Part shown: piece by piece, positions 1-64,000 of the stretch
Layout of the letters: every line of letters begins with the position of its first letter
Numbering within the stretch: the first letter of the stretch is position 1
Assembly: GCF_010548375.1 (NCBI RefSeq)
Contig: NZ_JAAGLY010000008.1
Coordinates: 62,001-126,000, forward strand
DNA from: Streptomyces sp. SID13726
GTDB lineage: Bacteria > Actinomycetota > Actinomycetes > Streptomycetales > Streptomycetaceae
DNA: 64,000 nucleotides
Direction: 5' to 3'
The notes under the pieces: model-generated
Told to the model about the DNA's origin: nothing
The model's input: only the letters and a program-made list of their open reading frames with translations
Database searches by the model: none
Translations under genes and position numbers: made by a program

Positions 1-735
1 CCGGCTGCTGGGCTGCGGGACGGTGACACGGGTGCCCGGGACCGAGGTGGCGGTCAGGTGCAGGGGCCCGATGATCCGGCGGCGGATCTGCTCGGCGTAC
101 GACTGCCCGGTGGCCTTCTGGATCACCATGCCGGCCAACACGTAGTTGGTGTTGGAGTAGTTCCAGGAGGTGCCCGGCGCGAAGTCCGGCTTGTGGGCCA
201 TGGCGATCGCGACGAGCTGCTCGGGGCTCTTTGTGTCGTAACGGTGCTCGAAGAAGCCGTCCTTGAGGAAGTAGGTGCGCGCGAACGTCTCGTCGGACGT
301 GTAGTTGAAGATGCCGCTCGTGTGGTTGAGGAGCTGACGGAGCGTGATCCTGCCGCCGTCGTGGCCGTTGCCGTGCACCACGCCCGGCAGCCACTTCTCG
401 ACCTTGTCGTCGAGCGACAGCCGTCCCTCCGCCTCCAGTTGGAGCAGCACGGTGGAGACGAAGGTCTTGGTGATGGAGCCGACGCGGTAGCGGTCGTCCG
501 CCGAACGCGGGGCGCCCGTGCGGAGGTTGCCCGTCCCGACGGTGGTCGACCAGGTGCTCCGGCCGTCCTTCGCCGTCAGCGTCACCCCGGGCACCCCGTC
601 CCGCACGGCGGCCCGGACGGCCTGCCGGGTCGCCCCGTGGCCGTCGCCCGCGGGTGCCGCCGCCAGCGCCGGGGCGGCGAGCGCCGCCGTGAGCGCCACG
701 GTCGTCGCCGCCACCACAGTCATACGTACGGTCAT
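1..735 (-). CDS. Serine hydrolase, beta-lactamase / D-Ala-D-Ala carboxypeptidase family (partial)
   Basis: Secreted penicillin-recognising serine hydrolase (class C beta-lactamase / DD-peptidase type); the C-terminus lies beyond the window edge. The 245 visible codons start with a Sec-type signal (charged start, then an Ala/Val-rich stretch to about residue 32). The catalytic S-x-x-K motif reads SITK at residues 87-90, and the second motif Y-S-N is at 193-195. The third (H/K-x-G) motif would be outside the window. ATG at 735 is chosen because AGGGGGAA precedes it at good spacing; a second in-frame ATG at 723 is possible. Such enzymes act on cell-wall peptides outside the membrane; whether this one is a carboxypeptidase, esterase or lactamase cannot be told from the visible part. 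Confidence 0.88.
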   Translation of the reverse strand, partial: MTVRMTVVAATTVALTAALAAPALAAAPAGDGHGATRQAVRAAVRDGVPGVTLTAKDGRSTWSTTVGTGNLRTGAPRSADDRYRVGSITKTFVSTVLLQLEAEGRLSLDDKVEKWLPGVVHGNGHDGGRITLRQLLNHTSGIFNYTSDETFARTYFLKDGFFEHRYDTKSPEQLVAIAMAHKPDFAPGTSWNYSNTNYVLAGMVIQKATGQSYAEQIRRRIIGPLHLTATSVPGTRVTVPQPSSR

Positions 736-835
736 GTCTTCCCCCTGTCGTGGTCACGCTCGGCGAGCGTGATCGGCGGGAGAGACTCACCCCGGTCGGT
801 GAAGGTTGAAGCGGACAAAAGGGGTTGAGCGGCTT

Positions 836-2608
836 TCAGCCCTTCTTGAGCACCAGCTCCGTGTTCTTGTCCCCCGCGCCACCGCCGAGCTTGGTGCTCG
901 ACCCCGGGGCGTTGTAGGCGAGTTCGCGGTAGAGGGCGGCGAGGCCGGTCTGGGAGAGGTCGCCGAAGTCGGTGCGGTGCGGGGCCGCGGACTCGACCAG
1001 GGTGGTGAAGACCGACAGCGTGCCGTCCTTGTTGTCCACCAGCTCGATGACCCGCGCCAGGTGCGGGAAGTCGATGTGCGAGGCGGTGGAGATCTCCCAG
1101 AACGAGCGGCCGTCGGGCGCCGAGTGCGGGGTGATCTCGTTGCGGTGGATGTGTCCGTTGACCCAGGCCAGGACGTTGCGGTGGCTGCCGAGGAGGGCGA
1201 TGACCTCGTCGCCGCTGTGCCGGCGCTCGCCGGGGGCGGCCGGGTCGGGGCGGGTGTTGTCCATCGAGGTGCTGGTGTGGTGGCTGAAGATCACCGCGTA
1301 CGAGTCCTTGTTCTCGCGCAGTGTCCGGTCCAGCCACTTCAGCTGGGCGGAGCCGATGGACCCCTGGTAGTGGCCGCCCGGGTCGGTGGTGTCGAGGCTG
1401 ATGCCGATGACGTCGTCGGCGACGCGGAAGCTGTAGTACTGGGTGCCCGCTTCGAGGTTGGCCGTGGAGTAGCCGTGCCCGACCGGGCCCACGCCCCGGT
1501 GGGCGGGGTCGAGGTGGGCCTTGAGGTAGTCGCGGGCGGTGTAGGGGGCGCGCCGCTCGTCGGGGGTGACCGAGCGCATGTCCCGGGTGTGCGACTTGAG
1601 CAGGTCGCGGAAGGCGTGGCCCAGCGGGTCGGAGGCCTTCTGGACCATCTTCTGGAGCTTCCTGGACTCGGACGCGGACAGCGACATCAGCTTCTTGCCG
1701 CCGACGGCGTACTCGGCGAGCCAGGAGTCGCCGTGGCCGTAGCAGCCCAGCGGCAGGGTGTCGTGGTTGCCGACCGTGGAGTACCAGGGGATGTTGAGGC
1801 CGGGGCTGTTCACCTGCCGTACGGCGGCGGCGAGATAGCCCGGCAGGTGCGGGAAGCCGTACTGCTTGTCGGTGTCGCGGGCGGCCGAGTCGGCCTGCCA
1901 GTACAGCTTGAGACCGCTGTTCTGGACGCCCTCGTAGTGGCGCGGGTCACCGGAGTTGGGGGTGACCCGGCCGCCGCTCATGACGGTGAGGAACCAGTCC
2001 AGCTCGGTCTTGGAGTTGTTGTCCGTGTTGTCGCCGGTCGTCATGGCGAACTGGAGCGGGGCGCCGGTGACGGGGGCGCCGCGCAGCGCGTTGATCCGCT
2101 CGACGAGCGAGATCGCGCCGGGCACGGTCAGCGCCTCCTGCGGCCGCCAGGAGTGCACGTCGGCCGAGCGCACGTACTCCAGGCGCATCGGGTGCTGGAC
2201 GTCCATCAGGTGCAGGTCGGTGAGCTGCACGAACGCGGCGAGCGAGGTGCGGCGGCCGGCCCGGCCGGTCTTCGGGGCGGCGAGCTCGGAGCGGACCTTG
2301 CGGCTCCAGCCGGCCCCGTCGGCGAGCCGCCGGTAGCCGGAGCCCGCGCGCGGGGCGGCGACGGAGGCCACGGTGGTGCCGCGGGTGTAAGGGGCGAGCG
2401 GGGCCTCGACCGGGGCCTTGCGTGACTGGGCCACGGGGGCCTCGGCGGCGGCCGGGGCAGCGGGGGCGGCGGCGGTCGCGGCCTCGCTGTCGGTGGGCCG
2501 CAGGGAGTAGCCGACACCCACGGAGACGGCGGCCGCTCCGGTGGCGGCGAGGACGGTACGACGGTGGACCCCCAGCGCGTTGCTGGCGACAGAGCGTATG
2601 CGCGACAT
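836..2608 (-). CDS. Tat-exported metallophosphoesterase (TIGR03767-like)
   Basis: Calcineurin-like metallophosphoesterase of about 590 residues. The N-terminus has a twin-arginine signal (HRRTVLAATG around residue 15) and an Ala-rich segment, so export through Tat in folded form is expected. Metal-binding motifs are in order: D-L-H at 131-133, a GDN motif in TTGDNTDNN, GNHD at 280-283, then SHH, and GHIH at 485-488. This matches the actinobacterial TIGR03767 metallophosphoesterase family in motif order and length. The substrate is unknown; a phosphomonoester or phosphodiester is expected. The ATG at 2608 is the natural start for the Tat signal. The 242 bp between this gene and the Nudix gene hold no other convincing ORF. 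Confidence 0.9.
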   Translation of the reverse strand: MSRIRSVASNALGVHRRTVLAATGAAAVSVGVGYSLRPTDSEAATAAAPAAPAAAEAPVAQSRKAPVEAPLAPYTRGTTVASVAAPRAGSGYRRLADGAGWSRKVRSELAAPKTGRAGRRTSLAAFVQLTDLHLMDVQHPMRLEYVRSADVHSWRPQEALTVPGAISLVERINALRGAPVTGAPLQFAMTTGDNTDNNSKTELDWFLTVMSGGRVTPNSGDPRHYEGVQNSGLKLYWQADSAARDTDKQYGFPHLPGYLAAAVRQVNSPGLNIPWYSTVGNHDTLPLGCYGHGDSWLAEYAVGGKKLMSLSASESRKLQKMVQKASDPLGHAFRDLLKSHTRDMRSVTPDERRAPYTARDYLKAHLDPAHRGVGPVGHGYSTANLEAGTQYYSFRVADDVIGISLDTTDPGGHYQGSIGSAQLKWLDRTLRENKDSYAVIFSHHTSTSMDNTRPDPAAPGERRHSGDEVIALLGSHRNVLAWVNGHIHRNEITPHSAPDGRSFWEISTASHIDFPHLARVIELVDNKDGTLSVFTTLVESAAPHRTDFGDLSQTGLAALYRELAYNAPGSSTKLGGGAGDKNTELVLKKG

Positions 2609-2850
2609 GGCGCGATCTCCCCGAGTGCGAACTGCGTCGGCAGTGGTCGCGGACGCTCGCAGTCAGTCGCAGCCGCGAACAACCCGCTCGCTCTGGATGC
2701 TTGGCACCGGGGGTGACCTGCGCGTGAACGAGACGGCAACGCGCAACGCCGATTCCCGTACGTGGATCTTGGGCCACCCTGCGTGTCCATGACTGCTCGT
2801 CGAACGGCCGGGGACCGGTCACGCGCTGTTCATCTTCCGGGGTACGACAG

Positions 2851-3342
2851 CTATTCCCCGCCCTCCGTCCCGGGACGTCCGGTCACCGGCCGCTCGCGCC
2901 ACAGCCGCAGTCCCTGGTCGACCAGGCGGACCCGGTTCAGCCCGGACACGGCGTCCAGGTCGTGCCACTGCGCCATGTCGGTGGAGCCGTTCACCTCGAA
3001 GCGCAGTTCGCCGCCGACAACCCGGGCCTCGTACACGATCCCCACCCCGTGCCGGCCGGCCTCGCGGCCGAAGCGGCGGCGGAACGTGAACAGCCGGGAG
3101 CACACGCCGAGCAGTCCGGTGACCTCGACGCGGTAGCCGGTCTCCTCCTCCACCTCCCGCAGCACGGTGTCGTACGGGTCCTCCCCGTACTCGGTGCCGC
3201 CGCCGGGCAGCGTCCACTCCGGCCGCCCCTGGTCGTCGGTCCAGCGGGCGAGCAGGACCTGCCCGTCCCGCACGCAGATCGCGTAGGCCGACAACCTCAG
3301 TCGCTTTCGCACCCGTTCGTCCCTTCTCTCCCCCACGGGCAT
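2851..3342 (-). CDS. Nudix hydrolase
   Basis: Nudix-superfamily pyrophosphohydrolase of about 163 residues. The full Nudix signature G-x5-E-x7-R-E-V-x-E-E-x-G-Y is present, from GGTEYGE through REVEEETGY, and should bind Mg2+ for cleavage of a nucleoside-diphosphate-X substrate. The specific substrate cannot be read. ATG at 3342 is preferred because GGGGAAAA lies about 8 nt upstream; a longer form from ATG 3366 lacks a ribosome binding site. The gene is divergent from the secreted subtilase at 3488, with about 145 bp between them. Confidence 0.88.
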   Translation of the reverse strand: MPVGERRDERVRKRLRLSAYAICVRDGQVLLARWTDDQGRPEWTLPGGGTEYGEDPYDTVLREVEEETGYRVEVTGLLGVCSRLFTFRRRFGREAGRHGVGIVYEARVVGGELRFEVNGSTDMAQWHDLDAVSGLNRVRLVDQGLRLWRERPVTGRPGTEGGE

Positions 3343-3487
3343 CGCGGGTTTTCCCCACACGCCCATATCGATTCGGTCAACTCTCTCTAAACATCCTTCT
3401 CATAGGTAAAGCTGAGCGATCGTCCGGGAGCACATCCGGATCACCCTCAGCTTCTTTTCCCACAAGGGACGACAACAAGGGATGCCG

Positions 3488-6400
3488 ATGACCCTCACCC
3501 CCCAGCGCGATCCCATATCGGGCGCGAGACGTGTCGCGCGCATAGCCGTGGCCGCAGGTCTGGTCGCCGCGCTCTCCGCGGCGGGGCCGATACCCATGGC
3601 CTTCTCCGCCGACGCGGGTGACACCCCCGCCGCCGACCCGGTCGTCAAGTCCGCCGACGACAAGCTCGGTTCGGACGACGCCGACGCCCTCGCCGCGGCC
3701 AAGGCCGACGGCGCCAAGAGCATCACCCTGATGGTGGCGACCGCCCCCGGCAAGACCGAGCAGGTCGCCGAGGAGCTGGACGCGGTCAAGGGCGGCTCCG
3801 TGGGCCGCACCTACGACAAGCTCGGCTACGTCCGCGCCACCGTCCCCACCGGGAAGGCCGACTCGGCCATCGCCGCCGCCGCGAAGCTGTCCTCCGTGCA
3901 CGGCATCGACGTCAAGCAGGACATCCCGCTGGACGACCCGACGCCGAGCGCCGACACCGCGAAGGGTGCCGCGAAGAAGGGCACCGCGACCTACCCGGCG
4001 CCCGGCAAGAAGACTCCCGCCGAGAACCCGTACAACCCGTCCTTCGAAACGGGCGCCGTCGACTTCGTGAAGAAGAACCCGAAGGCGGACGGCCGGGGCA
4101 TCACCATCGGCATCCTGGACTCCGGCGTCGACCTCGGTCACCCGGCCCTGCAGAAGACCACCACCGGTGAGCGGAAGATCGTCGACTGGGTGACGGCGAC
4201 CGACCCCGTCTCCGACGGCGACGCCACCTGGCGGCGGATGAACACCCCGGTCTCCGGCCCGAGCTTCACCTTCGACGGCCGTACCTGGACGGCGCCCGCC
4301 GGGTCGTACCAGGTCAACCTGTTCCGTGAGGCCGCGACCGCGGGCGGCGACGCCAAGGGCGACGCGAACCGCGACGGCGACACCACCGACACCTGGGGCG
4401 TGCTGTACGACGCCGCCGCCGGGACCGTCCGGGTCGACCTGAACAACAACCAGGACTTCAGCGACGACACGCCGATGAAGCCCTACAAGGACGGCTACCA
4501 GATCGGCTACTTCGGTACCGACAACCCGTCGACCGACGTCGTCGAGCGCCAGCCGTTCGTCGTCGAGATCCGCAAGGACGTCGTCTACGACGCCGCGGGC
4601 AGCAAGGCCGACTACGTCAACATCGGCGTCATCGAGTCCGAGCACGGCACGCACGTGGCCGGCATCACCGCCGCCAACGGCCTGTTCGGCGGGAAGATGA
4701 ACGGCGCGGCCCCGGGCGCGAAGCTCGTCTCCTCGCGCGCCTGCACCTGGACCGGCGGCTGCACCAACGTGGCGCTGACCGAGGGCATGATCGACCTCGT
4801 CGTCAACCGCGGGGTCGACATCGTCAACATGTCGATCGGCGGCCTGCCCGCGCTCAACGACGGCAACAACGCGCGCGCCGAGCTGTACACGCGCCTCATC
4901 GACACCTACGGCGTCCAGCTGGTCATCGCGGCCGGCAACGAAGGCCCCGGCGCCAACACCATCGGCGACCCGGGCCTGGCCGACAAGGTCATCTCGGTGG
5001 GCGCCGCCATCTCCAAGCAGACCTGGGCCTCCAACTACGGCTCGGTCGTGGAGAAGAAGTACGCGATGATGCCGTTCTCCTCGCGCGGTCCGCGTGAGGA
5101 CGGCGGCTTCACGCCGACGCTGTCGGCCCCGGGTGCCGCGGTCAACACCACGCAGACCTGGCTGCCGGGCTCCCCGGTCGCCGAGGCGGGCTACTCGCTG
5201 CCGGCCGGCTACTCCATGCTCCAGGGCACCTCGATGGCCTCCCCGCAGGCCGCGGGCGCGTCCGCGCTGCTGCTGAGCGCGGCCAAGCAGAAGCACATCG
5301 CGCTGACGCCGGCCACCCTGCGCACCGCCCTGACCTCGACCGCCGACCACATCAAGGGTGTGCAGGCGTACGAGGAGGGCGCGGGCCTCATCGACATCGT
5401 GGACGCCTGGAAGGCCGTCAGGGACGGTGCCACCGCCCACGAGTACACCGTCAAGGCCCCGGTCGACACCGCGCTCGACCAGCTGCTGAAGACCCCGGGC
5501 TTCGGCACCGGTCTCTACGACCGCGAGGGCGGTCTGAAGGCCGGCCAGAAGAAGACGTACGACGTCACGATCACCCGTACGTCCGGCGCGGACAAGGCGA
5601 TCCGCCACGAGCTGCGCTTCGCGAACAACGCCGGGAACACCTTCCGGATCGTCGGCTCCGACGAGGTTAAGCTGCCGCTGAACAAGCCGGTGACCGTCAA
5701 GGTCCAGGCCGCGCCGAAGTCCGCGGGCCTCAAGAGCGCGATCCTCGAGGTCGACGACCCGAGGACCGAGGGTCTCGACAAGCAGATCATGACCACGGTC
5801 GTCGTCTCGACGCCGGTGAAGTACACCTACAGCACGAAGAACACCGTGCAGCGCAACAGCACGCAGTCGTACTTCGTGACCGTGCCCGAGGGCGCCACGG
5901 CGTTCGAGGTCGCGATCGGCGGGCTCAAGGACAAGAGCCAGACGCGGTTCATCTCGATCCACCCGTACGGCGTCGCGGTCGAGGACACCGGCACCCCGTA
6001 CTGCTACAGCAACTACCCGAACACCAACGGCTGCAAGCCCGACGCGCGTTCGTACCCGAACCCGCAGGCCGGTGTCTGGGAGATCGAGGTCGAGTCGCGC
6101 CGCACCTCGCCGCTGCTCGACAACCCGTACAAGCTGGACCTGGCCGTCTACGGTGCCGCCTTCGACCCGGAGACCGTGACCGTCCCCGAGGCCAAGGCCG
6201 GTGAGCCGGTCGCCGCCTCCTGGAAGGTGACGAACAAGCTCGCCGCGATCGACGGCAAGCTGGCCGGCGGCCCGCTCGGCTCGTCCAAGTCGGCCCGCCC
6301 GACGATCGCCGAGGGCGCCGTGCAGACCAGCACGGTCGAGGTGCCCGCGGGCGCCAACTCCCTCGACGTGGCCATCGGCAACGTCTCGGACCCGTCCGCC

Positions 6401-6778
6401 GACCTCGACCTGACGGTCTACGACTCCCAGGGCACCGTGGTCGGCCAGTCCGCCGACGGCGACTCCGAGGAGTCCGTCTCGGTCGCGAAGCCTGCCGCGG
6501 GCACCTACACCGTCGAGGTCGTGGGCTACTCGGTCCCGGCCGGCTCCACGGCGTACGACTACCAGGACGTGTTCTTCTCCAGCGCCCTGGGCACGGTCAC
6601 CGTCCCGGACGCGCCGGTCAAGCTCGGCACGGGCGCCTCGACGACCGTCTCGGGCAGCGTCACCGCGCTGGCGGCCGCTCCGGAGGGCCGTGAGTTCTTC
6701 GGCCGGGTCAGCCTCGTCAACGCGCGCGGCACGGTCGCGGGCGTCGGCAGCGTGAAGATCGAGAAGGTCACGCCGTAG
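3488..6778 (+). CDS. Secreted S8 family serine peptidase (subtilase)
   Basis: Large subtilisin-like protease of about 1,096 residues. It has a signal peptide (Arg-rich N-region, hydrophobic Val/Ala core, cleavage near FSADA), a propeptide, and a catalytic domain with Asp about 211 (ILDSGVD), His about 386 (EHGTHVAG), Asn about 484 (AAGNEGPG) and Ser about 582 (GTSMASP). The roughly 175-residue insertion between Asp and His, with Asp/Asn-rich calcium-like loops (NRDGDTTD, NNNQDFSDD), and the long beta-rich C-terminal half recall tripeptidyl-peptidase II-like and other multidomain subtilases. ATG at 3488 has AAGGGA at 5 nt spacing; ATG 3482 is the alternative. The stop codon is followed by a 20-bp tandem repeat and then a terminator hairpin. 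Role: extracellular protein degradation. Confidence 0.95.
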   Translation: MTLTPQRDPISGARRVARIAVAAGLVAALSAAGPIPMAFSADAGDTPAADPVVKSADDKLGSDDADALAAAKADGAKSITLMVATAPGKTEQVAEELDAVKGGSVGRTYDKLGYVRATVPTGKADSAIAAAAKLSSVHGIDVKQDIPLDDPTPSADTAKGAAKKGTATYPAPGKKTPAENPYNPSFETGAVDFVKKNPKADGRGITIGILDSGVDLGHPALQKTTTGERKIVDWVTATDPVSDGDATWRRMNTPVSGPSFTFDGRTWTAPAGSYQVNLFREAATAGGDAKGDANRDGDTTDTWGVLYDAAAGTVRVDLNNNQDFSDDTPMKPYKDGYQIGYFGTDNPSTDVVERQPFVVEIRKDVVYDAAGSKADYVNIGVIESEHGTHVAGITAANGLFGGKMNGAAPGAKLVSSRACTWTGGCTNVALTEGMIDLVVNRGVDIVNMSIGGLPALNDGNNARAELYTRLIDTYGVQLVIAAGNEGPGANTIGDPGLADKVISVGAAISKQTWASNYGSVVEKKYAMMPFSSRGPREDGGFTPTLSAPGAAVNTTQTWLPGSPVAEAGYSLPAGYSMLQGTSMASPQAAGASALLLSAAKQKHIALTPATLRTALTSTADHIKGVQAYEEGAGLIDIVDAWKAVRDGATAHEYTVKAPVDTALDQLLKTPGFGTGLYDREGGLKAGQKKTYDVTITRTSGADKAIRHELRFANNAGNTFRIVGSDEVKLPLNKPVTVKVQAAPKSAGLKSAILEVDDPRTEGLDKQIMTTVVVSTPVKYTYSTKNTVQRNSTQSYFVTVPEGATAFEVAIGGLKDKSQTRFISIHPYGVAVEDTGTPYCYSNYPNTNGCKPDARSYPNPQAGVWEIEVESRRTSPLLDNPYKLDLAVYGAAFDPETVTVPEAKAGEPVAASWKVTNKLAAIDGKLAGGPLGSSKSARPTIAEGAVQTSTVEVPAGANSLDVAIGNVSDPSADLDLTVYDSQGTVVGQSADGDSEESVSVAKPAAGTYTVEVVGYSVPAGSTAYDYQDVFFSSALGTVTVPDAPVKLGTGASTTVSGSVTALAAAPEGREFFGRVSLVNARGTVAGVGSVKIEKVTP

Positions 6779-6858
6779 CACTGCTCCGTACGCTGTAGCA
6801 CTTCTCCGCACGTCGTAACACTTCTCCGCACGCCGTAGCACTTCTCCGTACGGCGATC
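6779..6858 (+). repeat. Four 20-bp tandem repeats directly after a stop codon
   Basis: Four consecutive 20-bp units close to CACTTCTCCGCACGCCGTAG start one base after the subtilase stop. The coding end CGCCGTAG is itself the tail of a preceding partial unit, so the array grew out of the stop-codon region. The last unit diverges at its final six bases. The array sits between the stop and the terminator hairpin and so would be part of the 3' untranslated RNA. Confidence 0.9.
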
Positions 6859-6862
6859 AAAG

Positions 6863-6890
6863 GGGCGGGCGTCCACCCGGGCGCCCGCCC
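6863..6890. terminator. Bidirectional terminator hairpin
   Basis: Perfect 9-bp inverted repeat GGGCGGGCG / CGCCCGCCC with a 10-nt loop, placed between the convergent subtilase and anti-sigma genes. There is no strong U-tract, as is common for Streptomyces terminators. Confidence 0.7.
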
Positions 6891-6901
6891 TTCGCCGTGC
6901 C

Positions 6902-7603
6902 TCAGCAGGACAGCGTGCGGGACTCGGGCAGCGCGGCGGTGACCCAGGCCCGCTCCCGGGCGACCTCCTTCTCCCCGACGGCCCAGTGGTCGGGGTTCGG
7001 GGCGCCCCCGGACACGCCGAACAGGACGCGGGTGCCCTGGGCGAGGGGGGCGGGGAGGTCGTACTCGCCGATCACGTAGGTGAGGTGGTCGAGGTCACGG
7101 GTCTGCTTGAAGTAACGGCTCACGTGCACGGTGACCTGGAGTTCCCCGGTGGCCGGGAGCTTCTTCACGACGGTCACCTCGCCCTCGGCGACCGTGGTGG
7201 CGCAGGCCAGGTACACCGGGGTGCCGAAGCGGACGCCGGCGTCCGCCTTGGAGGCGCCCGAGTCGGCCGAGCTCAGGCGGTCCGAACCACTGTGCCCGAC
7301 GAGCCAGCCGAGTCCGGTGACGACCGCGGCGACGGTGGCCACCGCGAGGGTGCCGAAGGCCAGGGCGCGGGTGCGGCGGCGGGCCCGGGAGGGTCGTAGC
7401 GGAACGGGGTCGGGGACCGGTGGCGCCGCGGTGAGCGTCTCGCCGAGGATCCCCAGCTGCTGCCTCAGCAGTGCGAGGTCGGCCTCGGCCGCCCGGTACT
7501 CGGCCATGAAGGCGCCGTCCGCGCGGGCCTGCTCGCCGGGTTCCTCGCCGGTGATCGCGGCCATGAGCGCGTCGGAGTCGTACGTCTCGTTCTCGGCGCT
7601 CAT
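6902..7603 (-). CDS. Probable membrane anti-sigma factor
   Basis: Protein of 233 residues encoded directly after the ECF sigma gene, with a single hydrophobic helix (ALAFGTLAVATVAAVVTGLG, about residues 85-107) that splits an acidic cytoplasmic N-domain from an extracytoplasmic C-domain. This is the layout of a one-pass membrane anti-sigma factor. No H-x3-C-x2-C zinc motif is visible, so it is not a ZAS-type protein. The assignment rests mainly on position and topology: the sigma stop and this ATG are separated by 1 nt (TGA-C-ATG), which implies translational coupling. The start at 7603 is preceded by GAGG inside the end of the sigma gene. Confidence 0.7.
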   Translation of the reverse strand: MSAENETYDSDALMAAITGEEPGEQARADGAFMAEYRAAEADLALLRQQLGILGETLTAAPPVPDPVPLRPSRARRRTRALAFGTLAVATVAAVVTGLGWLVGHSGSDRLSSADSGASKADAGVRFGTPVYLACATTVAEGEVTVVKKLPATGELQVTVHVSRYFKQTRDLDHLTYVIGEYDLPAPLAQGTRVLFGVSGGAPNPDHWAVGEKEVARERAWVTAALPESRTLSC

Positions 7604-7604
7604 G

Positions 7605-8126
7605 TCACACCACCTCGTCCTCGTGCAGACGGGCGCGCAGGGCCCGGACCGCCGTGTGCAGCCGGCTCTTGACCGTGCCCTCCGGGACGCCCAGCTCCCG
7701 GGCGATCGAGCGCACCGGCAGATCGGCGAAGAACCGCAGCAGGAGGACCTGGCGCTGCTGGTCGGGCAGCTCGTCCAGGCCCTGGGCCACGGCGAGGGAG
7801 AGCACGCTGGTGTCCTCCCCGGAGGGGTGCTCGTGCTGCCTGAGCGAGGCGAGCCGCTCCCCCAGCCGGTCCTGGCGCTTCCTGGCCCGGTGCCAGTCCA
7901 TGGCGAGGTTGGAGGCGACGACCGCGGCCCACGCGGACACGTCCCGCGGCGCCTCGTACCCCTTCGCCGCCCGCTCCAGCAACCGCAGGCGGACCTGCTG
8001 CACCCCGTCCGGCAGGTCCGCCTGCGGCACCCCGCCCAGCGCGAGCACGGCCCGCACCCGGCGTTCCTGTGCCGGGTCCAGAGGATCGGCGTCCTCCTGG
8101 ACCCGGCGCGCCCTTCTGCGCAGCAC
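7605..8126 (-). CDS. ECF sigma factor, SigE-family type
   Basis: Sigma-70 family protein of 173 residues with region 2 (AWAAVVASNLAMDWHRARKRQ) and region 4 (LPDQQRQVLLLRFFADLPVRSIARELGVPEGTVKSRLHTAV), the minimal ECF architecture. GTG at 8126 is chosen because GAGGGGGGTGG lies just upstream. It is co-transcribed with the membrane protein at 6902-7603, which probably holds it inactive until an envelope signal arrives. It is divergent from asd across a roughly 208-bp gap that should hold both promoters. No clear ECF-type autoregulatory promoter was found. Confidence 0.9.
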   Translation of the reverse strand: MLRRRARRVQEDADPLDPAQERRVRAVLALGGVPQADLPDGVQQVRLRLLERAAKGYEAPRDVSAWAAVVASNLAMDWHRARKRQDRLGERLASLRQHEHPSGEDTSVLSLAVAQGLDELPDQQRQVLLLRFFADLPVRSIARELGVPEGTVKSRLHTAVRALRARLHEDEVV

Positions 8127-8292
8127 AAGCCACCCCCCTCACCGCGTTTCCTCTACGACGCCGCTGCGGGCGGAAACGTTCGGCGGTTCCCCGGGAAAAT
8201 CGCGCAGAGGTGTACGTCACACCCCCCAGCAGTCCATTCCTCGGGCATGGAGCGCAAAGAATTGGACAGGCGGACCCGGGTCGGCCGCATGA

Positions 8293-9351
<1,059 letters not shown>

Positions 9352-9438
9352 GACGTGGCCGACCGCGTGGGAGCGGTGGGCGTCTTCGCGCGAAGGGTCC
9401 CGGGGACGCCGACGCGGTGAACCGGGGCCCCGCGAGCC

Positions 9439-9912
9439 CTACGGCCTGCGCACCTCGTAGAGGAAACAGCCGTACTCGACGGCCCGGACGTGGACGAGCA
9501 CCACGGACGGGTCGTCGAAGGCGTTCCGGAGTGCTTCGTCGCCGACGGTCGCGGCCAGGTGTCCGCCCAGGATGTGCCCGTCGGCGGAGTAGCGGCGGAC
9601 GGTCCGGTGGGCGTTGGCGAAGGGATAGCCGTCGCCCTCCTCCGGCCCCGCGCACTCCTCGGCGTGGATGAAGACGGGGCCCTGTTCGTCGTACGCCCCG
9701 GGCTCGGCACCGGTCTCGGCCGCCCAGCGGCGCAGGGGCGCGTAGGAGACGAGCGCGATCCGCTCCCCCGGCGCACTCCGGCGCAGACAACACCTCAGCG
9801 GCGCCCCGCCCTCGCCGTCGGTGACCGGGGCCAGGGGGCGTCCGGCGTCGTCGGCGGTGCGGAGTTCCTTGAGGACCGGGGGTGCGATGGGCCGTGCGGT
9901 GTAGGTCGTCAT
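9439..9912 (-). CDS. DUF1203-like protein
   Basis: Soluble protein of 157 residues with the features I associate with DUF1203: CCLRRS near the middle of the N-terminal half, the block ALVSYAPLRRW, and the block GPVFIHAEEC. It has no signal peptide or membrane helix. Function is unknown. It converges with asd (87-bp gap). ATG 9912 fits the conserved N-terminus MTTYTARPI. Confidence 0.75.
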   Translation of the reverse strand: MTTYTARPIAPPVLKELRTADDAGRPLAPVTDGEGGAPLRCCLRRSAPGERIALVSYAPLRRWAAETGAEPGAYDEQGPVFIHAEECAGPEEGDGYPFANAHRTVRRYSADGHILGGHLAATVGDEALRNAFDDPSVVLVHVRAVEYGCFLYEVRRP

Positions 9913-10004
9913 GGGACCAGGCTGGCGCGGTCTCGGGCTGAGTACTGGCGGGATTCGGACGTGGCTTCGGGGTTCTTGCCGTCCACCACGAACGCGAGGC
10001 CGAG

Positions 10005-10124
10005 CTACCAGGACTCGGCCTGCAAGAACAACGTGACCACCTCCACGCAGAACCAGACGATGAACACCAGACACGCAAGCCACAGCCCCCACAGGATCCA
10101 GCGGACCTCTCTTCGTATGCGCAT
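10005..10124 (-). CDS. 39-residue single-helix membrane peptide (predicted)
   Basis: A short reading frame starts with MRIRREVRW and continues as one hydrophobic Trp/Phe/Val-rich helix (ILWGLWLACLVFIVWFCVEV) to a TAG stop. The charged N-terminus followed by a 24-residue hydrophobic stretch is typical of small bitopic membrane proteins. An AGGGGG sequence lies about 12 nt upstream, a loose ribosome binding site. It lies upstream of, and on the same strand as, the DUF1203-like gene (92 bp apart). It sits in the otherwise empty 380-bp interval between that gene and the SigG-like gene. Function is unknown. Confidence 0.5.
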   Translation of the reverse strand: MRIRREVRWILWGLWLACLVFIVWFCVEVVTLFLQAESW

Positions 10125-10291
10125 GAGCGGATCATTCCCCCTCGCGGTCCTGGACCTGTCACCGGGCGTGGATCCTGGCGTCCAGGTGGAGCGCGCCGCT
10201 GTACGAAGGGGCCCCGGCAGATCGCTGTCGCGACCCTCCCGGCCCCTGTAACGTCACAGCGTCCTCGCGTTACGCAACTCCGGAGGCGCTC

Positions 10292-11596
10292 GTGGGTACC
10301 GATCTCTGTCCGGTGTGCGGGACGCGGCTCGCGGGGCGGGATGGGCGGACCGGTCGTAGTTCCGTGTACTGCTCCGCCGCCTGTCGGCAGAAGGCGTACC
10401 GGGAGCGGCATCGGCCGCAGGGCCGCACCGTGCAGGGGCTCATCGACGACATCGGGCGCCAGGCCGGGCTACTGGCGACGAGGCCTGTCGGCGCGCTCTA
10501 CGACACCGTGAGCGAACTGTCCGTCTCCGTGGCCCGGTTGAGGCGGGTCGCGCGGGCGGTCCGGGACACCGGCGGGGATTCCGTCACGCCGGACAACGTG
10601 ACGGAACCGGCCGGCGGCGAGCCCGACTTCGGCGCCCTCACCGAGCGGTACCGCCGAGAGATCCAGGTGCACTGCTACCGCATGACGGGCTCCTACGACG
10701 AGGCCGAGGACCTGGTCCAGGAGACGTTCCTGCGGGCCTGGCGGGCGTGGGGCGGGTTTCAGGGGCGGGCGAGCGCGCGGATCTGGCTGTACCGGATCGC
10801 CACCAACGCCTGTCTGGACCTGCTGCGGCGGACCGCGCGCCGGCCCCGGCGGTACGAGCCGGTGCCGGGGATGCGGCACGGGGACGGTGAACCGCCCGTC
10901 CGCGTCACCTGGTTGCAGCCCTACCCCGACGACGAGATGCCCCTAGCCGACGAGCATGAGCGGCCGGAGTCCGCCGCCGTGTCCCGCGAGACGCTGGAGC
11001 TGGTGCTCCTCGCCGCGATCCAGCACCTGCCCCCGCGCCAGCGGGCCGCCCTTGTCCTGCGGGACGCACTCGGACTGACCGCCGCCGAGACCGCCGAGGC
11101 CATGGACACCAGCGTGGCCTCGGTCAACAGCGCCCTCCAGCGGGCCCGGCCCGCCCTGCGCGAACAGCTGCCCCGGCAGCGCGCCGACTGGCGGACCACC
11201 GTGCCCACGGAGGGCCAACGGGCCGTACTGGACCGGTACATGGCCGCCGTCGGACACCTCGACCTCGACGCGACGGCCGCGCTGCTCGCCGAGGACGTCA
11301 CGCTCACCATGCCGCCGAACCCGTTCTGGTTCACCGGCCGGGAGGCCTTCCTCGACTTCGTGCGGGCCGGCCTCGACCCCGCCGCCCCGACGTTCCTCGG
11401 CCACCGGCGCAGCGTGCCCACCCGCGCCAACGGCCAGCTGGCGGCCGCGAATTACGTCCGCCGACCGGGTACGAGCGTCTACCGGGCCCAGGTCCTGGAC
11501 GTCCTGCGCTTCGACGACCACGACGACCGGATCGCCGAGATCACCTCCTTCGAACCGCACCTCTTCCCGGCGTTCGGGCTGCCCCTGCGGCTCTGA
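10292..11596 (+). CDS. SigG-like ECF sigma factor with N-terminal zinc finger and C-terminal NTF2-like domain
   Basis: RNA polymerase sigma factor of 434 residues in three parts. Residues 1-40 carry CPVCG...YCSAACRQKAYRERH, a C-x2-C/C-x3-C zinc-finger-like element. Residues about 110-295 hold sigma regions 2 and 4 (YRMTGSYDEAEDLVQETFLRAW; HLPPRQRAALVLRD; SVNSALQRAR). Residues about 310-430 form a SnoaL/NTF2-like domain (FWFTGREAFLDFVR, ending FEPHLFPAFGLP). The WLQPYPD motif between regions 2 and 4 and the NTF2-like tail match mycobacterial SigG-type factors, where the C-domain modulates activity in place of an anti-sigma factor. GGAGG 6 nt before GTG 10292 supports translation of the zinc finger as part of this protein. 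Confidence 0.88.
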   Translation: MGTDLCPVCGTRLAGRDGRTGRSSVYCSAACRQKAYRERHRPQGRTVQGLIDDIGRQAGLLATRPVGALYDTVSELSVSVARLRRVARAVRDTGGDSVTPDNVTEPAGGEPDFGALTERYRREIQVHCYRMTGSYDEAEDLVQETFLRAWRAWGGFQGRASARIWLYRIATNACLDLLRRTARRPRRYEPVPGMRHGDGEPPVRVTWLQPYPDDEMPLADEHERPESAAVSRETLELVLLAAIQHLPPRQRAALVLRDALGLTAAETAEAMDTSVASVNSALQRARPALREQLPRQRADWRTTVPTEGQRAVLDRYMAAVGHLDLDATAALLAEDVTLTMPPNPFWFTGREAFLDFVRAGLDPAAPTFLGHRRSVPTRANGQLAAANYVRRPGTSVYRAQVLDVLRFDDHDDRIAEITSFEPHLFPAFGLPLRL

Positions 11597-11629
11597 CGAC
11601 GGGCGGCCTCACCGGCACTTTCGTCAACG

Positions 11630-12799
11630 CTACGGGCGGGACGGCCCGCGCCCCCGCCACCAGGTCCGCAGCCACAGCGCGTGCAGACCGCCGAGCGTGA
11701 CGACCACGGCGAGTCCGTCGAGCCGGTCCGAAGTCGCCCGCCCGGGGCCCAACTTGGCCACCGCCCGCGCGAGGAGCGTGATGTCCGCGGGCAGGGTGAT
11801 GGCGGCGAAGAACGTGAGACACAGCGCGGTGCCCACGACGAGCACCACGCTGTACACGCGCACGGCCCGCCGTTCGTGCGCGGGCAGTTCGAGGCTGGGG
11901 TCCTCGGCGCCCGTACGACGGTCGGGGCGCCGCAGCAGTCGCCGGGCCCGGTAGCGCGTGTACGCCACCCCGTCCCCGAAGAGGTCGCGGCAGCGCGTGA
12001 GGTCCTGGAGGACGAAGTACAGGTCGGTGCGCATGAAGACCATGAGCTGGAAAGGGAGCGGGAGCAGCGCGAGCAGGGCCACGGCGGCGAGGACACGGCG
12101 GGGTGTGCCGGTGGTAGCGCCCGCGGCCAGCCCGGCCAGGGACGCGACCGTCACGTTGGTCGCGATACCGGCGAGATAGGCGGTCAACCGGTGGCGGCGC
12201 GGGGCGAGTTCGATACCGCTGATGTCCGTCTGCATCACCAGGAACTGCAACCGGGTGCCCAACCGCATCCGGCCCGCCACGCCCGTCGCGCGGGCGGTCA
12301 GCAGATGGGCGCACTCGTGGAGCAGCAGCAGGCCCCAACCGACGCCGGCGCCCAGGGCGATGACCGCGCTGCCGTGCGAACTCCACAGCAGCGTGCGGTA
12401 GTCGAGCGGGACGGGCGGCCGGGTGAGCAGGGTGAACGCGACCAGGAGGACGACCGCCACGGGGACCACGGAACTGAGCAGCCAACGCACATGACGGGGC
12501 CGTATCCGTGCCAACGTCGGTGCGGGCGGCGGCTCCTGGTCGACCGGACGCCCGTCGACCTCCGCGACGAACCCGAGTCCCAGCAGGGCCTCCACGAAGT
12601 CCGGTACGTCGATGTCGTCACCGGTGCCGACGCGCAGCCGTTCGCCGACCTCGGCCGGGGTGAGGCCCTGGCCGAGGAGGTCGAGGGCCTGCTTGCCGAC
12701 CTCGGGCAGGGCGACGAAGCGGCCGGTCGCCATCCGGCCCACGATCCACTCGTCGCCGTCGGGGCGGGAGTCCAGGGCGTGCAGCCGTACCCGGTTCAC
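11630..12799 (-). CDS. M50-type membrane metalloprotease with PqqD/RRE-like N-terminus
   Basis: Polytopic membrane protein of 389 residues. The zinc-protease motif H-E-C-A-H is at 161-165, at the end of a hydrophobic helix, and about five further hydrophobic segments follow; this fits a site-2-protease-like (M50) peptide zinc metalloprotease such as YydH. The first 90 residues are soluble: a VGRMATGRFVALP-type beta element, an acidic helix and DFVEALLGLGFV, resembling PqqD-like wing-helix RiPP recognition elements. GTG at 12799 overlaps the stop of the ThiF gene (GTGA), so the two are translationally coupled. Likely role in this locus: leader-peptide cleavage or processing at the membrane. 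That role is inferred from context. Confidence 0.78.
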   Translation of the reverse strand: MNRVRLHALDSRPDGDEWIVGRMATGRFVALPEVGKQALDLLGQGLTPAEVGERLRVGTGDDIDVPDFVEALLGLGFVAEVDGRPVDQEPPPAPTLARIRPRHVRWLLSSVVPVAVVLLVAFTLLTRPPVPLDYRTLLWSSHGSAVIALGAGVGWGLLLLHECAHLLTARATGVAGRMRLGTRLQFLVMQTDISGIELAPRRHRLTAYLAGIATNVTVASLAGLAAGATTGTPRRVLAAVALLALLPLPFQLMVFMRTDLYFVLQDLTRCRDLFGDGVAYTRYRARRLLRRPDRRTGAEDPSLELPAHERRAVRVYSVVLVVGTALCLTFFAAITLPADITLLARAVAKLGPGRATSDRLDGLAVVVTLGGLHALWLRTWWRGRGPSRP

Positions 12800-13980
12800 C
12801 CGCGGTCCCCGCACGCCGGGCAGTCCAGGAGGCGCGGGGCGCGGTGGTGCACCTGGTCGCCGGGCAGCATCAGGTTCACCCCGAACCGGAAACCCGGCTC
12901 CAGCGCGGGCACCCCGGTCAGCAGGGCGAGCGCGGTGTGGGCCAGCAGTGCCCCGGACAGCCCGGCGGTCACGGCGCTCGCCGGGTTCCACGGCATCCGG
13001 GGCGAGGCCACCTCCGGGTCCTGCCCCGGCCCGAGCCGCAGATCCCGCCGGGCGATCTCCCCGGCCCGCAGACACTCCCAGCAGGCCCCCTGCCCGGGCA
13101 CATACACCCCGGCGGTCACCAACGGCCCCCGGTAACCGGCGTCCACCCACGGCAACCCGGCGTCCAGACACACCCGGTTGGTCCACCGACGGAGGTCGTC
13201 GGGACGGTCGGCGCCCTGGGCGAGGAGGTCGTAGGCGGGCGCGGTTGCCGGGGTGCCCACCGGCCCAGAGTCACGCCCCGCCCCCAACCCCCGCACCAAC
13301 TCCCCCAGATCCCCGACCCCCCGAACCTCCCTCCGTTCCCCCGTCACCGTCACATCCGAGTTCAGGCCGCGCAGAGTCCCCACCGCGCTCTCCACCTTCG
13401 GCCGCCCGATGTCCCGTTCGCGATACAGAGGCTGGCGGTTGAGGTTGGAGAGTTCGACCACGTCCGGGTCGACGCAGTGGACGTGGCCGATGCCCGAGGC
13501 GACCAGGGACTGGGCCGCGTGGCCGCCCGTGCCGCCGACGCCGATGAGGAGGACGCGGGCCTCGCGCAGGCGGAGTTGGGCGTCCCAGGGGCTGGTGCGG
13601 GGGGTGAGGTCCATCCAGCGGAGCAGCGGGACGCCGCGGCTGTAGCGGTCCTCCTCACGCGGCGGCACCGGCACCGCCGCGAGCGCGTCGTCCACGAATC
13701 CGGCGGCCAGCAGGTCCGCCATCGCCTGGTCGGCGTCCTCGGCGGGCAGGCCGGGGTGGCCGCGCAGGACCTCGGCGACCACCTCGGCCGGTCCCCGCGA
13801 CCCGTCCATCGACTCGACCAGCGTCCACACCCAGCCCTGCGGGTCGGCGATCTCCGCGCCGATGCCGTGGACGACGCTGCCGATCCGGACGTTGCCGTCG
13901 ACCGTGCGGTACGCGCGGTGCTCCGGCTTGATCCGGGGCCGCCGCAACGCCCCGACCGTCACTGCGGCCGCCTCCGTCAT
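12796..13980 (-). CDS. ThiF/E1-like adenylyltransferase with RRE-like N-domain
   Basis: Protein of 394 residues. The ATP-binding Rossmann loop GVGGTGG is at 147-153, followed by DPDVVELSNLNRQ, the signature of ThiF/MoeB/HesA/ubiquitin-E1 enzymes that adenylate a peptide C-terminus or carboxylate. Structural zinc cysteines are present as C-W-E-C and, at the end, C-P-A-C. Residues about 20-100 (HRAYRTVDGNVRIG through LLAAGFVDD) look like the PqqD-like/RRE N-domain seen in bacteriocin cyclodehydratase-type E1 proteins (TIGR03882-like). No YcaO partner is encoded here. It is divergent from two short peptide genes 124 bp away and coupled to an M50 protease. Its substrate is most simply one or both of those peptides; this is inference. 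Confidence 0.85.
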   Translation of the reverse strand: MTEAAAVTVGALRRPRIKPEHRAYRTVDGNVRIGSVVHGIGAEIADPQGWVWTLVESMDGSRGPAEVVAEVLRGHPGLPAEDADQAMADLLAAGFVDDALAAVPVPPREEDRYSRGVPLLRWMDLTPRTSPWDAQLRLREARVLLIGVGGTGGHAAQSLVASGIGHVHCVDPDVVELSNLNRQPLYRERDIGRPKVESAVGTLRGLNSDVTVTGERREVRGVGDLGELVRGLGAGRDSGPVGTPATAPAYDLLAQGADRPDDLRRWTNRVCLDAGLPWVDAGYRGPLVTAGVYVPGQGACWECLRAGEIARRDLRLGPGQDPEVASPRMPWNPASAVTAGLSGALLAHTALALLTGVPALEPGFRFGVNLMLPGDQVHHRAPRLLDCPACGDRG

Positions 13981-14104
13981 CAGGGCCCCCTACCCGTCCC
14001 ACGTACACCTCCTTGACACTCTGACCCCCTCGGCACAGCCTTGACAAGAGCGGTCACCGATCGCTTCGGAAAGGTCAAATCCCGTACGAAGATGAGGAGT
14101 TGGT
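13981..14104. promoter_or_regulatory. Divergent control region of the candidate RiPP locus
   Basis: This 124-bp gap separates the ThiF start from the first peptide. Two identical TTGACA hexamers lie 28 bp apart, at 14013-14018 and 14041-14046, both reading toward the peptides; neither has a convincing -10 at 17-18 bp. TTGAC (14041) and GTCAA (14074) also form an inverted repeat. GAGGAG at 14094-14099 is the ribosome binding site of peptide 1. I regard the region as promoter-bearing but cannot fix a start site. Confidence 0.4.
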
Positions 14105-14182
14105 GTGCCCACCAAGATCGTGATCCGCCCGTTGGACAAGAAGGAGACCACCGGCGAGAGCGGCGGCAACGGCGGCAGCTGA
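14105..14182 (+). CDS. Candidate RiPP precursor peptide 1 (25 residues)
   Basis: GTG start with a near-perfect ribosome binding site, GAGGAG, 5 nt upstream. The peptide begins with (M)PTKIVIRPLDKKETTG and ends ESGGNGGS. It shares an almost identical N-terminal 18 residues with the next ORF but differs at the C-terminus and in length, the pattern of conserved leader plus variable core. The mix of IVIRPL and DKKETT with a Gly/Ser/Asn tail is not a class I recognise: there is no Cys, and no lasso, lanthipeptide or azole core pattern. Thr and Asp/Glu/Lys side chains and the C-terminal Ser are the reactive groups on offer. It is too short for routine gene callers. Confidence 0.75.
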   Translation: MPTKIVIRPLDKKETTGESGGNGGS

Positions 14183-14193
14183 GAGGACCTCAC

Positions 14194-14268
14194 ATGCCCA
14201 TCAAGATCGTGATTCGCCCGCTGGACAAGAAGGAGACCACTGGGGACAGTAACTCCCAGGGTGCCTGA
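14194..14268 (+). CDS. Candidate RiPP precursor peptide 2 (24 residues)
   Basis: ATG start with AGGA 6 nt upstream, only 11 nt after the stop of peptide 1. It reads (M)PIKIVIRPLDKKETTG then DSNSQGA. The shared segment is conserved at protein level although several codons differ (for example ATC/ATT, TTG/CTG and ACC/ACT at equivalent positions), which suggests selection on the amino-acid sequence rather than a very recent copy. A GTG at 14261 overlaps its stop, and the carboxypeptidase start with the better ribosome site follows 28 nt after the stop, so peptides and peptidase are almost certainly one transcript. Confidence 0.77.
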   Translation: MPIKIVIRPLDKKETTGDSNSQGA

Positions 14269-14296
14269 GCGGTCGATCAGCGTTCGGAGGGCCGGC

Positions 14297-15547
14297 GTGC
14301 GGACTTCGCTCTATCCGACAGTCGACGAGTTGGAGCGAAGGGCCCGCACGCTGGCCCGCGCGGCCCCCGGCAGGCTGCGGCTGAGGCAGGCCGGGGAGAG
14401 CAGGGCGGGCCGCCCGCTGTGGCTGCTGTCCGCGGGACACGGTGAGCGCCAGATCCTCACCGTCGCCGGGGCCCACGCCAACGAACCGGTGGGCGGCGCA
14501 TCGGCCCTGCGGCTCGCCGCCCTCTTTGCCCGCAGGCCGGGACTGCTCGAACAGCTCGGCTGCACCTGGCACTTCCTGCTCTGCCTCGACCCGGACGGGG
14601 CCCGGCTCGCGCACGGCTGGCAACCGGAGGAACCGGCACCGTCGCTGACGGAGTGTCACCGTTTCTTCTACCGGCCCGCGTTCGCCCGCCAGCCGGAGTC
14701 CCTGCCCGCGCCGCCCGGCGCACCGCTGCCCGAGTCGGCCGCGCTCCTGCGGCTCCTGGACGAACTGCGGCCCGTCGCCCAGTTCACCCTGCACGGCATC
14801 GAGTTCGGCGGTGCCTTCATGATGATGACGCGGGAGGTGCCGGGCGCGGCCCGCGCCTTCCGGGAGACGGCGGCCCAACTGCGCGTCCCCGTCGACCTCC
14901 ACCCCGTCGACGGCCCCGACTGGCGGCTCGACCCGCCCGGGGTCCTGCTGCTGCCCGACGGCCACGGCGCGGGCGAACGCGACCCGAGCGGATACGTCGC
15001 CGACAGCACCTGGTTCCACCCGCGCCGCCACGGCACCGCGACCGTGCTGATCGAGACCCCCGCCTGGGCCGTGCCCGCGATGAGCGACGCGCGGCCCGTC
15101 ACCGACCCGTACGCCGAGATCGCCCGGATCGGCGAGGTGCTGCTGGGGCGGATCAGGGAGGTCACGGACGTACTCGGGGAACGGCCCGGCATCGTCGTAC
15201 CGGAGGAACTGGCGCCGCTGCACGACGCGGCGCGGGAGCTGGTCGAGGTGGCGCCGTCGATCGTCGAGACCTGGGCCGGTGAGGAACCCGGCCGGTTCCG
15301 GGGGCACTTCGCGGCCCTCGGCATCTCGGCCCGCCGGATTCCGCTGCGGGTGGCGGCGATGACGGGCCGCGCCCTGGCCCGCGGCGCCCCCGAGACCGCC
15401 GAGATCCTCGGCAACCTGGTGCGCGAATGGAGCCAGGAGCTGGAGAAGACGTACGACCTGCGCTGGGTGCCGGTGTCCGCGCAGACCGGACTTCAGGTGC
15501 GCACGATGCTGAACACGGCGGCGCTGATGTGCGCGGAGGGCGGGTGA
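14297..15547 (+). CDS. M14-type zinc carboxypeptidase / succinylglutamate-desuccinylase-like enzyme
   Basis: Soluble protein of 416 residues. Zinc ligands of the M14 fold are visible: His60 and Glu63 in GAHANEPVGG, and His166 in FTLHGIEFGG. The likely catalytic Glu is about 253 in IETPAW. It has no signal peptide, so it acts in the cytoplasm. GTG 14297 is chosen because GGAGGG lies 5 nt upstream; the frame stays open to GTG 14261, which overlaps the peptide-2 stop. Next to two precursor-like peptides, an E1-like enzyme and an M50 protease, it probably trims residues from the C-terminus or removes an acyl/aminoacyl group from the peptide product. Family members otherwise act on amino-acid conjugates, so a catabolic role is the alternative. 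Confidence 0.8.
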   Translation: MRTSLYPTVDELERRARTLARAAPGRLRLRQAGESRAGRPLWLLSAGHGERQILTVAGAHANEPVGGASALRLAALFARRPGLLEQLGCTWHFLLCLDPDGARLAHGWQPEEPAPSLTECHRFFYRPAFARQPESLPAPPGAPLPESAALLRLLDELRPVAQFTLHGIEFGGAFMMMTREVPGAARAFRETAAQLRVPVDLHPVDGPDWRLDPPGVLLLPDGHGAGERDPSGYVADSTWFHPRRHGTATVLIETPAWAVPAMSDARPVTDPYAEIARIGEVLLGRIREVTDVLGERPGIVVPEELAPLHDAARELVEVAPSIVETWAGEEPGRFRGHFAALGISARRIPLRVAAMTGRALARGAPETAEILGNLVREWSQELEKTYDLRWVPVSAQTGLQVRTMLNTAALMCAEGG

Positions 15548-15573
15548 CCGGGGCCACCCGCCCTCCGCTGCCG

Positions 15574-15596
15574 CCGGCCGCGCGGGGCGCGGCCGG
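15574..15596. terminator. Bidirectional terminator hairpin
   Basis: Perfect 10-bp inverted repeat CCGGCCGCGC / GCGCGGCCGG with a 3-nt GGG loop, between the convergent M14 peptidase and pepN genes. Confidence 0.7.
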
Positions 15597-15602
15597 GGTC
15601 GG

Positions 15603-18176
15603 CTACTGCGCCTGCGCGTCCGCCGCCTGGGCCTTCAGCGCGCGCTCCACGCCCGAGCGGGACTCGGAGACGAGGCGGCGCAGGGCCGCGTTCGGCTCGG
15701 CCGTGGTCAGCCAGGCGTCCGTGCGGTCCAGGGTGTCCTGGGAGACCTGGAGCGACGGGTAGAGGCCGACCGCGATCTGCTGGGCGATCTCGTGCGAGCG
15801 GGACTCCCAGATGTCCTTGACGACCTCGAAGTACCGTTCCGTGTACGGCGCGAGCAGCTCCCGCTGGTCGGTCTGGACGAAGCCGCCGATGACGGCCTCC
15901 TGGACGGCGTTCGGCAGCTTGTCGGACTCGACGACCTGCGCCCAGGCCTCCGCCTTGGCCTCCTCGGTCGGCCGGGACGCCCGGGCGGTCGCCGCGTGGC
16001 GCTCACCGGCGGCCGTCCTGTCCCGCTCGTACTCGCCGGCGATCTCCGACTCGTCGTAGCGGCCCACCGCGGCCAGCCGCTGTACGAACGCCCAGCGCAG
16101 CTCGGTGTCGACGGCCAGGCCCTCGACGGTCTGGGACCCGTCCAGCAGGCCCTCCAGGAGGTCCAGCTGCTCCGGCGTACGGGCCGTCGCCGCGAACGCC
16201 CGCGCCCACGCCAGCTGGTGGTCGCTGCCCGCCGCCGAGGACCGCAGATGGGCCAGCGTGGCGTCGGTCCAGCGGGTCAGCAGGGCCTCGCGGGCGGTGG
16301 GGGCGGCGTACAGCTCGATCGCCAGCTTCACCTGCCGGTGCAGCGACTGCACGACACCGATGTCGGACTCCTTGCCGATGCCGGACAGCACCAGGGACAG
16401 GTAGTCGCGGGTGGCCAGTTCGGCGTCACGCGTCATGTCCCAGGCCGACGCCCAGCACAGGGCGCGCGGCAGCGAGGACTCGAAGTCGCCGAGGTGCTCG
16501 GTGACGAAGGCCAGCGACTGCTCGTCGAGGCGGACCTTGGCGTACGACAGGTCGTCGTCGTTCAGGAGCACCACCGCGGGACGGCGCTTGCCGACCAGCT
16601 GCGGTACGGCCGTCAGCTCGCCGTCGACGTCCAGCTCCACGCGCTCGTCGCGCACCAACTTGCCGCTGTCGTCGTCGAGTTCGTACAGGCCGACCGCGAT
16701 CCGGTGCGGGCGCAGCGTCGGCTCGCCCTTGGCGCCGGCGGGCAGGGCCGGGGCCTCCTGGCGGATCGCGAAGGAGGTGATGACACCCTCGGCGTCCGTC
16801 TCGATCTCCGGGCGCAGGATGTTGATGCCGGCGGTCTGGAGCCATTTCTCCGACCAGTTCTTCAGGTCGCGCCCGGAGGTCTCCTCCAGCGCGCCCAGCA
16901 GGTCGGACAGGCGGGTGTTGCCGAACGCGTGGCGCTTGAAGTACGCCTGCACGCCGCCGAAGAACTCGTCCATGCCGACGTAGGCGACGAGCTGCTTGAG
17001 GACGCTGGCGCCCTTGGCGTACGTGATGCCGTCGAAGTTGACGAGGACGTCGTCGAGGTCGTTGATCTCGGCCATGATCGGGTGGGTGGACGGCAGTTGG
17101 TCCTGCCGGTAGGCCCACGTCTTCATGGAGTTGGCGAAGGTCGTCCAGGAGTGCGGCCAGCGGGAGCCGGGGTGGTACGCCTGGCAGGCGATGGAGGTGT
17201 AGGTGGCGAACGACTCGTTCAGCCACAGGTCGTTCCACCACTCCATGGTCACGAGGTCGCCGAACCACATGTGGGCCAGCTCGTGCAGGATGGTCTCGGC
17301 GCGGACCTCGTACGCGGCGTCCGTCACCTTGGACCGGAAGACGTACTGGTCGCGGATGGTCACCGCGCCGGCGTTCTCCATCGCGCCCGCGTTGAACTCC
17401 GGGACGAACAGCTGGTCGTACTTCTTGAACGGGTACGCGTAGTCGAACTTCTCCTGGAACCACTCGAAGCCCTGCCGGGTCACCTCGAAGATGGCGTCCG
17501 AGTCGAGGTGTTCGGCGAGCGAGGGACGGCAGTAGATGCCCAGCGGCACGGACTGGCCGTCCTTCTCGTACACGCTGTGCACGGAGTGGTACGGGCCGAC
17601 GATCAGCGCGGTGATGTACGACGAGATCCGCGGGGTCGGCTCGAAGGTCCAGACATCGTCCTTCGGTTCCGGCGTCGGGGAGTTCGAGATGACCGTCCAG
17701 CCGGTCGGCGCCTTCACGGTGAACTGGAAGGTGGCCTTCAGATCGGGCTGCTCGAAGGAGGCGAACACCCGGCGGGCGTCCGGCACCTCGAACTGGGTGT
17801 ACAGGTACGCCTGCTCGTCCACCGGGTCGACGAAGCGGTGCAGGCCCTCACCGGTGTTGGTGTAGGCGGCGTCGGCGACGACCCGCAGGATGTTGCGGCC
17901 CTCCAGCAGACCGCGCAGCGCGATCCGGGAGTCCGCGAAGACCTCCGCGGGGTCCAGGGCGTCCCCGTTCAGCGTGACCTCGTGGACCGTGGGGGCCACC
18001 AGGTCGATGAAGGACTCGGCGCCTTTCCCGGCGACGTCGAAGCGCACCGTGGTCACGGACCGGTAGGTACCGCCCTCCTGCGCGCCGGAGAGGTCGAGAT
18101 CGATCTCGTAGGACTCGACGCTCAGCAGCTTCGCGCGCTGCTGGGCCTCTTCGCGAGTCAGGTTTGTGCCAGGCAC
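15603..18176 (-). CDS. pepN: Aminopeptidase N (M1 family)
   Basis: Zinc aminopeptidase of 857 residues that removes N-terminal residues from peptides in the cytoplasm. The exopeptidase motif GAMENAG is followed by the zinc motif HELAHMWFGD beginning at residue 298, with the third ligand Glu in WLNESFATY. A long helical C-terminal domain (ERAP1-like) follows. There is no signal peptide. Length and motif order match actinobacterial PepN. GTG 18176 has GAGGAG about 9 nt upstream. It is transcribed alone, convergent with the candidate RiPP operon. Confidence 0.96.
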   Translation of the reverse strand: MPGTNLTREEAQQRAKLLSVESYEIDLDLSGAQEGGTYRSVTTVRFDVAGKGAESFIDLVAPTVHEVTLNGDALDPAEVFADSRIALRGLLEGRNILRVVADAAYTNTGEGLHRFVDPVDEQAYLYTQFEVPDARRVFASFEQPDLKATFQFTVKAPTGWTVISNSPTPEPKDDVWTFEPTPRISSYITALIVGPYHSVHSVYEKDGQSVPLGIYCRPSLAEHLDSDAIFEVTRQGFEWFQEKFDYAYPFKKYDQLFVPEFNAGAMENAGAVTIRDQYVFRSKVTDAAYEVRAETILHELAHMWFGDLVTMEWWNDLWLNESFATYTSIACQAYHPGSRWPHSWTTFANSMKTWAYRQDQLPSTHPIMAEINDLDDVLVNFDGITYAKGASVLKQLVAYVGMDEFFGGVQAYFKRHAFGNTRLSDLLGALEETSGRDLKNWSEKWLQTAGINILRPEIETDAEGVITSFAIRQEAPALPAGAKGEPTLRPHRIAVGLYELDDDSGKLVRDERVELDVDGELTAVPQLVGKRRPAVVLLNDDDLSYAKVRLDEQSLAFVTEHLGDFESSLPRALCWASAWDMTRDAELATRDYLSLVLSGIGKESDIGVVQSLHRQVKLAIELYAAPTAREALLTRWTDATLAHLRSSAAGSDHQLAWARAFAATARTPEQLDLLEGLLDGSQTVEGLAVDTELRWAFVQRLAAVGRYDESEIAGEYERDRTAAGERHAATARASRPTEEAKAEAWAQVVESDKLPNAVQEAVIGGFVQTDQRELLAPYTERYFEVVKDIWESRSHEIAQQIAVGLYPSLQVSQDTLDRTDAWLTTAEPNAALRRLVSESRSGVERALKAQAADAQAQ

Positions 18177-18287
18177 GCGGTCATCTCCTCGTTATGTGTA
18201 GGTTCGGCGGTTCGGTCATCCTTCCACGAACTCTCTCCGACGGTTCGAGGGATTACCCTGCGGGTTCGCGGGGGCGGTGCCCTGGCG

Positions 18288-18353
18288 ACGCGTGCCGCGA
18301 GGCGGACGCCGTCACCGGGAACGCGTGCCGCGAGGCTCATGCCGTCACCGGGT
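18288..18353. repeat. 33-bp tandem duplication
   Basis: Two adjacent 33-bp units beginning ACGCGTGCCGCGAGGC and ending GCCGTCACCGGG match at about 29 of 33 positions; a further GCGTCAC echo follows. The repeat lies in the 189-bp gap between pepN and the EamA transporter gene, both on the minus strand, so it is upstream of pepN and downstream of the transporter. No function is evident. Confidence 0.75.
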
Positions 18354-18365
18354 TCGCACGTGGCG

Positions 18366-19331
18366 TCACAGTGACCGCTGCGGCACCGGTGCCGTCGGGC
18401 CCTCGGCCTCTTCACGCCGTACGACCGCGGCGGCGGGCCGGACCCCCCGTAGCCGCCCGGCCACCGCCCCCTTGCCGACCCGGCCCCCCGACAACTGCCC
18501 CACCACGGTCGCCCCGAAAGCCACCGCCATCCCCACCACCTGCACCGGCGTCAGCGCCTGGCCCAGCGCCGCCCAGCCCACGATCGCGGCGGTGAGCGGG
18601 GAGAGCGGGCCGAGGAAGGTGACCTGGGTGGCGGTGAGGCGGCCGATGCCGCGGAACCAGAGCCAGTACGCGACGGCCGTGTTGGCGAGCGCGAGGTAGA
18701 GGTAGCCGCCGATCGCGGGGCCGTCGAGGGCGGGTGGGGCGCCCTCGACGAGCAGGGCGAGGGGCGCTATGAGCAGGCTGCCGGCGGTGAGCTGCCAGGC
18801 GGTGAGGGCGAGCGGGCCGACTCCCTCGGGGCGGCCCCAGCGCTTGGTCAGCACGGTGCCCGCGGACATCGAGGCGGTGCCGGCGAGCGCGGCGAGCACG
18901 CCGAGAAGGTCGAGGGCGCCGGCCGCCTTGAGCACGACCAGGCTGACGCCGAAGGCGGCCGTGAGCCCGGTGAGCACGCTCCGGGTCGTGGGCCGCTGCC
19001 CCAGCAGCCCGGCCGACAGCGCCACGACGATCAGCGGTCCGACCGACCCGACCACCGCGGCCATGCCGCCCGGCAGCCGGTACGCCGACAGGAACAGCAG
19101 CGGGAAGAAGGCGCCGATGTTCAGCGCGCCCAGCACCGCGGCCTTCCCCCACCACACGCCCCGCGGCAGCACCCGGGCGAGCGCGAGCAGCACAAGCCCG
19201 GCGGGCAGGGCCCGCATCACGCCGGTGAACAGGGGCCGGTCCGCCGGGAGGAACTCGGTGGTGACGGCGTAGGTGGTGCCCCAGGAGACCGGGGCGAGGG
19301 CGGTGAGCAGAACGGTGGTGAGACGGCTCAT
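18366..19331 (-). CDS. EamA/DMT-family transporter
   Basis: Inner-membrane protein of 321 residues with about ten hydrophobic helices in two homologous halves, the drug/metabolite transporter (EamA) pattern. Recognisable elements are APVSWGTTYAV at the start, and PVQVVGMAVAFGATVVGQL in the last helix. Members export amino acids, nucleosides or drugs; the substrate is not readable. ATG 19331 is chosen over an upstream in-frame ATG because it follows GAAGGGG and begins directly with the first helix. The promoter region contains a perfect palindrome between -35 and -10 positions, and the divergent neighbour is a MarR regulator, which should repress this gene. Confidence 0.9.
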   Translation of the reverse strand: MSRLTTVLLTALAPVSWGTTYAVTTEFLPADRPLFTGVMRALPAGLVLLALARVLPRGVWWGKAAVLGALNIGAFFPLLFLSAYRLPGGMAAVVGSVGPLIVVALSAGLLGQRPTTRSVLTGLTAAFGVSLVVLKAAGALDLLGVLAALAGTASMSAGTVLTKRWGRPEGVGPLALTAWQLTAGSLLIAPLALLVEGAPPALDGPAIGGYLYLALANTAVAYWLWFRGIGRLTATQVTFLGPLSPLTAAIVGWAALGQALTPVQVVGMAVAFGATVVGQLSGGRVGKGAVAGRLRGVRPAAAVVRREEAEGPTAPVPQRSL

Positions 19332-19381
19332 GACCGAGCCCCTTCCGAGGGTGGGGTGGCTCCTCCAGCAGTGCCTTGCAT

Positions 19382-19409
19382 GAAAGTAGCTTACCCCTAA
19401 GCTACTTTC
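19382..19409. promoter_or_regulatory. Perfect 28-bp palindromic operator (MarR type)
   Basis: Inverted repeat of 12-bp arms, GAAAGTAGCTTA and TAAGCTACTTTC, around CCCC. It is AT-rich in a very GC-rich genome and lies between the divergent marR-type and EamA genes. On the minus strand TTGACG (19410-19415) sits directly beside it and TAAGCT 16 bp further could serve as -10, so bound repressor would cover the transporter promoter. The same site ends 15 bp upstream of the regulator's -35. Confidence 0.85.
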
Positions 19410-19424
19410 CGTCAAGCCACTTGC

Positions 19425-19453
19425 TTGCGGGTGATCCTGGGAGCGCCGATACT
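19425..19453 (+). promoter_or_regulatory. Promoter of the marR-type gene, apparently leaderless
   Basis: TTGCGG (19425-19430), a 17-bp spacer, then GATACT (19448-19453). The ATG begins 7 nt after the -10, so transcription would start at or beside the A of the start codon. No Shine-Dalgarno sequence precedes the ATG, which agrees with a leaderless mRNA, common in Streptomyces. Confidence 0.6.
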
Positions 19454-19459
19454 CGGCAC

Positions 19460-19966
19460 ATGAGTGCAGAGCGCAAGGACGCCGTCGACGCGATCATCGA
19501 CCAGTGGGCGGCCGCGCGGCCCGACCTCGACACCAAGGCCATGGAGGTCTTCGGGCGGATCTTCCGCCTCTCCCGCACCATGGGCGACCGCATGGAGAAG
19601 GCGTACGCCCCCTACGGCATCTCACGCGGCGAGTTCGACGTCCTGGCCACGCTGCGCCGGTCCGGCGAGACCCACACCCTCTCCCCCCGGCAGCTCTCGG
19701 CCACCCTGATGCTCACCACCGGCGGCATGACCGGCCGCCTCGACAAGCTCGAACGCGCCGGTCTCCTGCGCCGCTCCCCCGACCCCCACGACCGCCGCGG
19801 CCTCCAGGTCACGCTCACGGAGAAGGGCCTGACCGTCATCGACGAGGCGGTCGGCGCGGGCCTCGCCGTCCAGACCCGGTCCCTCGCCACCCTCGACGAC
19901 GAACAGGCCGACCGCCTGGCCGACCTGCTGCGGGAGCTGCTGGCGGGGACGCCGGGGTCCGACTAG
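19460..19966 (+). CDS. MarR family transcriptional regulator
   Basis: Winged-helix regulator of 168 residues. The recognition region LSPRQLSATLMLTTGGMTGRLDKLERAGLLRR and the wing DPHDRRGLQVTLTEKG are diagnostic for MarR. It should bind the palindrome at 19382-19409 as a dimer and be released by a small-molecule ligand, derepressing the divergent EamA exporter. ATG 19460 is preferred over an upstream in-frame start that would run through the operator. Ligand unknown. Confidence 0.92.
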   Translation: MSAERKDAVDAIIDQWAAARPDLDTKAMEVFGRIFRLSRTMGDRMEKAYAPYGISRGEFDVLATLRRSGETHTLSPRQLSATLMLTTGGMTGRLDKLERAGLLRRSPDPHDRRGLQVTLTEKGLTVIDEAVGAGLAVQTRSLATLDDEQADRLADLLRELLAGTPGSD

Positions 19967-19999
19967 GGCCCTGCGTGCGCGGTCACCACGGGCGAGCGG

Positions 20000-20110
20000 G
20001 TCCGGCTCGCCCGCCTCGCCCGCCGCCCACGCCACGTACCCGTCGGGCCGCACCAGGACGGTCGTACGACGGTCTCCCGCCCGGCGCTCGGCGGCCGGCG
20101 GTGCTCCTGG
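20000..20110 (-). pseudogene. C-terminal relic of an FAD-dependent aromatic monooxygenase
   Basis: One minus-strand frame encodes DRRTTVLVRPDGYVAWAA, which matches the highly typical C-terminal strand and turn (VRPDGYVAW) of PheA/TfdB-type FAD-dependent monooxygenases. No FAD-binding domain, start codon or conserved upstream coding sequence accompanies it. The surrounding 320 bp between the MarR gene and the small membrane protein gene hold nothing else convincing. I read it as a deletion remnant. Confidence 0.4.
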
Positions 20111-20290
20111 AGGCCGTGGCGTGGCCGACGCCGACGCTCCAGCGGTGACTCACGGCGCCGAGCCCCTGACCCGGACAGGCCCCGCCGAGCCCCTGACCCA
20201 CCCGGGCCCGGACATGCCGAAGGCGCCGGCCTTGCCCGCGTACGGCTGGCGCTCGTACGCGGGCGGGACCGGCGCCCCGGTGAAGTGCGG

Positions 20291-20566
20291 TCAGGCCTTG
20301 GAGGCGGCCTTGGGCTTGCTCTTGGGGGCGAGCACACGGTGCTCCGCCTTGGACTTGTCCAGGACCATCACCAGTCCGGCGATGACGCCGAACAGCACGA
20401 GCGGGGCCACGACGAAGAGACCCAGCGTGTCGATGACGCTCAGACCCGTGCCGGGGTCGTCGCCGTCGTCGCGGGTCAGCGCCGAGGCCGGAACCGACAT
20501 GAGCAGCATCATCAGCGTCGTACCGGCAGCCAGGGCGCCGGCGCGCAGGGCGTTCTTCTTGTCCAC
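20291..20566 (-). CDS. Small secreted or membrane protein
   Basis: Protein of 91 residues. A Lys-rich start (MDKKNALRAG) leads into a hydrophobic signal-like segment ending PASA at about residue 28. An acidic stretch (RDDGDDPG) is followed by a second hydrophobic helix (VIDTLGLFVVAPLVLFGVIAG), then a Lys-rich tail KSKPKAASKA. This suggests a type I membrane protein with a basic cytoplasmic tail. GTG 20566 lies 8 nt after GATACT on the same strand, so a leaderless or very short 5' end is possible. Function unknown. Confidence 0.7.
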   Translation of the reverse strand: MDKKNALRAGALAAGTTLMMLLMSVPASALTRDDGDDPGTGLSVIDTLGLFVVAPLVLFGVIAGLVMVLDKSKAEHRVLAPKSKPKAASKA

Positions 20567-20750
20567 GGGCCCAAAGTATCCAACGCCGGTTCGGCCCGCG
20601 CGCCCGGGGTGCCGTATGAGGCGCGAGGGGGCACATGCCGACTGGCGGCGACCACAGCCCACCAGGGGCGCGGGGCCGCGTCGATGTGCGGCTCCGCCGC
20701 GTGGGCGCGACCAGCCCCGCCCGCCCGCACCCGAAGTCGGACCGGCACCC

Positions 20751-22805
20751 CTACGGCGCCCGCAGCACCTCCACCAACGCATGCAGCCGAGGTGAGGACG
20801 CCAGATCCTCCAACGTCACCACCCGCCCCTCCCCGTCCGCGATCGGCAACCGCCAGTTCGGATACTGGTCCCACGTCCCCGGCAGGTTCTGCGGCCTCCG
20901 GTCCCCCACCGCGTCCGGCAGCCAGACCCCCACCATCCGGGCCGGGGTGTGCAGCAGGAACCGGTGCACGGCCTGGATCTGCGCCTCCTCCGAGGCGAGG
21001 TCCGCGCCACCCGCCGTACCGTGCAGCAGCCCCAGGCGGGCCAGCAGCTCCAGCCACTCCCCGGCGTCCGCCGCCGCCTCCGCCCGTTCCTCCTCCAGCG
21101 GCCGGGTCAACAGGCCCAGGCTGTCGCGGAGTTCGACGTGCTCCCCGGTGAGACGGGAGGCGGTCGGCGGCAGATCGTGGGTGGTCGCGGTCGCCAGACA
21201 GTCCGCACGCCACCGCTCCGGCGGCAACGGACGCCCGTCCCCCTCCCAGTCCCGCTCGAACCAGAGCACCGACGTGCCGAGCACCCCGCGCTCGCGCAGC
21301 ACCTCGCGCACACCGGGCTCCACCGTCCCGAGATCCTCGCCGATGACGATCGCCCCGGCCCGCGAGGCCTCAAGCACCAGCACGGCGAGCATGGCCTCGG
21401 CGTCGTAGCGGACGTACGTCCCTTCCGTGGGCGGATGCCCCTGCGGGACCCACCACAGCCGGAACAGCCCCATGACGTGGTCGATGCGCAGCGCGCCGGC
21501 GTACCGGAACAGGGCGCGCAGCAGCTGCCGGTAGGGCGCGTACCCGGACTCCGCGAGCCGGTCGGGGCGCCACGGCGGCAACCCCCAGTCCTGGCCGCGG
21601 GCGTTGAAGGCGTCCGGGGGCGCTCCTACGGACATCCCGGCCGCGAAGTACGCCTGTTGGGCCCATGCGTCCGCGCCCTCGGGATGCACGCCGACCGCGA
21701 GGTCGTGGACGACGCCCACCGCCATGCCCGCTTCCCGCGCGACCCTTTGTGCGGCGCCGAGTTGGCTCTCGGTGAGCCAGGCGAGGCGGGAGTAGAAGTC
21801 GACGCGGTCCATCGACTCGCCGCGCGCACGGGCCGTTTCGGGCGAGCGCGGGTCACGCAGTGCGGCGGGCCAGCCGCGCCAGTCCGAGCCGTGCGTCTCG
21901 GCGAGCGCGTACCAGGTGGCGTGGTCCTCCAACGCCTCGCCGCCCTCGGCGAGATAGTCGGCGTAGGCGGCCCGGCGGCCCGGCCCGAGCTCCACCTCGC
22001 GGACGATCTCCAGCGCCTCCCGCTTCAGCTCCCAGACGGCGTCCCGGTCGATCAACGCGCCCTTCTCCAGCACCGCTTCACGCAGCCGCTCGGCCCGCTC
22101 GCGCAGGGTCCGCAGCCGGTCGGGGTCGGTGACATGGGCGTACTCGGGGATGTCCTCGATCCGCAGGTGCACCGGGTCGGGGAAGCGACGCGAGGAGGGC
22201 CGGTAGGGGGACGGGTCGGTGGGGGCGCCGGGCACGGCCGCGTGCAGCGGGTTGACCTGGACGAAGCCGGCGCCGAGGGCGCGTCCCGCCCAGGAGGCCA
22301 GTTCGGCGAGGTCACCGAGGTCGCCCATGCCCCAGGAGCGGTGCGAGAGCAGGGAGTAGAGCTGGACGAGGAGGCCGTACGACCGCCCCGGCGGGGGGGG
22401 CAGCCGGGGCGGGGCCACGATCAAGTGGGCGTCGGCGGTGCGGCCGTCGGGGGCGGTGGCGGTCAACCGATGGACGCCGGGCGGGAGTTGGTCGGCGGCG
22501 GCGCGGGTCTCGCCCTGTTCGGTCTCGATCCGCAGCCGGGTGCCCTCCGGCAGGGCCGCGGCGAAGGCGGGCGGGGCGCCGCTCCAGCACACCACCGTCG
22601 GCGGCAGCAGGCGTTCGCCCAGCTCGCGCTCGCGGGCCGCGAGGGCCGCGGCCGGGTCGCCCGCGTCGACGCCCAGCGCGGCCAGGGCCAGCGTGACGGC
22701 GGTGGCGGAGGCGGCGACCGTACGGTCCGGAGCGGGCTGGTAGGAGGTGGCGACGCCGTACGACTCGGCGAGCCGGGAGAGCTCCGGTCCGGGGGGCTCC
22801 GCCAT
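20751..22805 (-). CDS. malQ: 4-alpha-glucanotransferase (amylomaltase)
   Basis: GH77 enzyme of 684 residues that moves 4-alpha-glucan segments between acceptors during maltodextrin and glycogen metabolism. Conserved elements include RIDHVMGLFRLWWVP (nucleophile Asp), IGEDLGTVEPGVREVL (acid/base Glu) and THDLPPTASRLTGEH (third Asp). Its ATG follows the stop of the 70-residue upstream ORF with no gap (TAG-ATG), so translation is probably coupled. The extended N-terminal domain of about 150 residues is usual for actinobacterial MalQ. Confidence 0.94.
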   Translation of the reverse strand: MAEPPGPELSRLAESYGVATSYQPAPDRTVAASATAVTLALAALGVDAGDPAAALAARERELGERLLPPTVVCWSGAPPAFAAALPEGTRLRIETEQGETRAAADQLPPGVHRLTATAPDGRTADAHLIVAPPRLPPPPGRSYGLLVQLYSLLSHRSWGMGDLGDLAELASWAGRALGAGFVQVNPLHAAVPGAPTDPSPYRPSSRRFPDPVHLRIEDIPEYAHVTDPDRLRTLRERAERLREAVLEKGALIDRDAVWELKREALEIVREVELGPGRRAAYADYLAEGGEALEDHATWYALAETHGSDWRGWPAALRDPRSPETARARGESMDRVDFYSRLAWLTESQLGAAQRVAREAGMAVGVVHDLAVGVHPEGADAWAQQAYFAAGMSVGAPPDAFNARGQDWGLPPWRPDRLAESGYAPYRQLLRALFRYAGALRIDHVMGLFRLWWVPQGHPPTEGTYVRYDAEAMLAVLVLEASRAGAIVIGEDLGTVEPGVREVLRERGVLGTSVLWFERDWEGDGRPLPPERWRADCLATATTHDLPPTASRLTGEHVELRDSLGLLTRPLEEERAEAAADAGEWLELLARLGLLHGTAGGADLASEEAQIQAVHRFLLHTPARMVGVWLPDAVGDRRPQNLPGTWDQYPNWRLPIADGEGRVVTLEDLASSPRLHALVEVLRAP

Positions 22806-23018
22806 CTAGGGCTCCAGGTGGGCGTGCGACTCACTGGTGAGGGGGGCGGCGTCGGCGAGCGGGGGTTCGCTGGTGAGGGGTTCGGCGTCGGGCAGGGGTG
22901 GTTCGCTGGTGAGCGGGGTCTCGGTGCAGGCGCCTTCCGCGCTGAAGACACAGAAGTGGTCAGCGGGCGCCTCGGGTTTGGACAGGGCCGAGAGCAGAAG
23001 ATGTGCCGATGCGGCCAC
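22806..23018 (-). CDS. 70-residue protein with PLTSEPPL repeats, coupled to malQ
   Basis: GTG start with a perfect AAGGAGG 5 nt upstream, the strongest ribosome binding site in this part of the window. The protein starts AASAHLLLSALSKPEAP, has two Cys (HFCVF, EGACTE), then repeats PLTSEPPLPDAE / PLTSEPPLADAA / PLTSES. It ends with a TAG immediately followed by the malQ ATG. There is no signal or membrane segment. I do not recognise the family. It could be a real small protein or serve mainly as a translated leader for malQ. Confidence 0.6.
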   Translation of the reverse strand: MAASAHLLLSALSKPEAPADHFCVFSAEGACTETPLTSEPPLPDAEPLTSEPPLADAAPLTSESHAHLEP

Positions 23019-23030
23019 GGGGGCCTCCTT

Positions 23031-23072
23031 GTCGAGTTGGTCGAGTTGGTCGATCTGGTCTCGCTGGTCGAG
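23031..23072. repeat. 9-bp tandem array in the leader of the malQ operon
   Basis: Units GTCGAGTTG, GTCGAGTTG, GTCGATCTG, GTCTCGCTG and GTCGAG run directly up to the AAGGAGG of the 70-residue ORF, so on the minus strand the 5' untranslated RNA is a CTCGACCAA-type repeat. Confidence 0.75.
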
Positions 23073-23159
23073 TACGACGACGGGGGTTATCGCAGCCCTA
23101 CCCAGTGAACGCGAGAGCAGACGTGCGGGCGAGAGAAGTCTCTTTCTCCAAGATCACTA

Positions 23160-23189
23160 TTCACTCAGTACATGTACTTGATGCATAGT
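23160..23189 (+). promoter_or_regulatory. padR promoter with palindromic operator
   Basis: AGTACATGTACT (23167-23178) is a perfect 12-bp palindrome of the type bound by PadR regulators. It falls in the 18-bp spacer between TTCACT (23160-23165) and CATAGT (23184-23189). The ATG lies 8 nt after this -10. Autoregulation by the downstream PadR protein is the simplest reading. Confidence 0.6.
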
Positions 23190-23196
23190 GGAGTCC

Positions 23197-23730
23197 ATGA
23201 GCACCCGCCACATCCTGCTGGGGCTGCTCGCGGGAGGGCCGAGCCATGGCTACGACCTCAAGCGACGCCACGACGACCGTTTCCCGCAGGCCCGTCCGCT
23301 GGCCTACGGGCAGGTCTACACGACCCTGCAACGCCTGGTCAGGGACGGTCTCGCGGAGACCTGCGGCACCGACTCGGACGGCGGCCCGGAGCGCACGACG
23401 TACCGGTCGACGGAGGCGGGGACGCGGGAACTGGCCGCGTGGGCCGGGGAGATCGCCCCGCCGGCGCCCTTCGTGACGAACGAGATCTTCGCCAAGGTCG
23501 TCGTCTCGATCCTGGCCGGCGGTGACCCGGACGCGTATCTGCGGGCCCAGCGTGCCGCTCACATGGCGCGGATGCGGGAGCTCACGGCGGTCAAGACCGC
23601 GCCGGGGGCCGACCTCGCGACGGTGCTCTCGGCGGACTTCGCCCTCAACCACCTCGACGCCGACCTCCGCTGGATGACGACCACGGCGGCCCGGCTCACC
23701 ACTCTGACCACGGAGGTCCACCCGGCATGA
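23197..23730 (+). CDS. PadR family transcriptional regulator
   Basis: Protein of 177 residues. The PadR winged helix is clear: RHILLGLLAGGPSHGYDLK, then GQVYTTLQRLVRDGLAE and the wing RTTYRSTEAG. The C-terminal half is the helical dimerisation region. ATG 23197 is used with GGAG just before it; GTG 23188 is an alternative. Its stop overlaps the start of the next frame (ATGA). PadR genes of this type often lead operons for ABC exporters, which is what the downstream remnant once encoded; the regulator itself looks intact. Confidence 0.92.
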   Translation: MSTRHILLGLLAGGPSHGYDLKRRHDDRFPQARPLAYGQVYTTLQRLVRDGLAETCGTDSDGGPERTTYRSTEAGTRELAAWAGEIAPPAPFVTNEIFAKVVVSILAGGDPDAYLRAQRAAHMARMRELTAVKTAPGADLATVLSADFALNHLDADLRWMTTTAARLTTLTTEVHPA

Positions 23731-24233
23731 CCGACAAGGGGGAACACACGGTGCCGCTTCTGGAGGGACGCGGCCTCGTGAAGGCGTACGGCAGGACGGA
23801 GGCCCTGCGGGGTGCCACGGTCGCCCTCATGGCGTACTACACGACCGGCGTCGACCTGACGGCGGTCGCGGTCCTCGTCGCCCTCGCGCTGGTCCTGACG
23901 GCGCTGGCCGTCGGCACCGTGGAGTCCCTGGCCACCCGGCGCCGGGGGCTGGCCGCGCAGGTCGCCGCCGGGGTGCCGTACCGGGTGCTGGCCAGGGCGC
24001 TGCTCCTGGAGACCGCGCTGCCGCTGGCCCCCGCGGGCGCGGTGGCGGGCGCCGGCGGCACCGCGATCGGGCTCTGGTACGCCTCGCTGGCCGCTCCGGA
24101 CGCGGCGACGGGACCGCCGTACACCGCGCTCCTGGTGCCCGTGGCGGTCTACACGGCCTGCCTCCTGGCCGCAGCCGCCTCACTACCCCTGCTGCGCCGC
24201 TCGGCCCGCCCGGCGGAACTCAGGTACACGTAG
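23727..24233 (+). pseudogene. ABC transporter operon remnant: ATPase start fused to permease end
   Basis: The first ~33 codons (PLLEGRGLVKAYGRTEALRGA) are the beginning of an ABC ATPase, up to the strand before Walker A. The frame then passes directly into the last ~135 residues of an FtsX-type permease, with two to three hydrophobic helices, SLATRRRGLAAQVAAGVPYRVLAR and the typical ending RRSARPAELRYT. Walker A, Q-loop, signature and Walker B are all absent. The simplest history is one in-frame internal deletion across an ATPase-permease operon downstream of padR, with the junction near 23817-23835. The fused 168-residue product could still be made but cannot be an ABC transporter. Confidence 0.8.
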
Positions 24234-24352
24234 AGGACACGACCACCCGCCCCACGCCCGCGACGACCCCCACGGCCTGCCCCCTGACCACAGCCGACCC
24301 ACTGCCCCTCCTGCGCCGCTCGGCCCGCCCGGCGGAACTCAGATACACGTGA
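24142..24352 (+). repeat. 119-bp-period tandem duplication of a gene end
   Basis: Positions 24142-24233 and 24261-24352 align with a constant offset of 119 bp and no gaps; the 3' 45 bases (CTGCGCCGCTCGGCCCGCCC onward) are nearly identical. The first copy encodes the last 30 residues and stop of the permease remnant. The second is an untranslated, more diverged copy that also ends in a stop (TGA for TAG). Confidence 0.85.
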
Positions 24353-24436
24353 GGGCGTGGCGGTCCGGTCCCGGGGGCGCGGGCCTCCGGGGCCGGACGT
24401 GAGCCGAGTGCGGCAACACAAAGGCCCGGATCGTCG

Positions 24437-24973
24437 TCAGGCTGAGATGCCGTCGATCCGGGCCATGGCGTCCTCCGCGCCGTACGGCTGCAAGTAGGGC
24501 AGCCAGCGCGGGTCCCTATGCCCGGTGCCGATGATGCGCCAGGCCAGTCCGGTGGGTGGTGCGGGTTTGTGGCGCAGCCGCCAGCCGATCTCGAACAGAT
24601 GTCGGTCGGCCTTCACGTGGTTGCAGCGGCGGCAGGACGCCACCACGTTGTCCCAGACGTGCTTGCCCCCGCGGCTGCGCGGAATGACATGGTCGACGCT
24701 GGTTGCGACGCCACCGCAGTACATGCACCGGCCCCCGTCGCGCGCGAAGAGCGCCCTGCGGGTGAGAGGCACGGGACCCCGGTAGGGAACCCTGACGAAC
24801 CTTTTGAGCCGGACCACGCTGGGTGCGGGGACTGTGACGGTCGCGCTGTGCATGAAGGCGCCGGATTCTTCCAGGGAGACCGCTTTGTTCTCCAGGACGA
24901 GGACGAGCGCGCGGCGGAGCGGTACGACGCCGAGGGGCTCGTACGACGCGTTGAGTACCAGGACATGCGGCAC
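24437..24973 (-). CDS. HNH endonuclease
   Basis: Protein of 178 residues with an HNH nuclease core: C-x2-C (CMYC), DHVIPRSRGG, then W-x-N-x-V-x-S-C-x2-C-N and a Lys/Arg tail. The N-terminal PHVLVLNASYEPLGVVPLRRA is shared by a widely conserved actinobacterial HNH family of unknown target. GTG 24973 is chosen for its AAGGAGG at 5 nt spacing; the frame is open further upstream but without such a signal. It is divergent from the MscS gene, and the 282-bp gap holds a short inverted repeat (GGTGAG/CTCACC, 25174-25190) and no other gene. Confidence 0.9.
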   Translation of the reverse strand: MPHVLVLNASYEPLGVVPLRRALVLVLENKAVSLEESGAFMHSATVTVPAPSVVRLKRFVRVPYRGPVPLTRRALFARDGGRCMYCGGVATSVDHVIPRSRGGKHVWDNVVASCRRCNHVKADRHLFEIGWRLRHKPAPPTGLAWRIIGTGHRDPRWLPYLQPYGAEDAMARIDGISA

Positions 24974-25255
24974 GGATGCCTCCTTGGGCGTCGGCGGCGC
25001 GTGGCTCGCGCCGGGACGATCTGAGGTCAGTCTCCCCTCTTGGCCGGGAGAAACGCCACCATGTCCCGGTAACGGGCTGGGAGTGTTTTCGACCACACCT
25101 TTCTTCATCCCCAGGTGAGAGCTGTCTCTCCCTCGAACATTGCAACGATCCACACACGATGCACCGTTAGTGTGGTGAGCCTGCCTCACCGGTGACCTTT
25201 TCGTGACCTTGACCGCCGTGCCGGGAGGTGGAAGCAGCACCTGGAGGTACCTGCC

Positions 25256-26362
25256 GTGTCCTTGTCCGCCGTCCTACTGGCCGCCGGTTCGTCACCGACG
25301 CCGACTCCCTCGGAGTCGCCGTCCGCCGTGACGGTCCCGTCCCTCCAGGACGCCCAGGAGAGCGCGACGAACGCCGCGAGCTGGGTCGAGCAGAACTGGT
25401 CGACCTGGCTGGCGATCAGCCTGCGCGTCCTGCTCATCCTGGTGATCGCCGGGGTGCTGAGAATGGTCGTGCGGCGGGCCATCACCAAGCTGATAGACCG
25501 GATGAACCGCACCGCCCAGGCGGTCGACGGCACCGCGATCGGCGGTCTGCTCGTCAACAACGAGCGGCGCCGGCAGCGCTCGCAGGCGATCGGCTCGGTG
25601 CTGCGCTCGGTGGCGAGCTTCATCATCATGGGCACGGCCGCCCTGATGGTCCTCGGCGCCTTCGAGATCAACCTCGCCCCGCTGCTGGCCTCCGCCGGTG
25701 TCGCGGGCGTGGCGATCGGCTTCGGCGCCCGCAACCTGGTGACGGACTTCCTCTCCGGTGTCTTCATGATCCTGGAGGACCAGTACGGCGTCGGCGACAC
25801 CATCGACGCGGGCGTGGCCTCCGGCGAGGTCATCGAGGTCGGCCTGCGCGTGACCAAGCTGCGCGGCGACAACGGCGAGATCTGGTACGTCCGCAACGGC
25901 GAGGTCAAGCGCATCGGCAACCTCTCCCAGGGCTGGGCGACGGCCGGCGTGGACGTGACCGTGCGGGCCTCCGAGGACCTCGACAAGGTGCGCCGGGTGC
26001 TGAACGAGGTCGCCGAGAAGATGAGCAAGGAAGAGCCCTGGAACGAACTGCTGTGGAGCCCGATCGAGGTCCTCGGCCTGGACAGCGTCCTGCTGGACTC
26101 CATGGTCGTGCGGGTCTCCGCGAAGACCATGCCCGGCAAGTCCCTCACCGTGGAGCGCGAACTGCGCTGGCGCGTCAAGCACGCCTTCGACGCGGCGGAC
26201 ATCCGCATCGTCGGCGGCGCGATCGTCCTCACGGCGGAGGAGGCCGCCGACCCGACCGCGGCGGTCGCGGCCCCGTCGGTCTTCTCCAACGCCGACTCCG
26301 CGCAGTCGGCGGCGGCCTCCCCGATCGCCTCGACTCCGGCGCAGCGTCCGGCGGCGAAGTAG
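25256..26362 (+). CDS. Mechanosensitive channel, MscS family
   Basis: Protein of 368 residues. There is an extracytoplasmic Pro/Ser-rich N-terminus, a helix at about 50-75, a second at about 120-140, then the pore-lining TM3 with the conserved Gly/Ala pattern (LLASAGVAGVAIGFGARNLVTDFLSG). The MscS beta domain follows (YGVGDTI...GEVIEVGLRVTKLR..GEIWYVRNGEV). It opens on membrane tension and releases solutes on osmotic downshift. GGAGG precedes GTG 25256 by 8 nt. The C-terminal 40 residues are an Ala/Pro-rich low-complexity tail. Confidence 0.94.
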   Translation: MSLSAVLLAAGSSPTPTPSESPSAVTVPSLQDAQESATNAASWVEQNWSTWLAISLRVLLILVIAGVLRMVVRRAITKLIDRMNRTAQAVDGTAIGGLLVNNERRRQRSQAIGSVLRSVASFIIMGTAALMVLGAFEINLAPLLASAGVAGVAIGFGARNLVTDFLSGVFMILEDQYGVGDTIDAGVASGEVIEVGLRVTKLRGDNGEIWYVRNGEVKRIGNLSQGWATAGVDVTVRASEDLDKVRRVLNEVAEKMSKEEPWNELLWSPIEVLGLDSVLLDSMVVRVSAKTMPGKSLTVERELRWRVKHAFDAADIRIVGGAIVLTAEEAADPTAAVAAPSVFSNADSAQSAAASPIASTPAQRPAAK

Positions 26363-26539
26363 GGCGGGCGGGAAGTGTCCGACGGCGCGGCAGCGCGGGC
26401 GGGAAGCGTCCGCGAACTCGCCTCCTTCACATGACCCCCGCATTCCGGCCATAAGAGTGATCGTTTAAGGTCACCTCCACGGCAGGCCCTTGTTCTGGAG
26501 CGCAACGCCCGGGGGCCCGCCGTGAAGGTGGGGAAACAC

Positions 26540-27376
26540 ATGAGGAAGCTCGCCATAGGCACCGCCGTGTCCGGCGCCCTGGCCCTGACCGGTCTGGTCG
26601 CGCCCGCCGCGTCGGCGGCCACCCCGGACCTGGTCTTCGCGAACGTCGTGGTGAACAAGGGCAAGGCCGTCGTCGTCGGCACCGCCGCCACGGTGAAGGT
26701 GCCGGTCACGTACACGCTGACACGGCCGTCCGACCTGAAGATCGACTACGTCAACAACTTCGCGGCGGTCTCCCTGTACCGCGGCTCGCTCAAGGCGCCC
26801 GGCAACGAGATCGAGGCCGAGGACGCGCCCACCTGCACCACCACCGCCACGACGGACACCACGGTGACCGAGGCGTGCACGGAGACGCTGCTGGTCGACC
26901 CGGAGATCTACCTGTACGGGGCCGCGGACGCCACCACCTGGAAGGCGGCCGGCTTCTACGGGAAGATCGACCAGGACAACGACGACTCCGACGGCCACGT
27001 CAGCCGCGGCTACGCCTACGACGCCTGGGGTCCGCTCGGCAGCGGTGTGCAGATCAAGCGCGCCGCCAAGGCCACCGCCGACGCCTCGCCCGAACCGGTG
27101 AAGAAGGGCAGGACCATCACGGTCACCGGCAAGCTGACCCGGGCGGACTGGGAGACGGGCAAGTACACCGGCTACGCCTCCCAGAAGGCCACCCTCCAGT
27201 TCCGGGCCAAGAGCGCCACCACGTACACCACCGTCAAGACGGTGACCTCGGGCTCCGGCGGCTCCCTGAAGGCGACCACGACCGCGTCCAAGGACGGCTA
27301 CTACCGCTACGTCTTCGCGGGTACGGCCACGACCGGCGCCGCGACGGCCGCCGGGGACTACATCGACGTCCGGTAG
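26540..27376 (+). CDS. Secreted beta-rich protein of unknown function
   Basis: Protein of 278 residues with a clean Sec signal peptide (MRKLAIGTAVSGALALTGLV, cleavage after PAASA). The mature part has two Thr/Val-rich beta domains: one with a Cys pair (PTCTTT...TEACTE) and a C-terminal domain (RTITVTGKLTRADWETGKY, DGYYRYVFAGT) resembling Ig-like bacterial cell-surface folds. There is no sorting signal or catalytic motif. ATG 26540 is preferred over the in-frame GTG 26522 since AAGGTGGGG precedes it. Followed by a strong terminator. Confidence 0.82.
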   Translation: MRKLAIGTAVSGALALTGLVAPAASAATPDLVFANVVVNKGKAVVVGTAATVKVPVTYTLTRPSDLKIDYVNNFAAVSLYRGSLKAPGNEIEAEDAPTCTTTATTDTTVTEACTETLLVDPEIYLYGAADATTWKAAGFYGKIDQDNDDSDGHVSRGYAYDAWGPLGSGVQIKRAAKATADASPEPVKKGRTITVTGKLTRADWETGKYTGYASQKATLQFRAKSATTYTTVKTVTSGSGGSLKATTTASKDGYYRYVFAGTATTGAATAAGDYIDVR

Positions 27377-27395
27377 CCCCACCCGCCCCCTCATC

Positions 27396-27443
27396 ACCGC
27401 CCCCGCAGGTAACGACTCCGTTTCCTGCGGGGGCGGTTTGTTC
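27396..27443 (+). terminator. Strong intrinsic terminator
   Basis: Perfect 14-bp inverted repeat ACCGCCCCCGCAGG / CCTGCGGGGGCGGT with a 14-nt loop, followed by TTTGTT. It insulates the csn operon, whose promoter starts 9 bp later. Confidence 0.85.
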
Positions 27444-27451
27444 ATCCCCTC

Positions 27452-27480
27452 TTGACTCCCTGGTGGTCCATACCTATGTT
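27452..27480 (+). promoter_or_regulatory. csn operon promoter
   Basis: TTGACT (27452-27457), exactly 17 bp, then TATGTT (27475-27480): a strong housekeeping-type promoter for this genome. Transcription should start near 27487. Confidence 0.75.
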
Positions 27481-27492
27481 CCCTACATCCGA

Positions 27493-27507
27493 TAGGAAAC
27501 CTTCCTA
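27493..27507 (+). promoter_or_regulatory. CsnR-type operator
   Basis: Perfect inverted repeat TAGGAA-ACC-TTCCTA just downstream of the expected transcription start. It matches the AGGAA/TTCCT symmetry known for ROK repressors of chitosan metabolism in Streptomyces. Binding here would block initiation or early elongation. Confidence 0.7.
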
Positions 27508-27562
27508 ACAGTCTTCTTTCTCTAGAGTCGTCTTTTCCCTGTAGTCACGGAGAGGGGCACCC

Positions 27563-28756
27563 ATGGCAGGCACACCACGCACACTGCGCGCCATGAACGA
27601 CCGTGCCGCGCTCGACCTCCTGCTGGAGCACGGCCCCCTCTCCCGGACCCGGATCGGCAAGCTCACCGGGCTCTCCAAGCCGACCGCGTCCCAGCTCCTG
27701 GCCCGCCTGGAGGCGTCCGGGCTCGTCCTGGCCACCGGTACCAGCGAGGGCAGGCCGGGCCCCAACGCCCAGCTGTACGAGGTCGACCCGACCGCCGCGT
27801 ACGCCGCCGGGCTCGACGTCACCCCCGAGCGCATCCTCGCCGCGGTCGCCGACATCACCGGCCGCACGGTGGGCTCGTACGAACTCCCGACCCCGGGACG
27901 GCGGCCCACCCAGCCCGTCGTCCGGCAAGTCACCGACGCCCTCGACGGCGCGGTGAAGGCGGCGGGGCTCGCCCGCGGCGACCTCCACCGGCTCGTCATC
28001 GGCACCCCCGGCGCGTTCGACCCCAACACGGGCCGGCTGCGCTACGCCTCCCACCTCCCGGGCTGGCACACCCCGGCCCTCCTCGACGAACTCGCCGCCT
28101 CCCTGCCGATGCCGGTCGAGTACGAGAACGACGTCAACCTCGTCGCCGTCGCCGAACAGCGGCTCGGAGCGGCCCGCGGCCACGAGGACTTCGTACTGCT
28201 GTGGAACGAGGGCGGTCTCGGCGCCGCCCTGGTCCTCGGCGGCCGACTGCACCGCGGCTGGACCGGCGGCGCGGGAGAGGTGGGCTTCCTGCCGGTTCCC
28301 GGAGCGCCGCTGGTACGGCAGGTGACCAAGGCCAACAGCGGTGGCTATCAGGAGCTCGCGGGCTCCCAGGCCATCCCCCGCCTCGCCCGCGAGCTCGGCA
28401 TGGCGGACATCCCCCCGGGGCCGTACGCCGAGGCCGCCGCCGCCCTGGTCGAGCGTGCCGTCGGCGAGGACACCTCCCTCAACCGGCTGCTCCTGGAGAC
28501 CTACGCCACCCGACTGGCCACCGGTCTCGCCTCCCTCGTCTCCGTCCTCGATCCCGAACTCGTCGTCCTCAGCGGTGCCTCGCTCACCGCCGGCGGCGAC
28601 GTCCTGCTCGCCCTCGTCCAGGCCGAACTGGAGGAACTGGCCGCCTCCCGGCCCCGCCTGGTCGTCGGTGACGTCCGTGAACACCCCGTGCTGCGGGGCG
28701 CGTTGGAGAGCGCCCTGGCGGCCACCCGCGACGAGGTCTTCGACACCTCTCGCTGA
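27563..28756 (+). CDS. csnR: ROK family repressor of chitosan-oligosaccharide genes
   Basis: Protein of 397 residues. The N-terminal winged helix is RTRIGKLTGLSKPTASQLLARLEASGLV. The ROK domain carries the sugar/ATP-like fold (YENDVNLVAVAEQRLG, LGAALVLGGRLHRGWTGGAGEVG), but no zinc-binding Cys cluster is visible. As the first gene of an operon with an ABC importer, a GH4 enzyme and a kinase, it corresponds to S. coelicolor CsnR, a repressor released by glucosamine oligosaccharides. ATG 27563 gives the expected N-terminus. Confidence 0.88.
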   Translation: MAGTPRTLRAMNDRAALDLLLEHGPLSRTRIGKLTGLSKPTASQLLARLEASGLVLATGTSEGRPGPNAQLYEVDPTAAYAAGLDVTPERILAAVADITGRTVGSYELPTPGRRPTQPVVRQVTDALDGAVKAAGLARGDLHRLVIGTPGAFDPNTGRLRYASHLPGWHTPALLDELAASLPMPVEYENDVNLVAVAEQRLGAARGHEDFVLLWNEGGLGAALVLGGRLHRGWTGGAGEVGFLPVPGAPLVRQVTKANSGGYQELAGSQAIPRLARELGMADIPPGPYAEAAAALVERAVGEDTSLNRLLLETYATRLATGLASLVSVLDPELVVLSGASLTAGGDVLLALVQAELEELAASRPRLVVGDVREHPVLRGALESALAATRDEVFDTSR

Positions 28757-28810
28757 CCCCGTACTCCCCCACAGTCCTCATCTCACCGCCCGCCCCTGGG
28801 AGACCCCGTC

Positions 28811-30154
28811 ATGCGCACAGCCATACCCTCGTCCGCCCGAAAAGCGGCCTTTGCCCTGACCGTGTCCGCCGTGCTCGTCACCACCGCCTGTACCGGCCAG
28901 GCCTCCTCCGGCGCCGACGACGACGCGTCGAAGGACACGACCATCAACTTCTGGCACGCCTGGAGCGCGGACTCCGAGGTGGCGGGAGTCAAGGCCCTGG
29001 TCGCCGGCTTCGAGAAGGCGCACCCCAACATCCACGTCAACGTCGTCGGCAACATGACGGACGACAAGATCAACCAGGCGCTGCGCACGGGCGGCGACAA
29101 GGCCCCGGACGTCATCTCGTCGTTCACCACGAACAACGTGGGCAAGTTCTGCTCCTCGGGCGCGCTGGTCGACCTCAACCCCTTCTTCAAGAAGTCGGGG
29201 ATCGACCCGGACACCACCTTCCCGGCCGCGATGAACGAGTACACCCAGTTCGACGGCGACCGCTGTGCCGCGCCGCTCCTCGGCGACGCGTACGGGCTCT
29301 ACTACAACAAGACGGCGTTCGAGAAGGCCGGGATCAAGAGCCCGCCCAAGACGTGGACCGAGTTCGAGGCCGACGCCAAGAAGCTGACGATCGCCCAGGG
29401 CGACTCGTACAAGCAGCTCGGGTTCATGCCGAACTACCACGGCTGGGAGACCACCACCGAGCACTACATGGGCCAGTTCTCGCCCACCTACTTCGACAAG
29501 GCCGGCAAGTCCACGGTCGCCACCGACCCGGCCGTCGCCGCCGCGTTCACCCTCCAGAAGAAGCTCGTCGACGACCTCGGCGGCTACCAGAAGCTGGAGA
29601 AGTACCGCGCGGGCCTCGGCGACGAGTGGGGCCCCAAGCACCCCTTCCAGACCGGCCAGGTCGCCATGCAGCTCGACGGTGAGTGGCGGCTCGGCATGGC
29701 CGTGGACGCCAAGCCCGGCTTCGACATCGGCGTGGCCCCGCTGCCCGTCGCCGACGACCAGGCGGACCAGTACGGCAAGGGCTACATCACCGGCACCATC
29801 GCCGGCATCGCCGCCAACAGCACCAAGCAGAACGCGGCCTGGGAGTTCCTGAAGTACATCACCACGGACACGGACGCGGTGGTCGGCTTCTCCAACGCCA
29901 TCCACAACGTGCCCTCGACGCTCGCGGCCCTGAAGTCCCCGAAGCTGAAGTACGACCCGCGCTTCAAGACCTTCCTCGACATCGCCGCGAACCCGAACTC
30001 GACGACGGCCCCGTCCTCGATCAACGGCGGTGTGTACCTGACGACGATCCAGCAGCTCGGCTACGACTACGAGAGCGGCAAGGTCACCGACCTCAAGAAG
30101 GGCCTCGCCGCCGCGGCCAAGCAGATCGACACGGACATCGCGCAGGCGAAGTGA
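28811..30154 (+). CDS. csnE: Sugar ABC transporter substrate-binding lipoprotein
   Basis: Family 1 extracellular binding protein of 447 residues. A signal peptide ends in a slightly imperfect lipobox (VTTAC), so it should be lipid-anchored outside the membrane. TINFWHAWSADSEVAGVKALV and GDAYGLYYNKTAFEKAG are typical of oligosaccharide binders. By operon position it delivers chitosan-derived glucosamine oligomers to CsnF/CsnG. No ATPase gene lies in the operon; a shared MsiK-type ATPase encoded elsewhere is expected, as for other Streptomyces sugar importers. Confidence 0.9.
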   Translation: MRTAIPSSARKAAFALTVSAVLVTTACTGQASSGADDDASKDTTINFWHAWSADSEVAGVKALVAGFEKAHPNIHVNVVGNMTDDKINQALRTGGDKAPDVISSFTTNNVGKFCSSGALVDLNPFFKKSGIDPDTTFPAAMNEYTQFDGDRCAAPLLGDAYGLYYNKTAFEKAGIKSPPKTWTEFEADAKKLTIAQGDSYKQLGFMPNYHGWETTTEHYMGQFSPTYFDKAGKSTVATDPAVAAAFTLQKKLVDDLGGYQKLEKYRAGLGDEWGPKHPFQTGQVAMQLDGEWRLGMAVDAKPGFDIGVAPLPVADDQADQYGKGYITGTIAGIAANSTKQNAAWEFLKYITTDTDAVVGFSNAIHNVPSTLAALKSPKLKYDPRFKTFLDIAANPNSTTAPSSINGGVYLTTIQQLGYDYESGKVTDLKKGLAAAAKQIDTDIAQAK

Positions 30155-30156
30155 CG

Positions 30157-31098
30157 ATGAGCACCATCACTCTGGCGTCGAAGCGCCGCAAGTCGGCGCT
30201 TCGGAACCTCGCCTTCATGTCGCCCTGGTTGATCGGCTTCACGGTCTTCTTCGCGTACCCGCTGATCTCGACGGTCTACTTCTCGTTCATGCACTACGAC
30301 GGCTTCAAGCCGCCGACCTGGAGCGGGACGAAGAACTGGACCTACGTCTTCGAGCACTACCCCTTCTTCTGGCCCGCCCTGCGCAACACCCTGTGGCTGG
30401 TCGTCGTGATGGTGTCCCTCCGGGTCGTCTTCGGACTCGGGATCGGACTGCTCATCACGAAGATCAAGACGGGTACGGGTGTCTTCCGGACGCTCTTCTA
30501 CCTGCCGTACCTGGCCCCGCCGGTCGCCGCGACCATGGCGTTCGCGTTCCTGCTCAACCCCGGTACGGGACCGGTCAACTCGATCCTGGAGAAGGTCGGC
30601 ATCCCGGCGCCGGGCTGGTTCAACGACCCCACCTGGTCCAAGCCGGCCCTCACCCTGCTCGCCCTGTGGGGCATCGGCGACCTGATGGTCATCTTCATGG
30701 CCGCGCTGCTCGACGTGCCCCAGGAGCAGTACGAGGCCGCCGAGTTGGACGGGGCGTCCGCGTGGCAGCGGTTCCGGTTCGTCACCCTTCCCAACATCTC
30801 GCCGATCGTGATGTTCGCCGTGGTCACCGGCGTGATCCAGACGATGCAGTACTACACACAGCCACTCATCGCGGGGAAGGTCGCCTCGGGCGTGATCCAG
30901 GGCGCGGGCACCCAGTTCGAGCCCGGCTACCCGGACAAGTCCACGCTGACCCTCCCCCAGCTCGTCTACAACCTCGGCTTCCAGCGCTTCGACTACGGCT
31001 CCGCGTGTGTCGTCGCCCTCGTCCTCTTCGCCCTGTCGATGGTGTTCACCGCGTTCCTGATGCGGCGCCGGGGCGGTCTCATCCAGGCAGGTGACTGA
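30157..31098 (+). CDS. csnF: Sugar ABC transporter permease
   Basis: Membrane protein of 313 residues with six helices, MalF/UgpA type. The ATPase-docking EAA loop reads EQYEAAELDGASAWQRFRFVTLP. ATG 30157 lies 2 nt after the csnE stop. It pairs with csnG to form the import channel. Confidence 0.92.
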   Translation: MSTITLASKRRKSALRNLAFMSPWLIGFTVFFAYPLISTVYFSFMHYDGFKPPTWSGTKNWTYVFEHYPFFWPALRNTLWLVVVMVSLRVVFGLGIGLLITKIKTGTGVFRTLFYLPYLAPPVAATMAFAFLLNPGTGPVNSILEKVGIPAPGWFNDPTWSKPALTLLALWGIGDLMVIFMAALLDVPQEQYEAAELDGASAWQRFRFVTLPNISPIVMFAVVTGVIQTMQYYTQPLIAGKVASGVIQGAGTQFEPGYPDKSTLTLPQLVYNLGFQRFDYGSACVVALVLFALSMVFTAFLMRRRGGLIQAGD

Positions 31099-31100
31099 CC

Positions 31101-31994
31101 ATGACCCAAGTACTGGACCGGCCGGTGGAGTTGAAGACCCCGGCCTCCCCCGCCGAGCGCACCGCGCGGCGGAAGGCGTTGCTGGAGTGGGTCGCGATCC
31201 ACTCCCTCGGCATCGCCGCCGCCCTGTTCTTCACGCTGCCCTTCGTGTTCGTGTTCCTGACCTCGCTGATGAGCGACAGCCAGGCCCTCAGCCGCGATCT
31301 CATCCCGCACACCTGGGAGTGGGGCAACTACCGGCGGGTCTTCGACACCCCGGGCTTTCTGACCTGGTGGCGCAACACGCTGGTCTACGCGGGACTGGGA
31401 ACAGTCCTTACGGTCGTGTCGTCGATCCCGGTGGCGTACGCGCTCGCCAAGTTCCGCTTCCGGGGCCGCAATCTCTCCCTGATGCTGGTCATCTCGATGA
31501 TGATGCTGCCGCCGCAGGTCGTCATCATCCCGATGTACCTGTTCTGGGCGAAGCAGTTGGACCTGTCGGGCACGCTGTGGCCGCTGATCATCCCGATGGC
31601 GTTCGGGGACGCCTTCTCGATCTTCCTGCTCCGGCAGTTCCTGATGACGATCCCCAACGAGTACGTGGACGCGGCGAAGGTCGACGGCTGCGGCGACTTC
31701 CGCACCCTCATCAGGGTCGTCATCCCCATGGCCAAGCCCGGCATCGCGGCCGTCGCCCTCTTCCAGTTCTTCTACGCCTGGAACGACTACTTCGGCCCGC
31801 AGATCTACGCCTCGGAGAACCAGAACGCCTGGACGCTCAGCTACGGCCTGGAGTCCTTCAAGGGCATGCACCACACCGACTGGAACCTCACCATGGCCGC
31901 GACCGTGCTGGTCATGGCCCCCGTGATCCTCGTGTTCTTCTTCGCGCAGAAGGCGTTCGTCGAGGGCGTCACGCTGACCGGAGTGAAGGGTTAA
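31101..31994 (+). CDS. csnG: Sugar ABC transporter permease
   Basis: Second permease, 297 residues, six helices, MalG/UgpE type; the EAA loop reads EYVDAAKVDGCGDFRTLIRVVIP. The start is 2 nt after the csnF stop. The ending FVEGVTLTGVKG is characteristic of carbohydrate permeases of this class. Confidence 0.93.
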   Translation: MTQVLDRPVELKTPASPAERTARRKALLEWVAIHSLGIAAALFFTLPFVFVFLTSLMSDSQALSRDLIPHTWEWGNYRRVFDTPGFLTWWRNTLVYAGLGTVLTVVSSIPVAYALAKFRFRGRNLSLMLVISMMMLPPQVVIIPMYLFWAKQLDLSGTLWPLIIPMAFGDAFSIFLLRQFLMTIPNEYVDAAKVDGCGDFRTLIRVVIPMAKPGIAAVALFQFFYAWNDYFGPQIYASENQNAWTLSYGLESFKGMHHTDWNLTMAATVLVMAPVILVFFFAQKAFVEGVTLTGVKG

Positions 31995-32000
31995 CCGTTC

Positions 32001-33266
32001 ATGAAACTCACCGTGGTCGGCGGAGGCTCGACCTACACCCCCGAACTCATCGACGGCTTCGCCCGGCTCAGGGACGCGCTGCCCATCGAGGAGCTGGTGC
32101 TCGTCGACCCGGCCGCCGAACGCCTGGAGCTGGTCGGCGGACTCGCCCGGCGCATCTTCGCCAAGCAGGGCCACGACGGCCGTGTCGTCACCACGTCCGA
32201 CCTGGACGCGGGCGTGGACGGCGCCGACGCCGTGCTGCTCCAGCTGCGCGTCGGCGGTCAGGCCGCCCGGCAGCAGGACGAGACCTGGCCCCTGGAGTGC
32301 GGCTGCGTCGGCCAGGAGACGACCGGCGCGGGCGGCCTCGCCAAGGCGCTGCGCACGGTCCCGGTGGTCCTCGACATCGCCGAACGGGTCCGCAGGACCA
32401 ACCCGGACGCCTGGATCATCGACTTCACCAACCCGGTCGGCATCGTCACCCGCGCTCTCCTCCAGGCCGGCCACAAGGCGGTCGGGCTGTGCAACGTGGC
32501 GATCGGCTTCCAGCGGAAGTTCGCCAAGCTGCTCGGCGTCACGCCTGCCGAGATCCACCTCGACCACGTGGGCCTCAACCACCTCACCTGGGAGACCGGC
32601 GTACGGCTCGGCGGCCCCGAGGGCGAGGACGTGCTGCCCAAGCTGCTCGGCGAGCACGGCGAGGCGATCGCCGGCGACCTGCGGCTGCCGCGCTCGCTCG
32701 TCGACCGGCTCGGCGTGGTCCCGTCGTACTACCTGCGCTACTTCTACGCCCACGACGAGGTCGTACGGGAGCTGGGCAGCAAGCCGTCCCGGGCCGCCGA
32801 AGTGGCCGAGATGGAACGGCAGTTGCTGGCGATGTACGCCGACCCGGCCCTGGACGAGAAGCCGGAGCTGCTCGCCAAGCGGGGCGGCGCCTACTACTCG
32901 GAGGCGGCGGTCGACCTGGCCGCCGGGCTGCTCGGGGGCGGGGGAAGCCCGTACCAGGTGGTCAACACCCTGAACCGGGGCACGCTGCCCTTCCTGCCCG
33001 ACGACGCGGTGATCGAGGTACCGGCGGCGGTGGGTCCCAAGGGGCCGACCCCGCTGGCGGTGCCCGCCGTCGACCCGCTGTTCGCGGGACTGATGGCGAA
33101 CGTCACGGCGTACGAGGACCTGGCACTGACGGCCGCCCTGCGCGGGGGCCGGGAGCGGGTCTTCAAGGCGCTGCTCGCCCATCCGCTCGTCGGCCAGTAC
33201 GAGTACGCCGAGGGCCTCACCGACCGACTGATCGCACACAACCGGGAGCATCTCGCGTGGGCCTGA
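32001..33266 (+). CDS. csnH: GH4 family glycosidase
   Basis: NAD- and Mn-dependent GH4 glycosidase of 421 residues. The NAD loop is VVGGGSTYTPELIDG; metal and substrate residues appear as FTNPVGI, LCNVAIGFQ (Cys) and GLNHLTWE (His). GH4 enzymes act by oxidation-elimination, commonly on 6-phospho-beta-glycosides. In this operon the substrate is presumably an imported, possibly phosphorylated, glucosamine oligomer. Overlaps the kinase gene by 10 nt. Confidence 0.92.
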   Translation: MKLTVVGGGSTYTPELIDGFARLRDALPIEELVLVDPAAERLELVGGLARRIFAKQGHDGRVVTTSDLDAGVDGADAVLLQLRVGGQAARQQDETWPLECGCVGQETTGAGGLAKALRTVPVVLDIAERVRRTNPDAWIIDFTNPVGIVTRALLQAGHKAVGLCNVAIGFQRKFAKLLGVTPAEIHLDHVGLNHLTWETGVRLGGPEGEDVLPKLLGEHGEAIAGDLRLPRSLVDRLGVVPSYYLRYFYAHDEVVRELGSKPSRAAEVAEMERQLLAMYADPALDEKPELLAKRGGAYYSEAAVDLAAGLLGGGGSPYQVVNTLNRGTLPFLPDDAVIEVPAAVGPKGPTPLAVPAVDPLFAGLMANVTAYEDLALTAALRGGRERVFKALLAHPLVGQYEYAEGLTDRLIAHNREHLAWA

Positions 33267-34228
33267 CCGCATGCGTCCTCGCCGTCGACGCGGGCAACAG
33301 CAAGACCGACGTCGCGGTCGTGGCGGCGGACGGAAACGTCCTCGCCACGGCCCGCGGCGGCGGGTTCCGGCCGCCCGTGGTGGGTGTCGAGAAGGCGGTG
33401 GACACCGTCGCCGACGCGGTCGGGCGGGCCTTCGCCGCGGCCGGGGTGGACTCCGTCGAGCATGTCTCGGCCTGTCTCGCCAACGCCGACTTCCCGGTGG
33501 AGGAGGAGCAGTTGGCGGCCGCGCTGCACGCACGCGCGTGGGGCTCGGGCGTCGAGGTCCGCAACGACACCTTCGCCATCCTGCGCGCGGGCATCACCGA
33601 GCCGCGCGGGGTCGCCGTGGTGTGCGGCGCGGGCATCAACTGCGTCGGCATGCGCCCCGACGGCCGTACCGCCCGCTTCCCCGCGCTGGGGCGGATCTCC
33701 GGGGACTGGGGCGGCGGCTGGGGTCTCGCCGAGGAGGCGCTGTGGCACGCGGCCCGCGCGGAGGACGGGCGGGGCGTCGGCACCGACCTCGCGCGCGTGC
33801 TGCCCGCTCACTTCGGGCTGCCGTCCATGTACGCCCTCATCGAGGCCCTGCACCTGGAGGACATCGCCCCCGCCCGCCGCCATGAGCTGACCCCGGTGCT
33901 GTTCGCCACGGCCGCCGCCGGCGACCCGGTGGCCCGCTCGGTCGTCGACCGCCTCGCCGACGAGGTGGTGTCGATGGCGACGGTGGCCCTGACCCGCCTG
34001 GACCTCCTCGACGAGGAGACCCCGGTACTGCTCGGCGGCAGCGTCCTGGCCGCCCGCCACCCCCAACTGGACGACGGCGTACGGGAACTGCTCGCCGCCC
34101 GTGCCCCGAAGGCCGTACCCCAGGTGGTGAGCGCCAGCCCGGTGCTGGGCGCGGCCCTGCTCGGCCTGGACCGGGTCGGGGCGTCCCCCGAGGTGCAGGC
34201 ACGCGTGCGCGCCTACTACGAGGCCTGA
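33257..34228 (+). CDS. csnK: Sugar kinase (BadF/BcrA ATPase family)
   Basis: Kinase of 323 residues of the N-acetylglucosamine-kinase-like BadF/BcrA fold. The phosphate-1 loop is VLAVDAGNSKTDVAVV; the second phosphate region is VVCGAGINCVG; ISGDWGGGWGLAEEAL is typical of GlcNAc kinases; the adenosine motif is VLLGGSV. GTG 33257 lies inside the end of csnH. It likely phosphorylates glucosamine released by CsnH. Confidence 0.9.
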   Translation: MGLTACVLAVDAGNSKTDVAVVAADGNVLATARGGGFRPPVVGVEKAVDTVADAVGRAFAAAGVDSVEHVSACLANADFPVEEEQLAAALHARAWGSGVEVRNDTFAILRAGITEPRGVAVVCGAGINCVGMRPDGRTARFPALGRISGDWGGGWGLAEEALWHAARAEDGRGVGTDLARVLPAHFGLPSMYALIEALHLEDIAPARRHELTPVLFATAAAGDPVARSVVDRLADEVVSMATVALTRLDLLDEETPVLLGGSVLAARHPQLDDGVRELLAARAPKAVPQVVSASPVLGAALLGLDRVGASPEVQARVRAYYEA

Positions 34229-34569
34229 GCGAGCACCACGTCGACCAGCTCGGCCACCGCCGTGTCCGCCCCGACGTCGACGCGGGCCAGGCCGAGCCGG
34301 TCGACGTCCGCCACCATCAGCTCCTGGTACCGCACGCTCCGGTCCAGGAACTTGTCCATCAGGAACCGCTCCTCCCACGTCGCCTCGCCGTAACACCCGC
34401 CCGCCTGGATCCGAGCGCGCAGGACATCCTCGCCGGCGGTGAGCCAGACGGCGGCCGTGTGGGGCAGACCGAGGGCGGCGACCCGCTCCGGCCAGAGCGC
34501 GGAGCCCTCCGGGGGTAGGACGGGTTCGCCGAAGTGAGCCCTGTTCAACTGCACTGTGTGGACGGTCAC
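34216..34569 (-). pseudogene. Fragment of a P-loop kinase-like protein
   Basis: The 117 codons read as the C-terminal half of a nucleotide kinase / AAA-type protein: EGSALWPERVAALGLP, AAVWLTAGEDVLRARIQ and the lid-like RFLMDKFLDRSVRYQELM. No P-loop (G-x4-GKS/T) is present, and the frame upstream of GTG 34569 degenerates to a stop after 12 codons without similarity to the rest. It overlaps the csnK end by 13 bp on the opposite strand and abuts a dispersed Streptomyces repeat. A truncated gene is the likeliest reading; a short genuine gene is possible. Confidence 0.5.
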
Positions 34570-34610
34570 GTCCAGCCACGTCCCGCACTCCGGCGTACGC
34601 CAGGGTCACT

Positions 34611-34680
34611 CAGCCCGTCCGGCGTTTGAGGACGAGGCCCCTTCAGGGCCGAAGCGGGGGTCCGGGACTGCCGCCCCCGG
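34611..34680. repeat. Dispersed Streptomyces intergenic repeat
   Basis: CAGCCCGTCCGGCGTTTGAG followed by GACGAGG...GAAGCGGGGGTCCGGG is the familiar element found between genes many times in Streptomyces genomes. It contains the hairpin GGCCC-CTTCA-GGGCC. It lies in the 282-bp gap before the GlnX-like gene; the rest of that gap (34681-34851) has no gene I can support. Confidence 0.75.
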
Positions 34681-34851
34681 AAGGAACCGAACCGATTCCC
34701 ACAGCGTATTCATGGGCAAGGGGTGGTGCGGGGAGGGCACGGCCGGGTGGGGATGCGCTGCGATCCGATCAAGATCCAGTGAAGCCCGGTGCGGATGTCG
34801 GTCCCGGCAGCGATACTTGCGGCGACGGATGACCATGGGGGAGGTCAAACA

Positions 34852-36324
34852 GTGACACACCCGCCGAAGAGCAGCGCGGCACCACCGGATCCCGGGGTGC
34901 CCACGATGCCGTCCGTGCCACGGCAGCCGGCCGGCCCGTCACCCGTCCCGCGGCCGCCCGCGCCCGCCCCGGTGGCCGAGGGGCCCGGCCGCCGCCGTAC
35001 GGCCTTCGCCGAGGGCTTCGACCAGCTGCGCGCGGCCGCCACCACCGAACCGGGCCGGCTGCGCATCATCGGCGCGGCCCTCGCCCTGCTCGTCGTCCTG
35101 TTCGGCGCGGTGACCGCCTGGCAGACCAATGACCGGGCGGCCGCCGCGGACGACGTGCTGCACAAGAGCCAGCCGCTCAGCAGCGCCGCCGCCGACATCT
35201 ACCGCTACCTGGCGGACGCCAACACCGCGGCCTCCAGCGGCTTCCTCGCCGGCGGCCAGGAGACGGCCGTCTCCCGGGACCGGTACGAGAAGGACATCGA
35301 CCTGGCCGCGGCCGGTCTGGTCAAGGCCGCCTCGAACTCCGACCCGGACTCCCCCGCCGCGAAGACCGTGGCCGAGCTCAACACCCTGCTGCCGGAGTAC
35401 AAGGGCCTGGTGGAGCGGGCCCGGACCTACAACCGCCAGGGCTTCCCGGTCGGCGGCGCGTATCTGCGCTACGCCAACGAGAAGATGCAGGAGGAGATGC
35501 TCCCGAAGGCGCAGAACCTCTACACCAGCGAGAACCAGCGGCTGCGCGCCGACTACGACGCCGCCACCCCCTACCCGTGGGCCGCGATCGGCCTCGGCGT
35601 GCTGGCGCTCGCCGGGCTCGCCTGGGCCCAGCACCGCAACTACCGGCGCACCAACCGGGTCCTCAACCACGGCCTGGTCGCGGCCACCGCGACGGCGACG
35701 GTGGTGCTGCTGTGGCTGGTCGTCGGCCACACCGTCGCGCGCGCGGGCCTCGACGACTCCTACGACCACGGCGTCCGCTCGCTCAACGTGCTGCACGACG
35801 CCCGCATCGCCTCCCTGAAGGCCCGCGGCAACGAGAACCTCACCCTGGTGGCCCGCGGCGCGGAGACCGTCACGGTCAAGGACGAGAAGACGGGCGAGGA
35901 CGTCACCTACGACGCCTACGACCACGACTTCGACAAGGACATGGACACCCTCGGCAAGGGCCTGGCCGAGGCGTCGAGACTCGCCGACGACAGCACCGGC
36001 AAGAAGCCGGTCACCGCGGCCGAGGGCAACATGAAGGTGTGGAAGGAGCGCCACACCGCGGCCCGCGCCCAGGACGACAACGGCAACTACGAAGAGGCCC
36101 TGAACCGCGTCATCGGCGGCAAGGGCGCGACCGGCGAGTGCTTCGACAGCGTCGACACCAACCTCGCCAACGCGCTGAAGCACGAGGAGGCCGAGTTCAG
36201 GCAGGCGGCCGGCGACGGCCTGGGCGCGATGACCGGACTGTCCGTGGGCGCCGCCGTACTGGCCGTCCTGGGCGCGGCCGGCGCGGTCCTGGGCATCGGG
36301 CGCAGGCTGTCGGAGTACCGGTGA
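34852..36324 (+). CDS. GlnX-like four-helix membrane sensor protein
   Basis: Protein of 490 residues. A Pro-rich cytoplasmic N-terminus is followed by four predicted helices: about 72-92 (IIGAALALLVVLFGAVTAW), about 235-255, about 275-297 and a C-terminal one (LSVGAAVLAVLGAAGAVLGIG). Two helical extracytoplasmic domains lie between helices 1-2 and 3-4. This matches the topology of mycobacterial GlnX, encoded beside glnH and pknG, and the gene order here is the same. GTG 34852 follows GGGAGG at 9 nt. It presumably relays ligand binding by the adjacent GlnH-like protein to the PknG-like kinase. Confidence 0.8.
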   Translation: MTHPPKSSAAPPDPGVPTMPSVPRQPAGPSPVPRPPAPAPVAEGPGRRRTAFAEGFDQLRAAATTEPGRLRIIGAALALLVVLFGAVTAWQTNDRAAAADDVLHKSQPLSSAAADIYRYLADANTAASSGFLAGGQETAVSRDRYEKDIDLAAAGLVKAASNSDPDSPAAKTVAELNTLLPEYKGLVERARTYNRQGFPVGGAYLRYANEKMQEEMLPKAQNLYTSENQRLRADYDAATPYPWAAIGLGVLALAGLAWAQHRNYRRTNRVLNHGLVAATATATVVLLWLVVGHTVARAGLDDSYDHGVRSLNVLHDARIASLKARGNENLTLVARGAETVTVKDEKTGEDVTYDAYDHDFDKDMDTLGKGLAEASRLADDSTGKKPVTAAEGNMKVWKERHTAARAQDDNGNYEEALNRVIGGKGATGECFDSVDTNLANALKHEEAEFRQAAGDGLGAMTGLSVGAAVLAVLGAAGAVLGIGRRLSEYR

Positions 36325-36338
36325 GAGGGGGAGCGGCG

Positions 36339-37403
36339 ATGTCACTGCGAGCACGCCTGCGGGCCGGTCTGAGGGGCTGGGGCGGGGTGGGCGCGATGGC
36401 GGCCGTCTGCGCCCTGGCGCTCGCCTTCGCCCTGCTGCTGCCGCTGGCCAGGTCGCACGGCGACGACAGCGCCGGTGTCGGCGGGCCCGGACTGACCCGT
36501 GCCGAGCAGGCGGCGGACGACGACCCCTGCGCGAACCCGGCGATCAAGACGGCCCCGGAGAAGCAGACGCTGTCCCCGTCGGACGCGGACGGCACCACCA
36601 TCGAGAAGATCAAGGCCCGCGAGGGCGAGAAGCGCAAGCTGATCGTCGGCGTCGACCAGAACAGCTACCGCTGGGGCTACCGCAACCCCAACGGCGGGGC
36701 CGACGCCGACCTGGAGGGCTTCGACATCGACCTGGTGCACCGGATCGCCCAGGACATCCTCGGCGACCCGAACGCCGTGCAGTTCAAGGCGATCCCCACC
36801 AACCAGCGCATCCCGGCGATCCAGCAGGGCCGGGTCGACATGGTCGTGCGCACCATGACCATCAACTGCTCCCGGCTGGCCGACGTGGCGTTCTCCGCGC
36901 CGTACTTCAAGACCGGCCAGCAGGTCCTCGCCCCCAAGTCCTCCGGCATCAAGGGCTACGACGGCACCCTGGCGAAGAAGCGGATCTGCGTGGCGGCGGG
37001 CTCGACCGCGCTGGCCAAGCTGGAGGAGGACCGCAGGACGGGCGAGCTGGTCCCGTCCGCCAGGATCGCCAAACCCGTGCCCAACCAGCTGGACTGTCTG
37101 GTCAGGCTCCAGCTCGGCGAGGTCGACGCCGTGGTCACCGACGGCGCCCTCGCCGCCAGCCAGGCCGCCCAGGACCCCACGGTCGAGCTGAAGGGCAACC
37201 CCTTCACCACCGAGTACTACGGCGTGGCGATGAAGAAGGACGCCGACGACCTGGTACGCCGGGTCAACCAGATTCTGGTGGACTACCGCAAGGACACCAC
37301 CGACGGCTGGCAGGCGTCGTACGACAAGTGGCTGTCGGCCACACTGAACAAGGACTCGGCGAAGTCGGAGCCGCCGCCACCGGAGTACCTGCGCAAGAGC
37401 TGA
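36339..37403 (+). CDS. GlnH-like extracytoplasmic amino-acid-binding protein
   Basis: Protein of 354 residues. One N-terminal membrane helix (AMAAVCALALAFALLLPLA) without a proper lipobox suggests a helix anchor rather than a lipoprotein. The rest is a family 3 solute-binding fold: LIVGVDQNSYRWGYRNPN, LEGFDIDLVHRIAQ, RVDMVVRTMTINCSRLADVAFSAPYF. No transporter permease is encoded nearby, so it is a sensor rather than an uptake component, as for mycobacterial GlnH, which senses Asp/Glu. ATG 36339 has GGGGGAG 6 nt upstream; an in-frame GTG 36321 overlaps the previous stop. Confidence 0.85.
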   Translation: MSLRARLRAGLRGWGGVGAMAAVCALALAFALLLPLARSHGDDSAGVGGPGLTRAEQAADDDPCANPAIKTAPEKQTLSPSDADGTTIEKIKAREGEKRKLIVGVDQNSYRWGYRNPNGGADADLEGFDIDLVHRIAQDILGDPNAVQFKAIPTNQRIPAIQQGRVDMVVRTMTINCSRLADVAFSAPYFKTGQQVLAPKSSGIKGYDGTLAKKRICVAAGSTALAKLEEDRRTGELVPSARIAKPVPNQLDCLVRLQLGEVDAVVTDGALAASQAAQDPTVELKGNPFTTEYYGVAMKKDADDLVRRVNQILVDYRKDTTDGWQASYDKWLSATLNKDSAKSEPPPPEYLRKS

Positions 37404-37479
37404 CGGACCGTGGACGGCCGCCGTCAACAACCGCTCGACAGCACACTGTTAACAAACCTTCGGCAGTGAGAGGTGATCG

Positions 37480-38790
37480 ATGGGCGTCACGGGACCCCCC
37501 GGGCCGGTGATGGACCGGGACGAGGTGGACCGTGCGCTGGCGCGGCTCGGCGCGGAGCACGAGGCGATCGAGACCTCGCTCCTCGCCCTCCAGGACCACG
37601 CGGGCCGCAGGCTCCTGGAGGGCGCCTCGCTCACCGGTGTCACCCAGGAGCGCTGGGAGACCGCCGACGCCTCGATCACCCTGCTGTGGGCCTACTTCGA
37701 CGCCTACACGGACGCGCTGCGCTCCGCCCGCGAGATCCGCTCCCGCCGCCGCTGGTCCAGCCGCGAGGACCTGGTGGAGCTGACCGAACTGCTGCGCGGC
37801 GACGCGGTCACGGTCGCGGGCTCGACGACCGCCGAGGCCAACGCGCCCACCCTGCACGGCGGTTCGGGCAAGCTCAGCGAGCGGTTCTCGCTGGTGACGC
37901 TCGTCGAGCGGATGAACGAGCTGTACGCGACGAGCCTGGACATGGTCGTCGCCGCCGACGCGGTGTGGTCGGCGCTGCCAGCGCGGATAGATTTACTGGC
38001 CGCCGAACTCCAGCGCACCCGGCAGCTCGCGCACTCCGTCGGCGTACGGCCCGGCGAGCACCCCTCCGGCGACGACCTGGAGCGCATCACCCGCACCCTG
38101 ACCGCGCTGCGCGAGCAGGTGATCTCGGATCCGCTCGCCTTCTGGCGCCGCGCGCAGGGCAGTTCGGCGCCCGGCGGCGGAAAGCCCGACACCACGTCGT
38201 ACGACCGTGAGGCGCGTGCCCTGGAGGACGTGCGCCGGGAGATCGACGCGGTGCTCACCGTCCGGCAGGACTCCGAGGCCCGGCTGGTCCGGCTGCGTGA
38301 CGTGCTCTCCCGCGCGGACCGCACCCTCGCCGAGGCGCGCACCGCGCGCGGGGAGGTCCTCGCGAAGATCGCCGCCACCGAGGTGCCGGTGGTCAGCGGC
38401 CCGCCGACCGTCCTCCAGGAGCAGTTGGCGACGGCCGCCGAGTACCGCAGACACGCCCAGTGGCACCGTCTGTCCCCGCTCCTGGAGTCCCTGGAGCAGA
38501 AGGCGGAGGACGAACTGCTGCGTGCCCGCGAGTCGTTGACCGCGGTCACCCAGCCACTGGCGGTCCGCGCCGAACTGCGCGGCCGCCTCGACGCGTACAA
38601 GGCGAAGGTGGCCCGACACGGCCTGGCCGAGGACCCGTTCCTGATCGAGCGGTACGACGCGGCCCGGCGGATGCTGTGGAGCGCGCCCTGCGACCTGCGC
38701 GTCGCCGAACAGGCCGTGCTGCGCTACCAGCACGCGGCCGCCGAACTGCTGGGCGCCCCGCGGGTGCCGCAGGACCGTAGGGGGGAGTGA
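37480..38790 (+). CDS. Coiled-coil protein of the PknG cluster
   Basis: Protein of 436 residues, almost entirely charged and helical, with long Leu/Ala/Arg/Glu heptad-like stretches, no membrane segment and few Cys. I do not recognise a domain. It lies 76 bp after the GlnH-like gene and 4 bp before the PknG-like gene. Its place suggests a scaffold or adaptor between the membrane sensor and the kinase; that is inference only. GAGAGG sits 6 nt before ATG 37480. Confidence 0.75.
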   Translation: MGVTGPPGPVMDRDEVDRALARLGAEHEAIETSLLALQDHAGRRLLEGASLTGVTQERWETADASITLLWAYFDAYTDALRSAREIRSRRRWSSREDLVELTELLRGDAVTVAGSTTAEANAPTLHGGSGKLSERFSLVTLVERMNELYATSLDMVVAADAVWSALPARIDLLAAELQRTRQLAHSVGVRPGEHPSGDDLERITRTLTALREQVISDPLAFWRRAQGSSAPGGGKPDTTSYDREARALEDVRREIDAVLTVRQDSEARLVRLRDVLSRADRTLAEARTARGEVLAKIAATEVPVVSGPPTVLQEQLATAAEYRRHAQWHRLSPLLESLEQKAEDELLRARESLTAVTQPLAVRAELRGRLDAYKAKVARHGLAEDPFLIERYDAARRMLWSAPCDLRVAEQAVLRYQHAAAELLGAPRVPQDRRGE

Positions 38791-38794
38791 CGTC

Positions 38795-41407
38795 ATGAGC
38801 GAGGCACAGCAGTCCTGTCAGCGGCCCGACTGCGACGGCACGTACGAGGACATGGGCGGCGGGGAGCTGTACTGCGACACCTGCGGCCTCGCGCCGGTCG
38901 TCTCGGCCTCGGCCTCCGCCGCCGGGGGCGGCCGGGCCGGCTCCGCGCGCACCGGCGCGGCCGGCGGCGACTCGCAGGGCAGCGCGAGTTCACGCTCCAC
39001 CGGCCGCGGTTCCTCGCGTACGTCCTCGCAGTCCGCGAAGTCCCGGCGCTCGGTCTCGGGACGGCTCTCGCGCTCCCTGTCCGGCCGGTCCACGAGCCGG
39101 TCGGTGTCGGTGCGCAGCTCCGGTTCCGCCGCCGGTTCGACCGGGCGCGGCCGGCTCGGCGCGGGGCTCGTCGAGGTGCCCGGGGTGCCGCGGCCCGACC
39201 CGCGCGAGATGGTGCTGGAGAACCCGGAGGTGCCCGAGCGCAAGCGGTTCTGCTCGCGCTCCGACTGCGGTGCCCCCGTGGGACGCGCGCGGGGGGACCA
39301 CAAGGGGCGCACCGAGGGGTTCTGCACGAAGTGCGGCCACCCGTACTCGTTCGTACCGAAGCTGAAGTCCGGGGACATCGTGCACGGCCAGTACGAGGTC
39401 GCGGGCTGTCTCGCGCACGGCGGCCTGGGCTGGGTCTACCTCGCCGTGGACCGCGCGGTGTCCGACCGCTGGGTGGTCCTCAAGGGCCTGCTGGACACCG
39501 GCGACCAGGACGCGATGGCCGCCGCGATCTCCGAGCGGCGCTTCCTCGCGGAGATCGAGCACTCCAACATCGTGCGGATCTACAACTTCGTCGAGCACCT
39601 CGACCAGCGCACCGGCTCCCTCGACGGCTACATCGTCATGGAGTACGTCGGCGGCAAGTCGCTCAAGGAGATCGCCAACGGCCGCCGCTCGACCGCCGGC
39701 AAGCGGGACCCGCTGCCGGTGGAGCAGGCGTGCGCCTACGGCATCGAGGCCCTGGAGGCGCTCGGCCACCTGCACAGCCGCAACCTCCTGTACTGCGACT
39801 TCAAGGTCGACAACGCCATCCAGACCGAGGACCAGCTCAAGCTCATCGACATGGGCGCGGTGCGCAGGATGGACGACGAGGAGTCGGCCATCTACGGCAC
39901 GGTGGGCTACCAGGCGCCCGAGGTCGCGGAGGTGGGCCCGTCGGTCGCCTCCGACCTGTACACGGTCGCCCGCACCCTGGCCGTGCTGACCTTCGACTTC
40001 CAGGGCTACACCAACGTCTTCGTCGACTCGCTGCCCGACCCCGACCACATCGAGGTCTTCCGGCAGTACGAGTCCTTCTACCGGCTGCTGGTCCGGGCGA
40101 CCGACCCCGACCCGGCCCGCCGTTTCGCCTCCGCGCAGGAGATGTCGGAGCAGCTGACGGGCGTCCTGCGCGAGGTCGTGTCCCTCCAGACCGGCCGCGC
40201 CCGCCCGGCGCTCTCGACGCTGTTCGGCCCTGAAGTGCGGGTCACGGACACGGAGTTGTTCCCACGGCTGGACGGCGAGGTGTCACGGCTGGGGAGCCGG
40301 GTGCCCCCGCCGGGACGCCGGCCGCGCCGGGGCGGGACCGGCTCGCCGGCCCCGATCGGTTCCGTCGCCGCGAGCCCTGCCGCGGGTAGTGGCGCCCTCA
40401 CCGCCCCGGTCCCTCCCGCCGCCCTCCCGGGCGGCCCCGGCGCGGCCCGGGGCTCCGACACCCTCGTCAAGTCGGCGGACACGTCCTCCGCCGCACTCGC
40501 CCTGCCCGTCCCCCACGTCGACCCCACCGACCCCAACGCCGGTTTCCTCGCCGGGCTCATGACCACCGCGCCCGCCGAACTGCTCGGCGCCCTCGCCGCC
40601 GCGCCGGCCGCGTCCGCGGAGACCCGGCTCCGGCAGGTGCGGGCCTGGCTGGAGAACGGCGACGCGCACACCGCCGACGAGTCGCTGCGGCACCTGGAGG
40701 AGGAGCGGCCCGACGACTGGCGGGTGGTCTGGTACCGGGGCGTCGCCGCCCTGGTGACCGGCGACCACGAGGCCGCCGCACTGGCCTTCGACGCGATCTA
40801 CGACGCCTTCCCTGGCGAGCCCGCGCCCAAGCTCGCCCTCGGCGTGTGCGCGGAGGTGCTGGGCCAGCTCGACAACGCCGCCGAGTACTACCGGCTGGTC
40901 TGGTCGACCGACCCGAGCTATGTGAGCGCCGCGTTCGGCCTGGCCCGCGTGCAACTCGCGACCGGGGACCGCCGTAGCGCCGTGAAGACGCTGGAGTCGG
41001 TGCCGGAGTCCTCGATCCACTACACCGCCGCCCGGGTCGCCGCCGTCCGGGCGCGGCTGCGTCAACGCACCGCGACCGCGGCCGACGTACCCTTCCTGGA
41101 CGACCTGACCGCCGCCGCCGGGCAGGTCGAGGCACTGGACGCGTACGGTCTTGACCCGGCGCGCCGCGAGCAGTTGTCGGCGGAGGTGCTGGGCTCGGCC
41201 CTGGACTGGATACTCTCCGGTGGCCAGGATTCCGTCACCCCCGCCGCCGGGGGACGGGCACTGCTCGGCAGCGGACTGGACGAGCGAGGACTGCGCTTCG
41301 GCCTGGAGCGTTCGTACCGCACGCTGGCCCGGCTCGCGCAGGGCGGCGAGGAGAGGATCGACCTGGTGGAACGAGCAAACCGTTACCGCCCCCGGACGTG
41401 GGTGTAG
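38795..41407 (+). CDS. pknG: PknG-like Ser/Thr protein kinase with zinc ribbons and TPR domain
   Basis: Soluble kinase of 870 residues. An N-terminal zinc ribbon (C-x4-C ... CDTCG) is followed by a Ser/Arg-rich linker, then a second Cys cluster (CSRSDCG ... CTKCG) at about 150-185, in the place of the PknG rubredoxin domain. The kinase domain has a Gly loop HGGLGWVYLAVD, Lys230 (VVLKGLLD), the catalytic Asp335 in YCDFKVDNAI (Tyr-Cys replacing His-Arg) and Asp352 in IDMGAVRRM (DMG for DFG), the non-RD features of PknG. The C-terminal third holds helical TPR-like repeats (EERPDDWRVVWYRGVAALV). In mycobacteria PknG phosphorylates the FHA protein GarA to control glutamate metabolism; an FHA protein ends this cluster. 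Confidence 0.9.
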   Translation: MSEAQQSCQRPDCDGTYEDMGGGELYCDTCGLAPVVSASASAAGGGRAGSARTGAAGGDSQGSASSRSTGRGSSRTSSQSAKSRRSVSGRLSRSLSGRSTSRSVSVRSSGSAAGSTGRGRLGAGLVEVPGVPRPDPREMVLENPEVPERKRFCSRSDCGAPVGRARGDHKGRTEGFCTKCGHPYSFVPKLKSGDIVHGQYEVAGCLAHGGLGWVYLAVDRAVSDRWVVLKGLLDTGDQDAMAAAISERRFLAEIEHSNIVRIYNFVEHLDQRTGSLDGYIVMEYVGGKSLKEIANGRRSTAGKRDPLPVEQACAYGIEALEALGHLHSRNLLYCDFKVDNAIQTEDQLKLIDMGAVRRMDDEESAIYGTVGYQAPEVAEVGPSVASDLYTVARTLAVLTFDFQGYTNVFVDSLPDPDHIEVFRQYESFYRLLVRATDPDPARRFASAQEMSEQLTGVLREVVSLQTGRARPALSTLFGPEVRVTDTELFPRLDGEVSRLGSRVPPPGRRPRRGGTGSPAPIGSVAASPAAGSGALTAPVPPAALPGGPGAARGSDTLVKSADTSSAALALPVPHVDPTDPNAGFLAGLMTTAPAELLGALAAAPAASAETRLRQVRAWLENGDAHTADESLRHLEEERPDDWRVVWYRGVAALVTGDHEAAALAFDAIYDAFPGEPAPKLALGVCAEVLGQLDNAAEYYRLVWSTDPSYVSAAFGLARVQLATGDRRSAVKTLESVPESSIHYTAARVAAVRARLRQRTATAADVPFLDDLTAAAGQVEALDAYGLDPARREQLSAEVLGSALDWILSGGQDSVTPAAGGRALLGSGLDERGLRFGLERSYRTLARLAQGGEERIDLVERANRYRPRTWV

Positions 41408-41410
41408 TTG

Positions 41411-42727
41411 ATGTCGCAGATGCCCCAGCGGACTGCACTGTCGCGGTGCCCGAGCTGCGAGGAACCCCTCGAGTCGGGCGACCGTTTCTGCGGTGCGTGC
41501 GGATACGACCTGTCCGCCGTGCCGGCGCGGCCGGACGACAGCCCGACGATCGCCCTGAACGGCGCGCCGCCCGGCGGCCCCTGGCCGGAGGTCCCGCACG
41601 CCCCGGCCGAGGCCCACCGTCAGGTGGCCCCGCACGGCGCCGAGCCGGGCGGGCACGGACCGGCCCCGGCGGGACCGGTCGTCGGATCGCCGGTCTCCCC
41701 CGCCTCCGGGGTGCGCTTCGACCGGCCGCCGGAGCCCGACGAGTACGTGCTCCAGGCGCCCGACCCCCGGGTGGTCGCCGAACTGCCGCTCCCGGCCGAG
41801 GGCATCGCACCGCCGTCGGTCTGCGTGGCCTGCCGGGCGGGCCGGGTCGACGACGACGGCTACTGCGAGAACTGCGGCCACGCCCAGCCCCGCGAGCGCG
41901 ACCACATGGAGCAGGAGACCGGCCCGATCGCCGCGGTCAGCGACCGCGGGCTGCGCCACCACCGCAACGAGGACGCCTTCACCCTCGGCAACACCCTGCT
42001 GCCCGACGGCTCGCCCGCGACCTTCGCGGTCGTCTGCGACGGCGTCTCCTCCGCGACCCGCCCCGACGACGCCTCGCTGGCCGCGTCCCGGGCCGCGGCC
42101 GACACCCTGCTGACGGCACTGCCCCAGGGCACCCACCCCCAGCAGGCCATGCACGAGGCGATCGTCGCCGCCTCCCGCGCGGTCAACTCCCTGGCCAACG
42201 AACCCGCTACGGCCCGTGAGCACCAGCCGCACCAGAACGCCCCGGCGTGCACGATCGTCGGCTCGGTGGTCACCCCGAGCCTGCTGATCGTCGGCTGGGT
42301 CGGCGACAGCCGCGTCTACTGGGTGCCCACGGACCGCAGTTCACCCCCGGCCCGGCTCACCGAGGACGACTCCTGGGCCGCGCAGATGGTCGCCGCGGGC
42401 CTGATGAACGAGGCCGAGGCGTACGCCGACGAGCGCGCCCACGCGATCACCGGCTGGCTCGGCGCGGACGCCTACGAACTCGACCCGCACACCGCTTCCT
42501 TCAAGCCGGACCGGCCTGGTGTGGTGGTGGTGTGCACGGACGGCCTGTGGAACTACGCGGAGGCGGCCGACGAGATGGCGGAGGCCCTGCCGGCCGACGC
42601 CGCCGTGCGCCCCCTGCACAGCGCCCGGGTCCTGGTCGGCCACGCCCTGGACGGCGGGGGCCACGACAACGTAACAGTGGCCGTCGTGCCGTTCCCGACC
42701 CCTCCGCAGGGGGCAGGATCGGCCTGA
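41411..42727 (+). CDS. Zinc-ribbon PP2C-type Ser/Thr phosphatase
   Basis: Protein of 438 residues. There are two zinc ribbons, CPSCEE...CGACGYD at the N-terminus and CVACRAG...CENCGHA at about 138-160. A PP2C (PPM) catalytic domain follows with AVSDRGLRHHRNEDA, VVCDGVSS, VGDSRVYWV, VVCTDGLW and a final DNVTVAVV; the metal-binding Asp residues are in place. It starts 3 nt after the pknG stop, so kinase and opposing phosphatase are coupled. The ATG at 41411 has no clear ribosome site, consistent with coupling; ATG 41420 is possible. Confidence 0.92.
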   Translation: MSQMPQRTALSRCPSCEEPLESGDRFCGACGYDLSAVPARPDDSPTIALNGAPPGGPWPEVPHAPAEAHRQVAPHGAEPGGHGPAPAGPVVGSPVSPASGVRFDRPPEPDEYVLQAPDPRVVAELPLPAEGIAPPSVCVACRAGRVDDDGYCENCGHAQPRERDHMEQETGPIAAVSDRGLRHHRNEDAFTLGNTLLPDGSPATFAVVCDGVSSATRPDDASLAASRAAADTLLTALPQGTHPQQAMHEAIVAASRAVNSLANEPATAREHQPHQNAPACTIVGSVVTPSLLIVGWVGDSRVYWVPTDRSSPPARLTEDDSWAAQMVAAGLMNEAEAYADERAHAITGWLGADAYELDPHTASFKPDRPGVVVVCTDGLWNYAEAADEMAEALPADAAVRPLHSARVLVGHALDGGGHDNVTVAVVPFPTPPQGAGSA

Positions 42728-42827
42728 GGCCGGATGAGCGGGGATGCCTCGGCGGACCGGAGGGGACCGGTCCGCGATCAGTCGTCGCCTCACAACTGTG
42801 AGGTTTTCTAGGGGGATTTGAGTAGGC

Positions 42828-44174
42828 ATGGCCAATTTCTCGAAGTCGAACGTGCCGCAGTTCTCGGTGGACGTCTATCAGAACGAGTACCTGCCGGAGG
42901 GCGGCCGCGAGGTCAACGCGATCGTCACGGTGACCGCGACCGGCGGCGGCACGATCGGAGCCGCGGTCGCCGCACCCCATCTCTACACCGCAGGCCAGGG
43001 GCCCTCCGCGGCCGTCGCGATCATGGTCGACTGCTCGGGCTCCATGGACTACCCGCCAACCAAGATGCGCAACGCCCGCGACGCCACGGCCGCCGCGATC
43101 GACACCCTGCGCGACGGCGTGCACTTCGCGGTGATCGACGGCACCCATGTGGCCAGGGAGGTGTACCCGGGCAGCGGCCGGCTCGCGGTGGCCGACGCCA
43201 CCACCCGCGACCAGGCCAAGCAGGCCCTGCGCAGGCTCAAGGCCGGCGGCGGTACGGCCATCGGCACCTGGCTGCGCCTCGCCGACCGGCTGCTGTCCTC
43301 GGCGGACGTCGCCATCCGCCACGGCATCCTGCTCACCGACGGCCGCAACGAACACGAGTCGGCGCAGGACCTCAAGGCCTCCCTCGACGCCTGTGCCGGA
43401 CGTTTCACCTGTGACGCGAGGGGCGTGGGCACCGACTGGGAAGTGAAAGAAGTCACAGGAATCGCCTCCGCCCTCCTCGGCACCGCCGACATCGTGGCCG
43501 ACCCGGCCGCCCTCGCCGCGGACTTCACGCAGATGATGGAGGCGGCCATGGGCAAGGAGGTCGCGGACGTCGCCCTGCGGGTGTGGACCCCGGTCGGCAC
43601 CACGATCAAGTTCGTCAAGCAGGTCGCGCCCACCGTCGAGGAGTTGACCGACCGCCGCACCGAGGCCGGTCCGCGCGCCGGGGACTACCCCACCGGCTCC
43701 TGGGGAGACGAGTCCCGTGACTACCACGTCTGCGTCGAGGTCCCGGCCGCCCACCTGGGCCAGGAGATGCTCGCCGCCCGGGTCTCCCTGGTCGTGCCCC
43801 AACCCGACGGCAGCACACCGAACTTGGGCGCGCAGGGCCTGGTGAGGGCCGTATGGACCGACGACATGGTCGCCTCGACGTCCATCAACCCTCAGGTCGC
43901 GCACTACACCGGCCAGGCCGAACTGGCACAAGCCATCCAACAAGGGCTCGATCTGCGCAAAGCGGGCGATTTCGATGGAGCAACGGCCAAACTAGGCCGA
44001 GCCGTTCAGCTCGCGAACGACTCGGGGAACGCGGATACTGCGAAACTGCTTTCGAAGGTGGTCGACGTGGTCGACGCCACGACAGGTACTGTGCGACTGA
44101 AGGCGAAGGTCGAGGAGGCCGACGAGATGACTCTCGAGACCCGGTCGACAAAGACTGTTCGTGTAAAGAAGTAG
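42828..44174 (+). CDS. VWA domain protein
   Basis: Protein of 448 residues. A von Willebrand A domain carries a complete MIDAS (VDCSGSMD, later LLTDGRNEHES). Its C-terminal half is beta-rich and ends in a TPR-like helical part (LAQAIQQGLDLRKAGDFDGATAKLGRAVQLA). It is cytoplasmic, with no signal. VWA proteins often scaffold complexes in a Mg2+-dependent way; here it stands between the phosphatase and the FHA protein and may assemble them. Confidence 0.9.
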   Translation: MANFSKSNVPQFSVDVYQNEYLPEGGREVNAIVTVTATGGGTIGAAVAAPHLYTAGQGPSAAVAIMVDCSGSMDYPPTKMRNARDATAAAIDTLRDGVHFAVIDGTHVAREVYPGSGRLAVADATTRDQAKQALRRLKAGGGTAIGTWLRLADRLLSSADVAIRHGILLTDGRNEHESAQDLKASLDACAGRFTCDARGVGTDWEVKEVTGIASALLGTADIVADPAALAADFTQMMEAAMGKEVADVALRVWTPVGTTIKFVKQVAPTVEELTDRRTEAGPRAGDYPTGSWGDESRDYHVCVEVPAAHLGQEMLAARVSLVVPQPDGSTPNLGAQGLVRAVWTDDMVASTSINPQVAHYTGQAELAQAIQQGLDLRKAGDFDGATAKLGRAVQLANDSGNADTAKLLSKVVDVVDATTGTVRLKAKVEEADEMTLETRSTKTVRVKK

Positions 44175-44223
44175 ACCGCTACCGACGTAGCAGTTCCCTG
44201 ATCCGAGAGGGGGAAGCGCCGAC

Positions 44224-46191
44224 ATGCCGACCTGCCCGAACGGACACCAGTCGGGTTCCGACGACTGGTGCGAGGTCTGCGGTCACCGCATGGCCGGTGC
44301 CGTGCCTCCGCCCCCTCCGCCGCCGCCCGGTCCGGGCGGGGGCGGCTACGGCTTCCCGCCGCCGGGTGGGCCCGGTGGCCCCGGCGGTCAGCCTGGTGGA
44401 CGTTCGCATCTGTCCGCCGTGCCGGACCACGAGCCGGAGCTCTGCCCGCAGTGCCGCACGCCCCGTGAGGGCGGTGCGCCCTTCTGCGAGGAGTGCCGGT
44501 GGAACTTCCTCACGAACACGGCGACCTCGTACACCCCGACCGCCCCGCGCCCGCCGGCCTCCGCGGGCGGTCCGCCCTCGCACTTCCAGCAGCAGTCGGC
44601 CCCCGGCCCGACCTTCGGCGGCGCCGACTCGTACGAGTACCAGGGCTCACGCCCGTCCCAGGTGAACCGGCCCGCGGAACCGATCCCGTTCGGCTCGGAG
44701 CCGTCCCGTCCTTCGGGTCCGGGCGGGGCCGGCGGGCCCGGTGCCGGGCCGGGTGGACCTGGCGGTCCCGGTGGCCCCGGCGGCTTCCCGGGTGATCCGT
44801 CGCGGCCCGGCGGAGCCGGTGGTCCTGGCGGTCCTGGCGGTCCCGGCGGCGGTCCCGGCGGTCCTGGTGCACCCGGCTCCTCCGGCCCTTCCGGTTTCCC
44901 CGGCGACCCGTCCCGTCCCGGCGGCCCCGGTCCCTCCGGATTCCCGGGCGGCTCTGGCGGCCCCGGTGGTCCCAGTCCCTCCGGTTTCCCGGGCGACCCC
45001 TCGCGTCCCGGCGGCCCCGGTGGCCCCGGCGGTCCCGGCGGCCCCGGCGCTGGTGGCCCGCAGGGCTTCCCGGGCGACCCCGGACGCCCGGGCGCTCCTG
45101 GTGGTCCCGGTCCCTCCGGTTTCCCCGGTGACCCCTCGCGCCCCGGTGGTCCAGGCCCTTCCGGTTTCCCCGGCGACCCGTCCCGCCCCGGCGGCCCCGG
45201 AGCCTCCGGTCCCGGCGGACCGGGTGGCCCTGGTGGTCCCGGCGGACCAGGTGGCCCCGGCGGCTACGGCTACCCGCAGCCCGGCACTCCCCAGGCCCCC
45301 GGCGGTCCCGGTGGCTACGGCTACCCCCAGCCCGGCAACGCCCAGGCCCCCTCCAGCCCCGGCGCCCCGCAGAGCTTCGGCGGCCCCGGCAGCACCCAGC
45401 CCGGTCCGGGCGGACCCGGCGGCCCGGGCGGACCCGGCAACCCGCAGGGCTTCGGTGCCGACCCCTCCCGTCCCGTCCCGCCGCCTCCCGGCCCGACCCC
45501 GCCCGTGGGCCCCGGTGCCACGAGCGGCGCGCCGCAGGGCTTCCAGGCGCAGGGCGCCCCGGCCCCGCCCGCCTACCCGCAGGAGACCGGCCGGCCGCAG
45601 CAGGGCGGTCCGTCCTTCGGCGGCGGCGGTGACGACTGGGTCATCTCCCCGCCGTCGTCCACCGCACCCGGCAGCCCCGGTGGCGGTCCCGGCGGACCGG
45701 GCGGCCCCGGCGGCTACGGCTACCCCCAGCCCGGCAACACCCAGGCCCCGCCCGCTCCTCCCGGCCAGTCCTTCCACCAGGGACCGATGACCTGGACGGC
45801 GACGATCGGCCCGGACCGCGAGTACTTCATGGCGATGATGCAGCGCTCCGGCCCCGAGGCCGCCGGGCTGAACCTGCCCGCGTACTCCCCCGAGCAGCAG
45901 CGTCAGCTCACCGGCAACCAGGTCACCATCGGCCGCCGCAGGCACTCCACCGGCGACACCCCCGACGTGGACCTCTCGGTGCCGCCGGAGGACCCGGGCG
46001 TCTCGCACCAGCACGCGGTGCTGGTCCAGCAGCCGGACGGCTCCTGGGCGGTCGTCGACCAGAACTCGACGAACGGCACGACGGTGAACGGCGCCGAGGA
46101 GCCGATCACCCCGTTCGTACCGGTACCGCTCCAGGACGGCGACCGGGTGCACGTGGGCGCCTGGACGACGATCACGATCCGCCGGGGCTAG
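44224..46191 (+). CDS. Zinc-ribbon, collagen-like, FHA domain protein
   Basis: Protein of 655 residues in three parts. Two zinc ribbons come first ([35 protein letters not shown]). A roughly 360-residue Gly-Pro-rich region follows, built of GGPGGP collagen-like triplets and [12 protein letters not shown] units. The C-terminus is a canonical FHA domain with [17 protein letters not shown] and [10 protein letters not shown], which binds phosphothreonine peptides. The FHA part resembles GarA/Fha substrates of PknG and PknB. The low-complexity part probably acts as a flexible spacer. It is the last gene of the co-directional signalling cluster. Confidence 0.92.
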
Positions 46192-46247
46192 AAGCCAGGG
46201 GCTACGGGACGGACGGTCCGGGGCCGACGAGCCACGGTCCCGTCACC

Positions 46248-47231
46248 TCACCGGAGGGGCCACGCGTAAGGTCCCTCCGGTTCGTCCAGCCACGCCCACT
46301 CCCGCTCCCCCGCGACCGTGACGCCGTACCGCTCCCGGCTCGGCTCGCCCTCCCGCTCCCACAGCGCGTACGCCTCCGGCGGTTCGAGGCTGCCCCGGCT
46401 CAGGGCCAGCAGGAAGCGGAACAGTTCACTCTCCCGGGCCCGGCGCGGCACCCCGCCCAGCTCGACGGACCCGCTCTCGCAGCGCCCCGCGCCCCTCAGC
46501 GGCACGAAGTAGGCGGGCGTGTGCAGGAACCGTCCCTCCGCGTACCCGGCGTCCCGCACGGTCAGGGCGATCAGGCCGGTGGCGAGCGGGGTCAGGACGC
46601 GGGCGCCGGGACGGCACTGGGCGAGCCAGGCCGGCGGGATCGACGGCAGGGCGCAGGTCGCGATGATCCGGTCGAAGGGGGCCCGTTCGGGCACCCCGCG
46701 GGCGCCGTCGCCGGTGACGACGACCGGGTGGTACCCGGCGGCGGACAGGTGGCCGCGCGCCGCCTCGGTGATCTCCGGTTCCAGGTCGACGGTGGTGACG
46801 AGACCGCCGTCGCCGAGCCGGTGGGCGAGCAGCGCCGCGTTGTAGCCGGTGCCCGCGCCGATCTCCAGCACCCGGTCGCCGTCCCGCACCCGCAGCTCGG
46901 TCAGCATCATCGCCATCAGCGAGGGCTGGCTGCTGGAGGAGACCAGCTCGCCGTCGCGCAGCCGGGTGGCCAGCGGGGCGTCGGCGTAGGCGCCGCGCAC
47001 CCACAGCTCCCGCACGCGCGGGTCGCCGCTCTCGCCCCAGCGCCGCTCGTAGCCGCCCCGGACGCCGACGTAGTAGTACGGCACGAACAGATGCCGCGGC
47101 ACCGCCTCGAAGGCGGCCCGCCACACCGGGTCGGCGGCCCAGGCCCCGCTCGCGTCGATCTCCCGGACCAGCGCGGCCCGCGCCGAGACGGCGAGTTCGG
47201 CGAGGTCCCTGTCGAGAGCGTGGGCGCCCAT
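46248..47231 (-). CDS. PCMT-type SAM-dependent methyltransferase
   Basis: Protein of 327 residues of the protein-L-isoaspartate O-methyltransferase fold. SAM motif I is VLEIGAGTGYNAALLA; SSSSQPSLMAMML upstream is the PCMT substrate loop; VPRHLFVP is the N-terminal signature; post-I is TTVDLEP. Actinobacteria use this family for isoaspartate repair and for RiPP aspartate methylation. No precursor-like ORF was noticed beside it, so housekeeping repair is more likely. ATG 47231 fits the domain start. Confidence 0.87.
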   Translation of the reverse strand: MGAHALDRDLAELAVSARAALVREIDASGAWAADPVWRAAFEAVPRHLFVPYYYVGVRGGYERRWGESGDPRVRELWVRGAYADAPLATRLRDGELVSSSSQPSLMAMMLTELRVRDGDRVLEIGAGTGYNAALLAHRLGDGGLVTTVDLEPEITEAARGHLSAAGYHPVVVTGDGARGVPERAPFDRIIATCALPSIPPAWLAQCRPGARVLTPLATGLIALTVRDAGYAEGRFLHTPAYFVPLRGAGRCESGSVELGGVPRRARESELFRFLLALSRGSLEPPEAYALWEREGEPSRERYGVTVAGEREWAWLDEPEGPYAWPLR

Positions 47232-47299
47232 ACGTCCACTGTGCACCCTGTCGCGGGCAGGTCCTAAGCCTTGAGTCCTGGGCCCACCCGTCTGAGACC

Positions 47300-47713
47300 A
47301 TGGGACATGTGAAAGAGATCCGGCGCGGCACGCTTCAGACGCAGACCTTCTACGAGCAGGTCGGCGGGGAGGAGACCTTCCGCCGCCTCGTCCACCGTTT
47401 CTACGAGGGAGTCGCCGAGGACCCACTGCTGCGTCCCATGTACCCGGAGGAGGACCTCGGCCCGGCCGAGGAGCGCCTCGTGCTGTTCCTGATGCAGTAC
47501 TGGGGCGGCCCGACGACGTACAGCGACAACCGCGGCCACCCGCGTCTGCGGATGCGGCACGCCCCCTTCGTCGTGGACCGCGCGGCGCACGACGCCTGGC
47601 TGCGGCACATGCGGGACGCCGTGGACGAGCTGGGGCTGTCCGAGGAGCACGAGACGCAGCTGTGGAACTACCTGACGTACGCGGCCGCTTCGATGGTGAA
47701 CACCGCCGACTGA
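47300..47713 (+). CDS. glbO: Group II truncated haemoglobin
   Basis: Globin of 137 residues. TFYEQVGGEETFRRLVHRFY begins the fold; the group II signature YWGGPTTYSDNRGHPRLRMRH holds the proximal His and the Trp/Tyr distal-pocket residues of GlbO/trHbO. Proposed roles are oxygen or peroxide handling. It is followed by a 20-bp tandem duplication that spans its stop codon. Confidence 0.94.
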   Translation: MGHVKEIRRGTLQTQTFYEQVGGEETFRRLVHRFYEGVAEDPLLRPMYPEEDLGPAEERLVLFLMQYWGGPTTYSDNRGHPRLRMRHAPFVVDRAAHDAWLRHMRDAVDELGLSEEHETQLWNYLTYAAASMVNTAD

Positions 47714-47743
47714 TCGTTGATCACGCCGACTGATCGCTGATCA
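47704..47743 (+). repeat. 20-bp tandem duplication across the globin stop codon
   Basis: CGCCGACTGATCGTTGATCA is followed directly by a copy with one change (GCTGA for GTTGA). The TGA stop is inside the first unit. A second loose repeat, CCGGATTCCGGTC, occurs twice just downstream (47751-47782). Confidence 0.85.
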
Positions 47744-47879
47744 CTGAGTCCCGGATTCCGGTCGTACGGCGCCGGATTCCGGTCACAATCCGGTCAAGCC
47801 CGCGCTACAAGCGCTTACCCGGCACCGACCCTCTCTGACATCCTCGCCCGGAGGTCTGGACAACACGGCGGGGGGCCGG

Positions 47880-50800
47880 GTGACGGGGTTCGGGGGAATC
47901 GCACGTTTCGTGTTCCTGCGCGCGCGGGCGCACCGGCTGCTGCTCGCGGCCGCGCTGCTCACGGTCCTGCTGACCACCGCGGTGCTGGCCACGCTCACCG
48001 CCTACTCCGGCGCGATCGGGGACGCGGCCCTGCGCCACGCCCTCCAGGACCCCCGCAACGCCGCCGACACCGCGCTGGTCGTCAAGGCCGACGTACCCGA
48101 GGAGCGCCGGAGGGCCGCCGACACCGCCGTACGCAAGGTGGCGCGGCAGACCTTCGACGGGCTGCCGGTGACCGTGCGGACGCTGCTCCGGTCCGGCCCG
48201 TACGCGCTGCCGCGGTCGCTCCAGCCGGAGTCGGAGCGCTCCGGGGACCCGGATCTGACGCACTTCGCGGCGCTGGACCGGAGCCGGGTGCGGCTGGTCG
48301 AGGGGCGGCCGCCGCGGCCCGCGGACGGGCTGGTCGAGGTGGCGCTCCCGCAGTCCGCGGCCCGCGCCCTCGGTCTCGGCCCCGGCGACCGCCTCACCCT
48401 CGCCGACCGGCTGCGCGGCCCCGCCGTGCACATCACGGTGACCGGCCTCTACCGGCCCGTCCGCGCCGACGACCCGTACTGGCTCCTCGACGACCTGCAC
48501 GGGCGGGGCGTCAACAAGCTCGATTTCACGACGTACGGCCCTCTGCTCGCCGATCCCGGCGTGCTGGCCGACGGCACGGTGAGCGTCGCGGCGTCGGGCT
48601 GGCTGGCGTCGGCCGACTTCGCGGCGGTGACGACCGCGCGCAGCGACGCGCTGCGGGAGGCGGCCCTGGCCGGGAACGCGGCGCTGCGCAAGGAGCCCTC
48701 CCTGGGCGGCGCGACGACGGCGTCGACCTCGCTGCCCGAGGTCCTCGACCACACCGACCGCTCCCTGCTCGTCTCCCGCTCCACCCTGCTGATCGTCGCC
48801 CTCCAGCTGGTGCTGCTCGCGGGCTGTGCCCTGCTGCTGGTGGCGGGGCTGCTGAGCAGTGAACGCACCGGTGAGAGCAGGCTGTTGCTGGCCCGCGGCG
48901 CCTCCCGGGCCCGGATCGCGGGCCTCGCCGCCCTGGAGGGCGTGCTGCTCGCGGTGCCCGCGCTGCTCTGCGCCCCGCTGCTCGCCGGTCCGCTGACCCG
49001 ACTCCTCGCCGGGCGGGGGCCGTTGGCCCGGATCGGGCTGCGCCTGGAGGTGCCGTGGAGCGGGCGGCCCGGGGTGTGGCTGGTGGCCGCCGCGGTGGCG
49101 CTCGGGTGTGCGCTGGCGGTGACGCTGCCCGCGCTGACCTCCTCGTTCGCGCGCGGCCGGGCCCGTGCGCTGCCCGGAGCGGTGCGCGCGGGGGCGGATG
49201 TCGGGCTGCTGGCCGTGGCCGGGGTCGCCTACTGGCAGCTCGGCCGGCAGACCTCCGGTGCCATGACCGACGACTCCTCCGGCACCCTGGGCGTGGATCC
49301 GCTGCTGGTGGCGGCGCCCGCGCTCGCGCTGCTGGCCGGGACCGTGCTGACGCTGCGGCTGCTGCCGCCGCTGGCCCGGCTCGCCGAGCGCCGGGCGGCC
49401 GGCGGGCGCGGGCTGACCGCGGCGCTGGCGGGCTGGCAGATCGCCCGCCGCCCGATGCGCGGGGCGGGCCCGGTACTGCTGCTGGTCCTCGCGACGGCGC
49501 TGGGCATGCTGGCGATCGGACAGGGCGCCTCCTGGGACCGTTCGCAGTCCGACCAGGCGGACTTCCGGGCCGGGACGGCGGTGCGGGTGCTGGCCTCCGG
49601 CGAGTCCGGTCCCGGCCGGACCGAGGAGTACGCGGCCGTCCCCGGGGTACGGCGGGCCGCCACCGCCGTCCGCTCCGAACTCCCCTTGTCCGGCAGCCGG
49701 GTGGCGACCGTGCTGGCCCTGGACACCTCGCGCGCCGCGCCGCTGATCCGCTCCGACCTGCACTCCGGACCGCTCCTCCAGGGCCTGGGCCCCGAGGGCG
49801 CGACGGCGGGCGTGCCGGTGCCCGCGGACACCGCCCGGCTGCGGCTGACGACGGTGCTGCGCGGCCCGGTGCCGAGCACGACGGCCGAGGTCGCCGTCAC
49901 CCTGGAGGACCGCTACGGCACTCCGTACCGCGTCCCGGCCGGCCAACTCCCCGCCGACGGACGGTCCCACGCCCTCGACGTCGAGGTGTCAGGCGGCCCG
50001 CTGACCCTCACCGCACTGGAGCTGGTCGTCCCGGTACCGGGCGGCGAGGCGGAGCAACACCACTTCACCGTAGCCGAGTTGACCGCCACGAGCACCGAAG
50101 GGGCGGTACGGCGGCTGCCGTTGCCCACGTCCTGGAAGGCCGGCTCGCAGAGCGACGGGCTGAACCTCGCGCCGGGCGACAAGAACAGACCCGCCAAGCC
50201 GCGCCTGAGTTCGGGCGCGGGGCGGGTGACGGTGGACTACGGCACCGGGTTCATCCCGTTCGACGACACCTGGAGCGTGGCCGCCCTGACGGTACGGATG
50301 CAGGTGCCGCAGCCCAGGACTCCCACGGTGGCGGCCGTCGCGACCGAGCGGTTCCTCACCTCGGCGGGCTCCTCCCTCGGGGAGACCGTGGACGTGCCGC
50401 TGGGCGGCGAGACCGTACCGGTGCGGATCGTGCGCTCGGTGAAGGAGCTGCCCACCGCCTCGGACGACGGCGGGGCCCTGCTGGTCGATCTGCGGTCCGT
50501 GAACCGGGTGTTGCAGGCGCGGTACGGGCGGGGCGTGGAGCCGACCGAGTGGTGGCTGTCCGTCCGGCCGGACGCCTCGGACCGGGTCGCGCGGGCGCTG
50601 CGGGCCAGGGCGGACGTGGACCCCGCGCAGGTGATCGTGCGGGACGAACTCGCCGGGCAGCTGCGCGACGACCCGTTCGGCGCCGGTCCCGAGGCCGCGT
50701 TCGCGGCGGCGGCCGGGGTGGCGGCGGCACTGGCCGCGGTCGGGTTCGCGGTGAGCGCGGCGGGGTCGCTGCGGGAGCGCGGCGCCGAGTTCGCCGTACT

Positions 50801-51104
50801 GCGCGCCCTCGGGGCCCCGCGCCGCCGGCTGGCCCGCGCGGTCGCCGTGGAGCAGAGCTTCCTGGTGGTGCTGGCGCTGCTGGTCGGCGCGCTGCTGGGC
50901 GCGGTCCTGACCCGTGCGGTGGTCCCGCTGATCGTGCTGACGGACGAGGCGGCCCGACCGGTCCCGCCGGTGCTGGTCCAACTCCCGCTCGCCCGGGCGG
51001 CCGTACTGCTGGCGGCGGTGGCCCTCGCCCCGCTCCTGGTCACGGCGGCGCTCGCGCTGCGACGGGCGGATCCGGCGCGGGCGCTGCGTGAAGGGGGTGA
51101 GTGA
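47880..51104 (+). CDS. FtsX-like ABC transporter permease 1
   Basis: Large permease of 1,074 residues with two FtsX/MacB modules. An N-terminal helix (LLLAAALLTVLLTTAVLATLT) is followed by a large extracytoplasmic domain, then several helices including the FtsX core (ERTGESRLLLARGASRARIAGLAALEG) and a second extracytoplasmic domain. A final helix set carries the second core (GSLRERGAEFAVLRALGAPRRRLAR). It should work with the permease at 51088 and the ATPase at 54122, possibly exporting lipophilic compounds or lipoproteins, or transmitting force to envelope enzymes. The end overlaps the next gene by 17 bp. Confidence 0.9.
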   Translation: MTGFGGIARFVFLRARAHRLLLAAALLTVLLTTAVLATLTAYSGAIGDAALRHALQDPRNAADTALVVKADVPEERRRAADTAVRKVARQTFDGLPVTVRTLLRSGPYALPRSLQPESERSGDPDLTHFAALDRSRVRLVEGRPPRPADGLVEVALPQSAARALGLGPGDRLTLADRLRGPAVHITVTGLYRPVRADDPYWLLDDLHGRGVNKLDFTTYGPLLADPGVLADGTVSVAASGWLASADFAAVTTARSDALREAALAGNAALRKEPSLGGATTASTSLPEVLDHTDRSLLVSRSTLLIVALQLVLLAGCALLLVAGLLSSERTGESRLLLARGASRARIAGLAALEGVLLAVPALLCAPLLAGPLTRLLAGRGPLARIGLRLEVPWSGRPGVWLVAAAVALGCALAVTLPALTSSFARGRARALPGAVRAGADVGLLAVAGVAYWQLGRQTSGAMTDDSSGTLGVDPLLVAAPALALLAGTVLTLRLLPPLARLAERRAAGGRGLTAALAGWQIARRPMRGAGPVLLLVLATALGMLAIGQGASWDRSQSDQADFRAGTAVRVLASGESGPGRTEEYAAVPGVRRAATAVRSELPLSGSRVATVLALDTSRAAPLIRSDLHSGPLLQGLGPEGATAGVPVPADTARLRLTTVLRGPVPSTTAEVAVTLEDRYGTPYRVPAGQLPADGRSHALDVEVSGGPLTLTALELVVPVPGGEAEQHHFTVAELTATSTEGAVRRLPLPTSWKAGSQSDGLNLAPGDKNRPAKPRLSSGAGRVTVDYGTGFIPFDDTWSVAALTVRMQVPQPRTPTVAAVATERFLTSAGSSLGETVDVPLGGETVPVRIVRSVKELPTASDDGGALLVDLRSVNRVLQARYGRGVEPTEWWLSVRPDASDRVARALRARADVDPAQVIVRDELAGQLRDDPFGAGPEAAFAAAAGVAAALAAVGFAVSAAGSLRERGAEFAVLRALGAPRRRLARAVAVEQSFLVVLALLVGALLGAVLTRAVVPLIVLTDEAARPVPPVLVQLPLARAAVLLAAVALAPLLVTAALALRRADPARALREGGE

Positions 51105-54090
51105 GGTGCGGGGTCTCTTCTCGCGTGGTGTGCGGGGGCTGTTCTCGCGTGGTGTGCGGGGGCTGTTCTCGCGTGGAGCGAGCCGGTCACCCTCCGGTGG
51201 AATGAGTGGGCTCCCCTCCGACGGAGTGAGTGGGCTCCCCTCCCGCGGAGCGAGCCGGTTCTTCTCGCGCGGGGCCGTGCGGGTGACCGCGCCCTGGGTC
51301 CGTACCCGGCTGCGGACCGCGCCCGGGACCGCGTGCGCGCTCGCGCTGCTGGTCGCGCTGACGGCGTGCCTCGCCGCCGCGTTCCCGCGGGCCGTCGACC
51401 GGTACGAGGACGCCGGGCTGCGCCGGGCCGCCGAGCAGGCCCGCCCCGACCGGACCGGCATCCTGGTGTACGCCCCGCCGCCGTCCCCGATGGAGCCGGC
51501 CCGGATGCGCGAGGACGGCCTCCGCCCCGACGCACTGGCCCGGCGGTACGCCGAGATCCGCGCCGAACTCCCGGACCCGCTCGTCCTGGACCGCGCCCAG
51601 TCGGCGTACGGCGTCCGCACCACCGTGAACATCGCGGTCCCCGACCCGTGGCTGCCGAGGCCGACCGGGAAGCCCGCGGAGGTGAACCTGATCGCCCAGA
51701 GCGGTCTCGCCGCCCACTCCTCCGTCGCCCGGGGCCGGTTGCCGCGCGCGGCCGGCCATGTCACCTCCGGCACCACGGAGGTGGAGGCCGCGGTCTCCGC
51801 CGAGACCGCCAAGTCCCTGCACATCAAGGTGGGTTCGGTCATCCACGCCCCCGCCGCGGGACGTACCCTCGCGGTCCGCGTCACGGGCATCGTCACCCCG
51901 CGCGACCCCGAGGGCGCCTACTGGTCCACCAAGTCCCTGCTGCGCACCCCGGCCCTGATCCGCGAGCCCGCGCCGTCCGTCGACATGTACTGGCTCGGCG
52001 CCCTCCTCCTCGCCCCCGAGGCCGCCCCGGTTCTGCTGGCCACCCCCGGAAACCCGGAACGCTACTGGCAGTTGGCCCCGTCCGAGCAGGCGCTGCGGGC
52101 CCGCGACACCCCGGCCCTGCGCTCCGCGCTCGCCTCCCTGGAGGCCGGCCCCGCGCTGCGGAAGGTGCGCCTGAAGATCGACGGCGAACCGACCGAGATG
52201 ATGGTGTACGAGGGGCAGACCGACATCACCACCGACCTCGACGAGGTCCTCATCGCCTACGACCGGCTGCGCGAGGGGGTCGCCCCGCTCGTCGCGGTCG
52301 CCGCGTTCGGCACCGGCGCGGTGGCCGTCGTGGTCCTCCTGATGGCGGGCGGCCTCACCGCGGACCGCCGCCGCACCGAACTCGCCCTGCTGCGCGCCCG
52401 CGGCGCCTCCCTGCGCGGCCTCACCACCCGCCTGTTCACGGAGACGGCGGTCGTGGCCGTCCCCGCGGGCGCCCTGGGCCTGGCCGCCGCGCTGCTCACG
52501 GTCCCCGAGGGCCGCGCCGCCTACGCGGTCGCGGCCGCCGTGGCGGTCACCGCGGTCACCTGCGCGGCCCTCCCCCTCCGCGCCGCGGCCGCCCACCGGC
52601 GGGTCCGCGTCCACACCGGCCGCGAGGACGTCTCGTCCGTACGGCCGTCCCGGCGCCGTACGGTCGCCGAGCTGACGTTGCTGGTACTGGCGGCGGGGGC
52701 GGTGGAGACGCTACGGCGTCGCGGCACCTCCGGCTCCTCCGGTCAACTCGTCTCGCTGGCACCGGTGTTGGTGGGGGTGATCGCCGCGCTGGTCCTGGTC
52801 CGGCTCTACCCCCTCCCGCTGCGCGGCCTGGCCCGCCCCGCCGCCCGGCTGCGCGGTGCGGTGGCCCATCTGTCGCTGGCCAGGGCGGGCCGCACCTCGG
52901 CATCGGCGGTCCTGCCCCTGCTCGCCCTGCTGACCGCCCTGACGACGGCGGCCTTCGGCGGCTCGGTCCTCGCCGGTGTGCGCGAGGCCCGCGACCACGC
53001 GGCGCTCCTCGCGGTCGGCGCCGACGCCCGCGTGGAGACGGTGGCACCGCTCCCGTCGGACCTGCCGGACCGGCTGCGCCGTACGCCGGGGGTGAGCGCA
53101 CTGTCGGAGGTGAGCGTGGCCTACGAGGCGAAGCCGGAGAGCGGGCCGCAGACGGTGCCGCTGGTCGGGGTGGACCCGGCGGACTACTCGGCGCTGGCGA
53201 GGGGGACGGGGCTGGGCGCGTTCCCGGAGGCCCGGCTCCGGGCATCCGGAAGCTCCGGTGACTCCGGTGACTCCGGTGACTCCGGTAACCCCAGTGACCC
53301 CGGTGACTCCGGTAGCTCCAGCGGCTCCGGGAAGCCCGTCCCGGCGCTCGCCTCCGAGGCCACCGCGCGGACGTACGGCACCCGCCCCTTCCCGGTGCTC
53401 CTCCCGGACGGCGACACCGTCACCGTCCGCATCACGGCGGTCCGCGACCGCACCCCCGCGGTGACCGGTTCGGACTTCCTGGTGGTGGACCGCGAGGCCC
53501 TGCCGAAATCGGCGTCCCGCACAACGGCGCTGCTGCTGACGGGAAGCGACCTGAGCGGCGCCGCCCTGCGCAAGGCGGCCCCGAAGGACGCGTCCGTGCA
53601 TCTGCGCTCGGAGGAACGCGCGCGCTTCGTCGACTCCCCGCTCCAGTCCGGCGCGGAACGCGTCTATACGACGGCGGTGGCGGCCGGCACCGGCTACGCG
53701 GTCCTGGCGCTGCTCCTGTCCCTCCTCCGCGCGGCCCCCGAACGCACGGCGCTGCTGGCCCGCCTGCGCACCATGGGCCTCACCCGCTCCCAGTCCCGCC
53801 GCCTCCTGATCCTGGAGTCCCTGCCCCAGGCGGCCCTGGCCGCCCTGGGCGGTGTCCTCACGGGCTGGGCCACGATCCTGCTCCTCTCCCCGGGCATCGA
53901 CCTGACGGCCATCGCGCTCCCGTCGGCCGGACCCTCCTCGTCCGGCACGGAGTTGCGCACGGACGCGCTGTCCCTGGCGATCCCGGCGGTGTCGGTCCTG
54001 CTGCTGGCGGTGGGGATGGGGGTCGGCCAGGCGTGGTGGTCGGGGAGACGGGGATCGGTGCGGGAGTTGAGGGCGGGGGACGCGAGATGA
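51088..54090 (+). CDS. FtsX-like ABC transporter permease 2 with octapeptide-repeat N-terminus
   Basis: Permease of about 1,000 residues, partner of the preceding one and built alike: N-terminal helix (TACALALLVALTACLAAAFP), extracytoplasmic domain, FtsX core (TADRRRTELALLRARGASLRGLTTRL), second domain and C-terminal helices. Two repeat regions are unusual: seven copies of an 8-residue unit (RGLFSRGV and variants) in the cytoplasmic N-terminus, and a Gly-Asp-Ser linker in the second extracytoplasmic domain. GTG 51088 is inside the end of permease 1; GTG 51106 is an alternative start. Both lie upstream of the repeat. Confidence 0.88.
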   Translation: MKGVSEVRGLFSRGVRGLFSRGVRGLFSRGASRSPSGGMSGLPSDGVSGLPSRGASRFFSRGAVRVTAPWVRTRLRTAPGTACALALLVALTACLAAAFPRAVDRYEDAGLRRAAEQARPDRTGILVYAPPPSPMEPARMREDGLRPDALARRYAEIRAELPDPLVLDRAQSAYGVRTTVNIAVPDPWLPRPTGKPAEVNLIAQSGLAAHSSVARGRLPRAAGHVTSGTTEVEAAVSAETAKSLHIKVGSVIHAPAAGRTLAVRVTGIVTPRDPEGAYWSTKSLLRTPALIREPAPSVDMYWLGALLLAPEAAPVLLATPGNPERYWQLAPSEQALRARDTPALRSALASLEAGPALRKVRLKIDGEPTEMMVYEGQTDITTDLDEVLIAYDRLREGVAPLVAVAAFGTGAVAVVVLLMAGGLTADRRRTELALLRARGASLRGLTTRLFTETAVVAVPAGALGLAAALLTVPEGRAAYAVAAAVAVTAVTCAALPLRAAAAHRRVRVHTGREDVSSVRPSRRRTVAELTLLVLAAGAVETLRRRGTSGSSGQLVSLAPVLVGVIAALVLVRLYPLPLRGLARPAARLRGAVAHLSLARAGRTSASAVLPLLALLTALTTAAFGGSVLAGVREARDHAALLAVGADARVETVAPLPSDLPDRLRRTPGVSALSEVSVAYEAKPESGPQTVPLVGVDPADYSALARGTGLGAFPEARLRASGSSGDSGDSGDSGNPSDPGDSGSSSGSGKPVPALASEATARTYGTRPFPVLLPDGDTVTVRITAVRDRTPAVTGSDFLVVDREALPKSASRTTALLLTGSDLSGAALRKAAPKDASVHLRSEERARFVDSPLQSGAERVYTTAVAAGTGYAVLALLLSLLRAAPERTALLARLRTMGLTRSQSRRLLILESLPQAALAALGGVLTGWATILLLSPGIDLTAIALPSAGPSSSGTELRTDALSLAIPAVSVLLLAVGMGVGQAWWSGRRGSVRELRAGDAR
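51109..51276 (+). repeat. Seven in-frame 24-bp tandem repeats (octapeptide array)
   Basis: Seven consecutive 24-bp units encode RGLFSRGV, RGLFSRGV, RGLFSRGA, SRSPSGGM, SGLPSDGV, SGLPSRGA and SRFFSRGA. The first two are nearly identical in DNA, and the period stays exact through the diverged copies. Confidence 0.9.
53257..53328 (+). repeat. Eight in-frame 9-bp tandem repeats (Gly-Asp-Ser linker)
   Basis: Eight 9-bp units based on GGTGACTCC, three of them identical and adjacent, encode a GDS / GNP / SDP / GSS-type linker inside an extracytoplasmic domain of permease 2. Confidence 0.9.
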
Positions 54091-54121
54091 ACGACCTCGG
54101 CAACTGTTCAGGAGACGTCCG

Positions 54122-55093
54122 ATGACCACGAACCCGACCCTCACCGACCTCGCGCAGAAGGCCACCCAGGCCCGCAACAGCCCCACCTACGGCCATGACG
54201 CCCTGATCACCTGCGACCGGCTGGTCCGCATCTTCACCACGGACGGCGTCGAGGTCCAGGCCCTCCAGGGTCTCGACCTCCTCGTCCGCGAGGGCGAACT
54301 CCTCGCTCTCGTGGGCGCGTCCGGCAGCGGCAAGTCGACCCTGATGAACATCCTCGCGGGCCTGGACACCCCCACCGCGGGCGCGGCCAGGGTCGCGGGC
54401 CACGACCTGCTCACGATGACCGCGAAGGACCGTCTGTCCTACCGCCGCAGGACCGTCGGCTTCGTCTGGCAGCAGACCTCCCGCAACCTCCTGCCCTATC
54501 TCACCGCGGCCCAGAACATCACCCTCCCCCTCCAGCTCTCCGGCGCCCGCCGCGCATCCCGCCGCGCGGCCGGTGAACGCGCCCTGGAACTCCTGGAGTT
54601 GCTGGAGGTGGCGGACTGCCGGGACCGCCGCCCGCACCAGATGTCGGGCGGTCAGCAGCAACGCGTGGCGATAGCGGTCGCGTTGGCCAACGACCCCGCG
54701 GTCCTCCTGGCCGACGAGCCGACCGGCGAACTCGACTCCCACACCGCGGAACAGATCTTCGCCGCGTTCCGTACGGCCAACGAACGGCTCGGCACGACGA
54801 TCGTCATCGTCACCCACGACCAGGCCGTGGCCGGCGAGGTCCGCCGCACGGTGGCCATCAGGGACGGCCGTACCTCCACCGAGGTCCTGCGCAGAAGCGA
54901 GGTGGACGCGACCACGGGCCACGAGACCCTCGTGGCCCGCGAGTACGCGATGCTGGACCGGGCGGGCCGCCTCCAGCTCCCGAAGGAGTACACGCAGGCC
55001 CTGGGCATGCGCGACCGGGTGGCGCTGGAACTGGAGCCGGACCACATCGGTGTCTGGCCGGACGACAGCACGCACCGCGACGGCCGGGAGTGA
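54122..55093 (+). CDS. ABC transporter ATPase (MacB/LolD type) with AbrB-like tail
   Basis: ATPase of 323 residues. It has Walker A GASGSGKST, a Q-loop (FVWQQTSRNLLPYLTA), signature MSGGQQQRVAIA, Walker B VLLADEPTGELD and the H-loop His (VTHDQAV). After the ATPase core (about residue 255) a further 60 residues include LDRAGRLQLPKEYTQALGMR and VALELEPDHIGVWPD, which resemble an AbrB/SpoVT swapped-hairpin domain. It begins 31 nt after permease 2 and energises the two FtsX permeases. It ends with no gap before the convergent gene at 55094. Confidence 0.93.
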   Translation: MTTNPTLTDLAQKATQARNSPTYGHDALITCDRLVRIFTTDGVEVQALQGLDLLVREGELLALVGASGSGKSTLMNILAGLDTPTAGAARVAGHDLLTMTAKDRLSYRRRTVGFVWQQTSRNLLPYLTAAQNITLPLQLSGARRASRRAAGERALELLELLEVADCRDRRPHQMSGGQQQRVAIAVALANDPAVLLADEPTGELDSHTAEQIFAAFRTANERLGTTIVIVTHDQAVAGEVRRTVAIRDGRTSTEVLRRSEVDATTGHETLVAREYAMLDRAGRLQLPKEYTQALGMRDRVALELEPDHIGVWPDDSTHRDGRE

Positions 55094-55762
55094 TCAGCGC
55101 ACGCTGACGCCCAGCAGGCCAAGTCCCCCCTGCCGTACGGCGATCGAGCCGTACGGCGTGCGCAGCCGCAGCCACGCTCCCGACGACAGGAGCGCCAACT
55201 CCCCGTCGGCCCGCAGGAATCCGAGCGACTGGGCGGCGTGCACGGCCCGCACGGGAAGTCCCGTGTCGCCCACGGTCCGGGACCAGATGTCCCGCCCGAT
55301 CAGGTCGAGTGCGGCCCGGGTACGGCCCTCGGGCCCCAACTCCTCGGTACGGGACCGGAATTCACCGATCCCGGCCCGGACGAGCGCCCGCAGCGCGTCG
55401 ACCGCGGGCAGCCCGGTGACCGCTCGCCAGCCGCCGCGCGGGGGCAGCACCCCGGCCCACGGCGGTCCGGTCACCGCTCCCGGGACCAGGGCGGTGACCG
55501 CGGCCTCATCGACGGACTCCAGCAACTCCCCCGCGGACACGGTCACATCGAGGCTGACGTCGAGTCCGTTCTCGTACGGCTTCGCCAGCCGTACCGCCCG
55601 GATCGCCAGTACCTCGAAGGACGGCGGGCGTCCGAAGACGGCGAGCGCGGTGCCGGTGGCCTGGAGGCGCACGGCGGCCGAGCGGTCGTAGTGGAGGAGC
55701 CGGGAGAGGAAGGCCGCGAGGTCCGCCGCCTCCCCCTCGTCGGCGAGGTGGAGCACCGTCAT
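55094..55762 (-). CDS. Hypothetical protein coupled to a thioesterase
   Basis: Protein of 222 residues, soluble, with no recognised motif. The N-terminal half is beta-rich (SAAVRLQATGTALAVFGRPP, FEVLAIRAVRLAKPYENGLD) and the C-terminal half helical, ending in a beta stretch (LRTPYGSIAVRQGGLGLLGV). Its ATG overlaps the thioesterase stop (ATGA), so it is in the ettA-thioesterase transcript. Function unknown. Confidence 0.8.
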   Translation of the reverse strand: MTVLHLADEGEAADLAAFLSRLLHYDRSAAVRLQATGTALAVFGRPPSFEVLAIRAVRLAKPYENGLDVSLDVTVSAGELLESVDEAAVTALVPGAVTGPPWAGVLPPRGGWRAVTGLPAVDALRALVRAGIGEFRSRTEELGPEGRTRAALDLIGRDIWSRTVGDTGLPVRAVHAAQSLGFLRADGELALLSSGAWLRLRTPYGSIAVRQGGLGLLGVSVR

Positions 55763-56187
55763 GCGGCGACGGCCTCCTCCTTGTTGTCACCGGGAGCCGG
55801 GTCGTCCGTGTACTCCTGGAGGAACTCGCGCTCCTCCGCGGTGATCCGGCGCGGCCGCTGGGCCTCGAAGTCGAACGGCACGACCACCGTCGAGGCCCGG
55901 ACGTAGACGAGGTCGTCGTCCTTCACCTCGTAGGTGATGGTGAAGGACGCCGCCCTTATCTGCGAGACCCACAGCTCGATGTCGACCGGGTGGTGCCGGT
56001 GCACGAGCTGCCGCTTGTAGTCGATCTCATGGCGGGCCACCACGGACCCCTGCTGGAAGTCCTTCTCCGGGCGGAAGAGGAAGTCGATCCTGGCTTCCTC
56101 CAAGTACCGCACGAAGACGGCGTTGTTGACATGGCCGTAGGCGTCCATGTCCGACCAGCGCAGGGGACAACGGTAGATGTGCCGCAA
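55759..56187 (-). CDS. Hotdog-fold acyl-CoA thioesterase
   Basis: 4HBT-type thioesterase of 142 residues. RWSDMDAYGHVNNAVFVRYLEEARIDF holds the catalytic Asp and the HVNN motif. Likely hydrolyses acyl-CoA in the cytoplasm. TTG 56187 is chosen because the conserved domain begins at once and the codon lies 2 nt after the ettA stop; longer forms would run back into ettA. Confidence 0.88.
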   Translation of the reverse strand: MRHIYRCPLRWSDMDAYGHVNNAVFVRYLEEARIDFLFRPEKDFQQGSVVARHEIDYKRQLVHRHHPVDIELWVSQIRAASFTITYEVKDDDLVYVRASTVVVPFDFEAQRPRRITAEEREFLQEYTDDPAPGDNKEEAVAA

Positions 56188-56189
56188 GA

Positions 56190-57854
<1,665 letters not shown>

Positions 57855-57916
57855 GAGAAACCGTCCGGCAGCTTGAAATCTGGCAGTGGGCAGATACAAC
57901 CCATCTTGCCTGAGGT

Positions 57917-57930
57917 CCACCCTTGGGTGG
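57917..57930. other. Short hairpin upstream of ettA
   Basis: Perfect inverted repeat CCACCC-TT-GGGTGG in the 131-bp gap between the kinase gene end and the ettA start. It could terminate the kinase transcript or lie in the ettA leader; the 2-nt loop makes it unusually tight. Confidence 0.4.
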
Positions 57931-57985
57931 TAACCCGTTTGGTCGGGGGGCTGTGAGCTGGGGGTTTCGTCGGGCGTGGATACGG

Positions 57986-60202
57986 TCAGCCCGATTGATC
58001 CGGGCTCTGGTCCGGGCTGCGGGAGAAGGCCGTGTCGCCGGCCGTCGCCACGATCGCGTCCTTGACCAGCAGGACTCGGGGCGTGGAGTCCTGGGCCTTG
58101 TCGCCGGGGTCGTCGAGGGCGGGGGTGCGCCAGATCTCCGCTCCGGTGCGGGTGTCCAGGGCGAGGAGGCGGCCGAAGCGGTTGGAGAAGTAGACCCGCC
58201 CGTACTTCGCCGACACCACGGGCGCGGACAGGCTCTCCACGTCCGTCGCCTTCTGCCAGAGCTGCTTGCCGCTGGCCGCCGACACCGCGGTGACCGACCC
58301 GTTGGACCGCACGAAGTAGACGACGCCGTTCACGAGGGTGGCGGTGCCGGTCAGCGGGCGGGTCAGCGGGGTCCGCTCGATCTTGCCGGTCTTCGGGTCC
58401 ACCCGCAGCAGCGCGTTGTACGGCCGCTCGTACCCGGACTCGTACACGTCCTTCGCGGTCTGCGGGGCCAGGAAGAGCGGCTGCCCGTCGACGGCGCCGA
58501 GCGCTTCCGCCTTCTTGGGCAGCGTGGCGGTCTCGGTCAGGCTGCCGGAGGTGAGCCTCATCAGGGCGACGGGCGCCTGACCGGCCTCGGTGCCGGCCGA
58601 GCACAGGGCGTAGGGGGCGCCTCCCAGGACCGACGTGGTGCAGTACTCGTCGAGCGCGGCCGCCTGCCACAGCTCCTTGCCGGAGTCGTCGTACGCGACG
58701 AAGGACGAGCGGTCGGGGGACATGGCCAGCAGTCCGCCGTCGAACGGGATCACCGGCGCGGCCTTGTTGATGTCACGCTGCCACCGCGTCTTCCCGGTCC
58801 CGGCGTCGAGGGCCACCAGGCGCCGGACCGTGTCGTCCGGGTCCTCGTACGTGTAGACCAGCCCGTCGCGGACGCCGATCGGCCGCACCCCCTGGGGCCG
58901 GGTGCCGGTGTGCCACAGAATGCGGCCGGTGGCGGCGTCGACCCTGGCGGCCGTGAATCCCGTACCGCCGCAGAACAGGGCGTCGCCCTGCGCCACGCAT
59001 CCGAGGTCCTGGTAGTCGAGGGGAATGCCCTTCACGTCGGTGCGCAGGGCCGTGCGCCATTCGCGCCAGCCCGCGGGCAGGGACGCGGCGGGGGTGGTTC
59101 CGGTGGCGGTGCCGGTGGCGCCGGAGGCGGAGTTCGCGTCTCCGTTCGCCACGAATACGGCCGCCCCGACGCCGAGTCCTGTGACGGCCAGTACGGTGCC
59201 GAGACCGGCCAGCAGCATCCGGGCCCGGCGTCTGCGGCCGGCGCCGGCCGGGGTGCCCGCGGCGGTGGCGTCGGCGGTGCCGCCCGCCGAGGTGGGGACC
59301 GCGCCCGGGGAGGTGGGTGCCGCCCCCGCCGAGGTGGGCCGGGGCCGGCGCTTCACGGCGCCCACGGCTCTCGGGGCCGCGGTGACGTCGGACTCCGGCA
59401 GCGCCTGGAACGAGCGGTGCAGGTCCGCCAGTTCGGGACGCGCGGCCGGGTCCTTGTCGAGGCAGCTCCCGACGAGGCCCAGCAGCGCTTCGGGCACCCC
59501 GTCGAGGTCCGGGGACTCGTACATCACCTGGTAGCCGGTCATGTACGGGGTGTCTGCGTCGAACGGCCCGGTCCCCACGGCCGCGAACACCAGCAGCGAC
59601 CCGAGCGAGAACACGTCCGAGGCGGGCGTGACGTCCCGGGGCGAGGCCAGCTGTTCCGGTGACATGAAGGGCGGGGTGCCGATCACGTTGCCGGTCATGG
59701 TCAGGCTCTGGTTGTCGGAGGCGCGCGAGATGCCGAAGTCGATGACGCGCGGCCCGTCCTCGGTCATCAGGACGTTGCTCGGCTTGAGATCCCGGTGCAC
59801 CAGGCCCACGCGGTGGATGTCCCGCAGCGCCTCGGCGAGCCCGAGGCCGAGCGTGCGCAGCTCCCGCTGGCTCAACGGGCCGTTCTTCTCCACGACTTCG
59901 GAGAGGGTGAGCCCCGGCACGTACAGCGTCGCCATCCAGGGGCGCTCGGCGTCCGGATCGGCGTCCACGACCGGCGCGGTGAAGGCGCCGCTCACTCTGC
60001 GCGCCGCCGCGATCTCCTGCCGGAAGCGGGTACGGAACTCCTCCTGCTGCGCGTACGACCCGTGCACGAGCTTGACCGCGACCTGCCGCCCCGAGGCGGA
60101 GACCCCGAGATAGACGACTCCCATGCCGCCCGCCCCGAGTCTGCCGAGAAGGGTGTACCCGCCTATGGACTCCGGGTCCCCGGCGCTCAGCGGCGTCATC
60201 AC
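57986..60202 (-). CDS. Ser/Thr protein kinase with extracytoplasmic PQQ-type propeller
   Basis: One-pass membrane kinase of 738 residues. The kinase domain (1-270) has LGAGGMGVVYLG, VAVKLVHG, HRDLKPSN, DFGISRA and GTPPFMSPEQL. A Pro/Thr/Ala-rich juxtamembrane linker follows, then one helix (MLLAGLGTVLAVTGLGVGAAVFVA, about 330-353). The outer domain has WD/PQQ-like blades marked by GRILWHTGT, GKTRWQRDI, GKELWQAA, GKQLWQKA and GAEIWRTP. It is likely an envelope sensor. GTG 60202 and ATG 60199 are adjacent starts after GAAGGA. Confidence 0.93.
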   Translation of the reverse strand: MMTPLSAGDPESIGGYTLLGRLGAGGMGVVYLGVSASGRQVAVKLVHGSYAQQEEFRTRFRQEIAAARRVSGAFTAPVVDADPDAERPWMATLYVPGLTLSEVVEKNGPLSQRELRTLGLGLAEALRDIHRVGLVHRDLKPSNVLMTEDGPRVIDFGISRASDNQSLTMTGNVIGTPPFMSPEQLASPRDVTPASDVFSLGSLLVFAAVGTGPFDADTPYMTGYQVMYESPDLDGVPEALLGLVGSCLDKDPAARPELADLHRSFQALPESDVTAAPRAVGAVKRRPRPTSAGAAPTSPGAVPTSAGGTADATAAGTPAGAGRRRRARMLLAGLGTVLAVTGLGVGAAVFVANGDANSASGATGTATGTTPAASLPAGWREWRTALRTDVKGIPLDYQDLGCVAQGDALFCGGTGFTAARVDAATGRILWHTGTRPQGVRPIGVRDGLVYTYEDPDDTVRRLVALDAGTGKTRWQRDINKAAPVIPFDGGLLAMSPDRSSFVAYDDSGKELWQAAALDEYCTTSVLGGAPYALCSAGTEAGQAPVALMRLTSGSLTETATLPKKAEALGAVDGQPLFLAPQTAKDVYESGYERPYNALLRVDPKTGKIERTPLTRPLTGTATLVNGVVYFVRSNGSVTAVSAASGKQLWQKATDVESLSAPVVSAKYGRVYFSNRFGRLLALDTRTGAEIWRTPALDDPGDKAQDSTPRVLLVKDAIVATAGDTAFSRSPDQSPDQSG

Positions 60203-60333
60203 CGATCATCCTTCCCAGCAGCGGCCTCCGTCACGATCATCAGACTAGGGCCTGCCACCCGGGAAGCGGAGCCGCACCTGGGATGAGCGGTGCGTGTGCG
60301 CCTCTGAGCAGGGGGAACCACGGAAATCATTGA

Positions 60334-60405
60334 GTCCCGGAGCCCTGAAGCCCTGGAGTGCCGGAGTCTCGGAGTGCCGGAGCCCTGGAGTCCCGGAGTG
60401 CCGGA
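60334..60405. repeat. Nine 8-bp tandem repeats
   Basis: Nine consecutive octamers based on GTGCCGGA (GTCCCGGA, GCCCTGAA, GCCCTGGA, GTGCCGGA, GTCTCGGA and so on) lie upstream of the Ser/Thr kinase gene in a 262-bp gap. The period of 8 excludes a coding origin. Nothing else in the gap looks like a gene. Confidence 0.85.
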
Positions 60406-60464
60406 GGAGCACCGCCCCACCTCACCAGCCGACTCCGACTCCGAATCCGCGCCCCCGTCGCGCC

Positions 60465-60839
60465 CTACTCCTCGGCACTACCCCGCACAGCCAGCCACAC
60501 CGCAGCCCCCACGGCCACCGCCCCCACCGCCCCCGCGGACCGCATCAGCCCATGCGACGTCCGCCACGACAGCACCGACCACTTCGACTGCGCCGACAGC
60601 ACCGAACCCGTGCTCAGCCAGGAGCCCGCCGAGACGAAGGACAGGGCCGAGCCGATCGAGCCGACCGAGAGCGCCGAGCCCACGGAGCCGATGGACAGCA
60701 CCGAACCGACCGACCCGATCGAGAGCACCGAGTCGTGCGACCACAGGGACAGGATCGACTCCGAGGAGGTGTGCCGCCCCGGCGCCGCGGAGGACACGGA
60801 GGACGCGGAGGACACAGATGGCACGGATGACTTGGTCAT
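60465..60839 (-). CDS. Ser-repeat protein with C-terminal membrane helix
   Basis: Protein of 124 residues. The middle 60 residues are a near-regular repeat of S-x-x-S units with alternating Leu/Ile/Val (SVLSIGSVGSVLSIGSVGSA and onward), rising from a Ser-rich, polar N-terminus. The end is one hydrophobic helix (AGAVGAVAVGAAVWLAVRG). The pattern resembles short beta-solenoid or hexapeptide-like repeats, though no known family can be named. ATG 60839 is chosen over an upstream start. It lies 48 bp after the start of the next upstream gene's stop region and on the same strand as the thioester protein, so both may share a transcript. Confidence 0.65.
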   Translation of the reverse strand: MTKSSVPSVSSASSVSSAAPGRHTSSESILSLWSHDSVLSIGSVGSVLSIGSVGSALSVGSIGSALSFVSAGSWLSTGSVLSAQSKWSVLSWRTSHGLMRSAGAVGAVAVGAAVWLAVRGSAEE

Positions 60840-60887
60840 GACGTCATTCTGCCCGGCACCACCCTGCCCCGCCCCGGTCAATCCCGG

Positions 60888-62297
60888 TCAGTCCCGCGTC
60901 GGGTTCTGCTTCCGCCCGGTGATGACCAGCGCCGCGCCGCCCACGACGACCAGCGCGATGGCCGTACCGGCGATCAGCGGGGTCGCGCTGGTACCGCCCG
61001 TCTCGGCGAGGTTCACGTCGGTGCTGGGAGCGGCCACCATGGCGGGACTTGGCTCGCTGAGCGTCTGGGTCGTGGCCCCCGTCTCACTGCTGCGGGTGCG
61101 GCAGTCGAGGACTCCGGTGAACCGCTTGGTGAGGCCGTCGGTGCCGTTGATCGTGAAGTCGTACGCCTGGTCCTCCTGGAGCGGGACCGTCACCGTGCGG
61201 GACTCGCCCGCCGCGATGATGTACTCGGTGCCCATCAGCTCGAAGGCGAACTCCTCGTCGCCCTGGTTGACCGCGGTGATGTCCAGGCCGCCCGCCGTGC
61301 AGTTCCGGACCGCTGACAGGGCCGGTACGGCGCCCTGCTTCGCCCAGGTCGCGCTCGCCGTCGCCGAGACCGTCGACTCGCTGGACCCGGCCAGGATCTG
61401 TGTCTGGCTCCGGCTCTCGGAGGCGAAGGCCCGGCCGACCGGCACGGTGGTCGAGGCCTGCACGGTGAGGTCGGCCGAGCCCGCCGCCGCGTCCTCGGGG
61501 ACGTCGAAGTAGAGCTCGCTGCCGTTGACCGCGGAGGTCACCGGCTTGCCGTCCTTGCCGACGATCCGCACCCCGCTGGTGGCCGCGTCCGCGGGCGGTA
61601 CGACCGTGGTGCCGGCCGCGTTGGTGTGCACCGTCACCGGGCCGAGCAGCTCGCCGGGGTGGCCGGAGACCGCAGGCGGGTCCAGCGTCAGCGAGGCCGC
61701 GGGCTCGACGACGGCACGGGCGCTCTTCTCCAGGTAGTCCGCGAGCTTCTCGGCCTGCGGGTCGACGGCGTCCACGTCCGCGGCGTCCGAGTAGCGCCAG
61801 ATCGCGACCTGGGTACCGGCCGCCGCGTCCTGCTCGGTGAGCCCGGTGGCGCCGGCCTTGGCCGCCAGCGCGGCGAGATCGTTGACCTGCGGATAGGAGT
61901 TCTGCAGGATCCAACGGATCTTGCCCGCGCTCTTGTTGGCGCCCAGCGAGGTGCCGCTCCAGTCGGTCTCGTGGTACTTGGCGTCCTTCTGCGTCGGGTT
62001 GTAGAGGTCGACGCAGTACGTCTGGAGGGTGCCGCCGCCCTCGACGGACATCTCGAACAGCCCGGCGGACACCTGGAGATCGCCGTCGGTGTCGTGTATC
62101 ACCGCGTCGCCGAAGGTCTTCAGGCCTCCTATGGTGGCCGTCGCCCCTCTCTGGTTCTGCGTCGTCGCGTCCGCGGCCGCCGGGCTCGCGGCGGCCACCG
62201 CCGCACCGGCGGCGAGCAGGCCGGAGACGAACGTCGCGGCCGCGAGGCGAGCCGCGCCCCGGCCGCGCGCGGACAGCGCAGAGAACGCAGAAAACAC
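60888..62297 (-). CDS. Thioester-domain surface protein with sortase signal
   Basis: Secreted, wall-anchored protein of 469 residues. A signal peptide ends near SPAAADA. A TQXA thioester domain follows: the reactive Cys in LQTYCVDLYNP and Gln in AAGTQVAIWRYSD should form an internal Cys-Gln thioester that bonds covalently to host or surface amines. Beta-sandwich domains come next. The C-terminus has LAETGG, a hydrophobic helix and a KQNPTRD charged tail, the LAxTG signal of Streptomyces class E sortases. GTG 62297 with GAAGGGGAA upstream is preferred; the frame is open to 62384. Confidence 0.92.
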   Translation of the reverse strand: MFSAFSALSARGRGAARLAAATFVSGLLAAGAAVAAASPAAADATTQNQRGATATIGGLKTFGDAVIHDTDGDLQVSAGLFEMSVEGGGTLQTYCVDLYNPTQKDAKYHETDWSGTSLGANKSAGKIRWILQNSYPQVNDLAALAAKAGATGLTEQDAAAGTQVAIWRYSDAADVDAVDPQAEKLADYLEKSARAVVEPAASLTLDPPAVSGHPGELLGPVTVHTNAAGTTVVPPADAATSGVRIVGKDGKPVTSAVNGSELYFDVPEDAAAGSADLTVQASTTVPVGRAFASESRSQTQILAGSSESTVSATASATWAKQGAVPALSAVRNCTAGGLDITAVNQGDEEFAFELMGTEYIIAAGESRTVTVPLQEDQAYDFTINGTDGLTKRFTGVLDCRTRSSETGATTQTLSEPSPAMVAAPSTDVNLAETGGTSATPLIAGTAIALVVVGGAALVITGRKQNPTRD

Positions 62298-62476
62298 GGA
62301 ATTCCCCTTCGAGCAGGACCCGTTGACGGGCGGGGTGGCGGTCCCACCAGCAGAATCAGCAGCCCCGAGAGCTGTGTTCGGCATCCTAGGGACGCGGCCG
62401 CACCCCTCTTCCCGGGGATGCGGTCGGAAGATCGATCCGACTCGGAATCGTTATCGCCGAGGACGTTCACCGGCAG

Positions 62477-62528
62477 GGCTTATCGACAAATCGACCGGTG
62501 TCGTCCGGAACGCATTCGCCGATAAGCC
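62477..62528. other. Long inverted repeat between ssb and the thioester protein gene
   Basis: GGCTTATCG (62477-62485) and CGATAAGCC (62520-62528) are perfect 9-bp complements 34 nt apart, in the 265-bp gap between two minus-strand genes. It may form a stem in the RNA downstream of ssb, or be an operator for the surface-protein gene. No gene is supported in this gap. Confidence 0.4.
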
Positions 62529-62562
62529 GTACTTCGGTCAGAGCCGTGCGCCCGTCGCGGTG

Positions 62563-63018
62563 TCACGTCACCGCGACGGGCTCCTGTTCGGTCACGCTCT
62601 CAGCCGGCGGGGTCTCCCAGGACGGCTCCGGCTGCGCCCCCGTGACGGTGGTCTCCGGCCGCTGGGTACGCCGGAAGGCCGAGGTGCCGCGGGCGAGGTC
62701 GTGGCCGATCGCCACCGCGTCGATGTCGGCCGAGGTCCAGGAGGGCTGCCCCTCGCGTACCTCCGAACGCACCTTCAGACGGCCCTGGACGACCACGGGA
62801 TCGCCCACGTTGATCGACCCCGACACGTTCGTGGCGAGCTGCCGGTTGGCCCACACCGTGAAGAAGTTGGTGTGCCCGTCCGTCCATTCGTTCTTCTCGC
62901 GGTCCAGGTAGCGCGCGGTCGCCGCCAGCCGGAACCGCACCGACGCGCCCGTCGCCAGCTCGCGGTACACCGGCTGCGTCGCCACGTTGCCCACCGCGCA
63001 GATCATCGTCTCGTTCAT
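62563..63018 (-). CDS. ssb: Single-stranded DNA-binding protein
   Basis: OB-fold SSB of 151 residues. MNETMICAVGNVATQPVYRE opens the fold, and WTDGHTNFFTVWANRQLATNV and GDPVVVQGRLKVRS are typical. The C-terminus lacks the acidic DDDIPF tip of the main replication SSB, so this is the SsbB-type paralog, which in Streptomyces is linked to chromosome segregation in sporulation and to natural processing of single strands rather than core replication. Confidence 0.92.
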   Translation of the reverse strand: MNETMICAVGNVATQPVYRELATGASVRFRLAATARYLDREKNEWTDGHTNFFTVWANRQLATNVSGSINVGDPVVVQGRLKVRSEVREGQPSWTSADIDAVAIGHDLARGTSAFRRTQRPETTVTGAQPEPSWETPPAESVTEQEPVAVT

Positions 63019-63214
63019 CGCAGGTCACCCTCCCGGACATGCGTACGGGCCCGTCCCGTACGGCTGCTGCTGTCTGCGTGCCGACCGCGTCACCGCGATC
63101 GCCGCGAAGCCAGACTGCCTCCGTCGGGACGAGCCCGCCGAGCCCTGTGGACCGTCCACGGGTTGTGGACAACTCCGCCACCCGAACGAGGGACCCGGTG
63201 CCGGGCCACGCCCG

Positions 63215-64000
63215 TCACCCCACCCCGACGACCCTCCCGTACTGCTCCCGCACCTCCCGGTACCGCAGCAGCTCCGCCGCCACCGGATCCAGCACCCGGG
63301 CCCGCCCGCACCCGGCCGCCGCCTCCCGCAGCCGCCGTTCCGCGTCCACGCCGTAGCGCCGCGCGGGCCCCTTCGCCGCCATCCGGCAGCTCCACTCGAC
63401 GAGCGGCCCGCCGATGATCCCGGCCACCATCAGCAGCACCGGGACCCCGAGGTTCGGCGCCATGAACCCGACGATCTGGCCCACCAGCCACAGCCCGCCG
63501 ACGATCTGAAGCAGCGTCATGGACGCCTGGGCCAGCACGGCCGCGGGCCACCAGCCCGGCCGCGGCGGCTTGCCCGGCGGCAGCCCGGCCCGGGCCGTGA
63601 GCTCGTCCAGCGCCTCGGGAAGCCCCTGGGAGCCCCGTACGGCCGCCTCGCGCACCGCCTGCGCCCACGGCGCGGGCAGTCCCCCCGAGGCCCGGTCGGC
63701 GAGCGTGCGTACGGCCTGCTCGACGCGCTGCCGCGCGGTGGCCTCCTCGTCGGCCTGGGCGCGCAACGGCAGCCGCCCCGTGGCCGGTTCGCGCCGGTCC
63801 TCGTACCAGCGCCACCGCCGCAGCCAGGGCGTCCCGCACGCGCGGTTGGCGTTGCGCAGCCAGGCGCGCTGGGCCGCCTAACCGGCCGCGGTGGCGCCGA
63901 CGGCGTCCGCGAGCCGGGCGGCGAAGTCGTCGCGGGCCCGCTCGCTGAGGCCGGTGCGCCGCCCGGTCGCGTACACGGGCCGCAGCCGCCACGCCGCCGC
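63215..64000 (-). pseudogene. C-terminal part of a probable GTPase, interrupted by an in-frame TAG
   Basis: One frame stays coding-like from the window edge to 63215. It is broken only by TAG at 63878-63880: before it DDFAARLADAVGATAAG, after it AAQRAWLRNANRACGTPWLR, then RRWRWYEDRREPATGRLP. No ATG, GTG or Shine-Dalgarno sequence lies within the first 37 codons after the TAG (the first TTG is at 63766), so a separate downstream gene is unlikely. A CAG-to-TAG change would explain it. Two hydrophobic helices follow (about 63380-63530) and a basic tail. The overall look recalls the C-terminal half of actinobacterial YfjP-like GTPases encoded near ssbB; the GTPase domain is beyond the window. Confidence 0.6.

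Follow-up and report, generated by a model that had tools for sequence, protein, structure and literature searches.

ThiF-like enzymes are known to perform a small number of chemistries in RiPP biosynthesis, which so far comprise formation of a phosphoramidate, the pantocin bicycle, a thiolactone, an imide and an indolylamide, and those fused to an RRE and acting without YcaO form a recognised group (PMC12150305, PMC12250964). The substrates of MccB are reported to be conserved in length, free in sequence and modified at the C-terminus, and in microcin C a C-terminal Asn is required for the N-P bond (PMC6495379). MccB precursors mostly comprise 7-8 residues, with a minor clade of 17-56 residues. 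EnfB and IndF likewise adenylate the C-terminal carboxylate. The reviewed examples originate from Bacillota and Pseudomonadota; Streptomyces and actinomycetes are not mentioned in a 2025 review of ThiF-like RiPPs.

Here we describe a locus of Streptomyces sp. SID13726, residing in a window of 64,000 nucleotides (contig NZ_JAAGLY010000008.1, positions 62,001 to 126,000), which on balance probably represents a minimal RiPP-type system of the RRE-ThiF kind, in which an E1 enzyme would activate the C-terminal carboxylate of a short peptide, a Thr would close a ring and a protease would trim the product. Its components (E1-like enzyme, M50 and M14 proteins, twin micro-ORFs) were found exactly where the first-pass annotation had placed them. 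The minus strand carries the gene of a ThiF/MccB/PaaA-type E1 adenylating enzyme (12796-13980, 394 aa) and that of an M50-like membrane metalloprotease of the site-2 protease type (11630-12799, 389 aa, HECAH), whose GTG start codon shares the bases GTGA (12799-12796) with the stop of thiF, as had been claimed. Divergent from thiF, on the plus strand, are two tandem micro-ORFs with the strong, purine-rich ribosome sites attributed to them: precursor peptide 1 (MPTKIVIRPLDKKETTGESGGNGGS; 14105-14182, GTG start, 25 aa) is preceded by GAGGAG, and precursor peptide 2 (MPIKIVIRPLDKKETTGDSNSQGA; 14194-14268, ATG start, 24 aa), which shares its motif but has a different tail, by GAGAGGA. They are followed by the gene of an M14 carboxypeptidase-like zinc peptidase (14297-15547, 416 aa), for which the GTG at 14297, preceded by GGAGGG, is the best start; a longer ORF starting at 14261 would run into micro-ORF 2. 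The divergent intergenic region contains two CTTGACA direct repeats 28 bp apart (14011-14048, plus strand), invariant in all 8 aligned Streptomyces intergenic regions, which may serve as a promoter or operator.

The E1 protein matches PF00899 above the cut-off (E 6.8e-39), and in a profile search of the PDB its top match was PaaA (8.9e-46), with MccB at 6.2e-45. Within Foldseek's top 1000 chains, to which the fold comparisons of this protein and of the M14-like protein were limited, its predicted structure (pLDDT 91.6) aligned with MccB 3h5r over model residues 13 to 392 (Z 32.5, rmsd 3.8, 335 aligned) and with PaaA (Z 27.6). GxGGxG, D173, R182, Q183, K195 and D258, as well as the Cys pairs 300/303 and 387/390, are invariant in 54 sequences. 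The R-K spacing of 13 is that of EnfB and the Q-K spacing of 12 that of IndF, in which the residues concerned have been shown to be important. The PF00899 match, the invariant residues and the MccB/PaaA fold together give the protein the ATP site of a ThiF-fold enzyme, and from the invariant residues its active site appears intact. The N-terminus (about residues 13-100; 13681-13944, minus strand) is modelled as three strands (15-17, 31-33, 42-44) followed by three helices (50-57, 64-74, 80-92), and aligns in structure comparison with the N-termini of MccB and PaaA, while its score against the sequence model PaaA-like_N (14.2 bits) is below the cut-off of 27; it is thus predicted to be a fused RRE-like domain of the kind that defines RRE-ThiF RiPPs. 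Since a full-length MccB/PaaA-type E1 is combined with such a domain, the system belongs to this recognised group, and the earlier claim that it does not fit the known classes is not supported in that form.

In NCBIfam the ThiF domain scores best with ThiF and MoeB models, all below cut-off, which is what would be expected of an E1 of sulfur-carrier or cofactor metabolism whose neighbours are fortuitous; the micro-ORFs would then encode leader-type regulatory peptides. We consider this extremely improbable. In each of 10 genomes tested, the sulfur-carrier genes (PF02597) are on a different contig from this ThiF or separated from it by 69 kb or more, on which ground a sulfur-carrier role of the E1 was rejected; the sulfur-carrier pathway whose presence beside ThiF the first-pass annotation had named as damaging to its proposal was not seen there. 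Regulatory leader peptides are also at odds with the variable position of the peptide gene, which may be upstream or downstream of ThiF, co-directional or divergent, and with its conservation at the protein level: in 64 distinct 36-base motif blocks, the first two codon positions of conserved residues are nearly fixed, while the third varies. On sequence grounds, the micro-ORFs are genuine protein-coding genes.

In 77 of 80 loci, drawn from many genera of actinobacteria, a relative of the peptides is encoded no more than 1.6 kb from a ThiF homolog (73 loci by one regular expression and 4 by wider scans; the misses are L097, L104 and L041, the last at a contig edge). This expression gave 84 matches, not one of them farther than 1,534 bp from ThiF, and the 1.56 Mb scanned contained no match beyond 3 kb; a looser one also matches a few unrelated frames. 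In L104 a candidate peptide, judged by eye, turned up afterwards. Peptides 1 and 2 were matched in the genome search with E 3.6e-12 and 2.8e-12, respectively. Among 150 Streptomyces genomes the ThiF family (E <= 1e-50) is present in 16, each of which has the peptide, as do 15 of 15 with close ThiF relatives (E <= 1e-80), whereas the peptide was found in 2 of the 134 genomes lacking the family, with a damaged motif in both. The lack of conservation that would have refuted the first-pass proposal was thus not observed. The system is accessory, occurring in about one in ten genomes of the genus, and the locus is found in many soil actinobacteria. In all four independent named plasmid records, ThiF and M50 are accompanied by a peptide that lacks annotation. 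In three genomes ThiF has apparently been lost, and the peptide is damaged in all of them (a Leu-to-Pro change in the motif of L111 and L113, loss of the normal start in L119). Conserved adjacency, a kept motif with a variable tail and damage upon loss of ThiF make it very probable that the micro-ORFs encode the substrates of this E1-like enzyme, as first proposed, and we consider it highly likely that the enzyme acts on the peptide. Against the proposed mechanism stand copies of ThiF lacking any candidate peptide (L097, L136, L137), peptides lacking ThiF inside 1.5 kb (L124, L125) and the absence of a conserved transporter from the clustered neighbourhoods of the ThiF loci; the class-level peptide searches, which scored 25 and 6 candidates per genome, provide weak negatives. 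A divergent candidate peptide noted by eye in L133 lacks Thr at both position 10 and position 11 of the motif.

None of the 38 aligned peptides matched NCBIfam, and Pfam gave two chance matches, to a single peptide each (E 0.09 and 0.12). Motif strings, including DKKETTG, are absent from the PMC literature searched, which omits most subscription papers; the clade may possibly be listed among the uncharacterised ThiF clusters in Figure S1 of PMC12150305.

The new feature of the family is a near-fixed distance between its motif, IxIRxL(D/E)K, and the C-terminus, combined with a variable tail sequence and leader length. In 80 distinct peptides of 22-47 residues this distance is 20.3 +/- 0.6 residues (range 18-22; 20 or 21 in 74), while the leader comprises 3-28 residues (SD 7.7). 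These counts leave out the peptides of L002-L030, most of which duplicate named genomes, apart from those of L006 and of L013-L015, with the out-of-frame L091 copy dropped and the uncertain L032 start trimmed. The mean identity of 28 distinct 8-residue tails is 31%, versus 68% for the 12-residue motifs. Five additional peptides, judged by eye, also have 20-22 residues from motif to end, and even an aberrant GWRVIGAGG tail obeys the distance if counted from the motif Leu. All 80 peptides have a Thr as residue 10 or 11 of the motif; Glu occupies position 9 in 75, and position 14 is Ser or Cys in 73. The earlier statement that the peptides lack Cys holds for the two in the window, but not for the family, in which 7 of 80 have a tail Cys; Cys also occurs in plasmid-borne peptides.

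From these data we infer substrate binding, C-terminal adenylation, the nucleophile and the protease roles as follows. The micro-ORFs would serve as precursor peptides, whose motif IxIRxL(D/E)K(K/I) may be bound by the RRE-like domain, while the tail of roughly 12 residues (ETT plus a Gly/Ser/Asn-rich stretch) would extend to the E1 active site, with the near-constant span from motif to C-terminus acting as a ruler. The enzyme would use ATP to adenylate the C-terminal carboxylate, and the acyl-adenylate would be attacked intramolecularly, most simply by Thr 10 or 11 or alternatively by Ser/Cys near position 14, yielding a macro(thio)lactone (-18 Da), after which the M50 protease and/or the M14 carboxypeptidase-like enzyme would mature or trim the product. 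The fixed distance with a variable tail points to the C-terminal carboxylate as the activated group, which we judge the probable choice; ring closure onto Thr, Ser or Cys is put forward tentatively. The fixed length from motif to end could partly stem from common ancestry, and, as Thr 10/11 lie next to the motif, a ruler counted from the motif cannot be told apart from one counted from Thr. Ser/Cys 14 was not favoured as the sole nucleophile (73/80, versus 80/80 for Thr).

The near-invariance of Glu 9 is not needed by a purely C-terminal mechanism. It fits, together with Ser/Cys 14, an E1 that adenylates the side chain of Glu 9 (or Asp 6) for attack by Lys, Thr or Ser/Cys, giving a lactam, lactone or thiolactone of fixed size, as in the case of PaaA and GrcB acting on Glu; PaaA is the top profile match, and GrcB joins an internal Glu to Cys (PMC12250964). 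This nevertheless seems rather unlikely. Glu 9 is naturally replaced by Gln (L039, L077, L079) or Gly (L106, L107) in loci whose ThiF residues are conserved (all but L106 were in the alignment), which demotes it as the activated carboxylate; Asp 6 is replaced by Asn or Ala in L073 and L079, and the constant distance to the C-terminus would be left unaccounted for. C-terminal activation remains the preferred reading.

The M14-like protein matches PF00246 (E 2.2e-9; 37.8 bits, cut-off 21.6), and its predicted structure (pLDDT 92.7) aligns with carboxypeptidase B 1zli (Z 24.5, rmsd 3.1, 246 aligned); H60, E63, H166 and E253 are invariant in 41 sequences, and the zinc site appears intact. The M50-like protein, which carries RTDLYFVLQD in addition to HECAH, scores below cut-off with PF02163 (18.0 versus 27.2 bits); its H161, E162, H165, D259 and D266 are invariant in 29 sequences. 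A second RRE at its N-terminus was considered and rejected (hhalign with the E1 N-terminus: probability 36 local, 0.9 global). M50 relatives, one of them annotated as a 'site-2 protease family protein', were detected by profile in 53 of 80 loci, versus 41 in the first neighbourhood clustering, which undercounted them owing to overlapping frames; M14 relatives are present in 49, seven of which have two copies. Where ThiF is flanked by 3 kb or more in both directions (72 loci), 28 loci have both, 20 M50 alone, 17 M14 alone and 7 neither, so that the suggested co-occurrence with the ThiF-peptide pair is not fixed. The two proteins behave like interchangeable accessories.

Such mutual replacement would be explained if both acted as carboxypeptidases on a pearlin-like carrier peptide, whose C-terminus the E1 would charge with a small molecule or amino acid. 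The tail of fixed length, 66% Gly/Ser/Asn, resembles a flexible linker, M14 has a carboxypeptidase fold with an apparently intact zinc site, and the M50 proteases TglG and TmoG are carboxypeptidases on pearlin scaffolds (PMC10885120). This would be pearlin logic in which an E1 of the ubiquitin type takes the place of aminoacyl-tRNA, with M14 or M50 interchangeably freeing the small molecule and the peptide being recycled as a reusable tether. We nonetheless regard it as unlikely: tandem precursors with unlike tails (the window, L013, L087) fit a product better than a tether, and no further tailoring gene is conserved, the largest other family among ORFs of 240 or more residues located up to 5 kb away being present in 16 of 80 loci and tracking local synteny. 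It is very improbable, moreover, that the E1 attaches the peptide to other proteins, where it would serve as a minimal tag resembling ubiquitin or Pup, with M14/M50 processing or removing it. The E1 fold with both Cys pairs and a penultimate Gly in 59 of 80 distinct peptides recall such a system, but a beta-grasp fold is impossible for 24 residues, an E2-like family is not among the recurrent neighbours, the distribution is accessory, and the full-length matches of the E1 are the peptide-modifying MccB and PaaA.

With microcin C the system shares E1 architecture over the full length, a short precursor behind a strong ribosome site and conserved length with free sequence (PMC6495379), but its precursors are not heptapeptides and bear a conserved motif, only 16 of 80 end in Asn (those of the window end in Ser and Ala), no exporter is conserved, and M50/M14 proteases occur. 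The precursor of pantocin A contains a Glu-Glu-Asn motif. EEN is found in none of the 80 distinct precursors, and genes and hosts are unlike, although PaaA shares an N-terminal peptide-binding domain. In the enterofaecin (EnfB), indolylamide (IndF) and thiolactone (GrcB) systems of Bacillota, the main modifying enzyme is likewise an RRE-ThiF protein, and the EnfA leader motif (V/I)RKA resembles (I/V)RxL of the actinobacterial peptides; these, however, lack WIVI or WYFI tails, and M50/M14 replace an M16 peptidase and a transporter. GrcB clusters also contain radical SAM enzymes. The M50-like protein weakly matches the daptide intramembrane protease (MpaP type; NCBIfam daptide_HExxH, 20.4 bits, far under the cut-off of 300), but no recurrent decarboxylase, aminotransferase or methyltransferase family was seen among the neighbours. 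Pearlins resemble the proposed system in that the peptide C-terminus is extended or processed and M50 acts there, but use a peptide aminoacyl-tRNA ligase instead of an E1, and no recurrent tailoring family accompanies the present genes. As regards azole-forming (TOMM/LAP) systems, in which a YcaO cyclodehydratase adjoins the F/E1 protein, no extra family exceeded 16 of 80 loci in the neighbourhood survey of ORFs of 240 or more residues, and TIGR03882 matches at 22.3 bits, below its cut-off of 36.9.

The E1 and its 24-25-residue peptides look like a real, so far unstudied route to small modified peptides. The family supplies many precursor-enzyme pairs in culturable actinobacteria, together with a length rule that can be tested and naturally occurring cases in which Glu is replaced by Gln or the enzyme has been lost. 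It could therefore reveal whether E1-type RiPP enzymes gauge their substrate from the recognition motif, and which roles M14 and M50 proteins play within one pathway.

The gene arrangement in the window is the one proposed in the first-pass annotation. An M50-like gene (11630-12799, minus strand) starts in a GTGA overlap with the end of thiF (12796-13980, minus), and divergent from thiF lie two micro-ORFs (14105-14182 and 14194-14268, plus) followed by an M14-like gene (14297-15547, plus). Ordinary genes flank the cluster: on one side a gene for an ECF sigma factor carrying a SnoaL domain (10292-11596), on the other a gene for an M1 aminopeptidase (15603-18176, minus). Between thiF and the peptides, CTTGACA occurs twice in direct orientation, 28 bp apart (14011-14048), and the pair is invariant in all eight aligned Streptomyces sequences (the window and seven relatives). 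By eye, a short stretch at the end of the M50 gene (11611-11639) is similar to the 3'-terminal part of an SDR gene (GTFVNATGG). One relative (L119) has a fuller SDR-like stretch immediately before the peptide, which could reflect deletion of the thiF-M50 part.

Twelve aligned ThiF proteins served as the query for a scan of named genomes, and the best 80 of 549 relatives were taken as loci. These originate from Streptomyces, Actinacidiphila, Kitasatospora, Nocardia, Actinoallomurus, Glycomyces, Verrucosispora, Microbispora, Sphaerimonospora, Sphaerisporangium, Nonomuraea, Planotetraspora and Amycolatopsis, and some from metagenome bins. The predicted conservation of the peptides near ThiF was confirmed: short ORFs with the same motif adjoin ThiF in 77/80 loci. 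A single regular expression, derived from these same loci and thus testing position rather than discovery, gave 84 matches; each lies no more than 1,534 bp from ThiF, and in 1.56 Mb there is no match farther than 3 kb from it. Micro-ORF codons vary at position 3 and hardly at positions 1 and 2. A DUF6879 gene occurs near ThiF in 14/80 loci; in three loci (L098, L099, L102) a looser second peptide variant lies beside such a gene, 2.6 kb from ThiF.

Among 150 genomes of the genus, close ThiF relatives (E <= 1e-80) were found in 15, a weaker one in G088 (E 1.5e-52) and a more distant clade in four (E 1e-30 to 1e-36). A profile of 38 peptides (cut-off E <= 0.01) matched 18 of these genomes, i.e. 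all 15 with a close ThiF, G088 (E 0.009, adjoining its ThiF), and two that lack this ThiF, G027 and G132. In G027 and G132 the peptide, with the motif Leu replaced by Pro, adjoins an M14 gene (only a remnant in G027), and no ThiF or M50 gene is present in the surrounding 13 kb and 9.5 kb, respectively. In a third genome, G349, the peptide has lost its normal start and lies beside an M14 gene; a ThiF is found neither in its vicinity nor in the genome search at E <= 1e-60. Among 296 genomes of the class, ThiF (E <= 1e-60) was found in eight, the peptide (E <= 0.001) in seven and both in six; at this level the G088 peptide is weaker and G390 has a candidate recognized only by eye. Against strict co-occurrence, no candidate peptide was found at two second ThiF copies (L136, L137) or at locus L097, and two peptides (L124, L125) have no ThiF within 1.5 kb. 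The system is also present, with Cys-containing tails, on large plasmids from Streptomyces, Actinacidiphila and Nocardia (L138-L140); four plasmid-collection records carry ThiF, M50 and a peptide, the last of which is missing from their incomplete gene tables.

Proteases were tallied in the 72 loci whose sequence extends 3 kb or more to both sides of ThiF: 28 contain M50 and M14, 20 M50 only, 10 one M14, seven two M14 (Actinacidiphila and near relatives) and seven neither. Both families keep their zinc ligands without exception, and the M14 model adopts a predicted carboxypeptidase fold (Z 24.5). The remaining recurrent neighbour families reach at most 16/80 loci.

The ThiF profile matched PaaA (8.9e-46) and MccB (6.2e-45) ahead of all other solved structures. 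The AlphaFold2 model of the window protein (pLDDT 91.6) aligns over residues 13-392 with MccB (Z 32.5, rmsd 3.8, 335 aligned) and also with PaaA (Z 27.6, rmsd 5.0, 315 aligned), and the modelled strand/helix order of its N-terminal 100 residues is RRE-like. Across 54 sequences the ATP-site residues do not vary, and the R-K and Q-K spacings equal those published for the ThiF-like RiPP enzymes EnfB and IndF. No sulfur-carrier pathway adjoins the gene in 10/10 genomes: the carrier genes lie either on a different contig or at a distance of 69 kb or more. A sibling E1 clade shares approximately 30% identity with the ThiF of the window and is accompanied by a 19-residue peptide of its own, e.g. MSVAMTTRKASIAGQANEG, located 5' of ThiF and preceded by strong ribosome sites (L017, with two copies, L018 and L020). 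The RKA of this peptide is similar to the leader motif of EnfA, and from its sequences the clade appears to be a second E1-RiPP family in Streptomyces.

The 80 distinct precursors consist of a leader (3-28 residues), IxIRxL(D/E)(K/R)xETT and a tail. The segment running from the motif to the C-terminus measures 20.3 +/- 0.6 residues (74/80 have 20 or 21), while the tails, of which 45 are distinct, are 66% Gly/Ser/Asn and end in S (22), A (17), N (16), T (14), G (6), R (2), D (2) or E (1). Tandem copies (two in the window, three each in L013 and L087) keep the motif and differ in their tails, as is usual for RiPP precursors. Divergent candidates (L133, 2620-2697, minus; L104, 9921-9983, plus; L106/L107) have Trp/Pro-rich tails or only the ETT part of the motif.

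EnfB and IndF are reported to activate their peptides by adenylation at the C-terminus, the published IndF model places the motif on the RRE and the carboxylate at the ATP site, across the dimer, and MccB substrates are conserved in length but not in sequence (PMC6495379). By analogy with these enzymes, the fixed motif-to-end distance and free, flexible tail favour adenylation of the precursor C-terminus by a two-site E1, whose RRE would hold the motif and whose ATP site would hold the C-terminal carboxylate. Nucleophilic attack on the adenylate might then yield a macrolactone. Our first guess for the attacking residue is Thr 10/11, since this is the sole residue class present in 80/80 precursors; Ser/Cys 14 (73/80) ranks next, and Glu 9 is found in 75/80.

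The precursor motif matched no family model and did not occur in the paper texts searched, and the available part of PMC12250964 mentions neither Streptomyces nor actinomycetes. Given the lack of a family-model or paper-text match for the motif, the system is a new variant within the already known RRE-ThiF RiPPs, with a putative C-terminal adenylation chemistry.
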